Shown here: piece after piece, positions 1 to 64,000 of the stretch
How positions within the stretch are numbered: position 1 is the stretch's first letter
How the letters are laid out: every line of letters begins with the position of its first letter
Assembly (NCBI RefSeq): GCF_000215955.2
Contig: NZ_AFNV02000009.1
Span: forward strand, 62,001 to 126,000
Source of the DNA: Salinisphaera shabanensis E1L3A
Lineage (GTDB): Bacteria > Pseudomonadota > Gammaproteobacteria > Nevskiales > Salinisphaeraceae
Direction: 5' to 3'
DNA length: 64,000 nt
Notes under the pieces: generated by a model
Databases searched by the model: none
The model's input: the letters and a program-made list of their open reading frames with translations, nothing else
Told to the model about the DNA's origin: nothing
Program-made: the position numbers and the translations under genes

Positions 1-112
1 CCAGTTCTCGCGCGAGTACAAGCGCTACTTCGGGGTCGCACCGACGCACGACCGTACCCAGCTCGCAGAAACCGGTACGCTGGCCCTCAACGACCGCGCC
101 GCCACCTCCTGA
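1..112 (+). CDS. AraC-family transcriptional regulator, C-terminal end (partial)
   Basis: The window opens inside a gene whose last 36 residues are readable in the frame starting at base 2 and ending with TGA. The string FSREYKRYFGVAPT is the typical end of the second helix-turn-helix of AraC/XylS regulators, followed by a short tail. The N-terminal sensor domain lies outside the window, so the effector is unknown. It stops before a strong hairpin terminator and does not share a strand with the aldehyde dehydrogenase that follows. Confidence 0.8.
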   Translation, partial: QFSREYKRYFGVAPTHDRTQLAETGTLALNDRAATS

Positions 113-156
113 GGCAAACCCTTTCGTTTCAGGCGCGCGCCGGCGAACACACCCAT

Positions 157-189
157 AAAAAAAGCCCTCGGCCATAGCCGAGGGCTTTT
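157..189. terminator. Bidirectional rho-independent terminator
   Basis: A perfect 9-bp stem (GCCCTCGGC at 164-172, GCCGAGGGC at 177-185) with a 4-base loop is flanked by an A run on the left and a T run on the right. It can therefore end both the AraC transcript coming from the left and the aldehyde dehydrogenase transcript coming from the right. Confidence 0.9.
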
Positions 190-228
190 CCACGCCATCG
201 CAAAGGATGGCCATGCAGCAAGCGAGTG

Positions 229-1605
229 CTACTGCGCAATCATCAGCGATTTGCTGTTGACGAACTCGCGCATGCCGAAGCCGCCGTGTTCGCGGCCATA
301 TCCACTATCCTTCACGCCGCCGAAGGGCAGGTTCGGCTGGGCGATGTAGTAGCCGTTGATGCTAACCATGCCGGTATCGAAATGATCCCGGGCCAGCCGT
401 TCGGCACGCTTCTCGTCTTCCGAGAAGATGCCGCCGCCCAGACCGTAGACCGAGTCGTTGGCGATACGAATCGCATCGGCCTCGTCCTTGGCACGAATCA
501 ACGAGGCAACCGGGCCGAACAGTTCGCCGTCATAGGCCGGCATGCCGGGCGTGACGTTTTCGAGCACGGTCACCGGATAGAAATAGCCTTCGCGATCGGG
601 CACTTCGCCGCCCGTGAGGCAGGTCGCGCCCTTCTCGATCGACTCCTTGACCTGGGCATGCAGGTTGTCGCGCAGGTCTTCACGCGCGATCGGGCCGAGC
701 TGCGTGTTTTCGTCGCTCGGATCGCCGAACTCGACCTGCTTCATCTTCGCGAGATAGGCATCACGGAACTGCTCGTACACCGCGTCCACAACCACGAAAC
801 GCTTGGCCGCAACACAGGTCTGGCCGTTGTTGTTGATACGACCGGTCACGCAGGCATCCACGGCCTTGTCGATATCGGCATCTTCGAGCACGAGGAAGGC
901 ATCGTTGCTGCCGAGTTCCAGCACCGTCTTCTTGAGATGCTCGCCGGCGGCCGCGGCAATCTTGCGGCCGGTGGCCGCACTTCCGGTGAAGGTCACGCCG
1001 CGTACGCGCTTGTGCTCGGTGACCTGGCTGGCCTGGTCTTCCTGAATATAGAGCACGTTGAATACGTTCTCGGGCATGCCGGCTTCGCGGAAGATGTCTT
1101 CCAGCGCTTCGGCACAGCCCCAGACGTTGGGCGCATGTTTGAGCAGGACGGTATTGCCGGCCATCAGGTTGGCGATGGTGTAGCGAATGACCTGATAGAA
1201 CGGGAAGTTCCACGGCTGAATACCAAAGATCACACCGATCGGCTGATGGCTGACGAGTGCACGTCCGCCCGGCAGATCGCGTTCTTCGTCGGCAAGGAAG
1301 CTCGCCGCGTTATCGGCGCTGTAGTGGCAAATGCCCTGGCAGAGCTGGAGTTCACCGGGCGCCTGATTAATCGGCTTGCCCATTTCTTCGGTAATGAGCT
1401 TAGACAGGCGGTCCTGGTTCTCCACCAGCAAATCGCCGACCTTGCGGATCAGCGCGCCGCGTTCGTCGAACGAGCGCTGCTTCCAGTCGAGAAACGCTTC
1501 GTGCGTCTTTTCGATCTTGTCCTGCAGCTGCTGGTCGGAAATCGTTTCGAATTCGCGGATGACCTTGCCGGTCGCCGGGTTAATGGTTTTAACGCTATTT
1601 GACAC
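229..1605 (-). CDS. NAD(P)-dependent aldehyde dehydrogenase, succinate-semialdehyde dehydrogenase-like
   Basis: A 458-residue soluble aldehyde dehydrogenase, predicted to oxidise a semialdehyde or aldehyde to its acid. The NPATGK start, the PWNFPFYQ segment, the active-site Glu of ELGSN (about residue 230; most relatives have ELGG) and the nucleophilic Cys of NNGQTC (about residue 264) are all visible. The frame stays open to a TTG 12 bases upstream, but GGAGG sits five bases before the GTG at 1605, so GTG is the start chosen. Best family match is succinate-semialdehyde dehydrogenase (Sad/GabD type). Substrate is inferred, since no GABA genes are nearby. Confidence 0.85.
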   Translation of the reverse strand: MSNSVKTINPATGKVIREFETISDQQLQDKIEKTHEAFLDWKQRSFDERGALIRKVGDLLVENQDRLSKLITEEMGKPINQAPGELQLCQGICHYSADNAASFLADEERDLPGGRALVSHQPIGVIFGIQPWNFPFYQVIRYTIANLMAGNTVLLKHAPNVWGCAEALEDIFREAGMPENVFNVLYIQEDQASQVTEHKRVRGVTFTGSAATGRKIAAAAGEHLKKTVLELGSNDAFLVLEDADIDKAVDACVTGRINNNGQTCVAAKRFVVVDAVYEQFRDAYLAKMKQVEFGDPSDENTQLGPIAREDLRDNLHAQVKESIEKGATCLTGGEVPDREGYFYPVTVLENVTPGMPAYDGELFGPVASLIRAKDEADAIRIANDSVYGLGGGIFSEDEKRAERLARDHFDTGMVSINGYYIAQPNLPFGGVKDSGYGREHGGFGMREFVNSKSLMIAQ

Positions 1606-1727
1606 GCTAGCCTCCAAAAAGGGCTATAAATGAACACCGTCGAGGATAGTGGTATCTGTCAAAGAATGCGTGTCGCGGGCTGTCGATTATTTGCCCGATC
1701 CTCCAAGCGCCGGGCTTCGCGCGGGCC

Positions 1728-2342
1728 TCAATGTCGATCCGAGCCGATATCCAACAACGACACGAACAGCGAAATAACGATCAGGCTGAACAGAAAGCTG
1801 AACCCACTCTGCGCCATCACCAGCACCCATGTATCCAGGTCCAATGGCCGGTAGGCCCCGCTCATCGAAAACTGGACGGATAACGACTGAACCAGCGCAT
1901 GGCCGCCGTCCAGCACGCCGGATTCACCGTTTGGCAGATGGAAGCGCCCCATTTTCGTGTAGACGAACGCCATCAGTAGCGCGGCGGTCGCATAGTTCTC
2001 CAGCGCGAGCACGATCGTCCGGCCAGTGGCGGCTACAATTCGGCCGGGCGTGATCTTGCAGCGACCGAACAACACCACCCCGATCTCCTTGTTGAGAATG
2101 CCGGCTATCCGAAGCAAAACCGGCCACGCGAGCCAGGCCGGCAGCTCAGACGCCTGCCACCACAACAAAACCGATAGCACCAGCCAACCGACGATATAAC
2201 ACTCGGACGCGACATAGCGCGCCTGCCGCCAGCGACCGTGGTCGCGACGCTCCATACGCGCCATGCCGGCATCGAGCCAGGCATAGGGCGAAAGACGATA
2301 GACCCAGACCACGAGCCATTCGACCAGGCGCGCGCTGTTCAT
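1728..2342 (-). CDS. Putative integral membrane protein, unknown function
   Basis: I do not recognise this 204-residue protein. It has about four or five hydrophobic segments separated by basic loops, including the stretches around VGWLVLSVLLWW, IVLALENYATAALLMAF and the C-terminal FSFLFSLIVISLFVSLL. The ATG at 2342 overlaps the stop of the upstream metallo-hydrolase as ATGA, so the two are probably translationally coupled. A longer reading of the frame upstream lies inside the hydrolase gene and was not used. A membrane partner for the hydrolase is possible but only inferred from coupling. Confidence 0.6.
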   Translation of the reverse strand: MNSARLVEWLVVWVYRLSPYAWLDAGMARMERRDHGRWRQARYVASECYIVGWLVLSVLLWWQASELPAWLAWPVLLRIAGILNKEIGVVLFGRCKITPGRIVAATGRTIVLALENYATAALLMAFVYTKMGRFHLPNGESGVLDGGHALVQSLSVQFSMSGAYRPLDLDTWVLVMAQSGFSFLFSLIVISLFVSLLDIGSDRH

Positions 2343-3085
2343 GAGGCGCGCTGGCTCAGCGTGACCACGTCGCCCGGGAAAATCGGCGTCATGTCTTGCG
2401 GCGCCTGATCGGGACGACCGTAACCGGTGATCCATACGCGGTTGGCGGGATGCGCGGCAACGTAGTCTGCCACCGCATCGAAATCGGCATGTTCGTCGTT
2501 GCCGGTGGCGCGTGCATCGAGGATGACGTTAGGTGCCACGAACAGCTGGTCGTAATACCCCGGGTCGACCGCCGAGTCGCCGCCATAGGCCAGTATCGGC
2601 TGCGCGTCGTCGTAGGCGACAAAACCGAAACACGGCTCGCTATGGCGCGCGCGCAGTAGACGCAACGACAAACGCGGCGTGACGGACCAGCGCTCGTCGA
2701 CCGGGGTATCGATCCAATCACAGAAGGCAGTCAGCGGCTCGCCGGTGCTGTTCAGCTCATGCAGCCGATGCTGTTTCAACACCGAACCGACCCGCGGTTC
2801 GGCTGCCACGCGCAGGCGCCGCGAAGCGCCGGCTTCGGCGGCCAGCACCACGGGCAGTTCGGCCGCATGATCGCTGTGGTTGTGGGTGACGAGAATCGTG
2901 TCCGGAATCTCGCCCAGCCACTGCCGACAGGCCCGCACGACACCAAAGCCGATATCCACGAGCAGCACGCAGCGCGTGCCCACACGCAACGCGATCGCGC
3001 TGCTCGGCTCGCCGCTGTAAACAGTAGTCGCGCCCCGACCGGTACCGAGGCAAACAAACGACAATTCCGTGTCCTGGCTATGCAT
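2339..3085 (-). CDS. Metallo-beta-lactamase-fold hydrolase
   Basis: A 248-residue MBL-fold protein. The metal-binding signature THNHSDH (residues 67-73) is intact, preceded by VLLVDIGFG, where the Asp is the usual beta-strand residue. Later metal ligands are probably H and D in ARHSEPCFGF and YGGDSAVDP, as in RNase Z-like and phosphodiesterase-like members. No signal peptide is seen, so it is likely cytosolic. The ATG at 3085 is chosen because a longer frame would run into the 5' neighbour; no strong ribosome binding site is visible. Substrate cannot be assigned. It is coupled by ATGA to the membrane protein gene downstream. Confidence 0.75.
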   Translation of the reverse strand: MHSQDTELSFVCLGTGRGATTVYSGEPSSAIALRVGTRCVLLVDIGFGVVRACRQWLGEIPDTILVTHNHSDHAAELPVVLAAEAGASRRLRVAAEPRVGSVLKQHRLHELNSTGEPLTAFCDWIDTPVDERWSVTPRLSLRLLRARHSEPCFGFVAYDDAQPILAYGGDSAVDPGYYDQLFVAPNVILDARATGNDEHADFDAVADYVAAHPANRVWITGYGRPDQAPQDMTPIFPGDVVTLSQRAS

Positions 3086-3165
3086 GCTATACGTCTTAAA
3101 AACCCATCGGCTGCGTATGATAGCGAAGCGTTGCACCGCGGGCGGCGACGCAGAACAACGTCGGC

Positions 3166-4209
3166 TCAGTCCGCTTCGATCAGCGCCTCGACGATCTCGG
3201 CCTGACGGCCGAAATAACGGCCGTCCGAGGGCGGCGTCGGATCGGAGGTCATCACGACGGTCATCTGCCGCTCGGGCACAACGAACAAGACCTGTCCGCC
3301 ATAGCCGCGCCCGTAATGGGCGGTGACCCCGGCGAGATCGGTCGTGAACCAACCGTAGCCGTAGGCGTCGCCGGTGTAGATCGATCGGGTGCGGCCGCGC
3401 CAGCTGGACTCGATCCAGTCCCGAGATATGACCTGTTGCTCGCCCACCCGTCCGCCACGGCGAATCATTTCGCCGAATACCAACAGTGCATGCGGGGTCA
3501 TGCCCATTTCGTTGCCGCCGAAATAAATACCCTGCGGATCACGCGTCCACGGCGGGATATCGATCCCCAGCGGCTTGCCGAGCCAGTCGCGCATCAGCGC
3601 CAGCGTGCTGCGCCCACTGGCCCGGGTGAGTATTGCGGACAGCACATGGGTATTGCCGGTCGAATAAAGCATGCGCGTACCCGGTTCTGCGACAAACGGG
3701 CGTTGCAACGCGTTGGCGACCCAGTCGCGGCTGGCTACCCAGCTGCCGTAGTTGGCGCCGGAGGTGCGTTCCAGTCCGGACTGCATCGACAACAGCTGGC
3801 CGACCGTGATCCGTGCCACACGTTCATCGGCGCCGTGCGGCATGCGCGGGCCCAGCAGCTCGCCGATCGGCTGGTCGACGCTTTCGATCATGCCGCGGTC
3901 GATAGCTGCCCCCACCAGCGTGGCCATCCATGTCTTCGACAGCGACTTGATATTGGCCGTGGTGTCCACGTCGTGACCGCGAAAACCGCGTGCCACGACG
4001 GTTTCGCCGTCAACTGCCACGAGCAGCGTATGCGTTCGCTCCAGATTGCCGGCACGTTCGACAATTGCGTCCAGCGCGTTGCGGCCGCCCGCGCTCTGGC
4101 CCGTCGCCGCCCACAGCAACAGACTCCAGAACAACGCACACCGCAATAGACGCGATGCTTGTGCTGAAGGCCTAGCGTGGCACGCCGGCTGTAGAGCGAA
4201 TCGATGCAT
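3166..4209 (-). CDS. Beta-lactamase-family serine hydrolase (class C-like fold), exported
   Basis: A 347-residue protein with an N-terminal signal-like hydrophobic stretch (about residues 20-40, ending ATGQSA). The penicillin-binding-fold motifs are present: SLSK (Ser89-Lys92), YSTGN (Tyr182) and a C-terminal HYGRGYGG replacing KTG. This pattern fits esterase/6-aminohexanoate-dimer-hydrolase-like relatives as well as class C beta-lactamases, so antibiotic resistance should not be assumed. It lies 80 bases upstream of the metallo-hydrolase on the same strand and could share its transcript. Confidence 0.8.
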
Positions 4210-4331
4210 GCCTGCATGGTAATCGCTTCATCGATCGACCGGGGCATAACCACCGACGTTTTAGCGCTGGCGCGGTCGATACCGAGCGCCGGTTCATGAA
4301 GTGGTATCGTGCACCCAAAAAAGGAGACGCG

Positions 4332-5225
4332 ATGACTACCGTACTGGTCGCCGGCACCTGCGATACCAAGGGTGCCCCCATGTCCCGTCCTGAACGCCAA
4401 TCGATCCTCGACAGCCTGCGCGCCAAGATCCGTGACGGTCGGCCAATCGTCGGTGGCGGCGCCGGTACCGGCCTGTCGGCCAAATGCGAAGAAGCCGGCG
4501 GCATCGATCTGATCGTGATCTACAATTCCGGGCGTTATCGCATGGCCGGGCGCGGCTCGCTCGCCGGCCTGCTGGCCTATGGCAATGCGAATGAAATCGT
4601 GGTCGACATGGCGCGCGAAGTGTTGCCGGTGGTCAAGCACACACCGGTGCTCGCCGGCGTCAATGCCACCGACCCGTTCGTTTCCATGGACGTGTTTCTC
4701 GACCGGCTCAAGAGCATCGGCTTTGCCGGCGTACAGAACTTCCCGACCGTGGGGCTGATCGACGGCACATTTCGCACCAATCTCGAAGAAACCGGCATGG
4801 GCTATGACCTGGAAGTGGACATGATCGGCCGTGCGCGTGCGGCGGACCTGCTGACTACGCCCTATGTCTTCTCCAGTAACGACGCCACCGCCATGGCAGA
4901 AGCCGGCGCCGATATCGTGGTCTGCCACATGGGGCTGACCACCGGCGGCAGCATCGGCGCCGAGACGGGCGTGGACCTCGACGGCGCGGTGGAACGCGTC
5001 AATGAATGGGGCGACGCCGCCCGCGCGGTGCGCGACGACGTGATCGTACTCTGTCACGGCGGCCCGATCGCCCAACCCGAAGATGCCGAGTATGTGTTGT
5101 CGCGCTGCCCCGGCTGCCATGGATTCTATGGTGCCAGCAGCATGGAACGCCTGCCGGTGGAACAGGCCTTGACCGAACAGACCCGCCGCTTCGTCGACCT
5201 GAAAGTCGACACCTCCGACCGTTGA
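4332..5225 (+). CDS. TIM-barrel protein of the phosphoenolpyruvate-hydrolase-like family (PF09370 type) with Tm-1-like N-terminal remnant
   Basis: A 297-residue protein. Nearly all of it, from about residue 17, matches the TIM-barrel family that is fused to or encoded beside UPF0261/Tm-1 proteins: [53 protein letters not shown] and [13 protein letters not shown]. The first 13 residues ([13 protein letters not shown]) instead resemble the nucleotide-binding start of a Tm-1/UPF0261 domain, so most of that domain appears to be missing. AAAGGAGA directly before the ATG at 4332 fixes the start. The exact reaction is unknown. It is followed 14 bases later by an SRPBCC gene, probably in one operon. 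Confidence 0.8.
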
Positions 5226-5239
5226 TTCAGGAGCTTGTT

Positions 5240-5674
5240 ATGGAACGTATTTTTATCAGTCGTGTAATTCGTGCCGATGCCGATGTCGTCTGGGCCGTGC
5301 TACGCGATTTCAACGGCATGCCGGACTGGCATCCCGCTATTACCGATAGCGAAATCGAGGACGGGCGTGCGGCCGATTCGATCGGCTGCGTGCGCAGTTT
5401 TCATCTGGCCGATGGCGGCCATATCCGCGAACGGCTGACTGCCCTGTCAGATGCCGATCGTCACCTGCGCTACGTGATCCTCGAATCACCCATGCCGGTG
5501 ACGGCTTACGATGCGACGATCGACGTGATCCCGATCACCGAAGAGGCGGCGAGTCTGGTGGTATGGAAAGCCGAATTCGAAGTCCCCGCGGAGGATGCCC
5601 GTGCCACGGTCGACACGGTCGCCGACGGCGTATTTCGTGCCGGCCTCGACGCGATTGCACAACGCGTGGAGTAA
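5240..5674 (+). CDS. SRPBCC (START/polyketide-cyclase-like) family protein
   Basis: A 144-residue single-domain protein. The start (ISRVIRADADVVWAVLRDFNGMPDWHP), a central basic/acidic region (IRERLTALSDADRHLRYVI) and the C-terminal helix (VADGVFRAGLDAIAQRV) follow the ligand-binding SRPBCC fold seen in polyketide cyclases and MxaD-type proteins. It has no signal peptide. AGGAG ends six bases before the ATG at 5240. It probably shares a transcript with the TIM-barrel gene just upstream. Its ligand is unknown. Confidence 0.8.
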   Translation: MERIFISRVIRADADVVWAVLRDFNGMPDWHPAITDSEIEDGRAADSIGCVRSFHLADGGHIRERLTALSDADRHLRYVILESPMPVTAYDATIDVIPITEEAASLVVWKAEFEVPAEDARATVDTVADGVFRAGLDAIAQRVE

Positions 5675-5719
5675 GCACCTGGCGCCTTCACCAAGGCACC
5701 GCGTATTCGCATACAGACC

Positions 5720-5740
5720 GGCCCGCCGCAAAGGCGGGCC
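5720..5740. terminator. Candidate terminator hairpin between convergent genes
   Basis: A perfect 8-bp GC-rich stem (GGCCCGCC at 5720-5727, GGCGGGCC at 5733-5740) with a 5-base loop lies between the SRPBCC gene and the convergent PQQ dehydrogenase. No clear T run follows on either strand, so it may work only partly or be rho-assisted. Confidence 0.5.
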
Positions 5741-5791
5741 GTTGAAGGTCGATAGCGACAAGTCCTATCGCTATTGATCGCGCCAAGCGCG

Positions 5792-7816
5792 CTACTCTTC
5801 GGGCAGCGCGTAGACGACCACCTGATCGCCGACCTGATCCTTGAGAATGGTGTTACCACCGGCAACGAACGCCACATACTGCCGGCCCTGATATTCATAG
5901 ACCGACGGGTTGGCGACCGCAGGCGCCTGGGCCTGATCGGACCAGAGCTGTTCGCCGGTTTCGAGCGAATATGCCCGCAGCTTGGCATCCATCGATGCAC
6001 CGATGAACACCACGCCGCCCGCGGTAACGGCCGGCCCGCCGATAGTGGGCGAACCCCATTTTTCCGGCATGAAAAAGCCGTATTGCTGCGAAGCGCCCAC
6101 CGGCCGACGCCATTTCACGTTGCCGGTATGCATGTCCAGTGCTACCAGCTCGCCAAACGGCGGCTGCCAGCAGGGCATGCCAAGCCAGTTCATCGCCACT
6201 TTCAAACGCATGCCGTAAGGCGCGCCGGTCTGCGGCGAGAAACCGCTTTCATTGCCTGAACCGGTATCGGCCTTTTCGTAGTCTTCGCGGTTATAGAGTT
6301 TGACGTACTGAACGATATGGGAGGTATTCACTACGGCCGTCTGGCTGTCCGGGTCGAACGCAACACCGCCCCATTGCACGCCACCGGAGCTATCCGGATA
6401 GGTCAGCGCGCCCTCGCCTTTCGTGGTCGGCGGCGTGTACATACCGCGGTAGTCGAGTTGGTCCCAAAGGCGCGAGCATTGCCCGCCGCCGACGATATCC
6501 GCGAGCTTCCAGACCGGCGGTTTCTTGGTCTGGTCCAGCAACGGCGCGGGCTTGGTCGGAAATGGCTGGGTTGGCGAATAAATCTCGCCTTCGACCGAAC
6601 CATCGCCGCCGGGCACGGGGCGTTCTACAATGGGCCATATATCTTCGCCGGTCTCACGGTTGACCACGAACAGAAAACCCATCTTCGTGGCCTGAATGAG
6701 CGCCGGAATCTGTTCGCCGTCGACCGTTATATCCATGAGCGTGGGTGCGGCGTTGATGTCGTAGTCCCAGACATCGTGATGCACCCACTGACGCGACCAT
6801 ACGACTTTGCCGGTCTCGATATCGAGCGCGGTCGTCGACGTGGCTAGGGGCGCCTTCTCTTGGCGATTGCCCCCCCAGAAATTGGGAGACGGTGACGATA
6901 CGGGTAGGTAGACCAGACCGAGTTCTTCATCGGCCGACATATGCGTCCACACATTCGCCGTGCCACTCTTTTCGCGCATATCGTCGGAAAGCGCCTGGAA
7001 CGTCCATTCGCGCTTACCGGTACGGGCATTGATCGAGAAGACGGTGCCAGGCGGCGCCTGCTCCAGCGCCCAGTCCTTGCCGGCCCAGCCCAGTAGCAGG
7101 TGGTCTCCCACCACCGTGGGCGGCTGGAGTAGCGACAACGGCCACTCGGCGTGGGTGTTGTTCCACTGATTAACGTCGAGTACGCCGTTGTCGGCGAAAT
7201 TCGGACATTTTTCGCCCGTATCGGCATCGAGTGCGAACAACCGCGCATCCATGGTGCCCATATAGACCATCTTCTGGCAGGCCTCGCCCTCGATCGGGTT
7301 GTCTGCCGCCCAGTAGGAAACGCCGCGGTTTTTGAGTACTGGCTGGGTCAACGCCTCTTTCTGGGTATGGGTATCGAACGCCCATTTCTGTTCGCCGGTT
7401 GCCGGGTCAAGGGCAATCAGGCGGTAGAACGGCGTACCGATATAGATCGTGTCGTTGGCAAAGATAGGCGTGGCCGACCAGACCGTCGCCGGTATGTCGC
7501 CGCTGCCGTCGGACACGTCGCCGGTATGGAATTCCCATACCTTTTCCAACGTGCCAACGTTGTCAGCCGTGATCTGCGTGAGCGGGCTGTATTTCTGGGC
7601 ATTGAGCTGGCCGTGGAAGCTGTCCCAGGTGGGCTCGGTTGGCACCCCGGGCCTGGCCGAAGGTGCGGGTACACTCTCGACCCTCGACGACTGACTGTCG
7701 GACGAGTCCGGTGGCTGCGCAAAGGTCATCCCCGAAAGCGCGCTCATCAGCAGCAAGCCGGTACCCGCGATGTATTTCAGGCCGGCCGTGGGCAGTGTAG
7801 ATGGGCGGCGAATCAT
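5792..7816 (-). CDS. PQQ-dependent dehydrogenase, glucose/quinate/shikimate family, secreted catalytic domain
   Basis: A 674-residue quinoprotein with an N-terminal signal peptide (hydrophobic to about residue 33, then QPPDSSD), so it acts in the periplasm. The beta-propeller is recognisable from repeated tryptophan-docking stretches (GEQKWAFDT, GKREWTF, TGNVKWRRP, GEQLWSDQ). The catalytic region HHDVWDYD (about residues 346-353) carries the Asp expected in membrane glucose dehydrogenases. Classical GCD has an N-terminal four- to five-helix anchor; here that part is missing and a separate four-helix protein is encoded immediately upstream with ATGA overlap. Substrate (aldose, quinate or another polyol) is not fixed by the sequence. 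No pqq biosynthesis genes are in the window. Confidence 0.85.
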   Translation of the reverse strand: MIRRPSTLPTAGLKYIAGTGLLLMSALSGMTFAQPPDSSDSQSSRVESVPAPSARPGVPTEPTWDSFHGQLNAQKYSPLTQITADNVGTLEKVWEFHTGDVSDGSGDIPATVWSATPIFANDTIYIGTPFYRLIALDPATGEQKWAFDTHTQKEALTQPVLKNRGVSYWAADNPIEGEACQKMVYMGTMDARLFALDADTGEKCPNFADNGVLDVNQWNNTHAEWPLSLLQPPTVVGDHLLLGWAGKDWALEQAPPGTVFSINARTGKREWTFQALSDDMREKSGTANVWTHMSADEELGLVYLPVSSPSPNFWGGNRQEKAPLATSTTALDIETGKVVWSRQWVHHDVWDYDINAAPTLMDITVDGEQIPALIQATKMGFLFVVNRETGEDIWPIVERPVPGGDGSVEGEIYSPTQPFPTKPAPLLDQTKKPPVWKLADIVGGGQCSRLWDQLDYRGMYTPPTTKGEGALTYPDSSGGVQWGGVAFDPDSQTAVVNTSHIVQYVKLYNREDYEKADTGSGNESGFSPQTGAPYGMRLKVAMNWLGMPCWQPPFGELVALDMHTGNVKWRRPVGASQQYGFFMPEKWGSPTIGGPAVTAGGVVFIGASMDAKLRAYSLETGEQLWSDQAQAPAVANPSVYEYQGRQYVAFVAGGNTILKDQVGDQVVVYALPEE

Positions 7817-8181
7817 GAGTGCACCTGTGCGTTATGGCCGCCTGCACCAAGCGCATCGGCACCGAGCCCGACGAGCCCGGTCAACATCGCACCGCAGAGC
7901 CACCATTCGTGCAGAAGCGCGCCAGCAAAGGCGTTGCCGCCAAGCCCGATAACGGTCAAGACGAACACAAAACGACGCATGCCGCCTGGATGAAGCGTGG
8001 CTAGCAAGAACGCGAACAAAACCAGTACTGCACTCGTAAGAATCGCGACCAGCGCACCGAGTGTTGCCGTGACACCGGTTAGCGGTGCGAAATAAGCATA
8101 AAGCGCGAGGCCGAAGCCGACGGTCGTGACCGCAAGCAGCAGCACGACACCGGGCCGTGCCAGAAAAGCATTTGAAGACAT
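7813..8181 (-). CDS. Small four-helix membrane protein coupled to the PQQ dehydrogenase
   Basis: A 122-residue protein with four predicted membrane spans (about residues 11-31, 37-58, 68-88 and 90-108). Its stop overlaps the start of the PQQ dehydrogenase as ATGA, so the two are almost certainly made together. Size and topology resemble the N-terminal quinone-reactive anchor of one-piece glucose dehydrogenases, suggesting that it tethers the secreted quinoprotein or passes electrons to ubiquinone. That role is inferred from topology and coupling only; I cannot show homology by eye. Confidence 0.7.
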   Translation of the reverse strand: MSSNAFLARPGVVLLLAVTTVGFGLALYAYFAPLTGVTATLGALVAILTSAVLVLFAFLLATLHPGGMRRFVFVLTVIGLGGNAFAGALLHEWWLCGAMLTGLVGLGADALGAGGHNAQVHS

Positions 8182-8225
8182 GGAGGATGGGCCTGCAGAA
8201 GACGGCGCACGCGGGCGTGCGCGCG

Positions 8226-8243
8226 ACTATATATGTGTATAGT
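8226..8243. promoter_or_regulatory. 18-bp inverted repeat ACTATA-N6-TATAGT
   Basis: Perfect half sites ACTATA (8226-8231) and TATAGT (8238-8243) are separated by six bases. The site lies 45 bases upstream of the four-helix protein and PQQ dehydrogenase pair. The AT-rich dyad stands out in a GC-rich setting and could be an operator or overlap a -10 element. No regulator can be named. Confidence 0.5.
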
Positions 8244-8361
8244 GCAGCTATTATACGCACTCTGCTCCACTGCGCCACCCGCGGGCGCGCCGGTTATCGC
8301 CGGGGCGGCGGAAGCTCGCTGCGCAGCAGGTAAACCAGGTAAATCATCACGTGGCTACGCT

Positions 8362-9159
8362 TCAGGCCGACAGGCGAGTCGCTGCACGCCGGCCTTCGCT
8401 CAGTGGCTTTCCGAGAAAACGGCGCGCGTAGCGTGGCGTCAGGCGGTTGAGATCCAGATGCATGAACACATCTGCGACGTTGAAGTCCGGGTCGTGACAC
8501 GGCGGCCCGCCCACACATGCGCCCACTCTTAAATACGCCTTGATCAGAGGCGGCAGACATACGGCCCGGTCGAGCGGCGCATTCGCAGGCGGCAGTGCCA
8601 TAAGCGGACGTACGCAGCGATCCGGGTCAGCGGGTTGCCGCGCCCAGATCTGGCGATAGATCGCATGAGCACAGGCGAGGCCCTCGCGCAGGTCGATGCT
8701 CGCACAGCCAATGAGATGATCGTATCGATCGGCCCGAATCAGATCGGCGATGCCTGCCCAGAGTACCGGCATCGCCGGGCTGCGCCGATAGGCGGCATCC
8801 ACACAGGTACGACCGATCTCGAGAAAGCGACCGCGACAAGCCAGTACGGCATCCAGATCGAACTCGCTGGCCGAGTAGAACCCGCCGGCCGCGATCGCGG
8901 CTTCATGGGTCAGGATTCGGGTGCTCGCCACCGTACGCCCGTCGCGCGCATCACGCACCAGCAGGTGCAGACAGAAACCGTCCATTCCATCCGCTTCGAG
9001 ACCATTGCCGGCCAGACTCGCCCGCGCGCCCATTTCCTGGACGAAGACGCGATAACGAAGCGCGAGACTGTCGTCGATCGCGTCCTGGGTACGGGCGAAC
9101 GTGTAGTAGAAGCGTGCACGGCGTGCTTCGGTTGCGTGCGTTGTCGTCGTTGCGGTCAT
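8362..9159 (-). CDS. olsB: L-ornithine N(alpha)-acyltransferase, OlsB-like (hemolysin-like GNAT)
   Basis: A 265-residue GNAT-fold acyltransferase. It matches the OlsB/hemolysin-like family from FYYTFARTQDAIDDSLALRYRVFVQEMGA through LEIGRTCVDAAYR to the diagnostic C-terminal DPDFNVADVFMHLDLNRLTPRYARRFL. OlsB transfers a 3-hydroxyacyl group from acyl-ACP to ornithine, the first step of ornithine-lipid synthesis in the inner membrane. The ATG at 9159 is preferred to a GTG two codons earlier. The second-step enzyme OlsA is not adjacent. A divergent PmtA/OlsG-like methyltransferase across 159 bases strengthens a membrane-lipid role. Confidence 0.8.
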   Translation of the reverse strand: MTATTTTHATEARRARFYYTFARTQDAIDDSLALRYRVFVQEMGARASLAGNGLEADGMDGFCLHLLVRDARDGRTVASTRILTHEAAIAAGGFYSASEFDLDAVLACRGRFLEIGRTCVDAAYRRSPAMPVLWAGIADLIRADRYDHLIGCASIDLREGLACAHAIYRQIWARQPADPDRCVRPLMALPPANAPLDRAVCLPPLIKAYLRVGACVGGPPCHDPDFNVADVFMHLDLNRLTPRYARRFLGKPLSEGRRAATRLSA

Positions 9160-9318
9160 GACCACCGTCTCGGTCGCGAATCAACGACAGCGATTCTCCG
9201 ACCATCATGTGATACCGAAATGACCGCTCGGTGACGCGCCGATGACGGCTCGCAGCGTCATGCACTGGTCATTTACACCTGCTATCCAGGGTGCGCATTT
9301 TCTTCCGGTGTATTGTTC

Positions 9319-9897
9319 ATGTCGGACACGCGGCTTCTCCTACGGCTATGGCTGACCAAGCCACGCCAGATAGCAACCTGGACGCCAACGGGCACGGCCG
9401 TCGCGCAGGCTTATGTCGATGCGCTCGACGCAGCGCCTCGCGACGGCCATATCGTCGAGCTCGGCGCGGGCACCGGGCCGATTACCGGTGCCATGATCGA
9501 TGCAGGATGCGATCGCAGCCGTCTGTGTATCGTGGAGTACGATCACGCGCTCGTCGTCTTGCTCAAACAACGCTTTGGCCATACCGGCATCGTCCAGGGC
9601 GATGCACGCGCGCTCGACGCATTGTTCGACGCACACGGCATCGATCGGGTCGCAGCGATCGTGTCGACATTGCCCATTCTGCATTTCTCACGAACCGATC
9701 AGAAACGCGTGCTCGACGGCTGCTTTTCGCGTGCACTACCCGGCGCGACCTTTACCCAGATCACCTACCTGCCCGGTTCGCCCATTCGCCGGCGGGCCTT
9801 GTCGCGCTGGGGCTATTGCGCCCGCCGTTTCAAGCGTGTCAATCGTAACTGGCCACCGGCGACACTCTGGCAATACCAGCCTGCCAGCGCCGATTGA
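9319..9897 (+). CDS. Phospholipid or ornithine-lipid N-methyltransferase, PmtA/OlsG-like
   Basis: A 192-residue class I SAM methyltransferase. The glycine-rich motif I (VELGAGTGPITGAMI, about residues 45-59) and the later acidic strand (IVEYDHAL) are clear. Overall form (short N-terminal helix, VSTLPILHF, C-terminal RRFKRVNRNWPPATLW) resembles Sinorhizobium-type PmtA, which methylates phosphatidylethanolamine, and planctomycete OlsG, which methylates ornithine lipid. The choice between them rests on context: divergence from olsB favours ornithine lipid but does not prove it. The ATG at 9319 is preferred to a TTG two codons upstream; no strong Shine-Dalgarno sequence is seen. Confidence 0.7.
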   Translation: MSDTRLLLRLWLTKPRQIATWTPTGTAVAQAYVDALDAAPRDGHIVELGAGTGPITGAMIDAGCDRSRLCIVEYDHALVVLLKQRFGHTGIVQGDARALDALFDAHGIDRVAAIVSTLPILHFSRTDQKRVLDGCFSRALPGATFTQITYLPGSPIRRRALSRWGYCARRFKRVNRNWPPATLWQYQPASAD

Positions 9898-10004
9898 AGC
9901 CACACGACACACCACCGCTCACGCGTTGCACGATTGTTCAAGAACCGGCTACCGCCGCGTTCTAGGCTCTTTCCATTGCTCGTATCGCCGCCAAGTCGCC
10001 GACC

Positions 10005-10613
10005 ATGGAAATCGCTGTCTACACATTTTGTGTGATGTATTCACCGGGGCCAGTCAACCTGCTGGCGTTCAACGCCGGTTTGCGCGGCGCATTGCTTGTG
10101 TTGATCGGGTACTGCGTTGGCGTGGGTTCAGCCATGCTGAGCGTGTTCGTCGTGCTGGGCTATGTCGGTGCAGCCGTCGTAAAAACCGCCTTGCTGCTCT
10201 ATTTCGCCCTCGCCGGTAGCGCCTATATTCTCTATCTCGCCTATCACGTGTTCACCGCCCCCGCCGATTGGCAAGCCTCCGGGCCGCCCGGTGTACAGCT
10301 GCGATTTCGTGAGGGTTATGGTCTACAGCTACTCAACCCAAAAGGCTGGGTACTGGTATTGCCGGTCACGACGGTCATGTTCCCGGCTGCGGACATCACC
10401 GGCGGCGCGATACTCGTTTACGGCCTGCTGATTTCGCTCGGCGCAATCGGCGCACCGGCCGCCTATGCCCTGCTTGGGCGTTTTGCAGGGCGTAGAATCA
10501 CAAATCGTCGCGTTATGGCCGCAGCAAACAAGACGATGGCGATCGTACTCGTGCTGGTCGCCTGCTCGATGGTCTACGATTTCTTTATTGCCACACCGGC
10601 CATTGCCTCATGA
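10005..10613 (+). CDS. LysE-family amino acid/metabolite exporter
   Basis: A 202-residue membrane protein with about six hydrophobic spans. The family signature SPGPVNLLAFNAG follows the first span and LLNPKGWVLVLPV sits before the fourth, as in LysE/RhtB exporters, which expel amino acids or related small molecules. Its stop overlaps the start of the AraC regulator by ATGA (10610-10613), so exporter and regulator are made together and the regulator is likely to control the exporter. Substrate unknown. Confidence 0.85.
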   Translation: MEIAVYTFCVMYSPGPVNLLAFNAGLRGALLVLIGYCVGVGSAMLSVFVVLGYVGAAVVKTALLLYFALAGSAYILYLAYHVFTAPADWQASGPPGVQLRFREGYGLQLLNPKGWVLVLPVTTVMFPAADITGGAILVYGLLISLGAIGAPAAYALLGRFAGRRITNRRVMAAANKTMAIVLVLVACSMVYDFFIATPAIAS

Positions 10614-11335
10614 ACGGCTCTGCTACCAACAAGGATTGGTTCGTCCATTCCCAGACACCGCGCCTGGAACGGCTCGAGGCATATTTCGGCGGCCATGCCT
10701 ACGACCCGCATCGCCACGATACGTATGCCGTGGGCATTACGCTCGCCGGCGTTCAGAGCTTTCACTATCGCGGCGTCCACCGGCACAGCCCGCCGAACGT
10801 CTTTCAGGACATGCTGGGCGGCCAGCCGCTGCCGTTTCTCCCGGGCGGCATTACGACCGATACGCGCATGGCCGAAAGCGTTGTGCGGTTGTTGCGCCAT
10901 ATCGATAGCCCGCTGGAAACATTCGAGGAAGACGACGCCCTGTTCGATCTTGCCAGCGCCATGAACGCACACGCCGGCGCACGCCCGGCGCCCAGGCGTT
11001 TCGACTATCCAGCCGCGCAGCGCGTGCGCGCATTTATCGACGACACCACGCAACGCTCGATAACGCTCGGCCAGCTCGAGGCCGTCAGCGGACAGAACCG
11101 CTGGCGCCTGTCTCGCGATTTCCGGGTTCTGTTCGGCACCAGTCCCTACCGCTACCTGACCATGCGTCGGCTGGAGCGCTGCAAACGTCGCCTGCGTGCC
11201 GGGCAAACGCTGGCAGACGCCGCGTTCGACGCCGGATTTGCCGACCAAAGTCATATGACGCGCCAATTCACCGATGCCTACGGCATTCCGCCCGGCCGCT
11301 GGCTCAAGCTCACGCAGCAAGCACAGAACGACTGA
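10610..11335 (+). CDS. AraC-family regulator with apparent in-frame deletion in the sensor domain
   Basis: A 241-residue regulator. The C-terminal double helix-turn-helix is complete (LGQLEAVSGQNRWRLSRDFRVLFGTSPYRYLTMRRLERC, then LADAAFDAGFADQSHMTRQFTDAYGIPPGRW). The N-terminal cupin starts normally (YFGGHAYDPHRHDTYAVGITLAGVQSFHYRG) but passes from RHSPPN straight to VFQDMLGGQPLPF. Relatives usually carry about 35 further residues here, with a VLHPDExHDG-type strand, and are about 275-285 residues long. The missing part is the cupin core, so ligand sensing may be lost. Translationally coupled to the LysE exporter. Confidence 0.8.
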   Translation: MNGSATNKDWFVHSQTPRLERLEAYFGGHAYDPHRHDTYAVGITLAGVQSFHYRGVHRHSPPNVFQDMLGGQPLPFLPGGITTDTRMAESVVRLLRHIDSPLETFEEDDALFDLASAMNAHAGARPAPRRFDYPAAQRVRAFIDDTTQRSITLGQLEAVSGQNRWRLSRDFRVLFGTSPYRYLTMRRLERCKRRLRAGQTLADAAFDAGFADQSHMTRQFTDAYGIPPGRWLKLTQQAQND

Positions 11336-11341
11336 CAAGGC

Positions 11342-11926
11342 TTACCGAAACGGGCGTTCGCTGTGTTCCAGAATTGTCGGGATCACTATTTCTTCTTCGT
11401 CGGCCAGGTGCTGTTCGAGCAAGGCGAGTAAGCGGCCGGCACGTTCGGCATAGGCATCCGCGCCGTAGCGCATGGCATCGCCGCCGCGTGCGAGATCCTG
11501 CATGAACGCCTGTGCGCTTTCCACGACGGCGAGCAACTGCCCATGGATGATTTCGTGATCGTTTTCGAGCAGATCGAATCCGTAAACCAAACGCTCGTCG
11601 AGGCGACGAAAGCGGGGAAAATAATGCGCATCCTCGATCCGGTGGTGGCCTTCCAGATGTTGCAGATAACCGCGCAGACGCACGGCGAAAACGCGCTGAA
11701 AGGCGGCCATATCCGTACGCCCCTCACGGAAGTCTTCCGTGGCCTGGCCAAGCGCGCGTCCTTCTTCGCGTAACGCATCGTGGACCTGCAACCAGAACGC
11801 CGCCAGTTCGCCGTAGTTGCCGTGTGTAGCCCACTGGGGTGCCGGATATTTCGCGCGCAGAAATGCGATCTCGTCCGGCAGCGCGCGACGCTTATCCAAC
11901 CGCAGGTTGTCGGATATCGTATGCAT
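11342..11926 (-). CDS. Hemerythrin-like domain protein
   Basis: A 194-residue helical protein. Candidate iron ligands in a hemerythrin pattern are visible: HGNY...H early, HHRIEDAHYFP (about residues 92-102), ENDHEIIHGQ in the third helix and HLADEEEIVIP in the fourth. Such proteins bind a di-iron centre and sense or carry oxygen, nitric oxide or iron. It is convergent with the AraC gene, only 6 bases away. The 5' end overlaps the tail of a small upstream ORF on the same strand by 35 bases. Confidence 0.8.
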   Translation of the reverse strand: MHTISDNLRLDKRRALPDEIAFLRAKYPAPQWATHGNYGELAAFWLQVHDALREEGRALGQATEDFREGRTDMAAFQRVFAVRLRGYLQHLEGHHRIEDAHYFPRFRRLDERLVYGFDLLENDHEIIHGQLLAVVESAQAFMQDLARGGDAMRYGADAYAERAGRLLALLEQHLADEEEIVIPTILEHSERPFR

Positions 11927-12101
11927 TCTGCCATATTAACCCGGCGTCGAAATCGTCGCCCAACCGGGCGATAAATCGAATACGCGCCGTATGCAAACTC
12001 GCCCCGCGTCGCGCCGGCTCCAGAGTTGGATCACTGCAGCGCCAAAGCCGACCTTTCGCAACGAAATAGCGCCCATCGGGGGTATGTGGATAACGACCCA
12101 T
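11892..12101 (-). CDS. Small GRYPxTPDGRYFVxxGRLWR-type protein, possibly shortened
   Basis: A 69-residue ORF whose start, GRYPHTPDGRYFVAKGRLWR, matches a widespread small proteobacterial protein of unknown function. CGGAG stands six bases before the ATG at 12101. After SDPTLEP the sequence no longer follows the usual basic helical continuation I recall for the family, and the ORF runs into the hemerythrin coding region, so it may be a truncated copy. Function unknown. Confidence 0.55.
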   Translation of the reverse strand: MGRYPHTPDGRYFVAKGRLWRCSDPTLEPARRGASLHTARIRFIARLGDDFDAGLIWQNAYDIRQPAVG

Positions 12102-12461
12102 CACGAACTCCGTAACGCCAAAAAACAGGTCAGATTAAGCACACCACGCGCGTGAACCAAACTCGATTGTTCGGCGCATCGCCGTGTACGCGATCTTGAG
12201 TACCTTCGAGGTCACGCGTGGCTCAGCGCTGGTGACGCCGGATATGTCGGGGCATACTCAAACCGGGGCCGGTCGGTAACAAAGATTTTCGGGCGACAAC
12301 CGGGGGGATGGCGTCGTGGGTAAACGCGGAGATGGTGGCAGCAAGCCACGCCACCGAGGCGAATTTCGTGCAAGCGTGGCAACGCATGACGCGATTTGTG
12401 CGCCCAGTGCTCTCTGGCGCCGATCGTCGGCAGCGAGTGGCCAGCCGATAAAGCCAGCGAG
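12102..12461. other. Intergenic stretch without a recognised gene
   Basis: About 360 bases between the small GRYPxTPDGR ORF and the diguanylate cyclase. I see no convincing promoter, RNA gene or repeat. A possible N-terminal extension of the cyclase (GTG at 12396) reaches into its right end but has no typical codon pattern or family match. The antisense ORF here is an ordinary high-GC open frame. Confidence 0.5.
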
Positions 12462-13478
12462 ATGAGCGAGCTCATCGATACCGGCGACACGCTCGCCCAG
12501 CGCCACCGCCGCGCCTTGATGCGCGTGTTGCTTGTATGCACTGCCCTATTCGGCTGCATCTTCATTGCGCTCAACTTCGCGGCTGGCAAATACCTCCTGA
12601 TGTCGGTCGAAATCGCAGTTACCGGGTTCGCACTTTGGCTTCTTCCCGTTATGAAGCGCACACCGAACCTGCAGCGCTGGACGCTGAGCTATCTGATCGT
12701 GCTCTACAGCGGCACGACGTATGCGCTGGTTACGCCTGCCACCTCGGTGTCGGTATTCGGATGGGTACTGATCATGCCGGTGGTTGCCCATCTTTTGCTC
12801 GGCAGATTCTGGGGCGGCGTGTTGTGCGGGGTTTTCGTCCCCCTGTCGGCTGCAATTTTCGTATGGCGGTTCGGTTCGGACCCGTTACTTACCAATCCGG
12901 GTTCGGTCGCGAATATCGTGACTGTGACGGCATGCAGCTATCTACTGTCTCATGTCTATGAAGCCAGCCGCGCAGAGGCCGAAACGCAACTGTCCACGAT
13001 GGCGTTGACCGACTCGCTGACCGGACTGGCCAACCGTTCGCAACTCGAACAAAGCTATGCTCGGCTTATGATGGCAAAGCGTCTGCCGCTTTCGCTGCTG
13101 ATGCTCGATCTTGACTATTTCAAACGCATCAACGACGCCCACGGCCACGACACCGGCGATGCTGTTTTACGCGCCATAGCCAAGACGATGGTCAAACAGC
13201 TGCGCCGCAGCGATCTCGCCTGCAGACTGGGCGGTGAAGAATTCTGTGTGCTGCTGCCAGAAACGCCACATGCCGAGGCACGACAATTGGCGGAACGCAT
13301 GCGCGACGCCGTCGAGGTTCTGGAATGTCAACATCGGCATACCGTATTACGGCTGACCGCCAGTATCGGGATTGCGGTTGCGGATACGGCCGACGAACCG
13401 CTCGAGGCACTGCTGCATCGGGCAGATGAGAATCTTTACCGTGCCAAGCTGGATGGTCGTAATCGCGTGGTTGGCTGA
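12462..13478 (+). CDS. Membrane-bound diguanylate cyclase (GGDEF)
   Basis: A 338-residue protein with five or six N-terminal membrane spans (about residues 20-165) followed by a GGDEF domain. The active-site loop reads GGEEF (257-261), preceded by DSLTGLANR and LDLDYFKRINDAHGH. RxxD (RRSD, 248-251) five residues upstream is a complete inhibitory c-di-GMP site. It should make c-di-GMP at the inner membrane in response to an unknown signal. ATG at 12462 is preferred over GTG at 12396, though neither has a strong ribosome binding site. Confidence 0.85.
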   Translation: MSELIDTGDTLAQRHRRALMRVLLVCTALFGCIFIALNFAAGKYLLMSVEIAVTGFALWLLPVMKRTPNLQRWTLSYLIVLYSGTTYALVTPATSVSVFGWVLIMPVVAHLLLGRFWGGVLCGVFVPLSAAIFVWRFGSDPLLTNPGSVANIVTVTACSYLLSHVYEASRAEAETQLSTMALTDSLTGLANRSQLEQSYARLMMAKRLPLSLLMLDLDYFKRINDAHGHDTGDAVLRAIAKTMVKQLRRSDLACRLGGEEFCVLLPETPHAEARQLAERMRDAVEVLECQHRHTVLRLTASIGIAVADTADEPLEALLHRADENLYRAKLDGRNRVVG

Positions 13479-13727
13479 ACGCCGCCGATACACTCGCGGC
13501 GTACCCCGCGGGGCGTTCGCTAGCGGCCCTTTAGCGCAAAAGTATGGGTCGCTGCTCTTGATATGCGAGGCATCGCAGACAGGTCTCGCACATAGTTCAG
13601 AGCGTCTTTGTCTGCGTACTGCGCGATATCTCGCCGCCCAACGCAGCCCATAAATTGATCGCTTGCGGACAGCAGTTCGGCGACGTAGAAATGCCGTGTT
13701 CATTCAGTCCGAAAAGATATTCGCCTT

Positions 13728-14468
13728 ATGAACCGAGCGATCGAAGTTGAAGCGGCCGCGGGAACGATCGATGCGCACGTTTTTACGCCGGCAGGCGCAA
13801 CCGCTGCCTTGCCTGCGGTGATCCTGCTAACCGATATCGGCGGCCTGCGCGACTGTTATTACGAAAAGGCACAGATCGTCGCCGATGGCGGTTATGCCGT
13901 GCTTATGCCCAATGTCTATTACCGTGACGCCTGGGGCTCGGTCGTGCCAGAGGGCAAATCGTTTCGTGATGAAGACGTACGCCCCACGCTGTTCGCATAC
14001 GCGGCCCATCTCACTCCGGCAGCACAGCGCCTTGATTTCGATGTCTGGCTTGCAGGCATCGACGGCGAGCCCGAATTCGATACGTCGAACGTCGGTGTGG
14101 TGGGCTGTTGCATGACCGGCGCCTTCGCATTGCGTATGGCCGCCCATCATCCCGAACGCGTTGCAGCGGCCGCAGGATTTCATTCCGCGAACCTCGCCCA
14201 GGCCGACGACCCGGACAGCCCGGTACACGATGTCGATTCGATCCAGGCTCAGGTTTACTTAGGTCATGCCGACGGCGATACGCTTTTGCCGCCGGCGCAG
14301 ATCGCGCGGCTGGATGAAGCACTGGCCAGGGCCGGCGTGCATTTCTGCACCGAACTCTATAAAGGCGCGAGCCATGGCTATACTTCCAAGGACGCTCCGG
14401 TTTACAACGCGAACGCGGACGCACGCCATTACAAGCGGCTGCTCACGCTTTTCGAAGAATGTCTTTAG
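13728..14468 (+). CDS. Dienelactone hydrolase-family alpha/beta hydrolase
   Basis: A 246-residue cytosolic hydrolase. The nucleophile elbow GCCMTG places Cys128 at the catalytic position, and later YLGHADGD and KGASHGYTSKDAPVYN supply the acid and His of the dienelactone hydrolase triad. Natural substrate is not evident; no aromatic ring-cleavage genes are nearby. It is convergent with the PAS-GGDEF-EAL gene and preceded by 249 bases in which I see no clear signal. Confidence 0.85.
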   Translation: MNRAIEVEAAAGTIDAHVFTPAGATAALPAVILLTDIGGLRDCYYEKAQIVADGGYAVLMPNVYYRDAWGSVVPEGKSFRDEDVRPTLFAYAAHLTPAAQRLDFDVWLAGIDGEPEFDTSNVGVVGCCMTGAFALRMAAHHPERVAAAAGFHSANLAQADDPDSPVHDVDSIQAQVYLGHADGDTLLPPAQIARLDEALARAGVHFCTELYKGASHGYTSKDAPVYNANADARHYKRLLTLFEECL

Positions 14469-14507
14469 CCGCTTACGGTCTAGCCAAGTCGCGCGGCGAA
14501 CAGCACT

Positions 14508-16622
14508 TCAGGGGTCCGCCGAACCCGCTGCCAGCGCCTGCTCGAACGGATTGGCGCGTACGTAATGCGCGAACATGTCGGCGCATAAGGCATGACTGAA
14601 CCAAAAGCCCTGCTGTTGAACGCAGGCATGAGCAATCAGAAAATCACGGGTAGCGGCACACTCGACGCCTTCTGCCACCACCTCCATACCCATGGCTTGA
14701 GCGAGCGTAATGATGGTGTGCACGATCGCTGCGTCGTGGGTGTCGGACAACACCCCGCACACGAAGCGTCGATCGATCTTGAGCTGATGCAACGGCAGCC
14801 GCTTGAGATAGTAAAGCGATGAATAACCGGTACCGAAGTCATCGAGCGCAAACCGAATGCCACGTACCGTAAGCTCGGCCATGATCGCCCGGGCTTTGTC
14901 CACACTGTCGAGCAACACGCTTTCGGTAAGTTCGACCACCAGCCGCCTGGGATCGACACCGAACTGCGCGATCGCGGTTGTTATATCATCGATGAAACCC
15001 GGGGCATGGAACTGGCGCGCGCTCACGTTCACGGCAATCGAGATCGATGCCATGGGTTCGATATCGCGCCATTCGCCCAGACGTTGACAGGCGTTTTGCA
15101 ATACCCAGCGACCAAGCGGGAGGATCAGTCCGGACGCTTCGACCGTGGGAATGAACTCGCCGGGATAGAGCAGCCCCCGTTTCGGGTGCTGCCATCGCAA
15201 CAGCGCCTCGGCCTTGATCGTGTTGTCCTGCAGGTTTAGCTGCGGCTGGTAGTGCAACACGAACTCGTCGTTTTCGATGCCCTGCTGAATATCGCGCTCG
15301 AGCGCTACCCGGGTGTCGATCGCCGCCTGCATTTCCGGCTCGTACGCCCGCACGGTATTGCCACCTGCCGCTTTGGCGCGATACATCGCCAGGTCCGCCT
15401 GGCGCAGAAGGACCGAAGGCTCGGACTGACAGTCGCCGAAGATAACGGTGCCGATACTGCAGCTCGTATGTCGTCGTTCGCGCGCTGACAGCTCGTAGGG
15501 CGCGAGCAGTGTGGTTCGTATGATCTGCGCGACCTCGCGAGCCGAGGCAACGGCCTCATCGCTATTCCGGCCGATATCCTCGAGTACCACCACGAATTCG
15601 TCGCCGCCGAAGCGGGCCACCGTATCCCCTGGGCGTAGACAATCGCGCAGACGGCTGGCCACTTCGACGAGCATCTCGTCGCCGACCTGATGTCCCTGGG
15701 TATCGTTGACCGACTTGAAGTCGTCCAGGTCGAGAAACAGAACAACGCCCAGTCGCCCGTTACGCCGGGCGTGCAGCAAGGCATGTTCCAGCCGGTCGTC
15801 GAGCAGCCGTCGATTGGGCAGCTGGGTCAACGAGTCGTAGTAGGCAAGAAACTCGACCTGCTCCTCGGCACGCTTGCGATCCGTAATGTCGCAAACCACA
15901 CCGAACATGGCCTTCGGCGCACCCTGGGCGTCGTCCTCGAAACCGCCCTGGATCGATATCCAGCGGGTTTCGCCGTCCTTGCGCACGATACGGCAATCGA
16001 ATACCCAGCGCGTTTTGGCGTCCGCTGCCTCTTCAAAGGTGCGGTTAACGCGACCGCGGTCTTCCGGCACCACATGTTCGATAAACTTTTCGTACGACCA
16101 ACGCGGCAAGCTCTGGGTGTAGCCGAAAATTCGATCGTGCCGGTCGGTCCGCCAGGCTTCGCCAGTGCGCAGATCCATTCCCCAGGCGCCAAGCGCACCG
16201 ACATCGAGAGCGATCTCGAGCCGCTGGGAGTAAGACGTGGTGGCGATATGGTCGCCGAAAGCGCGCGGGGTGATCACCACAACCGCGCTCGACCGGCGCG
16301 GGTTACCGGCGTTGACCTCGTGAAACGCGATGAACGCCGGCACCTTCCGCCCCGCCCCGATACGCGGCACCGTACGCAAATTGATTGCGACCGGCGCTCG
16401 GCGTCTTCGCGCCCGGTCCAGCACCTTGTCGATATCCGTGTTCAGGAATCGATTAAGCGCCTGGCCCACAACCTCGCTTGGCCGATCCTTGCCGAGCAGC
16501 CGGGCGAGCGGCGTGTTGGCCTGCACGATACGCCGACGAACATCGACCACGCACATGCCGCGTTCCGGACCGGTTTGTCGAAAAGCCTTCACCATCCCGC
16601 AGTACCCCTTCTGCCGCCGCAT
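14508..16622 (-). CDS. PAS-GGDEF-EAL c-di-GMP signalling protein
   Basis: A 704-residue cytosolic protein. It has a degenerate PAS-like N-terminus (residues 20-120), a typical PAS-PAC module (about 130-252), a GGDEF domain with intact GGDEF (339-343) and RPGD inhibitory site (330-333), and an EAL domain with EALLRW (472 on), VNVSARQF, ELTES, DDFGTGYSS and AEGVE. Both catalytic motifs look functional, so it may make and degrade c-di-GMP. No membrane spans are seen. ATG at 16622 is used; an internal ATG at 16595 preceded by AAGGGG is an alternative start. Confidence 0.85.
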   Translation of the reverse strand: MRRQKGYCGMVKAFRQTGPERGMCVVDVRRRIVQANTPLARLLGKDRPSEVVGQALNRFLNTDIDKVLDRARRRRAPVAINLRTVPRIGAGRKVPAFIAFHEVNAGNPRRSSAVVVITPRAFGDHIATTSYSQRLEIALDVGALGAWGMDLRTGEAWRTDRHDRIFGYTQSLPRWSYEKFIEHVVPEDRGRVNRTFEEAADAKTRWVFDCRIVRKDGETRWISIQGGFEDDAQGAPKAMFGVVCDITDRKRAEEQVEFLAYYDSLTQLPNRRLLDDRLEHALLHARRNGRLGVVLFLDLDDFKSVNDTQGHQVGDEMLVEVASRLRDCLRPGDTVARFGGDEFVVVLEDIGRNSDEAVASAREVAQIIRTTLLAPYELSARERRHTSCSIGTVIFGDCQSEPSVLLRQADLAMYRAKAAGGNTVRAYEPEMQAAIDTRVALERDIQQGIENDEFVLHYQPQLNLQDNTIKAEALLRWQHPKRGLLYPGEFIPTVEASGLILPLGRWVLQNACQRLGEWRDIEPMASISIAVNVSARQFHAPGFIDDITTAIAQFGVDPRRLVVELTESVLLDSVDKARAIMAELTVRGIRFALDDFGTGYSSLYYLKRLPLHQLKIDRRFVCGVLSDTHDAAIVHTIITLAQAMGMEVVAEGVECAATRDFLIAHACVQQQGFWFSHALCADMFAHYVRANPFEQALAAGSADP

Positions 16623-16857
16623 GCCGATGCCCGATCCCCGGCCAGACGCCCAATTCTAGCGGCCTGTGTATCGAATACGGCCCATTGCCCCAGCGCGATG
16701 CAGGGTTGGCATTACGTTACACCGGGCGGTCCCGATCCGATTCCGAATATTCGAACACCCTTGACTCAATCCGGATCGGCGGCAGCAGCTTGAGCTTGAA
16801 TAAGATTGCGCACACACAATATTTATAAGCGAGATAACCCATACTTAGGAAATAAAA

Positions 16858-17286
16858 ATGGCCGTAGATAAAGTCCTCTATCGCGCACAAGCTAAAGCAA
16901 CCGGCGGGCGCGACGGTCGCGCTACAAGCGCCGACGATCAGATCGACCTCAAGCTGACCACACCCAAAGCGCTGGGCGGCGCGGGCGGCGATGGCACCAA
17001 CCCGGAGCAGCTGTTCGCAGCCGGCTACTCCGCCTGCTTTATCGGTGCGATGAAGGTCGTCGCCGGCAAGCAGAAGGTCTCACTGCCGCAGGACCTGAGC
17101 GTCACTGGCGAAGTCGGTATCGGCCCCAGCGGCGAGGCCTTCGGTATCGAAGTCACGCTCAACATTTCGCTACCGGGTATGGATAAGGACCAAGCAGACA
17201 AGCTCGTCGAGGCCGCCCACCAGGTTTGCCCGTACTCGAACGCCACGCGCGGTAATATCGACGTAGCGCTCAACGTCGAGGTCTAG
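16858..17286 (+). CDS. ohr: Organic hydroperoxide resistance protein, Ohr/OsmC family
   Basis: A 142-residue protein that reduces organic hydroperoxides with a reactive Cys pair. Both Cys motifs are present: YSACFIGAM (peroxidatic) and [13 protein letters not shown] (resolving), and the N-terminal [20 protein letters not shown] is typical of Ohr. AGGAA six bases before the ATG supports the start. The upstream 60 bases are AT-rich relative to the surroundings and probably hold the promoter, but no OhrR gene lies nearby. Confidence 0.9.
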
Positions 17287-17347
17287 CCGCCCAGGGGCGC
17301 TATATGCGGCTTCGCAATAGCCCTGACCGATCTCACCTGTGAGTCTG

Positions 17348-17374
17348 GCCAGCCCGGTCGTATGCCGGGCTGGC
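17348..17374 (+). terminator. Candidate terminator hairpin after ohr
   Basis: A perfect 10-bp stem (GCCAGCCCGG at 17348-17357 with CCGGGCTGGC at 17365-17374) and 7-base loop lies 62 bases past the ohr stop. It is followed by only a weak T-containing stretch, so termination strength is uncertain. Confidence 0.55.
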
Positions 17375-17483
17375 TGTCGTACCGGCATGTATTGTGCAAA
17401 GCGCGTATTCGCGCGATGATATCCATGGCCTACGACGGTACGGGACGCCCTGCTTCTTTGACGACTCTGTCATGGACGAAGCG

Positions 17484-18170
17484 ATGACAACGCCACGCAA
17501 ATTCGGACCTCGAATCATTCTTCTGCTGTCGCTAACGACGGCAGGTTCGCTCGTGGCCGGAACATGGTGGTATGGGCAGTCTTCGGACCGCACCAATCCA
17601 TCGACTACGCCGACGCCAACCGTCGCCGAAGACGGACATCGCGATCCGGCCGCCTCGTCACCGCCGCTCGGCGATTCGCCGTCGCCGGATACACGGTCTG
17701 GTGTGGCGAAGCTGGAACTGCGCCTGGATGGCTCGACCCAGTTGGTCGACCATGGCAACACCCACGAGAGCAGAGTGCGCAAACACCAGGCTTCGACCCA
17801 GGGCGTCGACGCAGAAACAGCCGGCGCTTTCGTGGAAAACGACGAACGGGATGATCCGCTCGATCTGCAAGTTCCGTCCTCTTTACATGGTGATACCGAC
17901 GAGCCCTCGGTCGATGAAGCCGTGGCGGCTGCTACGGCAGAACCCAACCCGCTTGATGTCAGCGAATTCCGCGAACACGCACCCGAAGTGGAAAGCTACA
18001 ACCTGTTCAAGTCGGAATATGGCCTGCGCGGCTTCATGAAACAGAACTGGATCAATCAGCGTGTCGCCCTCCAGGGTGGGCTGGGTCTCAACGACGACCG
18101 TCTGATCAAGACCGATAGCGATTTTCGCGACGATATCGCTTTCGGTATGGGGCTGATCGTCGCCTTCTGA
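17484..18170 (+). CDS. Membrane-anchored or exported orphan protein, unknown function
   Basis: I do not recognise this 228-residue protein. It has one hydrophobic segment near the N-terminus (about residues 7-25, IILLLSLTTAGSLVAG), a long Ser/Pro/Asp-rich low-complexity middle and a conserved-looking C-terminal third (YNLFKSEYGLRGFMKQNWINQRVALQGGLG...FGMGLIVAF). The last strand alternates polar and hydrophobic residues and ends in Phe, reminiscent of outer-membrane beta signals, but one or two strands cannot make a barrel. Start codon is uncertain (ATG at 17472 or 17484). Confidence 0.55.
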   Translation: MTTPRKFGPRIILLLSLTTAGSLVAGTWWYGQSSDRTNPSTTPTPTVAEDGHRDPAASSPPLGDSPSPDTRSGVAKLELRLDGSTQLVDHGNTHESRVRKHQASTQGVDAETAGAFVENDERDDPLDLQVPSSLHGDTDEPSVDEAVAAATAEPNPLDVSEFREHAPEVESYNLFKSEYGLRGFMKQNWINQRVALQGGLGLNDDRLIKTDSDFRDDIAFGMGLIVAF

Positions 18171-18265
18171 TCTCCGCGATCCCGCCATAGCGGCGGATAA
18201 CGCGGGCCAACCTGCCTCAAACAACGCGTGTCTTTCGACAAGGCCTTGGTGCTTTCGCGCTTGAG

Positions 18266-19483
18266 CTAAGCCTGATCAACCGAGGCGCTTGTGAACAGAC
18301 GTAGAAGAATATAAGCCAGAGTCGAGCCGGCCGAAGCCAGGCACATTACGATCGCCATGGCGGCCGCATCGCCGCCGAGCAGACCGACCAGCCAGGTCGC
18401 GATCGCGCCGCAGGAAAACTGCACCACACCGAATAATGCCGAGGCGGCGCCCGCCGCATCGGGTGCCATATCCAACAGCCCGGCGACCGTATTCGCCCCG
18501 GCCACGCCGACGGTCGATAGCAGAAAGAACAACGGTATGGCCACACCCCAGAAGCCACCAAAGCCGCTGAACGTGGTTGCCAGCAAGACGAACGAACAGA
18601 CCAGCGTGTTCAGCACCGCTACGCCAAGAAGTGCGCGATAGCCAAAATACATCACCAGTCGGCCGTTGGTGGCGGTCCCGATCAGCATGGCAAAGACATT
18701 GGCCCCGAAGTAAAAGCCGAACAGCGATTCATCCACACCGAACTGATCGATATAAACGAACGAACTCGCCGCCACATATGAGAAAAGCGCGCCGAACATC
18801 AGCCCGCCGCACAGCAGGAACAACGCGACCGGGCCCCGCTTGAGCAACGAAAGATAACCGAGATACTGGGCGCCGAGGCTGCGGTCCCGGGTGCGGCGTT
18901 CATGTGCATGCGATTCGCCCAGAAGGACGGTCAACGCAATCAGACACAAGAACGAGTAGAAACACAGCAGCCAGAAAATGCCCTGCCACGCGGCGAGCTT
19001 GAGAACCAGCCCGCCGATGATCGGGGCAAGCAGTGGCGCCGTGGCCATCACCATCACCACGAACGACATCACGCTCGCCGCTTTCGAGCCATGAAAACGA
19101 TCGCGCACGATCGCCCGTGACATCACCGGGCCGGCCGCCGCACCGAAGCCCTGCACAGCGCGCGACACGATGAGCATGCCGACTGAATCCGATAGCGCAC
19201 AGGCGATCGAAGCGAGCAGATAAAGGCTCAGGCCGAAATACAGAATGGGCAGGCGCCCGTAGCGATCCGACAACGGGCCGTAGGTGAGTTGCCCTGCAGC
19301 CAGACCCACGAAGAACAGGCTGAGGCTGTATTGGACATAGGCCGCGTCGACATCGAACTGGCGGGCCAGCCCCGGCATCGCTGGCAGATACATGTCGATC
19401 GATAACGGCGCGACGGCAGTCAGCATGCCGAGCACGGCGATGAATACGAAGTAAGCCGCGCGGCTCTCGAGGGACGTTGCCAT
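18266..19483 (-). CDS. Bcr/CflA-type MFS multidrug transporter
   Basis: A 405-residue, 12-span major facilitator protein. The loop 2-3 motif GPLSDRYGRLP and the N-terminal APLSIDMYLPAMP are hallmarks of the Bcr/CflA branch of drug/H+ antiporters. AAGGAG eight bases before the ATG at 19483 fixes the start and excludes the 12 codons upstream. It follows mdcH by about 60 bases on the same strand and could be read from the mdc transcript, though no link of this family to malonate is known. Confidence 0.85.
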   Translation of the reverse strand: MATSLESRAAYFVFIAVLGMLTAVAPLSIDMYLPAMPGLARQFDVDAAYVQYSLSLFFVGLAAGQLTYGPLSDRYGRLPILYFGLSLYLLASIACALSDSVGMLIVSRAVQGFGAAAGPVMSRAIVRDRFHGSKAASVMSFVVMVMATAPLLAPIIGGLVLKLAAWQGIFWLLCFYSFLCLIALTVLLGESHAHERRTRDRSLGAQYLGYLSLLKRGPVALFLLCGGLMFGALFSYVAASSFVYIDQFGVDESLFGFYFGANVFAMLIGTATNGRLVMYFGYRALLGVAVLNTLVCSFVLLATTFSGFGGFWGVAIPLFFLLSTVGVAGANTVAGLLDMAPDAAGAASALFGVVQFSCGAIATWLVGLLGGDAAAMAIVMCLASAGSTLAYILLRLFTSASVDQA

Positions 19484-19544
19484 GCAGGCGGCTCCTTGGA
19501 CTGCGAAGCACGCAGCCAATGGGCAGCGCGCGAAGCGCGACGAC

Positions 19545-20480
19545 TCAGTCAGCCGAAGTGTGCGCGCGCCAGATCAGGGCCGCGGCATTATGCCAGCCGG
19601 CATCGATCACGGCCACGGCCTCGCCGGGGCCTTCCATCGCCGGGTGCAGACGAGTCAGCACGCGCGCAGGCGGCATTTCCACTGCCAGTTCATAACCCGA
19701 CTCGTGCACGATGCGCGCACTGGCCGCCCAGTACACCGTACGGGCCATGTTATAAACCAGATCGTCGCGTATATCGTCGGCCTGCCAGAGCCGGCGTCGA
19801 CGATTGGCGCTGAAATAAGCGCACGCCGGCGCGTGAAACGTGGTATCGGCTGCGGCCTCGGCCAGTCGCTCGGCCGGCACGTCGAGAAGCGCACAGTGCG
19901 ACGGCACCGCCATATCCAGGCGTTGAACCCGCGATGCGCCCTTTGCCGTCGCGGCCTCCGCCAAACGATCGAGCGCGTCGTCGCGCCCGGCCACCACGAT
20001 CTGGGTATCGCTGTTCACGTTCCCCACATACAGCGGCGCATCGTCGCTATACAGATCGGCTGCCAGTTCTTGAACCCGATCTTCGTCAAGCCCGATTACC
20101 GCGCTCATGCCATAGCTTTGCGGATAGGCTTCGGCCATGAGCCGTCCGCGCGCTGCCACCAGAATGAGCGCATCGGCATAGCCGATCGCACCGGCGATAA
20201 CCGCTGCCGGCCATGCGCCGATCGACAGTCCCATCGCCGCGTCCGGCGTGCCGGCCTCCGCGATCAGGTGACGCGCGCTGGCGACCCCGACCACCGTTAG
20301 CGCGAGTTGTGTTGTCTCGGTACCTTTGAGTGCATCGCTGTTGTCCAGCGTCGAAACATCACGACCCAATACGTCGGCCGTTTCTGCAAGCGTATCGTGC
20401 ACTGCGGCACTGTCAGGCAGCTCCGCAATCATGCCGGCGCGCTGCGCACCCTGCCCCGGAAACGTAAAAACGACGCCCAT
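19545..20480 (-). CDS. mdcH: Malonyl transferase of malonate decarboxylase
   Basis: A 311-residue acyltransferase-fold protein (FabD-like). It moves malonyl from malonyl-CoA to the thiol of the decarboxylase carrier protein to prime the enzyme. FTFPGQGAQ at the N-terminus, the nucleophile elbow GLSIGAW (Ser86) and the catalytic His of PSHCALL (His195) are present. It is the last mdc gene, starting five bases after mdcG stops. Confidence 0.9.
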   Translation of the reverse strand: MGVVFTFPGQGAQRAGMIAELPDSAAVHDTLAETADVLGRDVSTLDNSDALKGTETTQLALTVVGVASARHLIAEAGTPDAAMGLSIGAWPAAVIAGAIGYADALILVAARGRLMAEAYPQSYGMSAVIGLDEDRVQELAADLYSDDAPLYVGNVNSDTQIVVAGRDDALDRLAEAATAKGASRVQRLDMAVPSHCALLDVPAERLAEAAADTTFHAPACAYFSANRRRRLWQADDIRDDLVYNMARTVYWAASARIVHESGYELAVEMPPARVLTRLHPAMEGPGEAVAVIDAGWHNAAALIWRAHTSAD

Positions 20481-20485
20481 CGCGA

Positions 20486-21187
20486 TCAGTTACCGGCCGC
20501 GTAGCACGCGGATTGCACGGGCGGGGCTTCGCGCCACGGGTCGGCATAGAGAAACGGGCCCTGATCGCTTTTCACCAACACCTGATCGTTGTCTGCGGCC
20601 CAGTCCGCCAGCGCCACCCCGCCCAACGGCGTTTCCATCTGAATATCGCAGCGCGGGGCTAGCGCCGCCAACGAATCGATCATCTCTCTTGCGGCCAGCC
20701 GCGTTATCGGCCGCGGTACACGTAACAGTACGTCGATATCCGATGCCGTGTGACAAACCGGCTGGCCGGTGGCCAGCTCGTAGCCGACCGCACCGGTCAA
20801 GCCCCACGACAGGTTCTGTGAATCCAGCGTTTCGGCCAGCTGCGGCAGCGCGTCGAGCGCCGCAATTGCGCGGAGCCGTTCCGCCGCGGGTTGCGCGATT
20901 CGCGCAGTCAACTGTTCCGGTGTCACAATTTTCGTGACGGCGTCGCGATCGATCGTCATGGCAAAGCGCTCCTGGCGTTGTCGCCCACGCACGCCGACGG
21001 GAATCCGAGCCGCGACACGCGGCGCACGCCGCACCACGAACGGCCCGCCGTGCGCGACAACAGGCAGGGCCCATTCCGGCGTGTCGTCAGCCGCACTTTG
21101 TGCCCGAGTCCAGAGCAGGTCGTGCGGGCGCGCGGGCGCACGGCAACACCCGCGACTGTAGTCGGTTTGCTTCAATCGCCGGCCCAT
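20486..21187 (-). CDS. mdcG: Phosphoribosyl-dephospho-CoA transferase (holo-ACP synthase of malonate decarboxylase)
   Basis: A 233-residue nucleotidyltransferase-fold protein. It attaches the 2'-(5''-triphosphoribosyl)-3'-dephospho-CoA prosthetic group to the carrier MdcC. The N-terminal PHDLLWTR, the WGLTGAVGYELATG segment and the metal-binding SDIDVLLR motif fit the MdcG family. The start at 21187 overlaps the mdcE end by 16 bases, indicating coupled translation; an internal start cannot be excluded. Confidence 0.85.
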   Translation of the reverse strand: MGRRLKQTDYSRGCCRAPARPHDLLWTRAQSAADDTPEWALPVVAHGGPFVVRRAPRVAARIPVGVRGRQRQERFAMTIDRDAVTKIVTPEQLTARIAQPAAERLRAIAALDALPQLAETLDSQNLSWGLTGAVGYELATGQPVCHTASDIDVLLRVPRPITRLAAREMIDSLAALAPRCDIQMETPLGGVALADWAADNDQVLVKSDQGPFLYADPWREAPPVQSACYAAGN

Positions 21188-21987
21188 TGTGCCCGTAGCC
21201 GCTCGCGCACCTTGACGGAGGCCGCACGGCCTTCGGCGTCCAAACGCGATGCCAGGCTGTCGTCGTCCCCGATATCCGCAACCGCCTTGTCCAAGGTCGT
21301 GCGAACCTGGCGCAAGTCGTTAGCGTCCGGTTTATCGGCGTCGCCTATCGACAAGCGGGCAAACAATAGTCCTAGCTTGTCGAAGCTGGCGATATCGTAG
21401 GCCATCGGCGTGATTGTTTCGGCCAGTTTCTCGACGCCTTCGACCGTACGCTGCGTGATACGCGCCGCGGCCTGCTTGCCCATCGCATGCACCTGCACTC
21501 CGGCATCATCGAGCGCGATCAATCGATTGGCCTGGTAGCCGTGGGCCAGAAACGCACCGGACATCGCCTTGCCGACGATCAATCCAACGATCGGATGGCC
21601 GGCCTCGCGTGCGGCCGCATACGCTTCGGCCGCTGCCGCCAACGCTTGATGAATAGCGAACGCCTCTTCCGTGCGACCGTAGGCCTGGCTGGGCACATCG
21701 ATCACCGCAACGACAGCACGCTTGTGCTCGTTGCCGGCATCCGCCGCCACAATGTCGCGCACGGCCTTTGCCAACGCCCAGCCTTCGACCAGACCGACTT
21801 CACCGCCGGCCGCACGCGGATACGCATTGTCCGTATCCGGAACGACCGCGATGTAACGGGCCGGCAACTCGCCGAGCGGCGCATCGACCACCTGAACGCT
21901 GGCCGGAAAACCCTTGGCCTTCGATGCATTATCGGTCAGCGCCGCAAGCCACGTGGCGCCGCGCGAAACGTGATCGGTTGCACTCAT
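21172..21987 (-). CDS. mdcE: Malonate decarboxylase gamma subunit (codecarboxylase)
   Basis: A 271-residue carboxyltransferase-fold subunit. With MdcD it decarboxylates malonyl bound to the carrier, leaving acetyl-carrier. KGFPASVQVVDAPLG, a crotonase-like GEVGLVEGWALAKAV, VDVPSQAYGR-like text and GLIVGKAMSGAFLAHGYQANRLIAL are typical. AGGAGA before the ATG at 21987 fixes the start, which overlaps the mdcD stop as ATGA; an upstream reading inside mdcD was discarded. Confidence 0.9.
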   Translation of the reverse strand: MSATDHVSRGATWLAALTDNASKAKGFPASVQVVDAPLGELPARYIAVVPDTDNAYPRAAGGEVGLVEGWALAKAVRDIVAADAGNEHKRAVVAVIDVPSQAYGRTEEAFAIHQALAAAAEAYAAAREAGHPIVGLIVGKAMSGAFLAHGYQANRLIALDDAGVQVHAMGKQAAARITQRTVEGVEKLAETITPMAYDIASFDKLGLLFARLSIGDADKPDANDLRQVRTTLDKAVADIGDDDSLASRLDAEGRAASVKVRERLRAQWAGD

Positions 21988-22850
21988 GACGGATCTCCTG
22001 CGCCGTGAATATCGTGGGCCATGACCTGGCGAGCCCATTCGGCGTCAGCGCGACGGCTTGTGTCCAGCGAGCGTAGCTGCGCCAGATGTGCGTCCACTGC
22101 CTGGGTGCGCGGCAAGTCGGCTACAGGCTGCGCAACCGCGCGCGCAATTGCCGTACGGATCTCGGCGGCATCGTCATCGCAGAGCTTATCCACGAGATGG
22201 CATGCATGCCGTTGAGCGCCGCCGGTCAGGCTCCAGATCATCGGCCGGTCACGCGAATCGAATTCGTCCACGCCGGCTTCCTGTTCGATCACCTGCGGTC
22301 CGTTGAGTCCGAGCCGCGCTTCGCGCGTCGCAATCAGTGTTGAACACAGACCGGCCGCGATCGACATGCCGCCGAAACAGCCCACCGGCCCACTAATCAC
22401 GCCGATGACCGGCACGTGCGCCCGCAGCGCCACGATCGCCGCATGGATTTCGGCGATCGCGGCCAGACCACAGTTGGCTTCCTGTAACCGCACACCGCCG
22501 GTTTCGAGCAATAACACGGGCACGACCGGTTTGCCGGCACGCGCATCTTCGAGGGCCAGCTCCAGCGCACCCGCAATCTTGGCGCCGCCGACCTCGCCCA
22601 TCGAACCGCCCTGAAATGCCGGCTCGATCGCGGCGACCACCACGGCCACACCGTCGATCTTACCGCGGGCGATCACCACGCCGTCGTCGGCCTGGGTGAC
22701 GATGTCCTGCAAGCCCAACCAGGGCGAGCTCAGTCGCTCGAAGGGATCCAGCAACTCACGCAGCGTGCCGGCGTCGACAAGATGTTGAACCCGCTGACGC
22801 GCGTTCTTTTCCACGAAGCTCTCACGTTGCAATAGTTCCGCGCTTTCCAT
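21984..22850 (-). CDS. mdcD: Malonate decarboxylase beta subunit
   Basis: A 288-residue carboxyltransferase-fold subunit that pairs with MdcE. The N-terminal SFVEKNARQRVQHLVDAGTLRELLDPFERLSSPWL and the core GGSMGEVGGAKIAGALELALEDA and LLETGGVRLQEAN are characteristic of biotin-independent malonate decarboxylases. Its ATG shares one base with the mdcC stop and its stop overlaps the mdcE start, showing tight coupling of the core subunits. Confidence 0.92.
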   Translation of the reverse strand: MESAELLQRESFVEKNARQRVQHLVDAGTLRELLDPFERLSSPWLGLQDIVTQADDGVVIARGKIDGVAVVVAAIEPAFQGGSMGEVGGAKIAGALELALEDARAGKPVVPVLLLETGGVRLQEANCGLAAIAEIHAAIVALRAHVPVIGVISGPVGCFGGMSIAAGLCSTLIATREARLGLNGPQVIEQEAGVDEFDSRDRPMIWSLTGGAQRHACHLVDKLCDDDAAEIRTAIARAVAQPVADLPRTQAVDAHLAQLRSLDTSRRADAEWARQVMAHDIHGAGDPS

Positions 22851-23161
22851 CAGGCACTTCCCTGGCCGCTTGCGGCCTGTTCCATGGCTTGCGCAATGCG
22901 CAAACGCACCACCGCCGGTGTTGCACCGAAATCATTGATTTCGAGTGCGACCGCGGGCTGATCGGTATCGGCGAAAATGCGGTCGATCACCGCCGTCCAT
23001 ATATCGTTCACGCCGTCGACCGATGTCGTGATCGCGACCGTCGAACGCCCGGATTGTGCCGGTTCCAGCAGTACTTCCAAGTCGCCGGAACCCACCACCC
23101 CGGCCAGCGCACGCTGGGCCGCCGGCTCGCCGGCCGGATAATCAAGCGATAACCGTTGCAT
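22850..23161 (-). CDS. mdcC: Malonate decarboxylase acyl carrier protein (delta subunit)
   Basis: A 103-residue carrier protein. It holds acetyl or malonyl as a thioester on a triphosphoribosyl-dephospho-CoA arm. The GSGDLEVLLEP segment, including the Ser expected to carry the cofactor, and the C-terminal INDFGATPAVVRLRIAQAME fit MdcC. AAGGAGA six bases before the ATG at 23161 fixes the start; a longer upstream frame lies within mdcB, which it overlaps by 20 bases. Confidence 0.92.
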   Translation of the reverse strand: MQRLSLDYPAGEPAAQRALAGVVGSGDLEVLLEPAQSGRSTVAITTSVDGVNDIWTAVIDRIFADTDQPAVALEINDFGATPAVVRLRIAQAMEQAASGQGSA

Positions 23162-24074
23162 ATGTTTTCTCCTTGGCGGATGGTTCGCCTGCAGCGTGCC
23201 GGCCCCAGGCACGGTCCGCCGCGCTTTCCAACGCATCGATAAGCAGGGTCGCGGCCAGCAGATCGGCACTGCCGCCCGGCGACGCATTCATGACCAATAG
23301 TTCGCGATCGAATCGGGCAAGCGCACGCGCGCCCGACACCGTGCCGACGCCACCGTGGTCGATGATCGCGGTAGCAGCGTCTTGAACCCGTGTAAGACCG
23401 GCGCGCCCGGCACGGCTGAGTACACAGGTATCGTCAAGCACGGCCATGATCGCCAGCAGTGTGTTCAAGCGGGCAACGCGTTCGCTGCATCCAACGCTAC
23501 GCGCACGCCGCAGCATCGCGAGGCCGGCATCGCGTATGGGGGGAAATCCGCGGCAGGCTTCACCGCGCGCGCCGGCCACGTGATAACGGCGTACCGCGCG
23601 CTGACCGTTGGAGCGTCGCGCCGGCGAGACGACCGGGTCGTCGATCGCGGCTATCGCGGCCACTCGTTCAAGCAAGCTGCTCGCGCGCCAGCGGCTCGGT
23701 TGCATAGCCGACGCAGCCACGATTAACCCGAGACACCAGATCGCGCCGCGGTGGGTATTGATTCCACCGGTGGCCAGCATCATGCGGGCCTCGCTTTCAC
23801 GGCCCAAAATACCCAGCTCGGCGCGCAGGGTAAACGGATCGCGCTCGTCGATCGCGGCCATGGCCATGTCATGAAAGCCGACTTCGAGCGCGTCGACCGA
23901 AGCCTGCATCAAGGCATGGTTCATATCCGAATGCGCGCCGGTGCCACGACGGTCCACTAGCCCCGGCTTGGGCGTGAGATCGACTTCGCCGCGCAGCGCG
24001 TCGCTGGCCGCCCGTGCGAGCATGGCCGGCAACGTTTCGGCGCGTATGTTTTCGGCTGTATGCAGTTGTGTCAT
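23142..24074 (-). CDS. mdcB: Triphosphoribosyl-dephospho-CoA synthase
   Basis: A 310-residue CitG/MdcB-family enzyme that makes the prosthetic-group precursor from ATP and dephospho-CoA. The family motifs TPKPGLVDRRG, TGGINTHRGAIW, ARGEACRGFPP and DDTCVLSR are intact, and the C-terminal PGGSADLLAATLLIDALE is typical. Its start shares one base with the mdcA stop (TAATG). Confidence 0.92.
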   Translation of the reverse strand: MTQLHTAENIRAETLPAMLARAASDALRGEVDLTPKPGLVDRRGTGAHSDMNHALMQASVDALEVGFHDMAMAAIDERDPFTLRAELGILGRESEARMMLATGGINTHRGAIWCLGLIVAASAMQPSRWRASSLLERVAAIAAIDDPVVSPARRSNGQRAVRRYHVAGARGEACRGFPPIRDAGLAMLRRARSVGCSERVARLNTLLAIMAVLDDTCVLSRAGRAGLTRVQDAATAIIDHGGVGTVSGARALARFDRELLVMNASPGGSADLLAATLLIDALESAADRAWGRHAAGEPSAKEKTYATVIA

Positions 24075-25720
24075 TACCAGCTCCGAAAGCGTGCCGGCGG
24101 CTCATAAAGCCCGCCGGACCAATCAACCAGATCGGCAATGCTGCTGGCCGCCAGCTGCGAGCGCGTGGCCTCGGTACGTCTTACGCCGAGATCTTCGGGT
24201 GTACGGATCTTGTCCTGCGCCCGCAGGCGTTTCGTGGTGGCGGCGTCCGCGCTCATGCCCAGGGGCGTGACGCCGGCCACGGCCGCGATCATCGCGCGGC
24301 GTTCTTCCAGCGATTCGGCCTTGTAGAGATAGGCCAGGCCTTCTTCGGTGAGCAGATGCGTCGTGTCATCGCCGTAGATCATCACCGGCGCCAGATCCAG
24401 CCCGGCCTTTTCGGCCACCGTAACCGCATCGAGGCTGTCGACGAATGTCGGCTTCAGCCCGGCCTGGAAGGTTTCCACCATCTGTACGACGAGCTTGCGG
24501 CCACGCGCCATCGGGTCCGCGCTCGGGGCGAGGTTCGCCCACGCCGGCGTGGCATGACGACGACCGCGTGCGTCGCAGCCCAGATTGGGCGCCCCACCAA
24601 AGCCAGACACCCGCGACGTGGTCACCGTCGACGAATTGCCGTCGCCGTCCATCTGCAGCGTGGAGCCGATGAACATATCGGCCGCATAGTGGCCAGCCAG
24701 CTGGCAGAACGCACGATTCGAGCGTAGCGAGCCGTCCGCACCGGTAAAGAACACATCAGGCCGTGCGGCAACATAGTTTTCCATGCCCAGCTCGGTGCCA
24801 AAGCAATGCACCGTCTCCACCCAGCCGGATTCGATCGCCGGAATGAGTGTGGGATGCGGGTTGAGCACCCAGTTTTTCGCAATCTTGCCGCGCAGACCGA
24901 GCTTTTCACCGTAGGTAGGCAGCAATAGTTCGATCGCTGCGGTGTTGAAGCCGATGCCATGGTTGAGCGACTGCACGCCGTGCTCGGCATAGATGCCCTT
25001 GAGCGCCATCATCGCCATGAAGATCTGTACATCGGTGATATGGCGCGGATCACGGGTGAACAGCGGCTCGATATAAAACGGCTTGTCGGCCTGGACCACC
25101 ACATCCACCCAGGAGCCTGGAATATCCACGCGATCGAGCTGGGAGACGTCATCGACGATCTCGTTGGCCTGCGCAATCACGATACCGCCGGAAAACGCAG
25201 CCGCCTCGACCAGCGCCGGGGTGTCTTCGGTCGACGGCCCGGTATAGAGATTGCCGTCGCGGTCGGCCTTGAACGCGGCTGTGAGCACCACCTTGGGAAT
25301 GAGATCCACAAACAGGCGTGCATACAATTCGATGTAGGTATGAATCGCGCCGGCTTCGATCGTGCCGTCCATCATCAACGCGCCGATGCGATGGCTCTGA
25401 GTGCCGGAAAAGGCGAAGTCCAGTTTCCTGGCGATACCTTTTTCGAACACGGCCAGATGTTCGGGCCGGCCGACGCTCGGCTGGATCATGTGCAGATCGT
25501 GCACACGCTCGGGATCAAGATCGGCCAGTGCCCGTGAGAGAAAATCGGCCTGTTTCTGATTATTGCCTTCTGCGATCACCCGATCGCCCGGCGCGATCAG
25601 CGCATACAGCGCATCGGTTATACGGTCGGCCGGTAGTTGTTTGGCATCCAGCCACGGCGCGACCTGGGCCATGCGGTCCTGTTTATCGTCGCGGCGCGTA
25701 GTCCATTGGCGTTGAGTCAT
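24074..25720 (-). CDS. mdcA: Malonate decarboxylase alpha subunit (acetyl-S-ACP:malonate ACP transferase)
   Basis: A 548-residue CoA-transferase-fold subunit. It exchanges acetyl for malonyl on the MdcC carrier, starting each catalytic round. Full-length family features run from VAPWLDAKQLPADRITDALYALI through RVIAEGNNQKQADFLSRALA, the substrate region GIYAEHGVQSLNHGIGFNTAAIELLLPTYG and SRVSGFGGAPNLGCDARGRRH to the C-terminal GGLYEPPARFRSW. It is the first gene of the mdcABCDEGH operon and is divergent from the LysR gene across 114 bases. Confidence 0.93.
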   Translation of the reverse strand: MTQRQWTTRRDDKQDRMAQVAPWLDAKQLPADRITDALYALIAPGDRVIAEGNNQKQADFLSRALADLDPERVHDLHMIQPSVGRPEHLAVFEKGIARKLDFAFSGTQSHRIGALMMDGTIEAGAIHTYIELYARLFVDLIPKVVLTAAFKADRDGNLYTGPSTEDTPALVEAAAFSGGIVIAQANEIVDDVSQLDRVDIPGSWVDVVVQADKPFYIEPLFTRDPRHITDVQIFMAMMALKGIYAEHGVQSLNHGIGFNTAAIELLLPTYGEKLGLRGKIAKNWVLNPHPTLIPAIESGWVETVHCFGTELGMENYVAARPDVFFTGADGSLRSNRAFCQLAGHYAADMFIGSTLQMDGDGNSSTVTTSRVSGFGGAPNLGCDARGRRHATPAWANLAPSADPMARGRKLVVQMVETFQAGLKPTFVDSLDAVTVAEKAGLDLAPVMIYGDDTTHLLTEEGLAYLYKAESLEERRAMIAAVAGVTPLGMSADAATTKRLRAQDKIRTPEDLGVRRTEATRSQLAASSIADLVDWSGGLYEPPARFRSW

Positions 25721-25780
25721 AGAAGTTCCTGGCTTGCGCGAAGCGCGCTCACGTTAGAATGCGCTGCGCGGCGGTTCAAT

Positions 25781-25797
25781 AAACCTGTCGTTGGTTT
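25781..25797. promoter_or_regulatory. Candidate LysR-type operator AAACC-N7-GGTTT
   Basis: A 17-bp dyad with perfect half sites AAACC (25781-25785) and GGTTT (25793-25797) lies in the 114-base divergent region between mdcA and mdcR. Placement and symmetry fit a LysR-type binding site that would control both directions. No measured MdcR site is available to me for comparison. Confidence 0.5.
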
Positions 25798-25834
25798 CGT
25801 TAACGTCGAACATCGGCAGCTTCAGGGAGTACGT

Positions 25835-26736
25835 GTGAGCAGCAACGAGATCACCCTGCGCAAGCTCGAGATCTTTCTCGTATTCATGCGCGAACGCCAT
25901 CTGGCACGAGCCGCCGAAGCCTTGTCGTTGTCGAGCGTGTCGGTCCACAAAGCGATCCATTCGCTGGAAGCCGCCGTCGGCTGCCCATTGTTCGCCCACC
26001 GCCGCCGGTCGCTCGAACCGCTGGATTCGGCGTTCGTGCTCGAACGTCATGCCAGCGAGATCTCGAACGTATTCAGCACAGTGTCGACGATACCCGTTCC
26101 GCGGCCGGTATCTCGCCGAGCATCTTTCGAATCGGCTCGCTCTACTCGCTCACGGTTTCCGTGGTACCGCGCATCATCAATGCACTCAAGGCCGAGGTGC
26201 CGGACTGCGATATCGAGCTCGTGCTCGGCTCCAATGCCGATCTCGAAGACAAGCTGCAGGCCGGCGATATCGACGCCGCATTGATCTGTGTCCACGAACT
26301 CGGCAGACGCCGGCATCGCATCGTCAAAACGCTGTTCGACGATGAGATCCATTTCGCACGCGCGGCCGATTCGGTCCCCCATAGCAGCGCGCCGGTCGAC
26401 CTGCGCCGCTACGACGGCGAACCGTTCGTGCTGCTGTCGCAGGACTTCTCCACCGGCCGTGATAGTTACCGGATGTTTCTCGAAGCAGGCATCACCCCGC
26501 GCGTCGCGTTGCGCGCGAACGATATCTTCACGCTCACGAGCCTGGTCAAGGGCGGTGTCGGCCATGCCCTGCTGCCCAAGCGCATCGACGATATCTATCC
26601 CGGCGCACTGGCGTTCTCGCGGGTGGCAGAAAATCAGCGCGTCATCCAGACCATCGGCCTGTGCTACTTGAAATCGCGCCGAGCCGATGAACGGATCGCT
26701 GCCCTCGAAAAGGCAGCGATCGCGGTCACCAGTTAG
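25835..26736 (+). pseudogene. mdcR: LysR-family malonate regulator with a frameshift
   Basis: GTG at 25835, with AGGGAG five bases upstream, begins a LysR winged helix (SSNEITLRKLEIFLVFMRERHLARAAEALSLSSVSVHKAIHSLE). After RHASEI the frame is lost near base 26062. The next frame continues smoothly as LERIQHSVDDTRSAAG, SPSIFRIGSLYSLTVSVVPRI and IELVLGSNADLEDKL to SRRADERIAALEKAA. Restoring one base, for example a C in GATCTCG, gives a normal protein of about 300 residues. Either the gene is inactivated or the base is a sequencing error. Divergence from mdcA and similarity to known MdcR support the role. Confidence 0.85.
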
Positions 26737-26746
26737 GCTCGCCGAC

Positions 26747-27514
26747 CTAGCCGCCGAGCAGCGCACGAACCACCAGATACAACACCGACGGGCCCAGCAG
26801 GCAACCCAAACCGGTATAAAAGGTTGCGGTCATCGCGCCGTACGGCACCAGGCGGGCGTCGGTCGCCGCGAGACCGCCGGCCACACCGCTGGTGGTGCCC
26901 ATCATGCCGCCGAAAACAAGCGCGGCGGACGGATTGTTGAGCGAAATCGCGCGCGCCACCATGGGCGTGACGATCATCACCGAAATCGATTTCACGAGCC
27001 CGATGGCAATCGATAGCGCGATCAGATCCGAACCGGCACCGATCGCGCTGCCGGTGACCGGTCCGACGATATAAGTCGCCGCACCCGCGCCAATCGTGGT
27101 GACCGATACGGCATCGGTGTAGCCGAACGCATAGGCGATCGCGCCGCCAAGCGCGAACGGCATGATGATGCCCACAAACAGCGCGATCACGCCATTCAAC
27201 CCGGCCTTGCGCAGCTCCTCGACGTCCACGCCGAATGCCGTGGCAACGATGGCGAAGTCGCGCAGCATCGAACCGCCCATCAGCCCCAGTCCGGAGAACA
27301 GTGCCACGTCGGCGAGACCGTCTTCGCCACCGGTCGAGACGCCGCCGATATAGGACAGTACGAGCCCGGCAGCGATCGCGATTGCCGAGCCGTGGATACG
27401 ACCGCGGGTGAGATGTTTCGAGATCAGGTTGCAGACCAGCATCAGCAGGCCGACGGCCGCAAACGCGGTAATCAGACCGTTGCTGGTGAACACATCAACG
27501 AGGCGCTCATGCAT
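26747..27514 (-). CDS. madM: Malonate transporter, MadM subunit
   Basis: A 255-residue membrane protein with about seven spans. It matches MadM from MHERLVDVFTSNGLITAFA through SYIGGVSTGGEDGLADVALFSGLGLMGGSMLRDFAI and YIVGPVTGSAIGAGSDLIALS to MMGTTSGVAGGLAATDARLVPYGAM. MadM and MadL together import malonate with cations. ATG at 27514 is chosen, overlapping the madL end by 8 bases; the upstream 33 codons in frame belong to the madL region. It is convergent with mdcR, only 10 bases apart and with no visible terminator. Confidence 0.92.
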   Translation of the reverse strand: MHERLVDVFTSNGLITAFAAVGLLMLVCNLISKHLTRGRIHGSAIAIAAGLVLSYIGGVSTGGEDGLADVALFSGLGLMGGSMLRDFAIVATAFGVDVEELRKAGLNGVIALFVGIIMPFALGGAIAYAFGYTDAVSVTTIGAGAATYIVGPVTGSAIGAGSDLIALSIAIGLVKSISVMIVTPMVARAISLNNPSAALVFGGMMGTTSGVAGGLAATDARLVPYGAMTATFYTGLGCLLGPSVLYLVVRALLGG

Positions 27515-27917
27515 TGCGATCACCCCGCTCGGCTTCGACATCGTCCAGCGGTACGGCGTACTTGCCTTTACCCAGCCGTGCGATAACCGGCACCAGGGCA
27601 AAGCTCGCCGCAACCACGATCAGACCGCCCACAAGCGCGACCGGCCCGCCGGTGACAGCGCCCACCACGTTCTGGCTGGCCGCCATCGCGACCACGATCG
27701 GGATATAGAGCGAACTCCAGAACTCGACACCGCGCCGCGACGAGGTATCCAGGCAACCGGCTTTCTGTAGCCGATAGACCACGAATACCAGCAGCAACAT
27801 GGCCAGACCGACGCCGCCCACGTTCGAGCTCACGCCGATGGCCATGCCGATCAGCTCGCCGATGATATTGCCGGCCAACATACAGGCTGCCAGCAACGCA
27901 ACGCCATAAATGATCAT
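27507..27917 (-). CDS. madL: Malonate transporter, MadL subunit
   Basis: A 136-residue membrane protein with four spans. MIIYGVALLAACMLAGNIIGELIGMAIGVSSNVGGVGLAMLLL and the later GVEFWSSLYIPIVVAMAASQNVVGA are diagnostic of MadL. AAGGAGGAG right before the ATG is an unusually strong ribosome binding site for this window. It is the first gene of the madLM pair. Confidence 0.93.
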   Translation of the reverse strand: MIIYGVALLAACMLAGNIIGELIGMAIGVSSNVGGVGLAMLLLVFVVYRLQKAGCLDTSSRRGVEFWSSLYIPIVVAMAASQNVVGAVTGGPVALVGGLIVVAASFALVPVIARLGKGKYAVPLDDVEAERGDRNA

Positions 27918-28020
27918 GGCTCCTCCTTTCGTTGTGTAATTGTCGTTGTGCCTGGAGTGAACGACAGCCGCGTACGGCCAATCAACGAAGATCGTGTTAA
28001 GCGTCTTAGCCTGAATATAA

Positions 28021-28032
28021 TTGGCGCGCCAA
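28021..28032. promoter_or_regulatory. 12-bp perfect palindrome upstream of madL
   Basis: TTGGCGCGCCAA is a perfect palindrome in the 273-base region between madL and the GntR gene, about 105 bases before madL. It contains an AscI-type GGCGCGCC core, which can occur by chance in GC-rich DNA. It could be an operator for the GntR protein, whose family often binds short palindromes, but it differs from the ATTGTA/TACAAT site I recall for MdcY. Confidence 0.35.
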
Positions 28033-28190
28033 ATCAGTCGGTTGGATGCGACGCCCTACGACGATGGTCATACAGCGGGGGAAGCGACAACCACCCGTCG
28101 AACGGCGCCTTCCGGGTCTTTCGCGTACGTTAAACCCGCGACCCGCGCCTGAGTGAACGACGCAACCCGGCCCACGGCGCAGACAATCGA

Positions 28191-28889
28191 TTATCCGCGC
28201 GAGCGCGCACGGATACGCGTCTGGGCTAGCTGCGTCAGCGTCAAGGTTTTGGCGAATTCTTCGCTGCGCTTGACATGACCGATCATGAGATTTTTCGCAG
28301 CGGCCACGTCGCGCTCGAGCAAGTAGGTACAGATCTTGTGGTGTTCGACATAAGTCAAATCGACACGCTGGTTTTGCGTGAAATCGAGTCGACGAATGAC
28401 ACGGATATGGTTATTCACATCCGCCAGATATTCTGCAACCGCGAAATTGCCTCCGCCTTCGGCAAGGCGGATATGGAAAGACTCATCGCGCGCTTCCATG
28501 TCCTCGGAGCTTTTCGACCTGCCGGGCTGCGTGACCGGATCCCAGTCGGCCGCCAGTTTCTCGAGCTGTGCATCGGGCATGAACAGGGCTGCCTTGTCCA
28601 ATGAGAACAGCTCTAGCGCGACACGCACATCGTAGTACTGCATCAACCGCGTGATATCTAGATCGCGGATGAAGCAGCCCTGCTTAGGGCGCACCGACAG
28701 ATACCCCTCCGACTCGAGCCGCTGTACCGCTTCGCGTATCGGCGTACGGCTGACCTGGAACATTTCCGCCAGCTCGGTTTCGGTCACGCGACTGCCCGGA
28801 TACAGCTCAAACTCCAGAATCATGTGCCGCAGCTGCTGATAGACGAGTTTAGCCGAGGCCATTTTGGGTTCCAGGTCGCGTTTGGTCAT
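28191..28889 (-). CDS. GntR-family regulator with FCD domain, candidate malonate regulator
   Basis: A 232-residue repressor-type protein. The winged helix (VYQQLRHMILEFELYPGSRVTETELAEMFQVSRTPIREAVQRLESEGYL) is followed by an FCD sensor domain with candidate metal ligands in ARDESFH, NNHIRVIRRLD, EHHKICTYLLERD and MIGHVKRS. It lies upstream of madLM on the same strand. In Acinetobacter a GntR protein, MdcY, represses malonate decarboxylase genes, so this protein is a good candidate for the same job here. That role is inferred from family and position. Confidence 0.8.
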   Translation of the reverse strand: MTKRDLEPKMASAKLVYQQLRHMILEFELYPGSRVTETELAEMFQVSRTPIREAVQRLESEGYLSVRPKQGCFIRDLDITRLMQYYDVRVALELFSLDKAALFMPDAQLEKLAADWDPVTQPGRSKSSEDMEARDESFHIRLAEGGGNFAVAEYLADVNNHIRVIRRLDFTQNQRVDLTYVEHHKICTYLLERDVAAAKNLMIGHVKRSEEFAKTLTLTQLAQTRIRARSRG

Positions 28890-29109
28890 TCGATCCGCCT
28901 GTCTCGTTCGATTACGTCGCTGCAGTCGGCGGCGACACCCCCGATCATACGAGCCCCGGCGCGTTCGGCAACCGCTGGCCGAACGCGAACGCTACCGCGC
29001 TCGCGAACCGCGACCACGCGAGCCGACGCATGGCCATACGGAACACGCGCAAGAAAGTCGCGCAACGCCCGACCTCGATTGCCATGGGCACACTTTTATC
29101 GTGCCCACG

Positions 29110-29134
29110 AAAAAGGCCGCTCGAAGAGCGGCCT
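29110..29134 (-). terminator. Rho-independent terminator of tRNA-Ala
   Basis: Read on the minus strand, a perfect 8-bp stem (bases 29126-29133 with 29115-29122) and 3-base loop are followed by a run of five T. It begins 12 bases beyond the CCA end of the tRNA. Confidence 0.92.
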
Positions 29135-29145
29135 GAATCGATGAC

Positions 29146-29221
<76 letters not shown>

Positions 29222-29271
29222 AGATTTTGTACCCGCTTGCCTGCGAGCGAGCGGCGTATGATAGCAGGCTT

Positions 29272-29991
29272 ATGTCTGTTGCCAACCCCCCTTCGCCCGC
29301 GAATTCCGAAACGCCGCTGCGAGGCGATTTCTCTGTTTGCATATTTGCCAAGGCGCCCGTTGTCGGCCAGTGCAAGACACGGCTTGCGCGCCGCCTGGGC
29401 GACCGCCGCGCAACAAGGATTTATCGGGCGATGCTCGAACACGCTGTTTCGCAGGCGGTCGCAATCGCGCCCGGGCGCGTGATGCTCGCTTGTTCACCCG
29501 AGACCAGGCATCCGGCGTTCGCGCGCCTGGCGCAACGGTACGGCGTCACGCGACGACGGCAGGCCCTCGGTACACTGGGCTATCGAATGGCAACTGGCGT
29601 ACGCCAGGCGTTGCAGACTAGCGAGCGCGTCGTGGTGATGGGGGCCGATCAACCCGCGCTCGATGGCGGCTGGCTTGAGCACGCGCTGGCCCATCTCACC
29701 TGTACGGATCACGTATGGCTGGCGCCGACCTGGGACGGAGGCTACTGGGCGATCGGTCTATGCCACACGAATGCGCGTATTTTTCGCGGCCCGGTATGGA
29801 GTACCCCTCGCGTCGCGCGCAGCACGCGAACACGGGCGAAAACGCTCGGACTGGAACTCAGCGCCCTGGCCCCGCGCCGGGATATCGACGACTATCGCGA
29901 CTGGCAGCAGCTCCCACAGTCGTTACGCTCATCGCTTGCGCGTGCCGCCACCATGCCAGGCCTGGCCGGAATCGCCCGCCGCCCGCCCTAG
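29272..29991 (+). CDS. DUF2064/TIGR04282-family glycosyltransferase-like protein
   Basis: A 239-residue protein related to nucleotide-sugar transferases with a GT-A-like fold. The N-terminal FAKAPVVGQCKTRLARRLG, the central VVVMGADQPALDGGWLEHAL and WLAPTWDGGYWAIGL are family hallmarks. Members are annotated near arsenosugar or surface-sugar genes, but none are here. The open frame extends back into the tRNA; ATG at 29272 is the first start beyond it. C-terminal third is Arg-rich and less conserved. Confidence 0.8.
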   Translation: MSVANPPSPANSETPLRGDFSVCIFAKAPVVGQCKTRLARRLGDRRATRIYRAMLEHAVSQAVAIAPGRVMLACSPETRHPAFARLAQRYGVTRRRQALGTLGYRMATGVRQALQTSERVVVMGADQPALDGGWLEHALAHLTCTDHVWLAPTWDGGYWAIGLCHTNARIFRGPVWSTPRVARSTRTRAKTLGLELSALAPRRDIDDYRDWQQLPQSLRSSLARAATMPGLAGIARRPP

Positions 29992-30036
29992 ACCGGGCGG
30001 CTGTACGACCGGCCCCGCGAACCCCGGATAACACTC

Positions 30037-31215
30037 TCAGCCGGCCTCTGGGGTGGAATTGTTGGCGCTGGCTTGACGAACGCTGCGGAAGTAGCGATCC
30101 AACCAGTTGTTCAAATCGCTGAACATCTGCTCGATCTCACGATCGCTCGGTGGCTCGTCGGCGTTGTCGAGTTCCACCGTGATCACCGGAATACCCTGCA
30201 TGCGCGACGCGAAGTTGCCCAGCGACCCCGGATAAACGCCAAGGCGATGCAGATTCAAGCTGCCCATCTTTCGCGGGGCCGGGAAATCGCCGTCATAATC
30301 GAGTACGCCATACGGCGCATGCATCGAAATAATGACGTTCGGCTTGAACTGTTTGATCTGTTCGGCCAGCCACTTATTTTCGGGCTCGCTGCCGGCGCTT
30401 TCGCCTGGAAAGCGGCGTTTCTCGAAACCGACACGGCGCCAGTAATCACGCGATTCCTTGGCCCAACCCGCCGTCGGCAGATTGCGATTGAGATCCACGC
30501 CGTTGGCATTCACACGCGTCGGCGGCTCATGAAACAAACCGTCGGGGTTAAGCACGGGCGCGACCTTCCATTCATAAGGCGTGCCCTCATCGGCCATGAT
30601 GTTCATCCAGTTGAACACCGTGCCCACGGAGCTGAGCTCGTCACCGTGCGTAGCGGCAATCAGCAGTACGCGACCGGAGCCCGCAGCCTTCTGCGTGGGA
30701 TCGATCTGACGCACGATCAGCGGACGACCGTTGACCGACTTGTGGCCTGAGTCAGCGAATGCACCTGACATGCAGTCCGAGCTCTCGACGCCCGGCACGC
30801 GCGCGGCCAGGTCGCGGCACCAGCTCGCCACGATATCGCTCGGCGGCAGGCTCGAGGCAGCGAGTTGAACGATACCCTGGCGCCCGACAAGCTTCAGATC
30901 GGGCATGAACTGCGGCTTGGCAGGCTCCGGCTCGGGTTCGTTTTCTGCGACCTGGCCGTCCTGCGGCGTGACTTCGCTTTCGATCTGGGTATCGGGCGAG
31001 GATTGAACGACGTCCTGTTCCGGTTCGTTCTGCGCGACCTGGCCGGCGCCGCTGGCTTCCGGCTCCGTCCCGTCGTCAGAAAACTGATAGGTGACAAAGA
31101 CGGTGATCAGCGCCACGAGCACCATGCTGCCGATCCAGCCGGCGACAAGCACCTTGGGATTCGGATTGGCGCTGCCCTGTGCGCTGCCTTTCTTCTTGAA
31201 CGATCCGTTAGCCAT
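30037..31215 (-). CDS. Membrane-anchored M14-family zinc peptidase/amidase (MpaA-like)
   Basis: A 392-residue protein with one N-terminal membrane span (about residues 22-43), an acidic linker rich in Glu, Gln and Pro (46-100), and an M14 domain. Zinc ligands fit ATHGDELS (His190, Glu193) and a later MHAP His; VLNPDG, NANGVDLNRNLP and TVELDNADEP give the substrate-binding and catalytic Glu parts. It resembles MpaA, which cleaves murein tripeptide, but the span and linker place the catalytic domain outside the cytosol. It starts 5 bases after the LOG gene stops. Confidence 0.8.
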   Translation of the reverse strand: MANGSFKKKGSAQGSANPNPKVLVAGWIGSMVLVALITVFVTYQFSDDGTEPEASGAGQVAQNEPEQDVVQSSPDTQIESEVTPQDGQVAENEPEPEPAKPQFMPDLKLVGRQGIVQLAASSLPPSDIVASWCRDLAARVPGVESSDCMSGAFADSGHKSVNGRPLIVRQIDPTQKAAGSGRVLLIAATHGDELSSVGTVFNWMNIMADEGTPYEWKVAPVLNPDGLFHEPPTRVNANGVDLNRNLPTAGWAKESRDYWRRVGFEKRRFPGESAGSEPENKWLAEQIKQFKPNVIISMHAPYGVLDYDGDFPAPRKMGSLNLHRLGVYPGSLGNFASRMQGIPVITVELDNADEPPSDREIEQMFSDLNNWLDRYFRSVRQASANNSTPEAG

Positions 31216-31220
31216 GACAG

Positions 31221-31961
31221 TCAGCCGTGCCGGCTTTGTGCGGTCACCGTGTCCTGCGCAAGCGCATCGGTGAGAAAATCAAATGCTTCATCGACCGAGT
31301 CTGCCCGATAGAACAGGTCGATGTCGCGCTCTGCTATCAGCCCCATTTCCACGAACACATCGAAGTTGATGAGTCGCTCCCAGAAGTTCTTACCATAAAG
31401 CACGACCGGAATACGCGGCTGTTTGCCCGTCTGTATCAGTGTGAGCATCTCGAAGAGTTCGTCCATGGTGCCAAAACCGCCCGGGAAGATGATCAGCGCC
31501 TTGGCCACGTTCATGAACCAGAACTTGCGCATGAAAAAGTACTTGAACTCGAAGTTCAGCGCGTCGCTGATATACGCGTTCGCCCCCTGCTCATGCGGCA
31601 GTTCGATATTGTAGCCCATCGACAATTCGCGGTTGACGTCCGCTGCGCCCCGATTGGCTGCTTCCATGATGCCTGGCCCGCCCCCCGTACACACATGGTA
31701 ATGCGCATCGGGCTCATGTGTCTCCATCGTCCAGCGCGTCATGCGCGCGGCGAGTTCGCGGGCCTCGGCATAGAAGTCCACGGCATCGTCGACCGGGTCC
31801 GGGCCGATCGGGCGCAGGCGCGCCGACCCCCAGAAGATCAAGGCACGATGCACGTTCAGTTCTTTCAGCCGCGCTCTGGGTTCGAGATATTCGGAGAGCA
31901 GGCGCAGCGAACGCGCCTCATCGCTGAGCATGAACTCAGCGTCTTCATAGGCCTTGGTCAT
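31221..31961 (-). CDS. LOG-family protein (cytokinin riboside phosphoribohydrolase-like)
   Basis: A 246-residue Rossmann-like protein. The hallmarks GGGPGIMEAANRGA and PGGFGTMDELFE are both present, the second holding the catalytic Glu of the LOG family. Such proteins split nucleoside monophosphates to base and ribose phosphate; bacterial paralogues act mainly on purine nucleotides. The longer N-terminal helix and the AYISDALNFEFKYFFMRKFWFMN insert place it in the larger subgroup of the family. Probably co-transcribed with the M14 peptidase 5 bases downstream. Confidence 0.85.
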   Translation of the reverse strand: MTKAYEDAEFMLSDEARSLRLLSEYLEPRARLKELNVHRALIFWGSARLRPIGPDPVDDAVDFYAEARELAARMTRWTMETHEPDAHYHVCTGGGPGIMEAANRGAADVNRELSMGYNIELPHEQGANAYISDALNFEFKYFFMRKFWFMNVAKALIIFPGGFGTMDELFEMLTLIQTGKQPRIPVVLYGKNFWERLINFDVFVEMGLIAERDIDLFYRADSVDEAFDFLTDALAQDTVTAQSRHG

Positions 31962-32083
31962 TCAAACCCCGGTGAGATCAAATCGTCGTGTGCCGGATTC
32001 GGCGCTCGCGCGAGTATATCAGCGTAAAAACGGCTTCCGGCGATAACCACTGACACAGATCAAGTCGTCATCTTTCAAACAAT

Positions 32084-32113
32084 GGTTGAATTGTTCGCGA
32101 AAGCACCTATTAA
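32084..32113 (+). promoter_or_regulatory. Candidate sigma-32 (heat-shock) promoter of clpB
   Basis: GGTTGAA (32084-32090) and CCTATTAA (32106-32113) are spaced 15 bases apart and resemble the sigma-32 elements CTTGAAA and CCCCATNT. The -10 part ends 66 bases before the clpB start, and clpB is a classic sigma-32 gene. Match is partial. Confidence 0.5.
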
Positions 32114-32179
32114 CAGCACATAGCTAAGGTACAGGCGCCCGAACACGGCGCCGCACCCGTCAAAGAGGGATAGCGCAAC

Positions 32180-34771
32180 ATGCGAATGGACAAACTAACC
32201 AGTAAACTTCAGAGCGCCCTGGGCGAGGCACAAAGCCTTGCGGTGGGTCGCGATCACAACGAAATCCAGCCGGTACACGTGCTGCTCGCGCTGCTCGATA
32301 CGGAAGGCGGCACCGTGCGGCCGCTGCTCGACGGCGCCGGGCTGGATGTGCGTGACATACGTAATCGCCTGCTCAAAGCACTCGACAATCTGCCGACCGT
32401 TGGCGAAGCCACGGGCGACGTGGGCGCAAGCCAGGCGCTCGTGCGAGTGCTCAACCTGTCAGACAAGCTCGCCCAGAAGCGCGGGGATTCGTTCATCTCC
32501 AGCGAACTGTTCGTGCTCGCCGCGCTCGAGGACAAATCCGAAGCGGGCACCATCCTGAAGAACGCCGGCGCGACGCGCGACAAGCTCACCGCACAGATCG
32601 ACAAGATCCGCGGCGGCGAGAACGTCGACGATGCCAACGCCGAAGAACAGCGCGGCGCGCTCGACAAGTACACCATCGATCTCACCGAGCGCGCCGAACA
32701 GGGCAAGCTTGACCCGGTCATCGGTCGCGATGAGGAAATCCGCCGCGTGATCCAGGTGCTTTCGCGCCGGACCAAGAACAACCCGACCCTGGTCGGCGAA
32801 CCCGGCGTGGGCAAGACCGCGATCGTAGAAGGTCTGGCCCAGCGCATTATCAATGGCGAAGTCCCGGAATCGCTGCGCGACAAACGCGTGCTGGTGCTCG
32901 ACCTCGGCGGCATGATCGCCGGCGCGAAATACCGCGGCGAGTTCGAAGACCGTCTCAAGGGCGTGCTCTCCGACCTGTCCAAGCAGGAAGGCCGCATCAT
33001 TCTCTTCATCGACGAAATCCATACGCTGGTGGGCGCCGGCAAGGCCGAAGGCTCGATGGATGCCGGCAACATGCTCAAGCCCGCGCTTGCACGTGGCGAG
33101 CTGCATTGCATCGGTGCGACCACGCTCAACGAATATCGCGAGAACATCGAAAAAGATGCGGCCCTGGAGCGCCGCTTCCAGAAAGTGATCGTCGACGAGC
33201 CGGATCTCGAAGACACCATCGCGATCCTGCGTGGGCTCAAGGAACGCTACGAAGTCCACCACGGTGTGGATATCACCGACGGCGCCATCATTGCCGCCGC
33301 CAAGCTGTCGCAGCGCTACATCACGGATCGCAAACTGCCGGACAAGGCGATCGATCTGATCGATGAAGCCGCGTCGAAGATCCGTATCGAGATCGATTCC
33401 AAACCGGAAGAGCTCGACCGGCTCGATCGCCGTCTGATCCAGCTCAAGATCGAGAAACAGGCGTTGTCGAAGGAATCCGACGAGGGCTCCAAGACACGCC
33501 TCGACCGGCTCGACGAGGAAATCAACGAGCTCGAACGCGAGTATTCCGACCTGGAAGAAATCTGGAAGTCGGAGAAAGCGTCGGTGGCGGGCGCGGCCAA
33601 CAAGCGCGAAGAACTCGAGCAGGCCAAGAAGGAACTCGAGGCAGCCCAGCGTGCGCGTGATTTCGACCGCATGTCGGAACTGCAATACGGGCGCATCCCG
33701 CAGCTCGAACGCGAACTGGCCGAAGCGCAGGCAGCGGAGCAAACACCCGCGGCCACCAAGCTGTTGCGCAACAACGTCACCGATGAAGAAGTCGCTGAGA
33801 TCGTCTCGCGGTGGACCGGCATACCGGTCAATCGCATGCTCGAAGCCGAGCGCGACAAGCTGTTGCGCATGGAAGATTCGTTGCACGAACGCGTAATCGG
33901 CCAGAACGAAGCGGTATCAGCGGTTTCCGACGCCATTCGACGCTCGCGCTCGGGCCTGTCGGATCCGAACCGGCCGATCGGTTCATTCCTGTTCCTGGGC
34001 CCGACCGGCGTGGGCAAGACCGAGCTGTGCAAGTCGATTGCAACCTTCCTGTTCGACACCGAGTCGGCCATGGTGCGGATCGACATGTCCGAGTTCATGG
34101 AAAAGCACTCGGTTGCGCGCCTCATCGGTGCCCCGCCCGGCTATGTCGGCTATGAACAAGGCGGCTATCTGACCGAGGCGGTACGTCGCAAGCCCTATTC
34201 GGTGATCCTGCTCGACGAAGTCGAGAAGGCGCACAGTGATGTCTTCAACATACTGTTGCAGGTCCTCGACGACGGGCGACTCACCGATGGCCAGGGCCGT
34301 ACCGTGGATTTTCGCAATACCGTGATCGTGATGACCTCCAATCTGGGCAGTCAGCTCATCCAGGAACTGTCGGATACCAGCTACGACACCATGCGCGAGT
34401 CGGTGATGGAAGTCGTGGCCCAGCATTTCCGGCCCGAGTTCATCAACCGTATCGACGAGTCGGTGGTGTTCCATCCGCTCGCCCAGGCGCAAATCCGCGA
34501 GATCGCACGTATCCAGATGCGTGAACTCCATACCCGCCTGGCCGAACGCGAGCTTACGCTGGATATTTCGAATGCCGCAGTCGACAAGCTCGCCGAAGCC
34601 GGCTTCGACCCGGTCTATGGCGCGCGTCCGCTCAAGCGCTCGATCCAGACGCTGGTGGAAAATCCGCTGGCCAAACGGATCCTGGCCGGCGAGTTCGTCG
34701 CCGGCGATACGGTGACGGTCGATCTCGACGGGACCGACGAAAACGAACTGCGCTTCAACAAGGCCGCATAA
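32180..34771 (+). CDS. clpB: ATP-dependent disaggregase ClpB (Hsp100)
   Basis: An 863-residue two-ring AAA+ chaperone, full length for the family. The N domain (residues 1-150) is followed by NBD1 with GEPGVGKTA and [13 protein letters not shown], a complete coiled-coil middle domain (about 410-525) with the [10 protein letters not shown] region, and NBD2 with [25 protein letters not shown] and the YGARPLKR sensor-2 motif. It threads aggregated proteins with DnaK in the cytosol. GAGGG about ten bases before the ATG supports the start. A candidate heat-shock promoter lies upstream. Confidence 0.96.
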
Positions 34772-34877
34772 CCTATATGGCGCTGATGTCATGTTTAGCG
34801 ATTGCTCGCCGGCAACGCCCACTGTAGTCCGGGGATTGGCCAGACATTTTGCGAGACGTCTGAACCCAAGGTTTTCA

Positions 34878-34896
34878 GCGCGGCTTGTAGCCGCGC
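34878..34896. other. Hairpin between convergent clpB and aldo/keto reductase genes
   Basis: A perfect 8-bp stem (GCGCGGCT with AGCCGCGC) and 3-base loop lies midway in the 193-base gap. There is no T run on either strand, so it is either a weak terminator or an incidental GC-rich hairpin. Confidence 0.4.
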
Positions 34897-34964
34897 CCTG
34901 GACGATCCGCTCAAGCGTCTATTCGCGCGATGACGACTGCTGTCGCACCGACGTACCGACCCCT

Positions 34965-35927
34965 CTACAAAGCACGCATGGTTTGTCTCATGCGCTTGCG
35001 CATATCGGCGTCAGGTAGTTTGCCGTAGCCGGCGTGCATGTTATCGCGCAGGTGTTCAGGGTCGCTGGTGGCCGGAATTACGGCGGTGACCGTTTCATTA
35101 GCGAGCACGTATTTGAGCGCGAACTGGGCCCAGGAGAAGCAATCGAACTCCTTGGCAAAATCGGGCAGTTCCTTGCCTTTCGTCTCGCCGAATATCCGGC
35201 CATCGTTGAAAGCGCGGTTCACCAGCACGGCAATCCCATGATCGGCGGCCAGTGGAAGCAATCGTCTTTCAGCATCCGGCGTCATGATGGAGTAGTTGAA
35301 CTGTACGAAGTCCAGGTCCTTGGTCGCCATCTGATGTTCGAGTTCATCGAAGGCGCTGGTCAGATAATGGGTGATACCGATATAACGCACCCGCCCTTCT
35401 TCCTTGAGCTGTTGCAGCGTGGCCCACTGGTTATCGAGCCCGATGAAGTTATGGATTTGCAGCAGATCGATCGGCTCACCCAGTTCATCGATGGACGCAC
35501 GAAACTGCTCAAGCGTTCGTTCGCGACTGCGCTTGCGCACCTTGGTCGCCATGAATAGTTGCTCGCGCACACCGGTTTCGCGCGCAATATTGCCGATATT
35601 GGTTTCGGCGTTGCCATAAGACGGCGAGGTATCCACGAGTGTGCCTCCCATGGCGACGAACTCTTTCATGACCGTGGCCAGGTCCGCGAGCGTACTTTCG
35701 CTACGTGTTGCAAACGAACCGGACGAACCCATGCCGATCACGGGTATCTGTTCGCCGCTCGCAGGAATGGCGCGCGTGCGCATGGCCTGGTCGCCTCCCG
35801 CGGCGTCAATCTGCGCGGCAAGCGAAACCTGCCAGGGCATTGCGGCAAGCCCTGCCCCGGCCGCGCCATAGCCAAGCACGCGGCGGCGCGTGAACGATTT
35901 GTCGAGTATCGAATCGGATCGGTTCAT
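34965..35927 (-). CDS. Tat-exported aldo/keto reductase-family protein
   Basis: A 320-residue protein. The N-terminus carries a twin-arginine signal (FTRRRVLGYGAAGAGLAAMP), predicting export as a folded protein. The rest is an aldo/keto reductase barrel with the tetrad Asp and Tyr of VDTSPSYG, Lys of ATKV and His of QIHN. AKRs normally use cytosolic NADPH, so a periplasmic location is unusual, as in a few Tat-linked relatives. Its start overlaps the stop of the upstream transporter gene as ATGA. Confidence 0.85.
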   Translation of the reverse strand: MNRSDSILDKSFTRRRVLGYGAAGAGLAAMPWQVSLAAQIDAAGGDQAMRTRAIPASGEQIPVIGMGSSGSFATRSESTLADLATVMKEFVAMGGTLVDTSPSYGNAETNIGNIARETGVREQLFMATKVRKRSRERTLEQFRASIDELGEPIDLLQIHNFIGLDNQWATLQQLKEEGRVRYIGITHYLTSAFDELEHQMATKDLDFVQFNYSIMTPDAERRLLPLAADHGIAVLVNRAFNDGRIFGETKGKELPDFAKEFDCFSWAQFALKYVLANETVTAVIPATSDPEHLRDNMHAGYGKLPDADMRKRMRQTMRAL

Positions 35928-37222
35928 ATCCCACCTCGGTGGATTTGTGTTGTCGTTTCCTGATCGTCCTGCCCGCGCTCGCGCGCACGACGCGCGCGCC
36001 CCAGCATGATGCCAAATAACGCCCAGAGCGTGGCCAGCGGCACGGCCGCAAAGGCCAGTGCCGACAGCCCCAGCCCGATGGCTGACAGGCCAGTAAAAAG
36101 CCAGCCACTGGCTGCGTCGCCGCCGCGGTAAACCACGGTATCGATGAAGTTCTTGGCCTTGTACTTGTCTTCGCTACTCACGACCGAGAACAGCATCTCG
36201 CGCGCGGGTTTGGTGATCGCGTAGTTGCCGGCCCGCCGCACGACCTGAAATACCACGAGCACAGCAAGCGTGGGCGCTAAGCCGAGCGCGCCAAAGCCCG
36301 CGGCCACGGCGACCGGGATCATCGCCAAGGCGATAGGCAGGCCCAGCCAGGCGACCAGACGCGCGGTGGCGAAGAACTGTAATGCCAGCGTTAGCGTGTT
36401 GGTCGCCAGATCCATGGCCGCGAACACCTGCGTGCGCTGTGCGCTGCTATCGAACGCATTCTCGACGATGCGCGCCTGCTCGAAATACAGGAAGGTCGAC
36501 AGCGCGGAATAGAACACGATGAACACGCAGATACCCAGCAGATAAGGCGAACGTGCGACATGGGTCGCCCCGGCCCAGACGCTTTCGCTACGCACCCGTG
36601 CATTCGGCGCGGCGCCGGTTTGCGAGCCGGCACGCTGCATGACCTGCAACGCGCAGACGACCGCGATAATCAGCAGCGCCGCGGATAGCGGCAACAAATT
36701 GACGGGGCCGACACGCTCGACCAGCAGCGTGGTCAAACCCGGACCGGCAATCGCGCCCAGACTGCCGCCGGCCGCAATCAGGCCGAACAGGCGTAACGCC
36801 TGGGCCTGATCGAACATATCGTTCATCACGCTCCAGAACAGCGAGATCACGAAAAGATTGAAAACACTCACCCAGACGAAGAATGCCCGCGCTGTCCAGG
36901 TGGGCTCGATCTCGGCGCGCAGCAGCAGAAAAAACACGAGCAGGTTGACGACAAAAAAGCCGTAGCTGGCCACGACCACCCCGCGGCGCGAAAAACGCGC
37001 GACCGCCCAGCCGAAAGCCGGTACGACGGCCAGCATGAGGATGAACGTGGCCGAGAACACCCAGGCGAGCGCATCCACGCCACCCTGGATGCCCATTTCG
37101 TCGCGCAGCGGACGCAGGATGTAGTAGCCGCACAGCAAACAGAAAAAATAGGCAAACGACCAGGCCACCGGCACGAACTCGCCTTTCTCCAGTTTGAACG
37201 CCCGTGCGACGCCTCCACTCAT
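35924..37222 (-). CDS. Membrane transporter, MFS/Npt1-Npt2 (ATP/ADP translocase-like) family
   Basis: A 432-residue protein with about 12 membrane spans. FFCLLCGYYILRPLRDEMG near the N-terminus, FWSVMNDMFDQAQALRLFGLIAAGGSLGAIAGP and KAKNFIDTVVYRGGDAASGWLF are characteristic of the bacterial NTT-related MFS group, which includes nucleotide transporters of intracellular bacteria but also widespread members of unknown substrate. It is coupled by ATGA to the Tat-exported aldo/keto reductase. Whether it moves nucleotides here is unknown. Confidence 0.8.
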   Translation of the reverse strand: MSGGVARAFKLEKGEFVPVAWSFAYFFCLLCGYYILRPLRDEMGIQGGVDALAWVFSATFILMLAVVPAFGWAVARFSRRGVVVASYGFFVVNLLVFFLLLRAEIEPTWTARAFFVWVSVFNLFVISLFWSVMNDMFDQAQALRLFGLIAAGGSLGAIAGPGLTTLLVERVGPVNLLPLSAALLIIAVVCALQVMQRAGSQTGAAPNARVRSESVWAGATHVARSPYLLGICVFIVFYSALSTFLYFEQARIVENAFDSSAQRTQVFAAMDLATNTLTLALQFFATARLVAWLGLPIALAMIPVAVAAGFGALGLAPTLAVLVVFQVVRRAGNYAITKPAREMLFSVVSSEDKYKAKNFIDTVVYRGGDAASGWLFTGLSAIGLGLSALAFAAVPLATLWALFGIMLGRARRARERGQDDQETTTQIHRGGI

Positions 37223-37325
37223 GTTTTTGCCCTTAGCGACAAGGTGTTGTGCATACAGGCTGTCTCGATTGAAAGCATGAGTAACAGACCTTACCTAAGG
37301 TGACGGCACGGAACAGGAGTCTTCT

Positions 37326-38156
37326 ATGCAACACGTCAACGCAAACGGCGCAAAAATCCCGGCTATTGGGTTCGGTACGTTCGAACTGGAGCCCGCGGAC
37401 GCAGAATCGATGGTCGCCCATGCACTGGAAGTGGGGTATCGACATATCGATACGGCCCAGATGTACAAGAACGAAGAAGCCGTCGGCCGCGGACTCAAGC
37501 AGTCGGGGCTCGATCGCGAAGACATCTTCCTGACCACCAAGGTTTGGACCGACCAGTTCGCTGACGGCGACCTGCAGGCCTCGGTACGCGAAAGTCTGAA
37601 CAAACTCGATACCGACTATGTCGACCTGCTGCTACTGCACTGGCCGAATCCGGATATTTCGCTCAAGGAAACCCTCGGTGCGCTCAACGAAGTGCGTGAG
37701 CAGGGTCTGGCGCGCAATATCGGCATCAGCAACTTCACCACGACGCTCATCGAAGAAGCCGTGGGCCAGTCGACTGCACCGCTGGCCACGAACCAGGTCG
37801 AGTTTCACCCCTATATCAGTCAGCAACCGGTGTTGGATAAGCTGGCAGAGCACGGCATGGCCCTTACCGCCTATTGCCCACTGGCCCAGGGTCGTGTGTT
37901 CAGCGAACCGACGCTCGAGCGTATCGGTAAGGCGCATGGAAAGAACGGCGGCCAGGTCGCCCTGCGCTGGTTGGTACAGCACGGCGACGTGGTGGTGATC
38001 CCCCGCTCGTCCAAGAAAGAGCATGTGACCAACAATTTCGACATCTTCGATTTCGAACTCACCGAAGAAGAGATGCGCAAAGTCGAAGCGCTGCACTCGG
38101 AAGACGGTCGGATCATCAATCCCTCGTTTGCCCCCGACTGGGACAACGCGGCCTGA
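37326..38156 (+). CDS. Aldo/keto reductase, 2,5-diketogluconate reductase-like
   Basis: A 276-residue cytosolic NADPH-dependent reductase. The tetrad is visible: Asp and Tyr in HIDTAQMYKNE, Lys in LTTKVW and His in LLLHWPNP. GISNF and the cofactor-binding VVVIPRSSKKEHVTNNFD motif are normal for the DkgA/DkgB group, which reduces keto sugars and aldehydes. AGGAG stands seven bases before the ATG. A strong terminator follows. Confidence 0.9.
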   Translation: MQHVNANGAKIPAIGFGTFELEPADAESMVAHALEVGYRHIDTAQMYKNEEAVGRGLKQSGLDREDIFLTTKVWTDQFADGDLQASVRESLNKLDTDYVDLLLLHWPNPDISLKETLGALNEVREQGLARNIGISNFTTTLIEEAVGQSTAPLATNQVEFHPYISQQPVLDKLAEHGMALTAYCPLAQGRVFSEPTLERIGKAHGKNGGQVALRWLVQHGDVVVIPRSSKKEHVTNNFDIFDFELTEEEMRKVEALHSEDGRIINPSFAPDWDNAA

Positions 38157-38177
38157 TTCTTCCTGCACGGCCCGATA

Positions 38178-38211
38178 CAAAGCCGCGCCCGAATCCGGGC
38201 GCGGCTTTTTT
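38178..38211 (+). terminator. Rho-independent terminator after aldo/keto reductase
   Basis: A perfect 11-bp stem (38181-38191 with 38196-38206) and 4-base loop, followed by six T, lies 25 bases beyond the stop codon. Confidence 0.93.
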
Positions 38212-38370
38212 GTGGTCGCCAGTCCGCGCTGCTGTTTCCCGCGAACGACACGGCGACAATCCGGTCAAGGCGTGCTCTGTGAAACCGCCGCTAAAACAAC
38301 GGCGACGTCGCAAAGAACGATCTGCCGTTTATTGGTCGCGTCCATGCCTGCAACCGGGCCGGAGGGCCAA

Positions 38371-39417
38371 CTAGCGTTCCCCTGCCTCGATACGTTTCTT
38401 CGCCATATCGAGCGCGACCGATTCGGGCGGCCGGCGTTGCGCCTTGGCCTGCTCGAAAATCTCGTCCAGCGTCGTTTCGATCGACGCCACACGAAAACGC
38501 ACGCGCTCGGCGTTGTAGCCTTCGCTGTCGAGTTCATCGCTGACGTTGATCAGGCCACCCGCATTGATCACATAATCCGGTGCATAGACGATGCCGCGTT
38601 CGGCCAGGCGCATCCCATCTTCGGGCGTGGCCAGCTGGTTGTTGGCCGCCCCGGCCACGATCGCGCATTTCAGCTCAGCGATACGGCTTTCGTCGAGAAT
38701 CGCACCCACGCCGCTCGGCGCGAAGATATCGACTGATTCGGCGTGAATACGGTCGTTATCCACGATCTGTGCGCCGGCCGCGGCCGCACCTTCACAGGCC
38801 TGGTCATCGATATCGGAGGCAATTACTTCGGCACCGGCTGCGATCAGGCGTTCGACGATCGCCAGGCCGACATGTCCGCAGCCTTGAACCGCGACACGCA
38901 GACCCGCGAACTCGATCGGTCGCTCGGCGGCGCGTAAGGCCGCGCGCATGCCGGCAATAACGCCGTCCGCAGTATGCGGGGACGGATCGCCCGAACCGCC
39001 TGCCTCGAGGCTGCGGCCCACCGCATGCGGCGTGACCTCATTGAGCAAAGCGATATCGGATTCGCTCATTCCCATGTCTTCGGTGGCCACATAGCGCCCC
39101 GCCAGACCATCGATGGCCCGGCCCAGTGCATGCATGCCCGCCTCACGGTCGCGCGGGAACGGCGCGAGCACCACAGCTTTGGCCCCGCCACAGCGCAGAC
39201 CGGCGCAAGCGGCCTTGTAACTCATGGCTTCCGATAGACGCAGCACGTCCACCAACGCGGCCTGTTCATCTTCATATGCACGGATGCGCACGCCACCCAA
39301 CCCGGGGCCGAGCACACTCGAGTGCATTGCCACGATCGCACGCAGACCGGTGGCGGCGTCGCTGATATGACAAACCTGTTCATGACCGGCCGCGGCCATT
39401 TGCGAAAAAACGCTCAA
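38371..39417 (-). CDS. Leucine dehydrogenase-like (Glu/Leu/Phe/Val dehydrogenase) enzyme
   Basis: A 348-residue NAD-dependent amino acid dehydrogenase. It interconverts a branched or hydrophobic amino acid and its 2-oxo acid plus ammonia. GLGGVRIR, substrate Lys in SYKAACAGL, catalytic Lys in GGAKAVV, Asp of TEDMGM and the Rossmann motif VQGCGHVG are present. The gene begins with TTG: AGGAG lies six bases before it and no ATG or GTG is in a comparable position. Exact amino acid preference is not decided by sequence. Confidence 0.85.
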   Translation of the reverse strand: MSVFSQMAAAGHEQVCHISDAATGLRAIVAMHSSVLGPGLGGVRIRAYEDEQAALVDVLRLSEAMSYKAACAGLRCGGAKAVVLAPFPRDREAGMHALGRAIDGLAGRYVATEDMGMSESDIALLNEVTPHAVGRSLEAGGSGDPSPHTADGVIAGMRAALRAAERPIEFAGLRVAVQGCGHVGLAIVERLIAAGAEVIASDIDDQACEGAAAAGAQIVDNDRIHAESVDIFAPSGVGAILDESRIAELKCAIVAGAANNQLATPEDGMRLAERGIVYAPDYVINAGGLINVSDELDSEGYNAERVRFRVASIETTLDEIFEQAKAQRRPPESVALDMAKKRIEAGER

Positions 39418-39661
39418 GACTCACTCCTGCTGAATGACTGCATCAGCCAGCAGTCTGCCGCCATGCCCGGCCACTGTCGATGACTACGGCCAACGGTTGC
39501 GCCCGCGCGGGGCAACAGCAATACTGGCAAGGGTTTAACACAACAACGCGCACGCGCTGCCGTTTCGCCGGGGGAAAACGGCGCGGCGGTTCAGTGCCAC
39601 GGGGTTTCGCGCGCTGTCGCCGGGCCGAATCGCGCCCACGCTCGTCTTTGGGACATTAGTT

Positions 39662-40075
39662 ATGGTCATACGTGCATTGATCGCCGCCTTCCTTGTCGTC
39701 GCAAGCGCCACCGCTTCGGCCCAGGCCGGCGGCATCGAGGTCGAACTCAACAAGCTCGAGCCGGTGGAAGGCGCTTGTCGTGCCTATCTCGTAACCCAGA
39801 ACCTGACCGACTCGAACTACGAGAACGTACAGCTCGACGTGGTGATGTTCGACAACGACGGCATTGTCGCGCGTAGGCTGGCCGTTCAGATCGGGCCGAT
39901 GGCGCAGAACAAGACAAGCATCAAGGTCTTCGATATCAAGAACCTGGCCTGCCAGGATATTGGCCAGTTGCTGCTGAACGATGTAATCGATTGCCGCGAC
40001 GATCAGGGCGTGCGTAACGACTGTCTGTCGCTGTTGTCGGTATCGCAGCGTGGCAACGTGCCGTTCATCAAATAA
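39662..40075 (+). CDS. Secreted protein of unknown function beside ExbB-ExbD-TonB
   Basis: A 137-residue protein with a cleavable signal peptide (residues 1-20, ending SASAQA). The mature part is a beta-rich domain with four Cys (EGACR, NLACQ, DCRDD, NDCLS), presumably two disulfides in the periplasm. It sits 63 bases upstream of the ExbB gene on the same strand, and similar small secreted proteins precede ExbB/ExbD genes in marine Gammaproteobacteria by recollection. Function unknown. Confidence 0.7.
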   Translation: MVIRALIAAFLVVASATASAQAGGIEVELNKLEPVEGACRAYLVTQNLTDSNYENVQLDVVMFDNDGIVARRLAVQIGPMAQNKTSIKVFDIKNLACQDIGQLLLNDVIDCRDDQGVRNDCLSLLSVSQRGNVPFIK

Positions 40076-40138
40076 CCACGGTAGCGCGATGTCCACACCG
40101 ATGACCCGAACCACGCATTCCGGACCGGGAGCGCGCGC

Positions 40139-40843
40139 GTGAACCAGTTCCTAGACGCCATAAACGGTGCCGTCGAGATCATCGCGCTGGGCGGGCCGGT
40201 CGTCGCCCTGTTGCTGCTGATGTCGCTGATCGCGATCACGATCGTACTCGCCAAGCTGTTCCAGTTCCGGCGTGTACGTATCAATGATCGACGCACAGCA
40301 CGCAACGCGCTCAAGCTCTATCGTGGCGGCAACGCCAGTGCCGCGATCACCAGCGCCCGCCGCTCGCCCAACCCGGCGGCACGCACGCTCGCCCGCGCAA
40401 TCGAGCTGCGCCAGCGCGCCGGCGTCGCCGAAGGCGTGCTACGCGAAGACATCATGCAATACGGCGGCGACATGCTGGAGTCACTGCGCAGCCATCTACG
40501 CCCGCTGGAAGTGATCGCGGCACTTGCCCCGCTGCTCGGCCTGCTCGGCACCGTGCTGGGCATGATCGAAGCATTTCGCGATCTCGAACAGGCCGGCAGT
40601 CAGGTGGACCCCGCCGTTCTATCGGGCGGTATCTGGCAGGCGCTGCTGACCACGGCCGTGGGCCTGGCAGTCGCCATGCCGGTGATCGTGGCGCTGAACT
40701 GGCTCGAGCGGGCCGTGGATCGCTGTGCCCACGAGATGGACAGTGTCGTGACGCGCGTATTTACCGCTGATCTCACCCGAACGTCCGCCCCGATCGCAAG
40801 CGACGATGACGACGACCACAGCCACAACACCCCGTTCGTTTAG
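40139..40843 (+). CDS. exbB: MotA/TolQ/ExbB-family proton channel protein
   Basis: A 234-residue inner-membrane protein with three spans. LAPLLGLLGTVLGMIEAF and WQALLTTAVGLAVAMPVIVALNWL are the two conserved pore helices. With ExbD it uses proton-motive force to energise TonB. The gene starts with GTG at 40139, with GGGAG upstream, and overlaps the first exbD gene by 38 bases. Confidence 0.92.
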   Translation: MNQFLDAINGAVEIIALGGPVVALLLLMSLIAITIVLAKLFQFRRVRINDRRTARNALKLYRGGNASAAITSARRSPNPAARTLARAIELRQRAGVAEGVLREDIMQYGGDMLESLRSHLRPLEVIAALAPLLGLLGTVLGMIEAFRDLEQAGSQVDPAVLSGGIWQALLTTAVGLAVAMPVIVALNWLERAVDRCAHEMDSVVTRVFTADLTRTSAPIASDDDDDHSHNTPFV

Positions 40844-41255
40844 CGCCGGGCTGCGTGCGGCACGGCGGCGGCGATCCTTGATCAGCCTGACGCCGCTGAT
40901 TGATGTCGTATTCATCCTGCTGCTGTTTTTCATGCTGGCGTCGAGCTTTCTCGACCTGCATTCGATCGTGCTCGACGCGCCCGCCGAAGGCAGCGGCGCG
41001 CCGGCCGTGGAAGGCGCGCTACTCGTGGACGTTCGCCTGGACGGCGTACGTTTTGCCGGCCAGTACGTAGGCATGGAAGAACTGGTACAACGCGTGCGTA
41101 TCGCGCTCGCCGATGCGCCTGATCGGCGTGTACTCGTACGTCCAGCCGAACGCGTGAAGCTGCAGGATACGGTGCGCATACTCGATGCGCTCTCTGCGGC
41201 CGGCGTCAAGCAACTCTCGCTGATGGAAACCGCGCCCAGTGGTGGCGGTCGCTAG
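40806..41255 (+). CDS. exbD: ExbD/TolR-family biopolymer transport protein (first copy)
   Basis: A 149-residue protein with one N-terminal span and a periplasmic domain. SLTPLIDVVFILLLFFMLAS carries the essential Asp of the ExbD proton path. It overlaps exbB by 38 bases and is followed after 3 bases by a second, shorter ExbD. Confidence 0.92.
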   Translation: MTTTTATTPRSFSAGLRAARRRRSLISLTPLIDVVFILLLFFMLASSFLDLHSIVLDAPAEGSGAPAVEGALLVDVRLDGVRFAGQYVGMEELVQRVRIALADAPDRRVLVRPAERVKLQDTVRILDALSAAGVKQLSLMETAPSGGGR

Positions 41256-41258
41256 GCC

Positions 41259-41672
41259 ATGGCGATGCACTTCAAGCGCAGCCAGCGTTCACGCATCAAT
41301 GGCGATGACTCCATCCTGCCGTTGACCAACGTCGTTTTTCTGCTGCTGATCTTTTTCATGCTCGCCGGGCGTCTTGCCTCGCCCGAGGCATTCGATATCC
41401 AGCCGCCGGTCTCCCAGAGCGAAGCCCAGGCGCGACGCGACGGGCTGGAGATACAGATTGCGGCCAGTGGCGATATCGCTATCGACGGCGAGCCTATCGA
41501 ACTCGATGCAATCGAGGCTCGTGCGCGCGAAGCACTCGAGACCGATCCGAATCTGGCATTACGACTCAAGGCCGACGGAGACGGCGATGCCACACGCGTC
41601 GTTGCCGTCATGCAGGCGCTGCGCGATGCCGGCGGTGAGAGGCTACGCCTGATCACCCTCGCGCCGGAATAA
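41259..41672 (+). CDS. ExbD-family protein (second copy, Asp replaced)
   Basis: A 137-residue ExbD paralogue. The membrane helix reads LPLTNVVFLLLIFFMLAG: the usual PLIDVVF Asp is Asn here. Since that Asp is the protonatable residue in ExbD, this copy may be a structural partner or form a hetero-oligomer with the first ExbD. It is 7 bases from tonB. Confidence 0.88.
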   Translation: MAMHFKRSQRSRINGDDSILPLTNVVFLLLIFFMLAGRLASPEAFDIQPPVSQSEAQARRDGLEIQIAASGDIAIDGEPIELDAIEARAREALETDPNLALRLKADGDGDATRVVAVMQALRDAGGERLRLITLAPE

Positions 41673-41679
41673 GGCCGCG

Positions 41680-42528
41680 ATGCAGATTTCCAATACCCAA
41701 TGGCTGTTCGCGCTCGCAATTGCGGTCGGCGTGCATATTGTCTTACTGGTGGCATTCCTGATCGGTGGCTTCAACCGCAACGAGGCGCCCGATTCGCCAC
41801 AAGGCGTGATGGTCTCGCTCGACCAGCTCAATCCCGGCCCACCGCCGGAAGCCATGGCTGCGCAAGCCCCGATCGATGCGCCCACGCCCGAGGTGGCCGC
41901 CGCCAGCGCGCCGCCCGCCACCGAAACCAACGCACCCGACGCGAGCGCCGCGGCGCCGCCAGAAGCGGCTGAAGCAGTGGCCAATATCGGTCCGGATCCG
42001 GCCGAAAGCCCGGCATCGTCCAGTACCGGCGAGCCGAACGCGGCCGCCGAAGCGATCGAGGCCGCACCGGTCGTCGCCCCCGCCGCCGAGCCAGCCAACG
42101 CGGTCGCGGTGGCCCCGATCAACGCCATCGACGCCGTCGAACCGACCGAGCAGGTGACCGCACAGGCGCCGGAAATCGCGACCGCCGAAACCCGCGAGAT
42201 CGATAGCGATGCCAACGGCGCCTACGGCAGCAGCGATGAGTCGACCGAGGACTACATCGTGCGCCTGCGCGCCTGGCTCTCGCGGCACAAGGAATACCCC
42301 GCGGCAGCGCGACAAGCCGAAACAGAAGGCACCGTGCGGCTGTATATCGTCGTCGATCAGAACGGTCGTATCGTGAGCCGTCGTATCACGCAGAGTTCCG
42401 GCTCGGAAATGCTCGACCGCGCCGCCGAGCAGATGCTCACCCGCGCCGAACCGTTGCCGCGCATGCCCACATCCATGCGCCGCAACCGGCTCGAACTGGT
42501 GGTTCCTGTGGTCTTTTCTCTGCGCTGA
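41680..42528 (+). CDS. tonB: TonB energy-transducing protein
   Basis: A 282-residue protein with an N-terminal span (about residues 8-30), a long Ala/Pro/Glu-rich spacer (about 50-165) and a C-terminal TonB domain (YPAAARQAETEGTVRLYIVVDQNGRIVSRRITQSSGSEMLDRAA). It couples the ExbB/ExbD proton channel to outer-membrane receptors. The spacer is Ala/Glu-rich rather than the Lys-Pro/Glu-Pro repeats of enteric TonB. No TonB-dependent receptor is in the window. Confidence 0.92.
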   Translation: MQISNTQWLFALAIAVGVHIVLLVAFLIGGFNRNEAPDSPQGVMVSLDQLNPGPPPEAMAAQAPIDAPTPEVAAASAPPATETNAPDASAAAPPEAAEAVANIGPDPAESPASSSTGEPNAAAEAIEAAPVVAPAAEPANAVAVAPINAIDAVEPTEQVTAQAPEIATAETREIDSDANGAYGSSDESTEDYIVRLRAWLSRHKEYPAAARQAETEGTVRLYIVVDQNGRIVSRRITQSSGSEMLDRAAEQMLTRAEPLPRMPTSMRRNRLELVVPVVFSLR

Positions 42529-42546
42529 GGCCTGAAGGCTGTCGCG

Positions 42547-43494
42547 TTACCAGACGACCAGCTCGACACGGCGATTCTGGGACTTGCCGACATCGCTGTT
42601 ATTGCTGGCGCGCGGCACCGCGTAGCCCACACCCCACGGCTTGAGCCGGTTGCGCTGTACGCCGTAACGCGTGGCCAGCGCACCAACCACGGCCTCCGCG
42701 CGCCGCTGCGACAGATCGATGTTGTAGTCGAATGTGCCGCGGCTGTCGGTATGACCGACCACCAGCAGCTTGAGACTCGGGCGCTCCGCCATGAGTTTCG
42801 CGATCTCCGACAACGTGGGCCGCGACTCGGGTTTAACCTCGGTGCTATCGGTATTGAAGAAGATGCCGTAGAGCGCGACACGGCCCTGGGTATCCAGGTC
42901 GTTGGCCATCTGTGCCGCATTGACCGAAATCGCACCGATTTCGCGCGGTTTCACCCGGAGCGTGTCGACCTGGACGGCCACGCCGGTACGTCCTGCTGCA
43001 ATCTGCACGCCGACATAGATATCGCCGCCGCTATCGGCCTTGCGGGCAGCAAGGTAGCGCTGGTTGTCGTCGCTGGTACGAAAACGCTCGGCGTCGAGCC
43101 GATAGCCGGGCGATGCACGCACGAACGTGGGGCCGCAGTCGCTCGCCTCGCACTCGTACACGATATCGAAACCGGCTCTGCCCAGGCGCTGAGCATATTC
43201 GGTCGCGGCTTCATCGATCTGTGCGTTGTCGGCCAACTCATAGGTGATACGCGTCAACGCGCCTTCTACCGTCCGTGTTGCGGAGATGTTGCCGTTGATA
43301 CCGCCACGCTGCGCGATGCGATCGACGATCAGCGGATAGGTCGCGAAATCCTGGCGTTCGCTGGCCACCATGCGCGCAGTCGCCGGTGCAGCGACAGCCG
43401 GGGTGGGCGGTGTTTCCTGTGCCAAGGCCGAGGTCGCGACCATCGCGGCAAACAGATACAACAGACTGAACGAACGAAGCGAAGATATGATCAT
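42547..43494 (-). CDS. OmpA-domain outer-membrane/periplasmic protein with DUF4892-like N-terminus
   Basis: A 315-residue protein with a signal peptide ending SALAQ (residue 26). The N-terminal part (YELADNAQIDEAATEYAQRLGRAGFDIVYECEASDCGPTFV) resembles DUF4892, and the C-terminal 110 residues are an OmpA peptidoglycan-binding domain (FNTDSTEVKPESRPTLSEIAKLM, VVGHTDSRGTFDYNIDLSQRRAEAV, NRRVELVVW). It probably anchors the envelope. Convergent with tonB, 18 bases apart. Confidence 0.85.
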   Translation of the reverse strand: MIISSLRSFSLLYLFAAMVATSALAQETPPTPAVAAPATARMVASERQDFATYPLIVDRIAQRGGINGNISATRTVEGALTRITYELADNAQIDEAATEYAQRLGRAGFDIVYECEASDCGPTFVRASPGYRLDAERFRTSDDNQRYLAARKADSGGDIYVGVQIAAGRTGVAVQVDTLRVKPREIGAISVNAAQMANDLDTQGRVALYGIFFNTDSTEVKPESRPTLSEIAKLMAERPSLKLLVVGHTDSRGTFDYNIDLSQRRAEAVVGALATRYGVQRNRLKPWGVGYAVPRASNNSDVGKSQNRRVELVVW

Positions 43495-43531
43495 GTCGCG
43501 ATATTAACCGTGCGGTGCAGCGCTGTCAGGC

Positions 43532-43565
43532 AAAAAAAAAAGAGCCGGTGTCACCCACCGGCTCT
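43532..43565 (-). terminator. Rho-independent terminator of fadBA
   Basis: On the minus strand, a perfect 10-bp stem (43556-43565 with 43541-43550) and 5-base loop are followed by nine T. It starts 27 bases past the fadA stop, ending the fadBA transcript. Confidence 0.95.
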
Positions 43566-43592
43566 CGTTACGGACGCGATGAAGCCCGAACG

Positions 43593-44804
<1,212 letters not shown>

Positions 44805-46955
44805 TTACTGTCCGAAGTACGTTTCGCCGTTGGCGGCCATTTCACGCATGCGCTCGGTCGGCTCATAGAGCTTGCCGAGGTGGCTGTACTTGTCGGCTTT
44901 CTCACAGAACGTCTTCAAGCCCTGCGCATCGGCATACTTGAGCGCGCCGCCACGGAACGGCGGGAAGCCCAGCCCCATGATCAGGCCCATATCGACCTCG
45001 TTCGGGGTTTCGGCGATGCCCTCTTCGAGCGCACGCGCCGCTTCGATGATCAAGGGGACCATCATGCGGTCGACGATTTCATCGGCCTCGAAATCCTTCT
45101 GGCCGTCCTTCTGCACGCTGGCGACCAGCTCGTAGGCCTTGTCGTCAAGTGTCTTCTTGGGACGGCCCTTCTTGTCTTTCTCGTACTTGTAGTAGCCCGC
45201 GCCACTCTTCTGACCCAGGCGGCCATTTTCGACCATGACGTCGAGCGACGAGGTGCCGTCCTGCGCCATGCGATCCGGATAGCCTTCGGCCAGTACTTCC
45301 TCGACGTGCTGCGAGGTGTCCATGCCGACCACGTCGGAGAGATACGCCGGACCCATGGGCCAGCCGAACTTCTCCATGACATTGTCGATCTTGGCGAAGT
45401 CGGCGCCGTCGGTGATCAGCTGCTGGAAGCCGAAGAAGTAGGGAAACAGAATACGGTTGACCAGAAAGCCGGGGCAGTCGTTGACCACGATCGGGGTCTT
45501 GCCCAGGCGATGCGCGTAGTCGACGATCGTAGCGACCGCCTCTTCCGAGCTCTTCTCGCCCTTGATCACTTCAACCAGCGGCATCTTGTGCACGGGGTTG
45601 AAGAAATGCATGCCGAGGAAGTTCTCGGGACGCTTGAGATCGGCAGCGAGCGTATCGATAGAAATACTTGAAGTATTCGATGCAAGTATCGTTTTTTCCG
45701 AGACTTTTTCTTCCGTCTCGGCAAGAACGCTCTTCTTAACCTTCGGGTTCTCGACCACGGCTTCGATCACCGCGTCGACAGTGCCGAAGTCGCCGTAGGT
45801 CAGGGTTGGGCGAATACGCGACATGCCCTCGGCCATCTTCGCGGTATCCATCTTGCCGCGCTCGACGCCCTTGGAGAAGTGCTTGGCTGCCTCTTCGAGG
45901 CCCTGAGCGATGGCCTCTTCCTTGATGTCCTTCATCAGGATCGGCACGCCTTTGTAGGCGCTCTGGTAGGCGATACCGCCGCCCATGATGCCGGCGCCGA
46001 GCACAGCGGCCTGCTCGATGGTGTGTGCGATCTTGCCGTACTTCTTGCCTTTCTTCTTGATCAGCTGATCGTTGAGGAACAGCTGAATCAGCGCGGCGGC
46101 TTCAGTGGTCTTGGCCAGCTTGATGAAACCCTCGGTCTCTTCCTTGATGGCGCCGTCACGATCCATGCCGGCTGCCTTGGCCATGCGATCGATCGCCTCG
46201 ATGGGCGCCGGGTACATGCCCTTGGTCTGACCAAGCACATAGCCTTTGGACGTCTGGAACGTCATTGCGGCTTCGGTCTTGTTGAGCTTGAGCGGGGCTT
46301 TCTTTTCGGCCTTGCGCGCCTTCCAGTCGAACTCGCCTGCAATGGCGCGATCGAGCAGATCACGGGCAGCGGCTTCGAGTTCGTCCTCGGCGACCACGGC
46401 GTCGACCATGCCGGCTTTGAAGGCCTTGTCGGCACGGCGCGGATTGCCGTCGGCGATCCATTCGATTGCGTTATCGGCGCCAATCAGACGCGGGGTGCGT
46501 ACCGTACCGCCGAAGCCGGGATAAATGCCGAGCTTTGTTTCCGGGAAGCCGATCTGCGCCTTGGCGCCCATCACGCGGTAATCCGTCGACAGGCACATTT
46601 CCAGACCGCCGCCGAGCGCCATGCCGTTGATGGCCGTGACACTCGGGAAGTCCAGATCCTCGATGGTGGAGAACATACGGTTGGCGTCGGCCATCCACTC
46701 GCGCATTTCGCCGTCGGACGCCTTGAAGCGCTCGCCGAACTCCATGATGTCGGCACCGACAATGAACGCCGGCTTGGCGGATTTGACCAGCAGGCCTTTT
46801 ACATCATCAGCATGGGCCAGCGCCTTCGCGGCCTCGTTGAGATCGTTGATGGTGGCCTGGTCGAATTTGTTGACCGATTCTTCGCGCGCATCGAAACACA
46901 GCACGGCGATCCCGTCGGTCACTTCGACCGACAGTTTTGATCCCTCATAAAGCAT
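44805..46955 (-). CDS. fadB: Fatty acid oxidation complex alpha subunit
   Basis: A 716-residue multifunctional protein. It has an N-terminal enoyl-CoA hydratase/isomerase domain (INGMALGGGLEMCLSTDYRVM, PETKLGIYPGFGGTVR) and a C-terminal 3-hydroxyacyl-CoA dehydrogenase (AAVLGAGIMGGGIAYQSA, ASNTSSISI, GMHFFNPVHKMPLVEV). Length and motifs fit FadB, not FadJ. The ATG at 46955 (MLYEGSKLSVEV) is chosen by family match; the 54 upstream codons lack similarity. The promoter region is shared with the divergent phasin. Confidence 0.95.
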   Translation of the reverse strand: MLYEGSKLSVEVTDGIAVLCFDAREESVNKFDQATINDLNEAAKALAHADDVKGLLVKSAKPAFIVGADIMEFGERFKASDGEMREWMADANRMFSTIEDLDFPSVTAINGMALGGGLEMCLSTDYRVMGAKAQIGFPETKLGIYPGFGGTVRTPRLIGADNAIEWIADGNPRRADKAFKAGMVDAVVAEDELEAAARDLLDRAIAGEFDWKARKAEKKAPLKLNKTEAAMTFQTSKGYVLGQTKGMYPAPIEAIDRMAKAAGMDRDGAIKEETEGFIKLAKTTEAAALIQLFLNDQLIKKKGKKYGKIAHTIEQAAVLGAGIMGGGIAYQSAYKGVPILMKDIKEEAIAQGLEEAAKHFSKGVERGKMDTAKMAEGMSRIRPTLTYGDFGTVDAVIEAVVENPKVKKSVLAETEEKVSEKTILASNTSSISIDTLAADLKRPENFLGMHFFNPVHKMPLVEVIKGEKSSEEAVATIVDYAHRLGKTPIVVNDCPGFLVNRILFPYFFGFQQLITDGADFAKIDNVMEKFGWPMGPAYLSDVVGMDTSQHVEEVLAEGYPDRMAQDGTSSLDVMVENGRLGQKSGAGYYKYEKDKKGRPKKTLDDKAYELVASVQKDGQKDFEADEIVDRMMVPLIIEAARALEEGIAETPNEVDMGLIMGLGFPPFRGGALKYADAQGLKTFCEKADKYSHLGKLYEPTERMREMAANGETYFGQ

Positions 46956-47112
46956 GGATGCTGACTCCATTGAAGATGAACATTGACCCGGTCGCAGTCT
47001 GCGGCCGGGGTCTGGAACTCGGGCCGATACGGTAGCGTACTGTCGATAACGCCACAATCGGCAAAGCGCCTGCGCATGCGCGAACCGCGCAAGCATGCCC
47101 TGCGAGTTCTGT

Positions 47113-47128
47113 AACACTGCGCAGTGTT
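47113..47128. promoter_or_regulatory. 16-bp perfect palindrome in the fadB-phasin divergent region
   Basis: AACACTGCGCAGTGTT is a perfect palindrome. It ends directly before a TTGACA-like -35 element for the phasin gene and lies 158 bases upstream of fadB. Position and symmetry indicate an operator, for instance of a TetR-type fatty-acid regulator such as PsrA or of a PHA regulator, but I do not recognise it as a published site. Confidence 0.6.
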
Positions 47129-47158
47129 TTGACAGCTCGCACGGCGCGTGCTTATCTA
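47129..47158 (+). promoter_or_regulatory. Candidate sigma-70 promoter of the phasin gene
   Basis: TTGACA at 47129-47134 is a perfect -35 element. TATCTA at 47153-47158, 18 bases later, is a weaker -10. The -35 abuts the 16-bp palindrome, so a protein bound there would be placed to block or help polymerase. Confidence 0.5.
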
Positions 47159-47191
47159 CGTTTTCCTTTTAACGCAAGGCGAATCCAGGTC

Positions 47192-48103
47192 ATGGCGAAA
47201 TCCGATAACCGCATCAGCAAATTGCGCAAAGATGTAGAGAAGCTGCGCAAGAACTACACCGGTGCATTCACGTCGGCCAATCGCGCGGTCTACGACGGAA
47301 TCGAACAACTCGCCGAGCACGAACTCGCGGCTTTGAAGACCCACTACGAACAGGCAATCGCAAGCCTCAAGACCCTGCGCAAGGGGGGCGCGCCGCGCGA
47401 GCTTGCCGTCGCTCAGCTGCAGCTGATTCAGGACACTATTGACCGGATCATGAATAACGCGCGCGAGAGCATGGCGATCCTCGACAGCACGCGCTCGAAG
47501 ATCAACGAAGAAATTCGCCGCAACCTGGAAGGCAGCGAACAGCTTACCCAGGACGCTGCGGTGCAAACCAAGGCCGAAGCCAAGACGCAGGCAACCCAGG
47601 CCAAAAAGCGCAAGACGCAGGCCAAGCGCAAGACCAACCAGACCGCGAGCGCCGCCAAGGCCAAGGCCAGCACGACCGCCTCGAAGGCTGAGTCCGCGGC
47701 CAGCGATGCCGCAGCCAAGGCTGAAAGTGCAGCGCCGGCCAAGACGAAAAGCACCGCCAAGAAACGTACCGCGTCGTCTAAGTCCAGCAGCGGTAAATCC
47801 GGCACCGGCGCGACGAAAGCCAAATCCACAACGAGCAAGCGCGCCGCGTCAGCAAAGTCATCGACTGCGAAAAAGACCACCGCAACCCGCAAAAGCGGTG
47901 GCACGACGGCAAAGACCGGCACGAAGAAATCGACGACGACTCGCAAACGCAGCAGCGGATCGACTGCAGCCAAACGGGGCAGCGCTTCGAGTTCTAGTTC
48001 TTCGAATTCGAATACGGCAGCGTCGAGCACGCCGAACAGTTCGGCCTCTTCGTCGGACTCCAATAACGATAGCAGCAGCAGTAACAACTCGACCTCCAGC
48101 TGA
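47192..48103 (+). CDS. PhaF-like phasin with histone H1-like and Ser/Asn-rich tail
   Basis: A 303-residue protein of two parts. Residues 1-120 are a helical phasin domain (ISKLRKDVEKLRKNYTGAFTSANRAVYDGIEQLAEHELAAL) that would coat polyhydroxyalkanoate granules. The rest is low complexity: Lys/Ala/Thr/Ser repeats as in AlgP/histone H1 tails (to about 265), then about 40 residues almost wholly Ser, Asn and Asp. Pseudomonas PhaF has the same phasin plus H1-like plan and ties granules to the nucleoid. ATG at 47192 is chosen by domain start. No phaC synthase is in the window. Confidence 0.8.
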   Translation: MAKSDNRISKLRKDVEKLRKNYTGAFTSANRAVYDGIEQLAEHELAALKTHYEQAIASLKTLRKGGAPRELAVAQLQLIQDTIDRIMNNARESMAILDSTRSKINEEIRRNLEGSEQLTQDAAVQTKAEAKTQATQAKKRKTQAKRKTNQTASAAKAKASTTASKAESAASDAAAKAESAAPAKTKSTAKKRTASSKSSSGKSGTGATKAKSTTSKRAASAKSSTAKKTTATRKSGGTTAKTGTKKSTTTRKRSSGSTAAKRGSASSSSSSNSNTAASSTPNSSASSSDSNNDSSSSNNSTSS

Positions 48104-48125
48104 ATCGGGTATCCTGTCGCCCGCC

Positions 48126-48154
48126 GGGCCGCTCTTTACGGGCGGCCTTTTTTT
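48126..48154 (+). terminator. Rho-independent terminator after the phasin
   Basis: A GGCCGC/GCGGCC stem (48127-48132 with 48142-48147), extendable with mismatches, is followed by seven T. It ends the phasin transcript before the ArsR-methyltransferase gene. Confidence 0.85.
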
Positions 48155-48236
48155 ATTGGCGCTGCGCTATTGGCCTTGATCGTCGGGCCCCGTAGCGGGT
48201 AGCCGTGATACCGCTTCTATCTCCGGTTCGTTGCCA

Positions 48237-49169
48237 ATGCTCGATCTTGCCGACAGCACACAGCTATTGCGCCTGCTGGCCGAGCCAACACGGCTGCGGC
48301 TGTTGCTGTTGCTTATCGACCAGCCCATGACGGTGGCCGAACTCACGAATGTGACCCAGCTCACTCAGAGCCGGGTATCGAGCCACCTGGCGCGTCTACG
48401 CGAAGCCGAACTGGTCCAGGACCGCGCCGTGGCGAACGCGCGTTTCTACAGCGTCGACGTCAAACGCTGGCGTCACGACATGCGCCCGTTGTGGGGCGCG
48501 CTGCTCGATACGCTGGACGATTCGGTTATCCACCGCGATCGCGAACACGCCGCGGCGATCGTGCGCCAGCGCAGCGCGCGCAGCAGCTGGGTGGAATCGG
48601 TCGCGGGTAGCATGGAGCGCCAGTATTCGCCTGGGCGCACCTGGGAGGCCATGAGCCGGGCACTTATCGAACTGCTCGACCTTGGCGACGTGCTCGATAT
48701 CGCCTCGGGCGATGGCGTGCTGGCAGAGCTGCTGTGCCGCCGTGCCCGGCACGTGACCTGCGTCGATCGCAGTGCCGCCGTAATCGACGCCGCACGTACG
48801 CGCCTGGGCAAGCAGGCCAACGTCGGCTTTCGAATCGGCGATATGCACGCCTTGCCGTTCGACGATGCGAGCTTCGATCAGGCGTTTCTTTTGCATGCGC
48901 TCAGCTATAGCGAGACGCCGCAGACGGCGTTGGTCGAGGCCGCGCGGATACTACGCCCCGGCGGACGGCTCACGCTCGCCACGATCGGGCGCCACGAGCA
49001 TGCCTCGACGGTGGCCGCCTATGACCATGTCAATCTCGGATTCGAGGTGGCACAGCTCAGCGATTGGCTCGAAAAAGCCGGCCTGCACGTACATGACTGT
49101 GCCGAGCGCGCCCGCGAGCCGCAACCACCCTATTTCCGAGTGATCACCGCCAGTGCGAGCAAGCCATGA
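48237..49169 (+). CDS. ArsR-type helix-turn-helix and SAM-methyltransferase fusion
   Basis: A 310-residue fusion. Residues 1-90 form an ArsR-family winged helix (LLAEPTRLRLLLLLIDQPMTVAELTNVTQLTQSRVSSHLARLREAELV), and residues 140-300 a class I methyltransferase with VLDIASGDGVLAELL, CVDRSAAVIDAAR and ILRPGGRLTLATI. The usual ArsR metal Cys motif is absent from the recognition helix (LTQSRVSSH). Such fusions are common near methionine-cycle genes, but none are adjacent here. ATG at 48237 is preferred over TTG at 48231. Confidence 0.85.
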   Translation: MLDLADSTQLLRLLAEPTRLRLLLLLIDQPMTVAELTNVTQLTQSRVSSHLARLREAELVQDRAVANARFYSVDVKRWRHDMRPLWGALLDTLDDSVIHRDREHAAAIVRQRSARSSWVESVAGSMERQYSPGRTWEAMSRALIELLDLGDVLDIASGDGVLAELLCRRARHVTCVDRSAAVIDAARTRLGKQANVGFRIGDMHALPFDDASFDQAFLLHALSYSETPQTALVEAARILRPGGRLTLATIGRHEHASTVAAYDHVNLGFEVAQLSDWLEKAGLHVHDCAERAREPQPPYFRVITASASKP

Positions 49170-49906
49170 GTGAACAATCGTCGCGCCGCAGGTCGCGGCT
49201 GATCGCAGGCGCTATCTGGGGCGCGCTGCTCGTCGCCGCTCTGGTGTGGATCTATGTGCAGGGGTTGTCGATTCGCGAGATCATGCGTTTGGTCTACGAA
49301 TACGTGGTCGACAATCCGTTCGCACCACTGGCCTATATCGTGATCTACGGGCTGCGTTCGCTGACTTTTTTCCCGGCCATGTGGTTGACCATCGCGGCCG
49401 GCAGCCTGTTCGGCTTCGGGCCCGGACTGGTCTATGCACTGATCGGCGAAAATCTATCCGCGAACATCGCCTACTTCATGGCCCGCTTCTTTCGCAGCGA
49501 AGAACACGCCCAGGACCACAAGAACCCCCGCATCGCCGCGTTCCGACGGCTGCTCGTCGAGCAGGCCTTCCCGACCACGGTGGTCCTGCGCGCCTCGTTC
49601 TTGCCGTTCGACCTGGTCAACTACGCCTGTGGGCTGCTGCGCGTGCCCTGGGTGCCCTACTTCCTGGCCAGCATCATCGGCATGCTGCCACCCATGATCA
49701 CGTTCGTGAGCTTCGGCGCGACCGTCAACCTGCCCGACCTGCTCGCGCAGCAGACGTTCTCGCCCGAGCAACTCATTGACGCGAAACAGCTGATGATTTC
49801 GGGCGGCCTGCTGGTGGCCAGCGCCGTTATCGCGTTTTTCGCGCATCGCCGCCGCAAGACGCTCGCGGCCCGGGCCGAACGCCGGGCCGACGCCGATTCC
49901 GATTGA
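49166..49906 (+). CDS. TVP38/TMEM64-family (DedA-like) membrane protein
   Basis: A 246-residue inner-membrane protein with about five spans. The VTT/SNARE-like core SLTFFPAMWLTIAAGSLFGFGPGLVYALIGENLSANIAYFMARFF and LRASFLPFDLVNYACGLLRVPW is characteristic of TVP38 proteins, whose relatives move lipids between membrane leaflets. It is coupled by ATGA to the ArsR-methyltransferase gene. Confidence 0.88.
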   Translation: MSEQSSRRRSRLIAGAIWGALLVAALVWIYVQGLSIREIMRLVYEYVVDNPFAPLAYIVIYGLRSLTFFPAMWLTIAAGSLFGFGPGLVYALIGENLSANIAYFMARFFRSEEHAQDHKNPRIAAFRRLLVEQAFPTTVVLRASFLPFDLVNYACGLLRVPWVPYFLASIIGMLPPMITFVSFGATVNLPDLLAQQTFSPEQLIDAKQLMISGGLLVASAVIAFFAHRRRKTLAARAERRADADSD

Positions 49907-49960
49907 CGGGAACCCGGGCGCTTTGTAGCCTTCAGTCAAGCAACTTCTTTCGGGGACCGC

Positions 49961-50467
49961 GTGCGCTATCTGCTCGGGCTGATCATCGGCGCTGCCACCC
50001 TGTGGCTCCTATTGTCGGGCGTTTACAAGCCCATCGTGCTTGGCCTGGGCGGCTTTTCGGTGCTGTTCTGTGCCTATGTATGCCATCGCATGGGCATCGT
50101 CGACCGCGAGAGCGTGCCGCTGCATCTGCTTGCCCGGGTGCCGCTGTATGCGCTCTGGCTGGGCGGCGAAATCGCCAAATCCAACTGGGATGTCGCCAAG
50201 CGCATCGTGTTGCCCGGGCGTCGTATCTCGCCGACGATCGTGCGCCTGCGCGCCCATCAGTCGAGCGAGCTCGGCCAGGCGGTATTCGCCAACTCGATCA
50301 CTCTGACGCCCGGCACGGTGACCGTGGCGCTGCGAAGCGGTGACGCCATCGTGCATGCAATAACCGCAGACAACGCCACGGATATGGAAGGCGGCGACAT
50401 GGACCAGCGTGTACGCCGGCTCGAACGCCCCTTTGGCGCGCCCGCTCGCCGCGAGGCCAGCCAATGA
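49961..50467 (+). CDS. mrpE: Mrp-type cation/proton antiporter subunit E
   Basis: A 168-residue subunit with two or three spans and a soluble C-terminal part. GEIAKSNWDVAKRIVLP, FANSITLTPGTVTV and the AITAD region are MrpE hallmarks. GTG at 49961 is the start, with GGGGA upstream. It opens a ten-gene cluster and overlaps the mrpF start. Confidence 0.88.
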   Translation: MRYLLGLIIGAATLWLLLSGVYKPIVLGLGGFSVLFCAYVCHRMGIVDRESVPLHLLARVPLYALWLGGEIAKSNWDVAKRIVLPGRRISPTIVRLRAHQSSELGQAVFANSITLTPGTVTVALRSGDAIVHAITADNATDMEGGDMDQRVRRLERPFGAPARREASQ

Positions 50468-50754
50468 TGTTTCTCGTTGCCATTATCGCCGTTGTGGTCA
50501 CCATGCTGCTGATCCTGGTGCGCGCCCTGCTGGGGCCAACGGTCTACGACCGCATCCTGGCCATCAATCTGTTCGGCACGAAGACCGTGCTGTTCGTGGC
50601 TGTGTTGGGTTTTCTAAACGGCCGCCCGGAATTCCTCGATCTCGGCCTGATCTACGCGCTGATCAATTTCATCGGCACGGTGACGGTGCTCAAGTTCATG
50701 CAGTACGGCGATCTCGGCTGGGAAGCCGCCAGCAAGGAAAAGCCCGATGTATAA
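50464..50754 (+). CDS. mrpF: Mrp antiporter subunit F
   Basis: A 96-residue subunit with three spans, matching MrpF by length and by the RALLGPTVYDRILAINLFGTKTV and DLGLIYALINFIGTVTVLKFM segments. It overlaps the mrpE stop. Confidence 0.9.
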   Translation: MMFLVAIIAVVVTMLLILVRALLGPTVYDRILAINLFGTKTVLFVAVLGFLNGRPEFLDLGLIYALINFIGTVTVLKFMQYGDLGWEAASKEKPDV

Positions 50755-50796
50755 GGCTGGCCGTCATCCGTATCGCACCGTTCGACGGGTTCTGCG

Positions 50797-51111
50797 ATGA
50801 ATGCTCTGATCGATACCGCGAGCTGGATTCTGCTGGCCGGCGGCGCGCTGTTGAGCGTGATCGGCGGTATCGGCATGCTGCGCATGCCCGATTTCTATAC
50901 CCGTATGCATGCCGCATCGGTCACCGATACCGGCGGCATGATCCTGATGCTTGCGGGCCTGATGCTGCAGGCGGGGCTCACGCTCGTAACCGCGAAGCTG
51001 GTATTCGTGATGCTTTTTCTGCTGATCACGAGCCCGACCGCGACCCATGCCCTGGCCCGCGCCGCGCTGGAAGACGGGATCGAGCCGCAAGTCGATCACG
51101 ATAAGCGTTGA
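50797..51111 (+). CDS. mrpG: Mrp antiporter subunit G
   Basis: A 104-residue subunit with three spans. SVIGGIGMLRMPDFYTRMHAASVTDTGG and FLLITSPTATHALARAA are diagnostic of MrpG. It begins 42 bases after mrpF. Confidence 0.9.
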   Translation: MNALIDTASWILLAGGALLSVIGGIGMLRMPDFYTRMHAASVTDTGGMILMLAGLMLQAGLTLVTAKLVFVMLFLLITSPTATHALARAALEDGIEPQVDHDKR

Positions 51112-51281
51112 TGCACGCCCCGACCGACAACGGCCGGGCGTTTGTCGACGCCCGCTACCCCGGCCTGCGGATTGCGATCCGTGCACGGCGCGGGGGGGTG
51201 GTGTAGCATGAGGCCGTCGCCACGCCAGCACCCCGTGACGAAGCCTTCGTCGCCGCGGTTCACCGACAACAGGATTGCCAA
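51112..51281 (+). other. 170-base gap inside the mrp cluster
   Basis: This is the only long gap in the cluster. It holds no recognisable gene; an internal promoter or attenuator is possible but I see no clear motif, only a G-rich run near 51191. Confidence 0.4.
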
Positions 51282-51848
51282 GTGACCACGGATATCGCGC
51301 TCAACATTGTTCTGCTGAGCTTCATGGCGATCGTCGGCCTGGCGATCGCACGGCTGCGCAACCTGTTCCCTGTGGCCATGCTCACCGGCCTGTACAGCCT
51401 GCTCTCGGCCAGCCTGTTCACGCTGCTCGACGCCGTCGATGTCGCGCTTACCGAAGCCGCCGTCGGCGCCGGCGTGACCACCGTATTGTTTCTGGCCACC
51501 TTCGGGCTTACTCGGGCTCGTGAAAAGCCCGTGCCCCGGTCGCGCACGCTGATCGGACTTTGCGTAACGGTCCTGACCGGCGCCGTTCTGATCTACGCGA
51601 GCCTGGATATGCCGCACTTCGGCGCCGCCGATACACCGGTGCAACAGCATCCGCTACGGGACCATTACCTGAAAACGGTCAGCGATGAGATCGACGTACC
51701 CAATACCGTCACGGCAGTACTCGGCAGCTATCGTGGCTACGATACGCTCGGCGAGGTGGTGGTGGTATTCACGGCCGGCATCGGCGTACTCATGTTGCTG
51801 GGCGTGGCTTGGCGGCGTCCGAACAAGTCTGCGGAGCGCAATCGCTGA
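51282..51848 (+). CDS. MrpA C-terminal-like subunit (DUF4040/MbhD plus MbhE-like)
   Basis: A 188-residue subunit with five or six spans. LNIVLLSFMAIVGLAIARLRNLFPVAMLTGLYSLLSASLFTLLDAVDVALTEAAVGAGVTTVLF is the DUF4040/MbhD core, followed by an MbhE-like end (LGSYRGYDTLGEVVVVFTAGIGVLMLLG). In canonical mrpA these parts form the C-terminus of one long subunit; here they are a free protein, as in archaeal Mbh. GTG start at 51282, six bases after AGGAT. Confidence 0.85.
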   Translation: MTTDIALNIVLLSFMAIVGLAIARLRNLFPVAMLTGLYSLLSASLFTLLDAVDVALTEAAVGAGVTTVLFLATFGLTRAREKPVPRSRTLIGLCVTVLTGAVLIYASLDMPHFGAADTPVQQHPLRDHYLKTVSDEIDVPNTVTAVLGSYRGYDTLGEVVVVFTAGIGVLMLLGVAWRRPNKSAERNR

Positions 51849-52300
51849 TGCGTGAACATACCGTCTTGCGGGTGGTCACCAAGCTGTTGATCGCCCCGAT
51901 CATTCTCTTTGCGCTGTATGTCCAGTTCCATGGCGACTACAGTCCCGGCGGCGGCTTTCAGGCCGGCGTGGTGTTCGCCGCCGCGATTATTCTGTATGCC
52001 TTGATTTTCGGTCTGGCCGAGGCACGCCGGGCGGTATCGCCCAACCTGCTGCGCATCACCGGCGCGCTCGGGGCGCTGATATTCGCCGGCACCGGCGTCT
52101 ATGCCATGCTTCGGGGCGGCAACTTTCTCGACTACGACTATCTCGCCCACGATGCGATCCACGGCCAGCATTACGGGCTGCTGCTGGTCGAGTTCGGCGT
52201 CGGGCTGACCGTGGTGTCGGTCATCACATCGATCTTTTACGTCTTTGCCGGCCGCGGCCGCCGCAACGACGACGAACAACCGCCCGGGGACGCGCGATGA
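51848..52300 (+). CDS. mrpB: Mrp antiporter subunit B
   Basis: A 150-residue subunit with four spans. VVTKLLIAPIILFALYVQFHGDYSPGGGFQAGVVFAAA and GLTVVSVITSIFYVF match MrpB. Its ATG shares one base with the preceding stop. Confidence 0.9.
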   Translation: MREHTVLRVVTKLLIAPIILFALYVQFHGDYSPGGGFQAGVVFAAAIILYALIFGLAEARRAVSPNLLRITGALGALIFAGTGVYAMLRGGNFLDYDYLAHDAIHGQHYGLLLVEFGVGLTVVSVITSIFYVFAGRGRRNDDEQPPGDAR

Positions 52301-52821
52301 GTCTGGCGTCGATCGCCGATAACTTCTTCGGCCTGTTCAATTACTGGGTGGTCATCGTGCTGATGATGATCGGTTTCTACACCGTCATCTCGCACGACAA
52401 CCTGGTCAAGAAGCTCATCGGTCTGAACCTGTTCCAGACCGCGGTGTTCGTGTTCTATATCAGCATGGGCAAGATCAGCGGTTCGACCGCGCCCATCCTC
52501 ATGTCCGGCGAGGGCAGCGAAGACGCGCTCTATGCCCATCCGCTGCCCCATGTGCTGATCCTGACCGCGATCGTGGTCGGGGTATCCACCACCGCGCTGG
52601 GCCTGGCGCTGGTGGTGCGTATCAACGAAGCCTACGGCAGTATCGAGGAAGACGACGTGCTCGAGGCCGACTTCGAGACCCAGGAAGAAGAAACCGAGGA
52701 AGAAGCCGAGCGTACGGCCCGTGCCGAGGCACGCCAGGAGCGCGAAAGCGCACAGCAGGACCACGACGACGGCCGTGAAGAAGAAGACGAAGCAGACGAC
52801 GATCGGGAGACTCGCTCGTGA
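52297..52821 (+). CDS. mrpC: Mrp antiporter subunit C with acidic C-terminal extension
   Basis: A 174-residue NuoK-like subunit. The three-span core (residues 8-112) is normal, with IGFYTVISHDNLVKKLIGLNLFQTAVFVFYI and PLPHVLILTAIVVGVSTTALGLALVVRINE. About 60 extra residues follow, rich in Glu, Asp and Arg, predicted helical and cytosolic. MrpC/NuoK proteins are usually about 110 residues, so the tail is unusual. Overlaps both neighbours by ATGA. Confidence 0.88.
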   Translation: MSLASIADNFFGLFNYWVVIVLMMIGFYTVISHDNLVKKLIGLNLFQTAVFVFYISMGKISGSTAPILMSGEGSEDALYAHPLPHVLILTAIVVGVSTTALGLALVVRINEAYGSIEEDDVLEADFETQEEETEEEAERTARAEARQERESAQQDHDDGREEEDEADDDRETRS

Positions 52822-54308
52822 TCGAAGCCTTTTTCGCCCAGATGCCCGCCCTGGTCATCGTTCTGCCGCTGCTGGCTGCGCCCCTGTGCGTGCTGCTGCA
52901 CCGTGGCGGGCCCTCGTGGTTCGTCTATCTGCTCACCACCTGGGCCTGTTTCGGTCTGGCGTTTCTGCTGTTCGTTCAGGTCAAGATCGGTGGGCCGATC
53001 AGTTACGCCATGGGCGGCTGGTCGCCGCCGTTCGGCATCGAGCTGCGCCTGGACGCGCTCAATACCGTGGTGCTGCTGCTGGTTACCGGCATCGCCGCGA
53101 TCAGCAGCGTCTATGCCAAGGCCAGCGTCGCCGCCGAGATTGCCAGCGAGCGCGCCTATCTGTTCTATGCCGCGCTGCTGCTGTGTTTCTGTGGCCTGGC
53201 CGGCATCACGGTCACCGGCGATGCATTCAACCTGTTCGTATTCCTTGAGATTTCGTCGCTGTCCTCGTATGCGCTGATCGCGATGGGCTCGAAGCGTCGG
53301 GCGCTGCTTTCGGCGTTTCAATACCTGATCATGGGCACCATCGGCGGCACCTTTCTGCTGATTGGTATCGGTTTTCTCTACATGATGACCGGCAGCCTCA
53401 ACATGGCCGATATCGCCAGCCGTCTGCCCGCGGTTGCCGATACGCGAACCGTCGAAGCAGGGCTCGCCTTCATTGTGGTTGGCACCAGTCTCAAATTCGC
53501 GCTATTCCCGGTGCACGTCTGGCTGCCCAACGCCTATACCTATGCGCCCTCGAGCGTGAGCGCGTTCATCGCAGCCACCGCCACGAAGGTCGCGGTCTAT
53601 GCGCTGATGCGTTTCCTGTTCACCGTATTCGGGGCCGCCTATGCCTTCGACCGGCTGCCGCTGGGCGAGGTGCTGTTGGTCTTGTCTGTCGCCGCGATGC
53701 TGTCGGGCTCCATGGCCGCGATCTTTCAGACCGACGTCAAGCGTCTGCTGGCGTGGTCGAGCATCGCCCAGATCGGTTACATCGTGATGGGCTTCGCGCT
53801 GGCCAGCAGCGCCGGCGTATCGGCATCGGTGGTACACATGGTCAACCATGGCCTGATCAAGGGTGCCCTGTTCATGGCCGTGGGGGCGATGTTCTGGCGC
53901 CTGCGTACGATCTCGCTCAACGATATCGCCGGGCTGGGTCGCCAGATGCCGATCACCTCGGCCGCATTCGTCGTCGCCGGGTTGTCGTTGATCGGCGTGC
54001 CGGCGACCGGCGGCTTCATCAGCAAGTGGGTGCTACTGGAAGCCGTGATCGCCCCCGGCCACTACTGGCTTGCGGCGGCCATACTCGTGAGCTCACTCAT
54101 GGCACTGATCTATATCGGACGTGTCGTGGAGGTACTGTATTTCCGTGAGCGACCGGAAGGACGGCCCGACGTAGGCGAAGCCCCCGTGCTCATGCTGGTC
54201 GCGACCTGGACTCTCGTACTCGCGAATATCGCGGTTGGCCTGTATGCGACACCGCTGATCGCGGCCGCTCAGCGGGCAGCCAGTGCGGTGCTGGGAGACG
54301 GCTCATGA
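52818..54308 (+). CDS. mrpD: Mrp antiporter subunit D (first NuoL/M/N-type subunit)
   Basis: A 496-residue antiporter-like subunit with about 14 spans. FNLFVFLEISSLSSYALIAMGSKRRALLSAFQYLIMGTIGGTFLLIG contains the conserved Glu of TM5, and LKFALFPVHVWLPNAYTYAPSSVSAFIAATATKVAVYAL the Lys and His-bearing helix of proton channels. LLAWSSIAQIGYI is also typical. This is the best match to canonical MrpD. Confidence 0.9.
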   Translation: MIEAFFAQMPALVIVLPLLAAPLCVLLHRGGPSWFVYLLTTWACFGLAFLLFVQVKIGGPISYAMGGWSPPFGIELRLDALNTVVLLLVTGIAAISSVYAKASVAAEIASERAYLFYAALLLCFCGLAGITVTGDAFNLFVFLEISSLSSYALIAMGSKRRALLSAFQYLIMGTIGGTFLLIGIGFLYMMTGSLNMADIASRLPAVADTRTVEAGLAFIVVGTSLKFALFPVHVWLPNAYTYAPSSVSAFIAATATKVAVYALMRFLFTVFGAAYAFDRLPLGEVLLVLSVAAMLSGSMAAIFQTDVKRLLAWSSIAQIGYIVMGFALASSAGVSASVVHMVNHGLIKGALFMAVGAMFWRLRTISLNDIAGLGRQMPITSAAFVVAGLSLIGVPATGGFISKWVLLEAVIAPGHYWLAAAILVSSLMALIYIGRVVEVLYFRERPEGRPDVGEAPVLMLVATWTLVLANIAVGLYATPLIAAAQRAASAVLGDGS

Positions 54309-55762
54309 GTGCGCATTGGCTAGGCTGGCTGGTGGCGTTCCCAGCGCTCATGAGCTTGCTGGTGGCTGCGTGCGGCCGCTGGCCGAATCTGCGGGAAAGT
54401 ATCAGCGTGGCGACGGCGGTGGCCTTGTTCGCAGGGATCGCGCTCTTCGTCGAGCCGGTCACCGCGGGCGCGCGCCCCTCCCTGACCCTGTTCGAGGTGC
54501 TGCCCGGTGTGGGGCTGACATTCACACTTGAGCCACTGGGGCTGCTTTTTGCCCTGGTTGCATCCGGGTTGTGGTCAGTGACCACGATCTATGCCGCCGG
54601 CTACATGCGCGGCAATGAAGAACATGCCCAGACCCGCTTCTTCGTGTGCTTCGCGCTGGCCATATCTGCGGCCATCGGGATTGCGTTCTCCGGCAACCTT
54701 CTGACGCTGTTCATCTTTTACGAGATGCTCACGCTGTCGACCTATCCGCTGGTCACCCACCACGGTGATGTCGAATCGCGTAACGGCGGCCGGGTGTATC
54801 TCGGCATCCTGTTGACCACGTCGATCGGCTTCTTTCTGCCCGCGATCATCATCACCTACCTGATCACCGGCAGCATCACCTTCGACGAGGCCGGGTTGTT
54901 CGGCGAGGCGGGCCTCAGCGTGCTGGGCGCCGGCGCACTCTATGCGCTGTTTCTGTACGGCACCGGCAAAGCCGCGCTCATGCCGTTTCATCGCTGGCTG
55001 CCGGCCGCGATGGTCGCGCCCACGCCGGTATCGGCACTGCTGCACGCGGTGGCCGTGGTCAAGGCCGGTGTATTCATCGTACTCAAGCTCTCGGTGTACG
55101 TATTCGGCGTTCAGTTCCTGGCCGATACCGGGGCTTCCGAATTGATGATGTGGGTGGCCGCCTTCACCGTTCTCGGCGCGTCACTGATCGCGATGACACG
55201 GGATAACCTCAAGGCGCGTCTGGCCTATTCCACGGTCAGCCAGCTTTCGTATATCGTGCTCGGCGCGACCATGGCCTCGAGCTTCGGCATTCTGGGCGGC
55301 GGCATGCATATCGCCATGCACGCCTTTGCCAAGATCACGCTGTTCTTCTGCGCGGGCGCGATCTATACCGCAACCCACCGTAAATATGTCAGCGAGCTGG
55401 ACGGGCTCGGCTATGCGATGCCGATCACGTTCACGGCGTTTTTCATCGCATCGGTATCGCTGATCGGTATTCCGCCCATGGGCGGTATCTGGAGCAAGTG
55501 GTATCTCATGGAAGGCGCGGCCGATTCGGGCCATACCGCTATCATCATGGTGCTGGCGCTGAGTTCGCTGCTCAATATCGTCTATCTGCTGGAAATTCCA
55601 ACGCGGGCGTTCTTTCACAACCCGCGCCCGGATACACCCCGGAACTGGCATGAAGCACCCTGGGCCTGCGTGATTCCGCTATCGATCACGGCGACCGGTT
55701 GCATCGTCTGGTTCTTCTATCCGTTGCCGTTTCTCAAACTGCTTGCGCCGTGGGCGCCGTAG
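54305..55762 (+). CDS. Second NuoL/M/N-type antiporter subunit (MrpD/MrpA-like)
   Basis: A 485-residue membrane protein with about 14 spans. IFYEMLTLSTYPLVTHH carries the TM5 Glu; YGTGKAALMPFHRWLPAAMVAPTPVSALLHAVAVVKAG the conserved Lys and His. It differs from the first by its longer N-terminal sequence and looks closer to NuoL/MrpA. Its ATG overlaps the mrpD stop. Confidence 0.88.
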   Translation: MSAHWLGWLVAFPALMSLLVAACGRWPNLRESISVATAVALFAGIALFVEPVTAGARPSLTLFEVLPGVGLTFTLEPLGLLFALVASGLWSVTTIYAAGYMRGNEEHAQTRFFVCFALAISAAIGIAFSGNLLTLFIFYEMLTLSTYPLVTHHGDVESRNGGRVYLGILLTTSIGFFLPAIIITYLITGSITFDEAGLFGEAGLSVLGAGALYALFLYGTGKAALMPFHRWLPAAMVAPTPVSALLHAVAVVKAGVFIVLKLSVYVFGVQFLADTGASELMMWVAAFTVLGASLIAMTRDNLKARLAYSTVSQLSYIVLGATMASSFGILGGGMHIAMHAFAKITLFFCAGAIYTATHRKYVSELDGLGYAMPITFTAFFIASVSLIGIPPMGGIWSKWYLMEGAADSGHTAIIMVLALSSLLNIVYLLEIPTRAFFHNPRPDTPRNWHEAPWACVIPLSITATGCIVWFFYPLPFLKLLAPWAP

Positions 55763-55782
55763 CAATACGAGGTGAATTCGCC

Positions 55783-56046
55783 ATGTTGATCGAACGCAAC
55801 CCGCAGCAGTACCGCCGGCCAAGCACTCCTGCACGTACCCACTGGGCGCGCGCGCTCTATGTCGTATGCGCGCTCACCCTCGTACCCAGCCTGTTCATTC
55901 ATCCGCACGCAGAGTTCGGCTTTGCAGAAATGCCGGCATTCCACGCCGTGCTGGCGTTCGTGACCGGCGTAGTGCTGGTACTGGCTGCCATCCTGCTGCG
56001 CCGCCTGATCATGCGCGGCGAAGACTACTACGAGCACCGCACCTGA
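55783..56046 (+). CDS. Small two-span membrane protein in the mrp cluster
   Basis: An 87-residue protein with two hydrophobic segments (about residues 24-42 and 53-72) and basic ends; it finishes LLRRLIMRGEDYYEHRT. GAGGTG eight bases before the ATG at 55783 supports translation. It sits between two large antiporter subunits and is flanked tightly, so it is probably an accessory or assembly subunit. I do not recognise the family. Confidence 0.65.
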   Translation: MLIERNPQQYRRPSTPARTHWARALYVVCALTLVPSLFIHPHAEFGFAEMPAFHAVLAFVTGVVLVLAAILLRRLIMRGEDYYEHRT

Positions 56047-56047
56047 C

Positions 56048-57742
56048 ATGCTCCCTGCCTGGTTGAATAACCCGGGGATGCTGCTGATTATCGCCGGCAG
56101 CGTGATTCCCCTACTGCCCTACCGGCTGCGTATGGTCGTACTGCTGGGCGCGCCTGCCGCGAGCCTGCTCTGGCTCTGGCAGATTCCGCTGGGCACGACC
56201 ACCACGATGGAACTGCTCGACTACACGCTCACGCCGCTGCGCGTCGACGGTCTCGCCTTCACCTTCGGCGTGATCTTCAACGTGGCCGCCTTCCTGTCCG
56301 GCGTGTACATGTGGCATACCCACAGCCGCCTGGAGCCGGCGGCCGCGCTGATCTATGCCGGCTCGGCGCTGGGCGCCGTACTCGCCGGCGATCTGATCAC
56401 GCTGTTCATGTTCTGGGAAGTCACCGCGATTGCCTCGGCGCTGTTGCTGGTCATCCGCGGACTGCGCGACGCCATGATCGTGGCGCGGCGGTACCTACTG
56501 GTACAGATCGGTTCCGGCATGTTCCTGATGGGCGGCGCGGCGATCTATATTCATGCCACCGGCGATCTGGCCTTCGGTCATCTCGGTCTGGACGCACCGG
56601 GCAGCTGGCTGATCCTGCTCGCGTTCGGCATCAAGGCGGCGTTCCCGCTGTTGCATAACTGGCTGCAGGACGCCTACCCGTCCGCAAGTGCAACCGGCAC
56701 GGTGGTGCTGTCGGCATTCACGACCAAAATGGCGATTTATGCGCTGGCGCGCGGCTATGCCGGCACCGATCTGCTGATTCCCATCGGCGCGGTGATGACG
56801 ATCTTTCCGATTGTCTATGCCATGCTCGCCAACGACCTGCGCCGGGTCTTGTCCTACAGCCTGAACGTGCAACTCGGCTTCATGGTCGTGGCGGTGGGCA
56901 TTGGCACCGAGCTCGCCATCAATGGCGCTGCCGCCCACGCGGTGACCCATATTCTCTACAAGGCGCTGCTGTTCATGGCCATTGGCGCGGTGCTGCGTCA
57001 GACCGGTCATGTCCGCGCGACCGAACTCGGCGGGCTGGCCCGCCAGATGCCGTGGACCGCGGCGTTTTGTGTGATCGGTGCGGCGTCGATCAGCGCATTC
57101 CCGTTGATGGCCGGGTTCGTGAGCAAGTCGTTGATTCTGGCAGCCGTCGCGCACGAACACTGGGCTGGCACATGGATTACGCTCACCGCCGCGTCGGCTG
57201 GGGCGCTGATGTACGTGGGTATCAAGATCCCGTATTTCGCCTTCTTCGCCCCCAACGACCAGATTGAATGCGACGAGGCGCCGCGCAACATGCAGATCGC
57301 CATGGGCCTGACTGCGGTTGCCTGCATCGCGCTCGGGCTGATGCCCTCGTTGCTGTATTCGATCCTGCCGTACCCGGTGGACTACAACCCGTATACCGCC
57401 AGTCATATCGTCAGCCAGCTACAGCTGCTGGCATTCTCGGCGCTGGTGTTCTGGCTGGCATGGCGGGCCGGGCTTTATCCGCTGCCCAAGCGTGCCGTGC
57501 ATCTGGATACCGACTGGGTCTATCGCATGCTGCTGCCACGCTTCGGCTATGTCGCCGAGCGCGTGTATCACGCAGTGGTCACCAAATTCGGCAGCGGCGT
57601 GAACAGCGTTGCTGCCCGCGGCATGGGACGACTACGCCTGCGTTATGACGCGCGCGGAGTCATGTCGCGGACATGGAGTACCGGCTGGATGGCGCTCTGG
57701 GTCGCGTTGTTACTGGTCGTCTATCTCGTGCTCTACTACTGA
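56048..57742 (+). CDS. Third NuoL/M/N-type antiporter subunit (MrpD-like)
   Basis: A 564-residue membrane protein. MFWEVTAIASALLLVIRG carries the TM5 Glu, and GIKAAFPLLHNWLQDAYPSASATGTVVLSAFTTKMAIYAL the proton-path Lys and His; SLNVQLGFMVVAVGIG is also present. It is longer than the other two at the C-terminus, with an additional span at the end (WMALWVALLLVVYLVLYY). It is the last mrp gene, one base after the small protein stop. Confidence 0.88.
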   Translation: MLPAWLNNPGMLLIIAGSVIPLLPYRLRMVVLLGAPAASLLWLWQIPLGTTTTMELLDYTLTPLRVDGLAFTFGVIFNVAAFLSGVYMWHTHSRLEPAAALIYAGSALGAVLAGDLITLFMFWEVTAIASALLLVIRGLRDAMIVARRYLLVQIGSGMFLMGGAAIYIHATGDLAFGHLGLDAPGSWLILLAFGIKAAFPLLHNWLQDAYPSASATGTVVLSAFTTKMAIYALARGYAGTDLLIPIGAVMTIFPIVYAMLANDLRRVLSYSLNVQLGFMVVAVGIGTELAINGAAAHAVTHILYKALLFMAIGAVLRQTGHVRATELGGLARQMPWTAAFCVIGAASISAFPLMAGFVSKSLILAAVAHEHWAGTWITLTAASAGALMYVGIKIPYFAFFAPNDQIECDEAPRNMQIAMGLTAVACIALGLMPSLLYSILPYPVDYNPYTASHIVSQLQLLAFSALVFWLAWRAGLYPLPKRAVHLDTDWVYRMLLPRFGYVAERVYHAVVTKFGSGVNSVAARGMGRLRLRYDARGVMSRTWSTGWMALWVALLLVVYLVLYY

Positions 57743-57794
57743 TCGAGTTGCCACCGCCTTGCCGGTCGCGGCGTAGCCTGCTGGCGAAGGTGGG

Positions 57795-58520
57795 CTAGGC
57801 TTCGTCGAGGCTGCGCCATAGACAACGATCGCCGCTGGCTTTAGCCAGCATATCGAGATAGCGCGCATGGGCGGCCTGCTCGTCTTCGCTGGCTCGGGTC
57901 ACACGCGGGCGGGTTGCTGCCTGGGCAAGATGCTCGGCCAGACCCGCGGTAGCCAGGGCGCCGCTTTCGGCGCTGTCTTCGGCGGCGAGACCGATATCGA
58001 TCTGCCCGCCGGTCATCGATAGATAGACATCGCCCAGAAGCTGCGCGTCGAGCAGCGCACCGTGCAATTCACGATTGGAGTTGTCGATCTCGAAGCGCTT
58101 GCAAAGCGCATCCAGACTGTTGCGCTGGCCCGGGTAGAGCTGGCGCGCCTCGACCAGCGTATCGATCACCGGCTGACGCGACTCGAGCGCCACGTGGGCC
58201 GGATTGACCGCCTTGAACTCGTGATTGAGAAAGCCCAGATCGAATGGCGCGTTGTGGATGATCAGTTCGGCGCCTTCGAGGTACTCGGCCAACGTCTGAG
58301 CAATCTCGGCAAAACGCGGCTTGTCCTCGAGAAATTCGAGGGTGATGCCGTGCACATCGATCGCACCCTGATCGATTTCGCGATCCGGATGGATATACAG
58401 ATGCAGATCGTTGCCGGTAAGTCGGCGATTGGCGAGCTCAACACAGCCCACTTCGATGATGCGATGGCCCTGGGCGGGTTCCAGGCCGGTGGTTTCGGTA
58501 TCGAGAACAATCTGTCGCAT
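57795..58520 (-). CDS. dnaQ: DNA polymerase III epsilon subunit (proofreading 3'-5' exonuclease)
   Basis: A 241-residue DEDDh exonuclease. DTETTGLEP (ExoI), HNAPFDLGFLNHE (ExoII) and HGALLDAQLLGDVYL (ExoIII, with His and Asp) are intact, and the C-terminal tail for binding the alpha subunit is present. It lies next to rnhA, as in Escherichia coli, where the two are neighbours. Confidence 0.95.
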   Translation of the reverse strand: MRQIVLDTETTGLEPAQGHRIIEVGCVELANRRLTGNDLHLYIHPDREIDQGAIDVHGITLEFLEDKPRFAEIAQTLAEYLEGAELIIHNAPFDLGFLNHEFKAVNPAHVALESRQPVIDTLVEARQLYPGQRNSLDALCKRFEIDNSNRELHGALLDAQLLGDVYLSMTGGQIDIGLAAEDSAESGALATAGLAEHLAQAATRPRVTRASEDEQAAHARYLDMLAKASGDRCLWRSLDEA

Positions 58521-58558
58521 AGGCTTTCGGTCAAGTTACGTGGGCGAGCAAACGGGCT

Positions 58559-58999
58559 CTAACGTTTCAGCTCATCAATGCCGCGGTTGGCCAGCGCATC
58601 AGCGGCTTCGTTGCCTGGGTCGCCACTGTGGCCTTTCACCCAGTGCCATTCGATCTCATGACGCTGGGTGGCTTCATCCAACGCCCGCCAGAGATCGTCG
58701 TTCTTCACCGGTTTCTTGGCCGCCGTTTTCCAGCCGTTGCGCTTCCAGTTGTGCATCCAGCTGGTAATGCCCTGGCGGACATAATTGGAATCGGTATGCA
58801 GCTCGACACGGCAAGCACGCTTGAGCGCATTCAGCGCTTCGATGGCCGCCATCAACTCCATTCGATTGTTCGTCGTGTTGGCTTCGCCGCCGCATAGCTC
58901 GCGGGTATTTTCGCCGTGGCGCAGCAGCGCGCCCCAGCCCCCCGGCCCGGGATTGCCGCGGCAGGCGCCGTCCGTATAGATCACTACAGGTTCGCTCAT
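58559..58999 (-). CDS. rnhA: Ribonuclease HI
   Basis: A 146-residue enzyme that cuts RNA in RNA:DNA hybrids. Catalytic residues appear in [35 protein letters not shown] and [12 protein letters not shown] at 58999 ([11 protein letters not shown]) overlaps the methyltransferase stop as ATGA; an upstream ATG at 59008 is possible but adds residues not typical of the family. Confidence 0.95.
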
Positions 59000-59745
59000 C
59001 GGCGGCATCTTACGTGATGCGAGGCCTGGCGCGCCAAACCGACGGCCGCGCGTTTGCGCTGTCCCGGCAACGGTTTGCGAATCGGCGTGCGCGGCGCAAC
59101 CTGACGGCGCGCAAGCAGCGCATAAGACTGCGCACACCAGGCGATACAGCGCGCGCTGCGTCGATCCTCGCCCACGCGATGATAACCACCGAAGAACGGG
59201 AAACCGAGACCATAGCGAACCAGGCGTTCGGGCTCGAATTCCAGCAGACGCAACCAGTCGTAGAGACGAGACGCGCTAGGCGGGGCCGAGCACGGCTGAA
59301 AACGCGGCGCGCGCCGTGCGGGCAAACGCTGTCGCATCGCCCACAGCGACCACGGATTGAATGCCAGGATCACCAATTGGCCGCGTGCGTTGAGTACCCG
59401 TGCACATTCGCGCAACAACACATGCGGTTCGGCGACCTGTTCGAGCGCATGGGCGAGCACCAGTGCATCGACGCTGCCGCTTGCCAGCGGCAGATGCCGG
59501 CCATCGAAGCCGACATCGGCACGACAGGCCGATCCGAAGCCTAGCTGCCACTGACACAATGTGCCGGCGCTGGCCAGCGTCGCACGTTCATGCCCCCAGC
59601 TGCCGATCTGCACACAGCGGTAACCGGTCAGATTCGGCAACAACTGCGCCAACACCCGCCGCTCGTACTGCAGGAACAGTCGCGCACGCGGCGTGGCAAG
59701 CCAGTCGGCGGAGTCGGTGTATTGGCCAGGCAGGAATCGAAACAA
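58996..59745 (-). CDS. SAM-dependent methyltransferase-like protein (YafS-like)
   Basis: A 249-residue class I methyltransferase-like protein. Motif I is weak ([13 protein letters not shown]), but [59 protein letters not shown] is typical of the YafS group. Gene order between gloB and rnhA matches yafS of Escherichia coli. The C-terminus is Arg-rich. Substrate unknown. Confidence 0.85.
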
Positions 59746-59780
59746 TTGATTTTGCCTCAGGCGGTTGGCAACATTCGCGG

Positions 59781-60557
59781 ATGCTCGAGATCAAAGCACT
59801 TTCGGCTCTGTCCGACAATTATATCTGGGTGGTCAAAAACCAGGGCAGCAACACGGTCGCAATCGTCGACCCCGGCGAGGCCCAACCCGTACAGCAATAC
59901 CTGTCGGAACATGGGCTTGCCGTCGGTGCCTATCTGATCACTCATCATCACGGCGATCATGTCGGTGGCCTCGACAGCCTGCTCGCGGAGCATTCTGCGC
60001 CGGTTTACGGCCCGGCAGGCGAAGCGGACCGTATCGCGCAAATCACCCATCCCGTCACTGGCGGCGATCATTTCACGCTCGATTTTCTCGGCGTCGATTT
60101 TGAGGTGATTGACGTGCCCGGCCATACGCTCGGTCATATCGCATACGTTACGCCCGGCGTGCTGCTGGCCGGCGATGCCCTGTTCCGCGGCGGTTGTGGC
60201 CGCGTGTTCGAAGGCACTCATGCGCAAATGCAGGCTTCGCTCGCACGTCTGCGCGCACTGCCCGAGGCGACCGAGGTCTACGGCGGGCACGAATACACGC
60301 AGAAGAATCTGGCATTTGCCCAAACGGTGGAACCCGACAGCAGTGCAATCGCAACCGTGATTCGCGAAGTCGACGAGCTGCGCGCGAACGATCAGCCCAC
60401 CTTGCCCGGCACATTGGCCGAGGAGCGTGAGATCAATCCGTTTTTACGCTGGGATCAGCCGGATGTCGTGGCGGCTGCCGAGCGGCGTGCGGGCCGGCCC
60501 TTGACCGACGCGGGTGAAATTTTTGCTGTGTTGCGTGAATGGAAGGATGCCTCCTAA
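59781..60557 (+). CDS. gloB: Hydroxyacylglutathione hydrolase (glyoxalase II)
   Basis: A 258-residue MBL-fold enzyme that hydrolyses S-lactoylglutathione to lactate and glutathione. THHHGDHVGG supplies the metal site, and VPGHTLGHIAYV, AGDALFRGGCGRVFEG and GGHEYTQKNLAFA follow. The glyoxalase II C-terminal domain (LPGTLAEEREINPFLR) is present. Its end overlaps the mltD start region. Confidence 0.94.
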   Translation: MLEIKALSALSDNYIWVVKNQGSNTVAIVDPGEAQPVQQYLSEHGLAVGAYLITHHHGDHVGGLDSLLAEHSAPVYGPAGEADRIAQITHPVTGGDHFTLDFLGVDFEVIDVPGHTLGHIAYVTPGVLLAGDALFRGGCGRVFEGTHAQMQASLARLRALPEATEVYGGHEYTQKNLAFAQTVEPDSSAIATVIREVDELRANDQPTLPGTLAEEREINPFLRWDQPDVVAAAERRAGRPLTDAGEIFAVLREWKDAS

Positions 60558-62310
60558 GGCGAGTGGCGCGGTTGCCGCGCTAATCGCCTCGACCGCCCTG
60601 CTGTTCAGCGGCTGTGCCACGAAGCCACCCGCAAGCGCACCCGCCACGCCTGCAAATACGGCCGCGCAGAACGAAACCGCCACTTCCGACGCGGATACGG
60701 CTCCTGCCGTAGCGTCAGCGGACGCGGTCGAAGTCGAAGTCGAAGTCGAGGATGATTTCGACAGTGAAGATGGCGAAGACGATCTAGAACTGGCTGGCGC
60801 GAGTACTGCCAACTGGCCGGACCCTGAAACCGATCTCTGGTCGCAGATTCGCAACGGCTTCGAGCTCGACGGCTACGGCAAACGCTATCGTGTACGCCGT
60901 TGGACCCAGCAATTCGCCACCCATCAACGCCATCTACAGGCATCGCTGGATCGCGCTCGGCCGTTTCTGTGGCATATCGTACGTCGCATCGACGAACGTG
61001 GCCTGCCCACCGAACTGGCACTGTTGCCCATCGTGGAAAGCGGTTACGACCCTTCGGCACGCTCTTATATGGGCGCGAGCGGCCTGTGGCAGTTCATGCC
61101 GGGTACGGCCGACCATATGGGGCTGGCCCGCGACTGGTGGTACGACGGGCGTAACGATGTCATCGCCTCGACCGATGCCGCGCTGTCTTACCTCGATGAT
61201 TTGCACCGGCGCTATGGCGGCGACTGGCTGCTCGCGCTAGCAGCCTACAATGCCGGTCCTGGACGGGTAGACGCCGCCCTGGCCCGTGCCCAGCAAAGTG
61301 ATCCCGACGCTACGTACTGGGATCTGGAACTGCCGCTGGAAACCACTGAATATGTACCCAAGCTGCTGGCGCTGCGGCGAATCATGTTCGCGCCCGAACG
61401 CTTCGGATTCGACTGGCCGTTGCTGGACAACACGCCACGCACCCGCGCTGTGGCATTGCCGAGCCAGACCGAAATCGCCGTGGCTGCCGGCATGCTCGAC
61501 ATGTCGGAAGAGGATTTGCGTCGCCTCAATCCAGCGCTCCAGCGCTGGGCGAGCGCGCCGGGTAAAGGCACGCGCCTGTTGGTCCCGGCCGGTAAGGCGG
61601 ACGCCTTCGAGAAAGCCCTGGCGAGCGCATCGCCCAGGACGCTCGTACAACGCAATACCCACAGCTATACCGTGCGCCGCGGCGATGTTCTGGGCGTCAT
61701 CGCCGCGAAATACCATATGAGCGTGGCAGCACTTCGTCAGGCCAACGGGCTGCGGAGCGATCGGATTCGGATAGGACAAAAACTCACGATTCCACGTACC
61801 GGCGCGCCCGGCCAACCCACGCCCGTTGCTGAACCGGCCGAAACATATATCGTGCAGAACGGCGATTCACTATGGGAAATCGCCCAGCGTTACAACGTTA
61901 ACGTCGCCGCCATGCGCGGCAGCAACCCCGGCGTGAGTACATCGCTACGCCCCGGCCAGAAACTCACCATCCCCGGCTCGGCCACACCGCCGGAACCCAG
62001 CACACATATCGTGCGCGCCGGCGATTCGCTCTGGGAGATTGCTGACGCCAACGATGTCACGATCGCCGATCTACGCCGCTGGAACCGGCTCGAGCCCAAC
62101 ACGCGACTGCAGCCTGGGCAATCGATAGCGATCGACGGCCCAGCGCCCCTACCCGATTTCTACGAGGTCGAGACCGGCGATTCGCTTTGGTCGATCGCGG
62201 CTCGTTTTTCAATGCAGGTCACGACCCTGCGCAGCTTGAACGATATGTCGTCCGGGAGCACCATTCGTCCAGGACAACGACTGCGGTTGCAGCCGGTGTC
62301 TTCGAGTTGA
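60547..62310 (+). CDS. mltD: Membrane-bound lytic murein transglycosylase D, with four LysM repeats
   Basis: A 587-residue lipoprotein. The signal [12 protein letters not shown] ends with lipobox Cys23, predicting an outer-membrane lipid anchor. An acidic Val/Glu/Asp-rich linker (about residues 45-85, with a VEVEVEVED run) leads to an SLT domain with [31 protein letters not shown] and [11 protein letters not shown]. Four LysM domains follow, each with a xGDxLWxIA or related core; Escherichia coli MltD has two. It cleaves the glycan strands of murein. ATG at 60547 is preferred over GTG at 60514 because it starts the signal peptide. Confidence 0.92.
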
Positions 62311-62347
62311 TGGCACCCCGTTCGGCGCGACGCTTAGAGGAGCAGAC

Positions 62348-63130
62348 ATGGGATTTCTAGAAGGCAAGAAGGCGCTGATCACGGGATTGGCCAGCGAACG
62401 CTCGATCGCCTATGGCATTGCCCAGGCAATGCGCGATCAAGGCGCAGAAATCGCGCTGACCTATCAGGGTGAAAAGCTCAAACCAAGGGTTGAAAAGATG
62501 GCCGAAGGGCTCGGCGCATCGATCGTGCTCCCCCTGGATGTGGCGCAGGACGATCAGATCGAGGGATTGTTCAAGTCGCTCGGCGAACACTGGTCCGAGA
62601 TCGATATCCTCGTACACGCGATTGGCTTTGCGCCGCGCGAAGCACTCAACGGCACATATCTGGATACGCTCACGCGCGAGGCCGCGAGCATCAGCCACGA
62701 CATCAGCGCTTATAGCTTTGGCGCCCTGGCTAAGGCCGGTCGCTCGATGCTGTCGGAGCGCGCCTCGTTGATCACGCTGACGTATCTGGGGTCCACCCAC
62801 GTCATGCCCGGCTACAACATCATGGGCCCGGCCAAAGCCAGCCTCGAGTCGAGCATGCGCTTCATGGCCGCAGAACTCGGCGCCCAGGGAATTCGCGTCA
62901 ACGCCATTTCGGCCGGGCCAATCAAGACGCTCGCGGCTGCCGGTATCCGCGGTTTCCGCGACATGCTCTCGCATGCGCGTGAAGGCGCGCCACTGCGCCG
63001 TAACGTGACCCAGGAAGAAGTCGGCAATGCGGCCGCGTTCCTCGGCTCGGACCTGGCTTCCGGTATTACCGGCGAAGTGCTGTATGTCGATGCCGGCTAC
63101 CACATCATGGGCGCAACAGCAGGCGCGTGA
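62348..63130 (+). CDS. fabI: Enoyl-[acyl-carrier-protein] reductase (NADH), FabI type
   Basis: A 260-residue short-chain dehydrogenase-like enzyme. It reduces trans-2-enoyl-ACP in the last step of each fatty acid elongation round. [16 protein letters not shown] (cofactor start), [11 protein letters not shown], and YNIMGPAK with the Tyr-x6-Lys catalytic spacing mark FabI. AGAGGAG lies before the ATG. A strong terminator follows. Confidence 0.96.
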
Positions 63131-63156
63131 TCCGGCGTTTGCCACCGGCATAGAAT

Positions 63157-63184
63157 CAAAGCGGCCTGCGGGCCGCTTTTTTTG
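63157..63184 (+). terminator. Rho-independent terminator of fabI
   Basis: A 6-bp stem GCGGCC/GGCCGC (63161-63166 and 63171-63176) with 4-base loop, followed by seven T and then G. Confidence 0.9.
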
Positions 63185-63188
63185 TTTC

Positions 63189-63219
63189 AAAAAAAAACCG
63201 CGGTGCTAAAACACCGCGG
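63189..63219 (-). terminator. Rho-independent terminator of ppiD
   Basis: On the minus strand, an 8-bp stem CCGCGGTG/CACCGCGG (63198-63205 and 63212-63219) with 6-base loop precedes nine T. It serves the convergent ppiD gene. Confidence 0.92.
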
Positions 63220-63269
63220 CTGCCATCCCAACAAAACCGTCGCAGCAAACTGCGACCCAGGCAAAGCGC

Positions 63270-64000
63270 CTAGTTGATACGGTCTTCGTTGACCTCTATA
63301 TCGGTCTGAGCGCGCAGATACTCGCCCAGCACCGCGTATTCAAGCCCGGCGATATACTGACGCTGCTGGTTGGCAAAGCGCTCACGCGGCGTCCCAGCCT
63401 CGCTTGCGGGCGCTTCACGTACCGAATCGACCGCGACGAGCGCGATATCACCGTCGCGGGTGCCCGTAACCCGATAACCGGGCGCATCCTCGCTGGGCTG
63501 AGAGATATTGAAAGCCGCTTCTAGAATGCGCGGGTCGACATCCCGATTCGATCGTTGGACAAAGCCTTTCTGCTCGATCGCCCCGCCGTCTTGCGCAAGC
63601 GTTTGCAACGACGTTCCAGACTTTGCTTTGTCCAACGCCGCATCGGCCGCGGCCTGCGCCTTCTGGCTCGCCTCGCGCGCGATGACACGCTCGCGGATAT
63701 CGTCCTTGACCGTATCCAGAGGTTGGCGGGTCGCGGGCTCATGCTCGGCCACGCGTAATACGATCTGGCGCTCGGCGCCCAACTGGATCGGCGTGCTGTT
63801 GAGCTCGTCCTTGAGTACAGCATCGGTGAAGGCGGCCTTGCGCACGGCGTCGTACTGGCCGATGCCCGACCCGCCGTCACGGGTGACCCAGTCCGTCGTC
63901 TGGATTTCGAGACCGAGCTCGTCAGCAAGCGTATCGAGATCGTTCGGCGCTTCGTAGGCCAACGACTCAAGCCGATCGCTCTTGTCGCTGAAGGCCTGTT
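63270..64000 (-). CDS. ppiD: Periplasmic folding chaperone PpiD, C-terminal part (partial)
   Basis: The 3' part of a SurA/PpiD-type peptidyl-prolyl isomerase, open to the right edge of the window (readable upstream as QAFSDKSDRLESLAYEAPNDLDTLADELGL). Sequences such as VTRDGGSGIGQYDAVRKAAFTDAVL, NSTPIQLGAERQIVLRVAEHEPATRQPLDTVKDDIRERVI and the final REAPASEAGTPRERFANQQRQYIAGLEYAVLGEYLRAQTDIEVNED fit the PpiD C-terminus. The membrane anchor and parvulin domain lie outside. It is convergent with fabI. Confidence 0.88.
   Translation of the reverse strand, partial: QAFSDKSDRLESLAYEAPNDLDTLADELGLEIQTTDWVTRDGGSGIGQYDAVRKAAFTDAVLKDELNSTPIQLGAERQIVLRVAEHEPATRQPLDTVKDDIRERVIAREASQKAQAAADAALDKAKSGTSLQTLAQDGGAIEQKGFVQRSNRDVDPRILEAAFNISQPSEDAPGYRVTGTRDGDIALVAVDSVREAPASEAGTPRERFANQQRQYIAGLEYAVLGEYLRAQTDIEVNEDRIN

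Follow-up and report, generated by a model that had tools for sequence, protein, structure and literature searches.

A putative group 3 Mrp operon with three antiporter subunits and an accompanying small membrane protein in Salinisphaera shabanensis

For both Mrp and complex I it is an open question what number of H+ paths is required and by what means these are coupled to the cation path. The family of operons considered here offers natural variants, namely one or three antiporter subunits on a shared E-F-G-DUF4040-B-C core, D3, the third antiporter subunit, which has the TM7 lysine in some members and lacks it in others, and a D2-s-D3 arrangement found both in Mrp and in complex I; the small protein s is a candidate missing subunit. 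The locus occupies positions 49961-57742 of the window, that is, the whole stretch of 64,000 nucleotides from Salinisphaera shabanensis E1L3A that was analysed, and the question it raises is to which class of complexes its ten genes belong. An earlier note had described it as an Mrp cluster arranged like archaeal Mbh, with three antiporter subunits and no redox genes. In our reading the ten genes probably encode a single complex, a putative group 3 Mrp antiporter in which MrpA is divided (into D2 and the DUF4040 unit) and to which D3 and s are added (see Table 1).

Table 1. Genes of the operon, in positions of the window.
Gene	Position	Strand	Product	Family match
MrpE (MbhA-type)	49961..50467	+	168 aa, GTG start	PF01899 4.6e-27
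MrpF (MbhB-type)	50464..50754	+	96 aa	PF04066 3.1e-17
MrpG (MbhC-type)	50797..51111	+	104 aa	PF03334 8.3e-27; TIGR01300 above cut-off
DUF4040 unit (free MrpA C-terminal unit, MbhD+MbhE fused)	51282..51848	+	188 aa, GTG start	MbhD PF13244 4.2e-15, then MbhE PF20501 3.6e-6; NF009159 above cut-off
MrpB	51848..52300	+	150 aa	PF04039 1.3e-29; NF009162 above cut-off
MrpC (NuoK-like)	52297..52821	+	174 aa, acidic C-terminal tail	PF00420 5.3e-22; NF005621 above cut-off
D1, MrpD/MbhH-type antiporter subunit	52818..54308	+	496 aa	PF00361 7.2e-66
D2, MrpA-N/NuoL-type antiporter subunit	54305..55762	+	485 aa	PF00361 8e-54
s, small protein with two predicted transmembrane helices	55783..56046	+	87 aa	no family
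D3, third antiporter subunit	56048..57742	+	564 aa	PF00361 1.8e-35; NF009310 above cut-off

The family matches confirm the gene content and order given in the earlier note, including three intact antiporter subunits, and all ten reading frames are open. Five of the nine junctions are overlaps of 1-4 bases, the others being gaps of 1, 20 and 42 bases and, between MrpG and the DUF4040 unit, the widest gap, of 170 bases. The C-terminal unit of MrpA is indeed free, being encoded separately and upstream of B; the name DUF4040-MbhE previously given to it is correct as to the DUF4040 unit but not as to MbhE alone, since MbhD precedes MbhE in the same protein (PF13244 then PF20501). The reported lack of linked redox genes also holds, no hydrogenase, ferredoxin or NADH-dehydrogenase domain having been detected in the nine flanking genes scanned. 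Across the genome (41 contigs, 97.5% complete) PF00361 is found only in D1, D2, D3 and one nuoLMN set on another contig; no second Mrp was found, and TIGR00940 at 1e-150 has no match.

A phylogeny of the large subunits, which the earlier note had proposed as a check, was built by a quick method in which support is given by SH-aLRT only. D1 groups with MrpD (SH-aLRT 90), within the NuoN/MbhH/MbsH side (96), and D2 is the sister of MrpA/NuoL/HyfD (90); D3 forms a branch of its own (100), and its placement next to NuoM, HyfB or the MbsH' of Mbs is not supported, the branches being long. By this tree D1 corresponds to MrpD, D2 to the N-terminal half of MrpA, and D3 to a separate lineage. Among solved chains the nearest to D1 is MbsH, and the best matches to D2 are NuoL/ND5 and MrpA. 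Every D1 (78), D2 (76) and D3 (81) sequence in the nearest set has the Glu of TM5 and the Lys of TM7 and of TM12; in the window the residues are Glu144, Lys226, Lys257 and Lys403 in D1, Glu140, Lys222 and Lys398 in D2, and Glu124, Lys196, Lys227, Lys305 and Lys360 in D3. The TM8 Lys of D2 falls one column off in the residue alignment, where 73 of 76 sequences have Val in the MrpD column, as in MrpA; of the four helix VIII residues given in PMC4938563 as specific to MrpA and NuoL, D2 retains only two (His, Val), a point against the reading favoured here.

D3 scores 633.5 bits against the 564 cut-off of PRK12668 / NF009310 ('Na(+)/H(+) antiporter subunit D') and is present in 49 of 274 genomes of the same class. 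Its predicted structure (pLDDT 84, pTM 0.82) consists of a 14-TM-type core followed by TM15, a 45-residue helix (489-533) and TM16, so modelled that the C-terminal arm appears NuoL/MrpA-like; the long helix is unevenly confident (block means about 50-86). In a Foldseek search the model matched best the MrpA of B. pseudofirmus (TMq 0.80) and then many NuoL chains, while VIA-align scored MrpD and NuoL chains almost alike (Z about 42), so that the fold does not settle the ancestry of D3. The TM7 Lys is replaced by Asn in 9 of 28 wider relatives, and D3 may therefore not conduct protons everywhere; among those examined, the carriers are all five D3 linked to complex I, three in stand-alone Mrp and the haloarchaeal one. 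The Asn was considered as a marker of complex I only, and this was rejected because the three stand-alone Mrp loci share it.

For the core subunits, residue counts were taken only from tblastn rows spanning the position; the length filter passed 53-80 sequences for each gene except MrpC, for which no more than 5 were left because the MrpC of the window has a long tail. Residue 35 of MrpF is Asn in 78 of 79 relatives and Ser in one, whereas the corresponding position of MrpF/MbhB/MbsB is Asp in all five solved chains; as this Asp belongs to the proposed Na+ path, the cation path known from solved Mrp has not been retained unaltered, and another ion may be transported. The conserved Asp29 of MrpF, whose mutation abolished activity according to PMC7419157, is retained in 74/79, and MrpG His38 is kept in 80/80; DUF4040 Glu58, which aligns with MbhD Glu69, occurs in 83/83, and MrpC Gln47 is invariant (87/87). 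The MrpC residues His37 and His40, stated in PMC7419157 to bind the cation in A. flavithermus, correspond here to Thr48 and Phe51, with no His at either position in 87 relatives; this placement derives from an ungapped match to group 1/2 references and from the residue numbers of that paper, not from the His-bearing sequence itself. Absence of the His pair was rejected as a mark of the family, since four of four group 1/2 references are also without both, and MrpG Lys67, which at first looked family-specific in comparison with five group 1/2 references, was dropped because solved chains also carry Lys or Arg.

Of the best 80 of 367 relatives, 79 include the D2-D3 gap; the small protein s was found in all of these, and it adjoins D3 in every proteobacterial locus examined with the gap present. 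In the 398-genome sample s and D3 occur, adjoining, in an identical set of 21 genomes; the s profile was made from D3-linked loci, its genome search was independent of D3, and a very divergent s would escape it. For the 43 members of the family at E 0.1, at most two members matched any given Pfam family (best single match 0.0004), and at most one matched any NCBIfam family. The possibility that s is a subunit of a solved complex was rejected: the 43-member profile, searched against PDB chains with E up to 10, matched seven sequences, none of them from Mrp, Mbh, Mbs or complex I, and the best of these (0.03, a V-type sodium ATPase ring subunit) was taken as chance. The structural model of s is weak (pLDDT 72, pTM 0.43).

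Among the best 80 of 367 relatives, which were fetched with D3 so that operons without D3 cannot appear among them, the gene order is complete in 60, cut by contig ends in 20 and deviating in none. Loci were counted as complete even where tblastn missed s (n=6); the profile recovers s in five of these six (in L022 over two frames), while L029 ends before s. Loci with the same order are titled Alpha-, Beta- and Gammaproteobacteria, and chance is therefore excluded. In the sample of 398 genomes, D2-s-D3 directly follows D1 in 18 of the 23 D3 loci, the window's own included; the 17 further Mrp-type loci of this evenly drawn sample have the DUF4040 unit upstream and B, C and D1 before D2 (L130 starts at mrpF, where the contig begins), and in the five where tblastn found no s (L129, L130, L134, L136, L137) the profile finds it. 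This class of putative salt/pH antiporter operon is thus common in Proteobacteria, not rare, and by the condition that the earlier note itself had set, the novelty once attached to the gene order is lost, as the order is common to the best 80 of 367 relatives as far as their contigs reach; the arrangement, too, is found on a haloarchaeal plasmid, and the group 3 class is in print (PMC8415708, PMC5703873).

In those papers group 3 Mrp is described as having no mrpA and, sometimes, several copies of mrpD. The present operon has homologues of MrpB, C, D, E, F and G by Pfam and NCBIfam, no full-length mrpA (DUF4040 being separate and the PF00361 genes three) and an irregular order of the kind E-F-G-B-B'-C-D, with no redox module; it is a putative stand-alone group 3 Mrp, of a class already published. 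The archaeal-like order claimed for it is borne out, E-F-G-DUF4040-B-C-D corresponding to MbhA-H (PMC7419157) and to the stand-alone archaeal mrpEFGBB'CD (PMC8415708). The latter, in P. furiosus (PF1147-1153), shares the order E-F-G-B'-B-C-D and is likewise without full-length mrpA and redox module, but has a single MrpD, D2, s and D3 being absent from the operon as described in PMC8415708. Another counterpart is a nine-gene cluster on the Haloarcula marina plasmid NZ_CP100409.1, which has the same E-F-G-DUF4040-B-C-D1-D2-D3 order, with D1, D2 and D3 in the same clades of the tree and the MrpF Asn shared; it differs in being without s and in having Asn for the TM7 Lys of D3. A fusion of s to D2 in haloarchaea was rejected, as the extra length of the Haloarcula D2 gives no s signal.

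Other assignments have to be weighed against this one. Group 1/2 Mrp (Bacillus, Anoxybacillus, Dietzia, Vibrio) has counterparts for all subunits but D3 and s; its MrpA is, however, one protein, its antiporter subunits are two, and its MrpF residue 35 is Asp in three solved chains and Asp or Glu in four references. Here no chain unites an antiporter core with DUF4040, D2 being without it. One alternative is a plain group 1/2 Mrp in which an error of sequencing or assembly has broken mrpA in two. It would agree with the resemblance of D2 and of the DUF4040 unit to the N- and C-terminal halves of MrpA, respectively; it is almost certainly wrong, since the C-terminal half precedes D2, separated from it by B, C and D1, throughout the 60 complete relatives, the Haloarcula plasmid and the 17 further sampled loci are arranged alike, and the window holds ten open reading frames, so that the artefact is refuted by the gene order among the best 80 of 367 relatives. 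The operon might instead supply the membrane part of a respiratory enzyme resembling Mbh/Mbs, with the genes for the redox module at another site in the genome: the subunit set and order are those of MbhA-H of P. furiosus with its MbhD/MbhE-type unit (PMC7419157), MbsH is the solved chain nearest to D1, the MbhD-type glutamate is present, and D2-s-D3 occurs within complex I on rhizobial plasmids. The MbsH' of Mbs, its second antiporter subunit, likewise has a TM15, a lateral helix and a TM16 (PMC7684303). Mbh and Mbs differ from the operon in having a redox module, Asp in the MrpF-type subunit and one or two antiporter subunits rather than three. The respiratory reading is very unlikely, as no redox gene adjoins the operon, nuoA-F and nuoI had no match in the stretches around the 17 sampled Mrp-type loci, and P. 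furiosus also has a stand-alone Mrp in the same order (PMC8415708); an Mbh or Mbs with nearby hydrogenase- or sulfane reductase-type redox genes was rejected, none being found among the nine neighbours. Nor are quinone and NADH modules of complex I linked to the operon, the organism's own nuoLMN lying on another contig.

The remaining alternatives concern the D2-s-D3 triad. It may be a separate proton-conducting unit, or a partner of complex I, that does no more than share a transcript with a seven-subunit Mrp (E-F-G-DUF4040-B-C-D1); indeed, the Mrp of P. furiosus works with E-F-G-B-B'-C-D alone (PMC8415708), and the triad occurs by itself in one locus (L126) as well as within complex I. We regard this as unlikely, given how often the triad directly follows D1 in the genome sample, the position of D2 in the tree as the missing half of MrpA, and the haloarchaeal cluster, which keeps D1, D2 and D3 together. 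Somewhat less improbable, though still doubtful, is that D3 and s play chiefly structural roles, as a clamp and an assembly factor respectively, rather than providing a third proton path, as the replacement of the TM7 Lys by Asn and the long lateral-type helix of the D3 model would allow; against it, D3 keeps the Glu of TM5 and the Lys of TM7, TM8 and TM12 without exception in 81/81 sequences (the window and the best 80 of 367 relatives).

The favoured group 3 Mrp would be a Na+(K+)/H+ antiporter; it may have as many as three proton paths, a number that fits the residues. E-F-G-B-DUF4040-C would form the cation-path end, with D1 beside C, D2 beside D1 and D3 distal; the TM15-lateral helix-TM16 arm of D3 would run back along D2 and D1 in a NuoL-like manner, and s would lie where D2 meets D3 or close by. 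According to PMC7684303, the length of helix HL tracks the number of antiporter subunits in MBH, MBS and complex I. The proton motive force would drive H+ inward via the antiporter subunits, with a charged axis coupling its entry to the cation leaving at the DUF4040/C/F end, and a third path would increase either the driving force or the number of H+ per cation. As D2-s-D3 occurs outside Mrp (in rhizobial complex I and as an orphan) and the haloarchaeal D3 is without s, neither D3 nor s is necessarily a fixed part of Mrp.

The less ordinary features are the travelling of D3 with the uncatalogued s in Proteobacteria and the presence of the same trio in a respiratory complex of nitrogen-fixing bacteria. 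A literature search on Salinisphaera with Mrp and antiporter found nothing, and the literature searched gave no account of either the rhizobial triad or the variant with three antiporter subunits plus s, beyond a remark in PMC3382624 that monovalent cation/H+ antiporter subunits are the best matches of the pSymA 'NuoL'; PMC12361115, PMC3314556 and PMC9568556 contributed nothing to this, and an earlier description is possible. On pSymA of Sinorhizobium meliloti and pT173d of Ensifer canadensis, D2-s-D3 homologues lie between nuoK and nuoM, at the usual place of nuoL, which is not found in the stretch; these loci differ from the present operon in the linked nuoA-F (nuoG too in Ensifer) and in the Asn at TM7 of D3. 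It is tentatively possible that D2-s-D3 is a transplantable antiporter cassette with s as a new subunit, added in Proteobacteria to a seven-gene archaeal-type Mrp (giving three paths and, with MrpF Asp35 changed to Asn, an altered cation path) and replacing nuoL in rhizobia; if so, the rhizobial complex I would have four antiporter subunits, and the Lys/Asn variation at TM7 of D3 would separate pumping from clamping roles. In both rhizobial records the s homologue is labelled 'hypothetical protein'.

The operon comprises ten co-directional genes, among which Pfam and NCBIfam assign MrpE, MrpF, MrpG, MrpB and MrpC, a DUF4040 protein uniting MbhD and MbhE within a single chain, and three Proton_antipo_M proteins (D1, D2 and D3); the 87-residue protein encoded between D2 and D3 (s) is assigned to no family in either database. 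The nine genes scanned around the operon have domains of the following kinds: fatty-acid oxidation, phasin, ArsR-methyltransferase, VTT, exonuclease, RNase H, methyltransferase, glyoxalase II-type and LysM/SLT. None is a hydrogenase- or complex I-type redox subunit. The earlier note described the cluster correctly (ten genes, three antiporter subunits, neighbours devoid of redox subunits). Elsewhere in the genome, PF00361 hits were limited to one nuoL/M/N set on a different contig, and no group 1/2 MrpA is detected in the genome at E 1e-150. According to Haja et al. 2021 (PMC8415708), group 3 Mrp systems have no mrpA and only mrpD, at times as several copies; the stand-alone operon which they cite from P. 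furiosus, mrpEFGBB'CD, shares the gene order of the present operon as far as D1, and the Microbacterium cluster mrpFGBCDDAE was classed as group 3 by Ito et al. 2017 (PMC5703873). By this published definition and these examples, the operon is therefore a stand-alone group 3 Mrp. The arrangement is ordinary and its class already known; what is added concerns the separate lineage of D3, its unnamed partner s, the presence of the triad in complex I and Asn35 of MrpF, which make this variant worth experiment, every functional statement on the operon being inferential.

The ancestry of the three antiporter subunits was analysed in a tree of 65 rows with SH-aLRT support. D1 joins group 1/2 MrpD (support 90), on a side that also encloses NuoN, MbhH and MbsH (96), and D2 is the sister of MrpA, NuoL and HyfD (90); in agreement with the tree, searches of solved structures place D1 closest to MbsH, MbhH and MrpD, and D2 closest to NuoL/ND5 and MrpA chains. 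Against a close likeness of D2 to MrpA/NuoL, it retains only the His and the Val of four helix VIII residues described as MrpA/NuoL-specific in PMC4938563. D3 makes up one clade (support 100), distinct from NuoM as well as from MrpA, whose deeper branching this tree does not resolve. On this reading, D2 and the DUF4040 protein together correspond to one MrpA, D1 is MrpD, and D3 is the real addition.

In the predicted structure of D3 (pLDDT 84.4, pTM 0.82), the antiporter core leads into TM15 (451-473), then a helix of 45 residues (489-533) and TM16 (545-563); its top Foldseek match is B. pseudofirmus MrpA (TMq 0.80), with further matches to many NuoL chains and also to MrpD and NuoM-type chains. 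D2, with 485 residues, would have little room for such an arm. The arm braces the complex from MrpA according to Steiner and Sazanov (PMC7419157), and its length tracks the number of antiporter subunits according to the MBS paper (PMC7684303); by analogy with these two descriptions, D3 may clamp the row of subunits from its far end.

A scan of GTDB species genomes with D3 yielded 367 relatives, the best 80 of which were kept. The nearest named ones are titled Salinisphaera (D3 identity 86-95%); one locus titled Endozoicomonas sp. G2_2 (L009) is possibly mislabelled, since its D3 shares 92% identity with that of the window, a closer match than the D3 of S. halophila. Titles among the best 80 cover Alpha-, Beta- and Gammaproteobacteria, one Myxococcales MAG and one Gemmatimonadetes MAG. 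Gene order and strand from E to D3 are identical in 60 of these 80 loci, a contig end cuts the operon in the remaining 20, and none deviates; the 60 complete relatives refute the reading that mrpA was split by error. With the window's own genome counted, D3 is found above the NCBIfam cut-off in 49 of 274 genomes sampled evenly within the class, and in 21 of 398 sampled across the phylum. This order and these frequencies make the arrangement a stable, widespread type of operon, and no peculiarity of this genome.

Of the best 80 loci, 74 yielded the small protein s on extraction, and a profile recovered it in five of the other six, the operon of the sixth being cut by a contig end; every one of the 79 loci that include the D2-D3 gap therefore has s. 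In the phylum draw of 398 genomes, the 21 genomes with D3 are also the 21 with s; all 23 D3 places have an adjoining s, and a 24th s follows D2 where a short contig ends. No convincing relative of s was found in Pfam, NCBIfam or the PDB; its low-confidence model has two predicted transmembrane helices (16-38 and 53-76), and conservation is seen at a His of the interhelix loop and in a C-terminal tail R....R.EDYY. In the archaeon Haloarcula marina, a plasmid carries E-F-G-DUF4040-B-C-D1-D2-D3 with s absent; s is therefore not required by every D3.

The three genes also occur together outside Mrp operons. Ensifer canadensis pT173d and Sinorhizobium meliloti pSymA each carry a complex I operon (nuoJ, K, M, N, A-F, with nuoG as well in Ensifer) in which homologues of D2, s and D3 occupy the interval from nuoK to nuoM, with no nuoL in the stretch read; the triad plus nuoM and nuoN would bring the number of antiporter-like subunits to four. 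The s of these plasmids is homologous (E 9e-15), and their D2 and D3 fall in the same clades; PMC3382624 had already noted that the pSymA 'NuoL' has its best matches among cation/H+ antiporter subunits. Among the plasmid records matching D3 at E 1e-60, 98 of 99 come from Sinorhizobium, Rhizobium, Ensifer, Pararhizobium or Phyllobacterium, and the operon context described here is that of two of the 98. In the phylum sample, the D3 loci number 23: 18 Mrp operons (own included), three complex I operons (one genus throughout), one bare D2-s-D3 and one on a contig too short to classify. D2-s-D3 appears to be a movable triad. The genome with the bare triad has two more D3 copies, in Mrp operons (L129, L130).

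Every sequence of the nearest set, window counted, has the channel residues TM5 Glu, TM7 Lys and TM12 Lys (78/78 D1, 76/76 D2 and 81/81 D3); in a wider D3 set the TM7 Lys is replaced by Asn in 9 of 28, namely all five complex I sequences, the haloarchaeal one and three from stand-alone Mrp operons. With regard to the cation path that PMC7419157 proposes for the Mrp of A. flavithermus, counterparts are kept at MrpG His42 (His38, 80/80), at the homologue of MbhD Glu69 (DUF4040 Glu58, 83/83) and at MrpD Glu137 (D1 Glu144, 78/78); in a linear alignment, the conserved Glu of group 1/2 MrpA lies four residues beyond DUF4040 Glu58, where this family has Gly. At the position of MrpF Asp35, in contrast, 78 of 79 relatives have Asn, as does the haloarchaeal MrpF, whereas Asp is found in 5/5 solved chains and Asp or Glu in 4/4 group 1/2 references; the cation path is thus altered at this point across the family.

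Coordinates of the operon, of neighbouring features and of D2-s-D3 loci outside Mrp operons
Feature	Location	Remark
Mrp operon	window 49961-57742	ten genes
mrpG-DUF4040 gap	window 51112-51281	170 bases
MrpC	window 52297-52821	174 aa
Phasin-like gene	window 47129-48103	long repetitive C-terminal tail rich in Ala/Lys/Ser/Thr
ArsR-type helix-turn-helix + methyltransferase fusion	window 48231-49169	two genes upstream of mrpE
Complex I operon with triad (rhizobial plasmid locus)	L107:6472-18306	
Complex I operon with triad (rhizobial plasmid locus)	L105:6472-19596	
Bare D2-s-D3 triad	L126:7751-11316	upstream flagellar-type genes, named from translations by eye

The gap between mrpG and the DUF4040 gene is about 170-180 bases in the closest relatives (L007-L009), whereas the matched stretches lie about 20 bases apart in Salinisphaera halophila (L010) and S. 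orenii (L011). The gene after the ArsR-methyltransferase fusion encodes a VTT-domain membrane protein. MrpC has a long, acidic, low-complexity C-terminal tail, and only five relatives approach its length.
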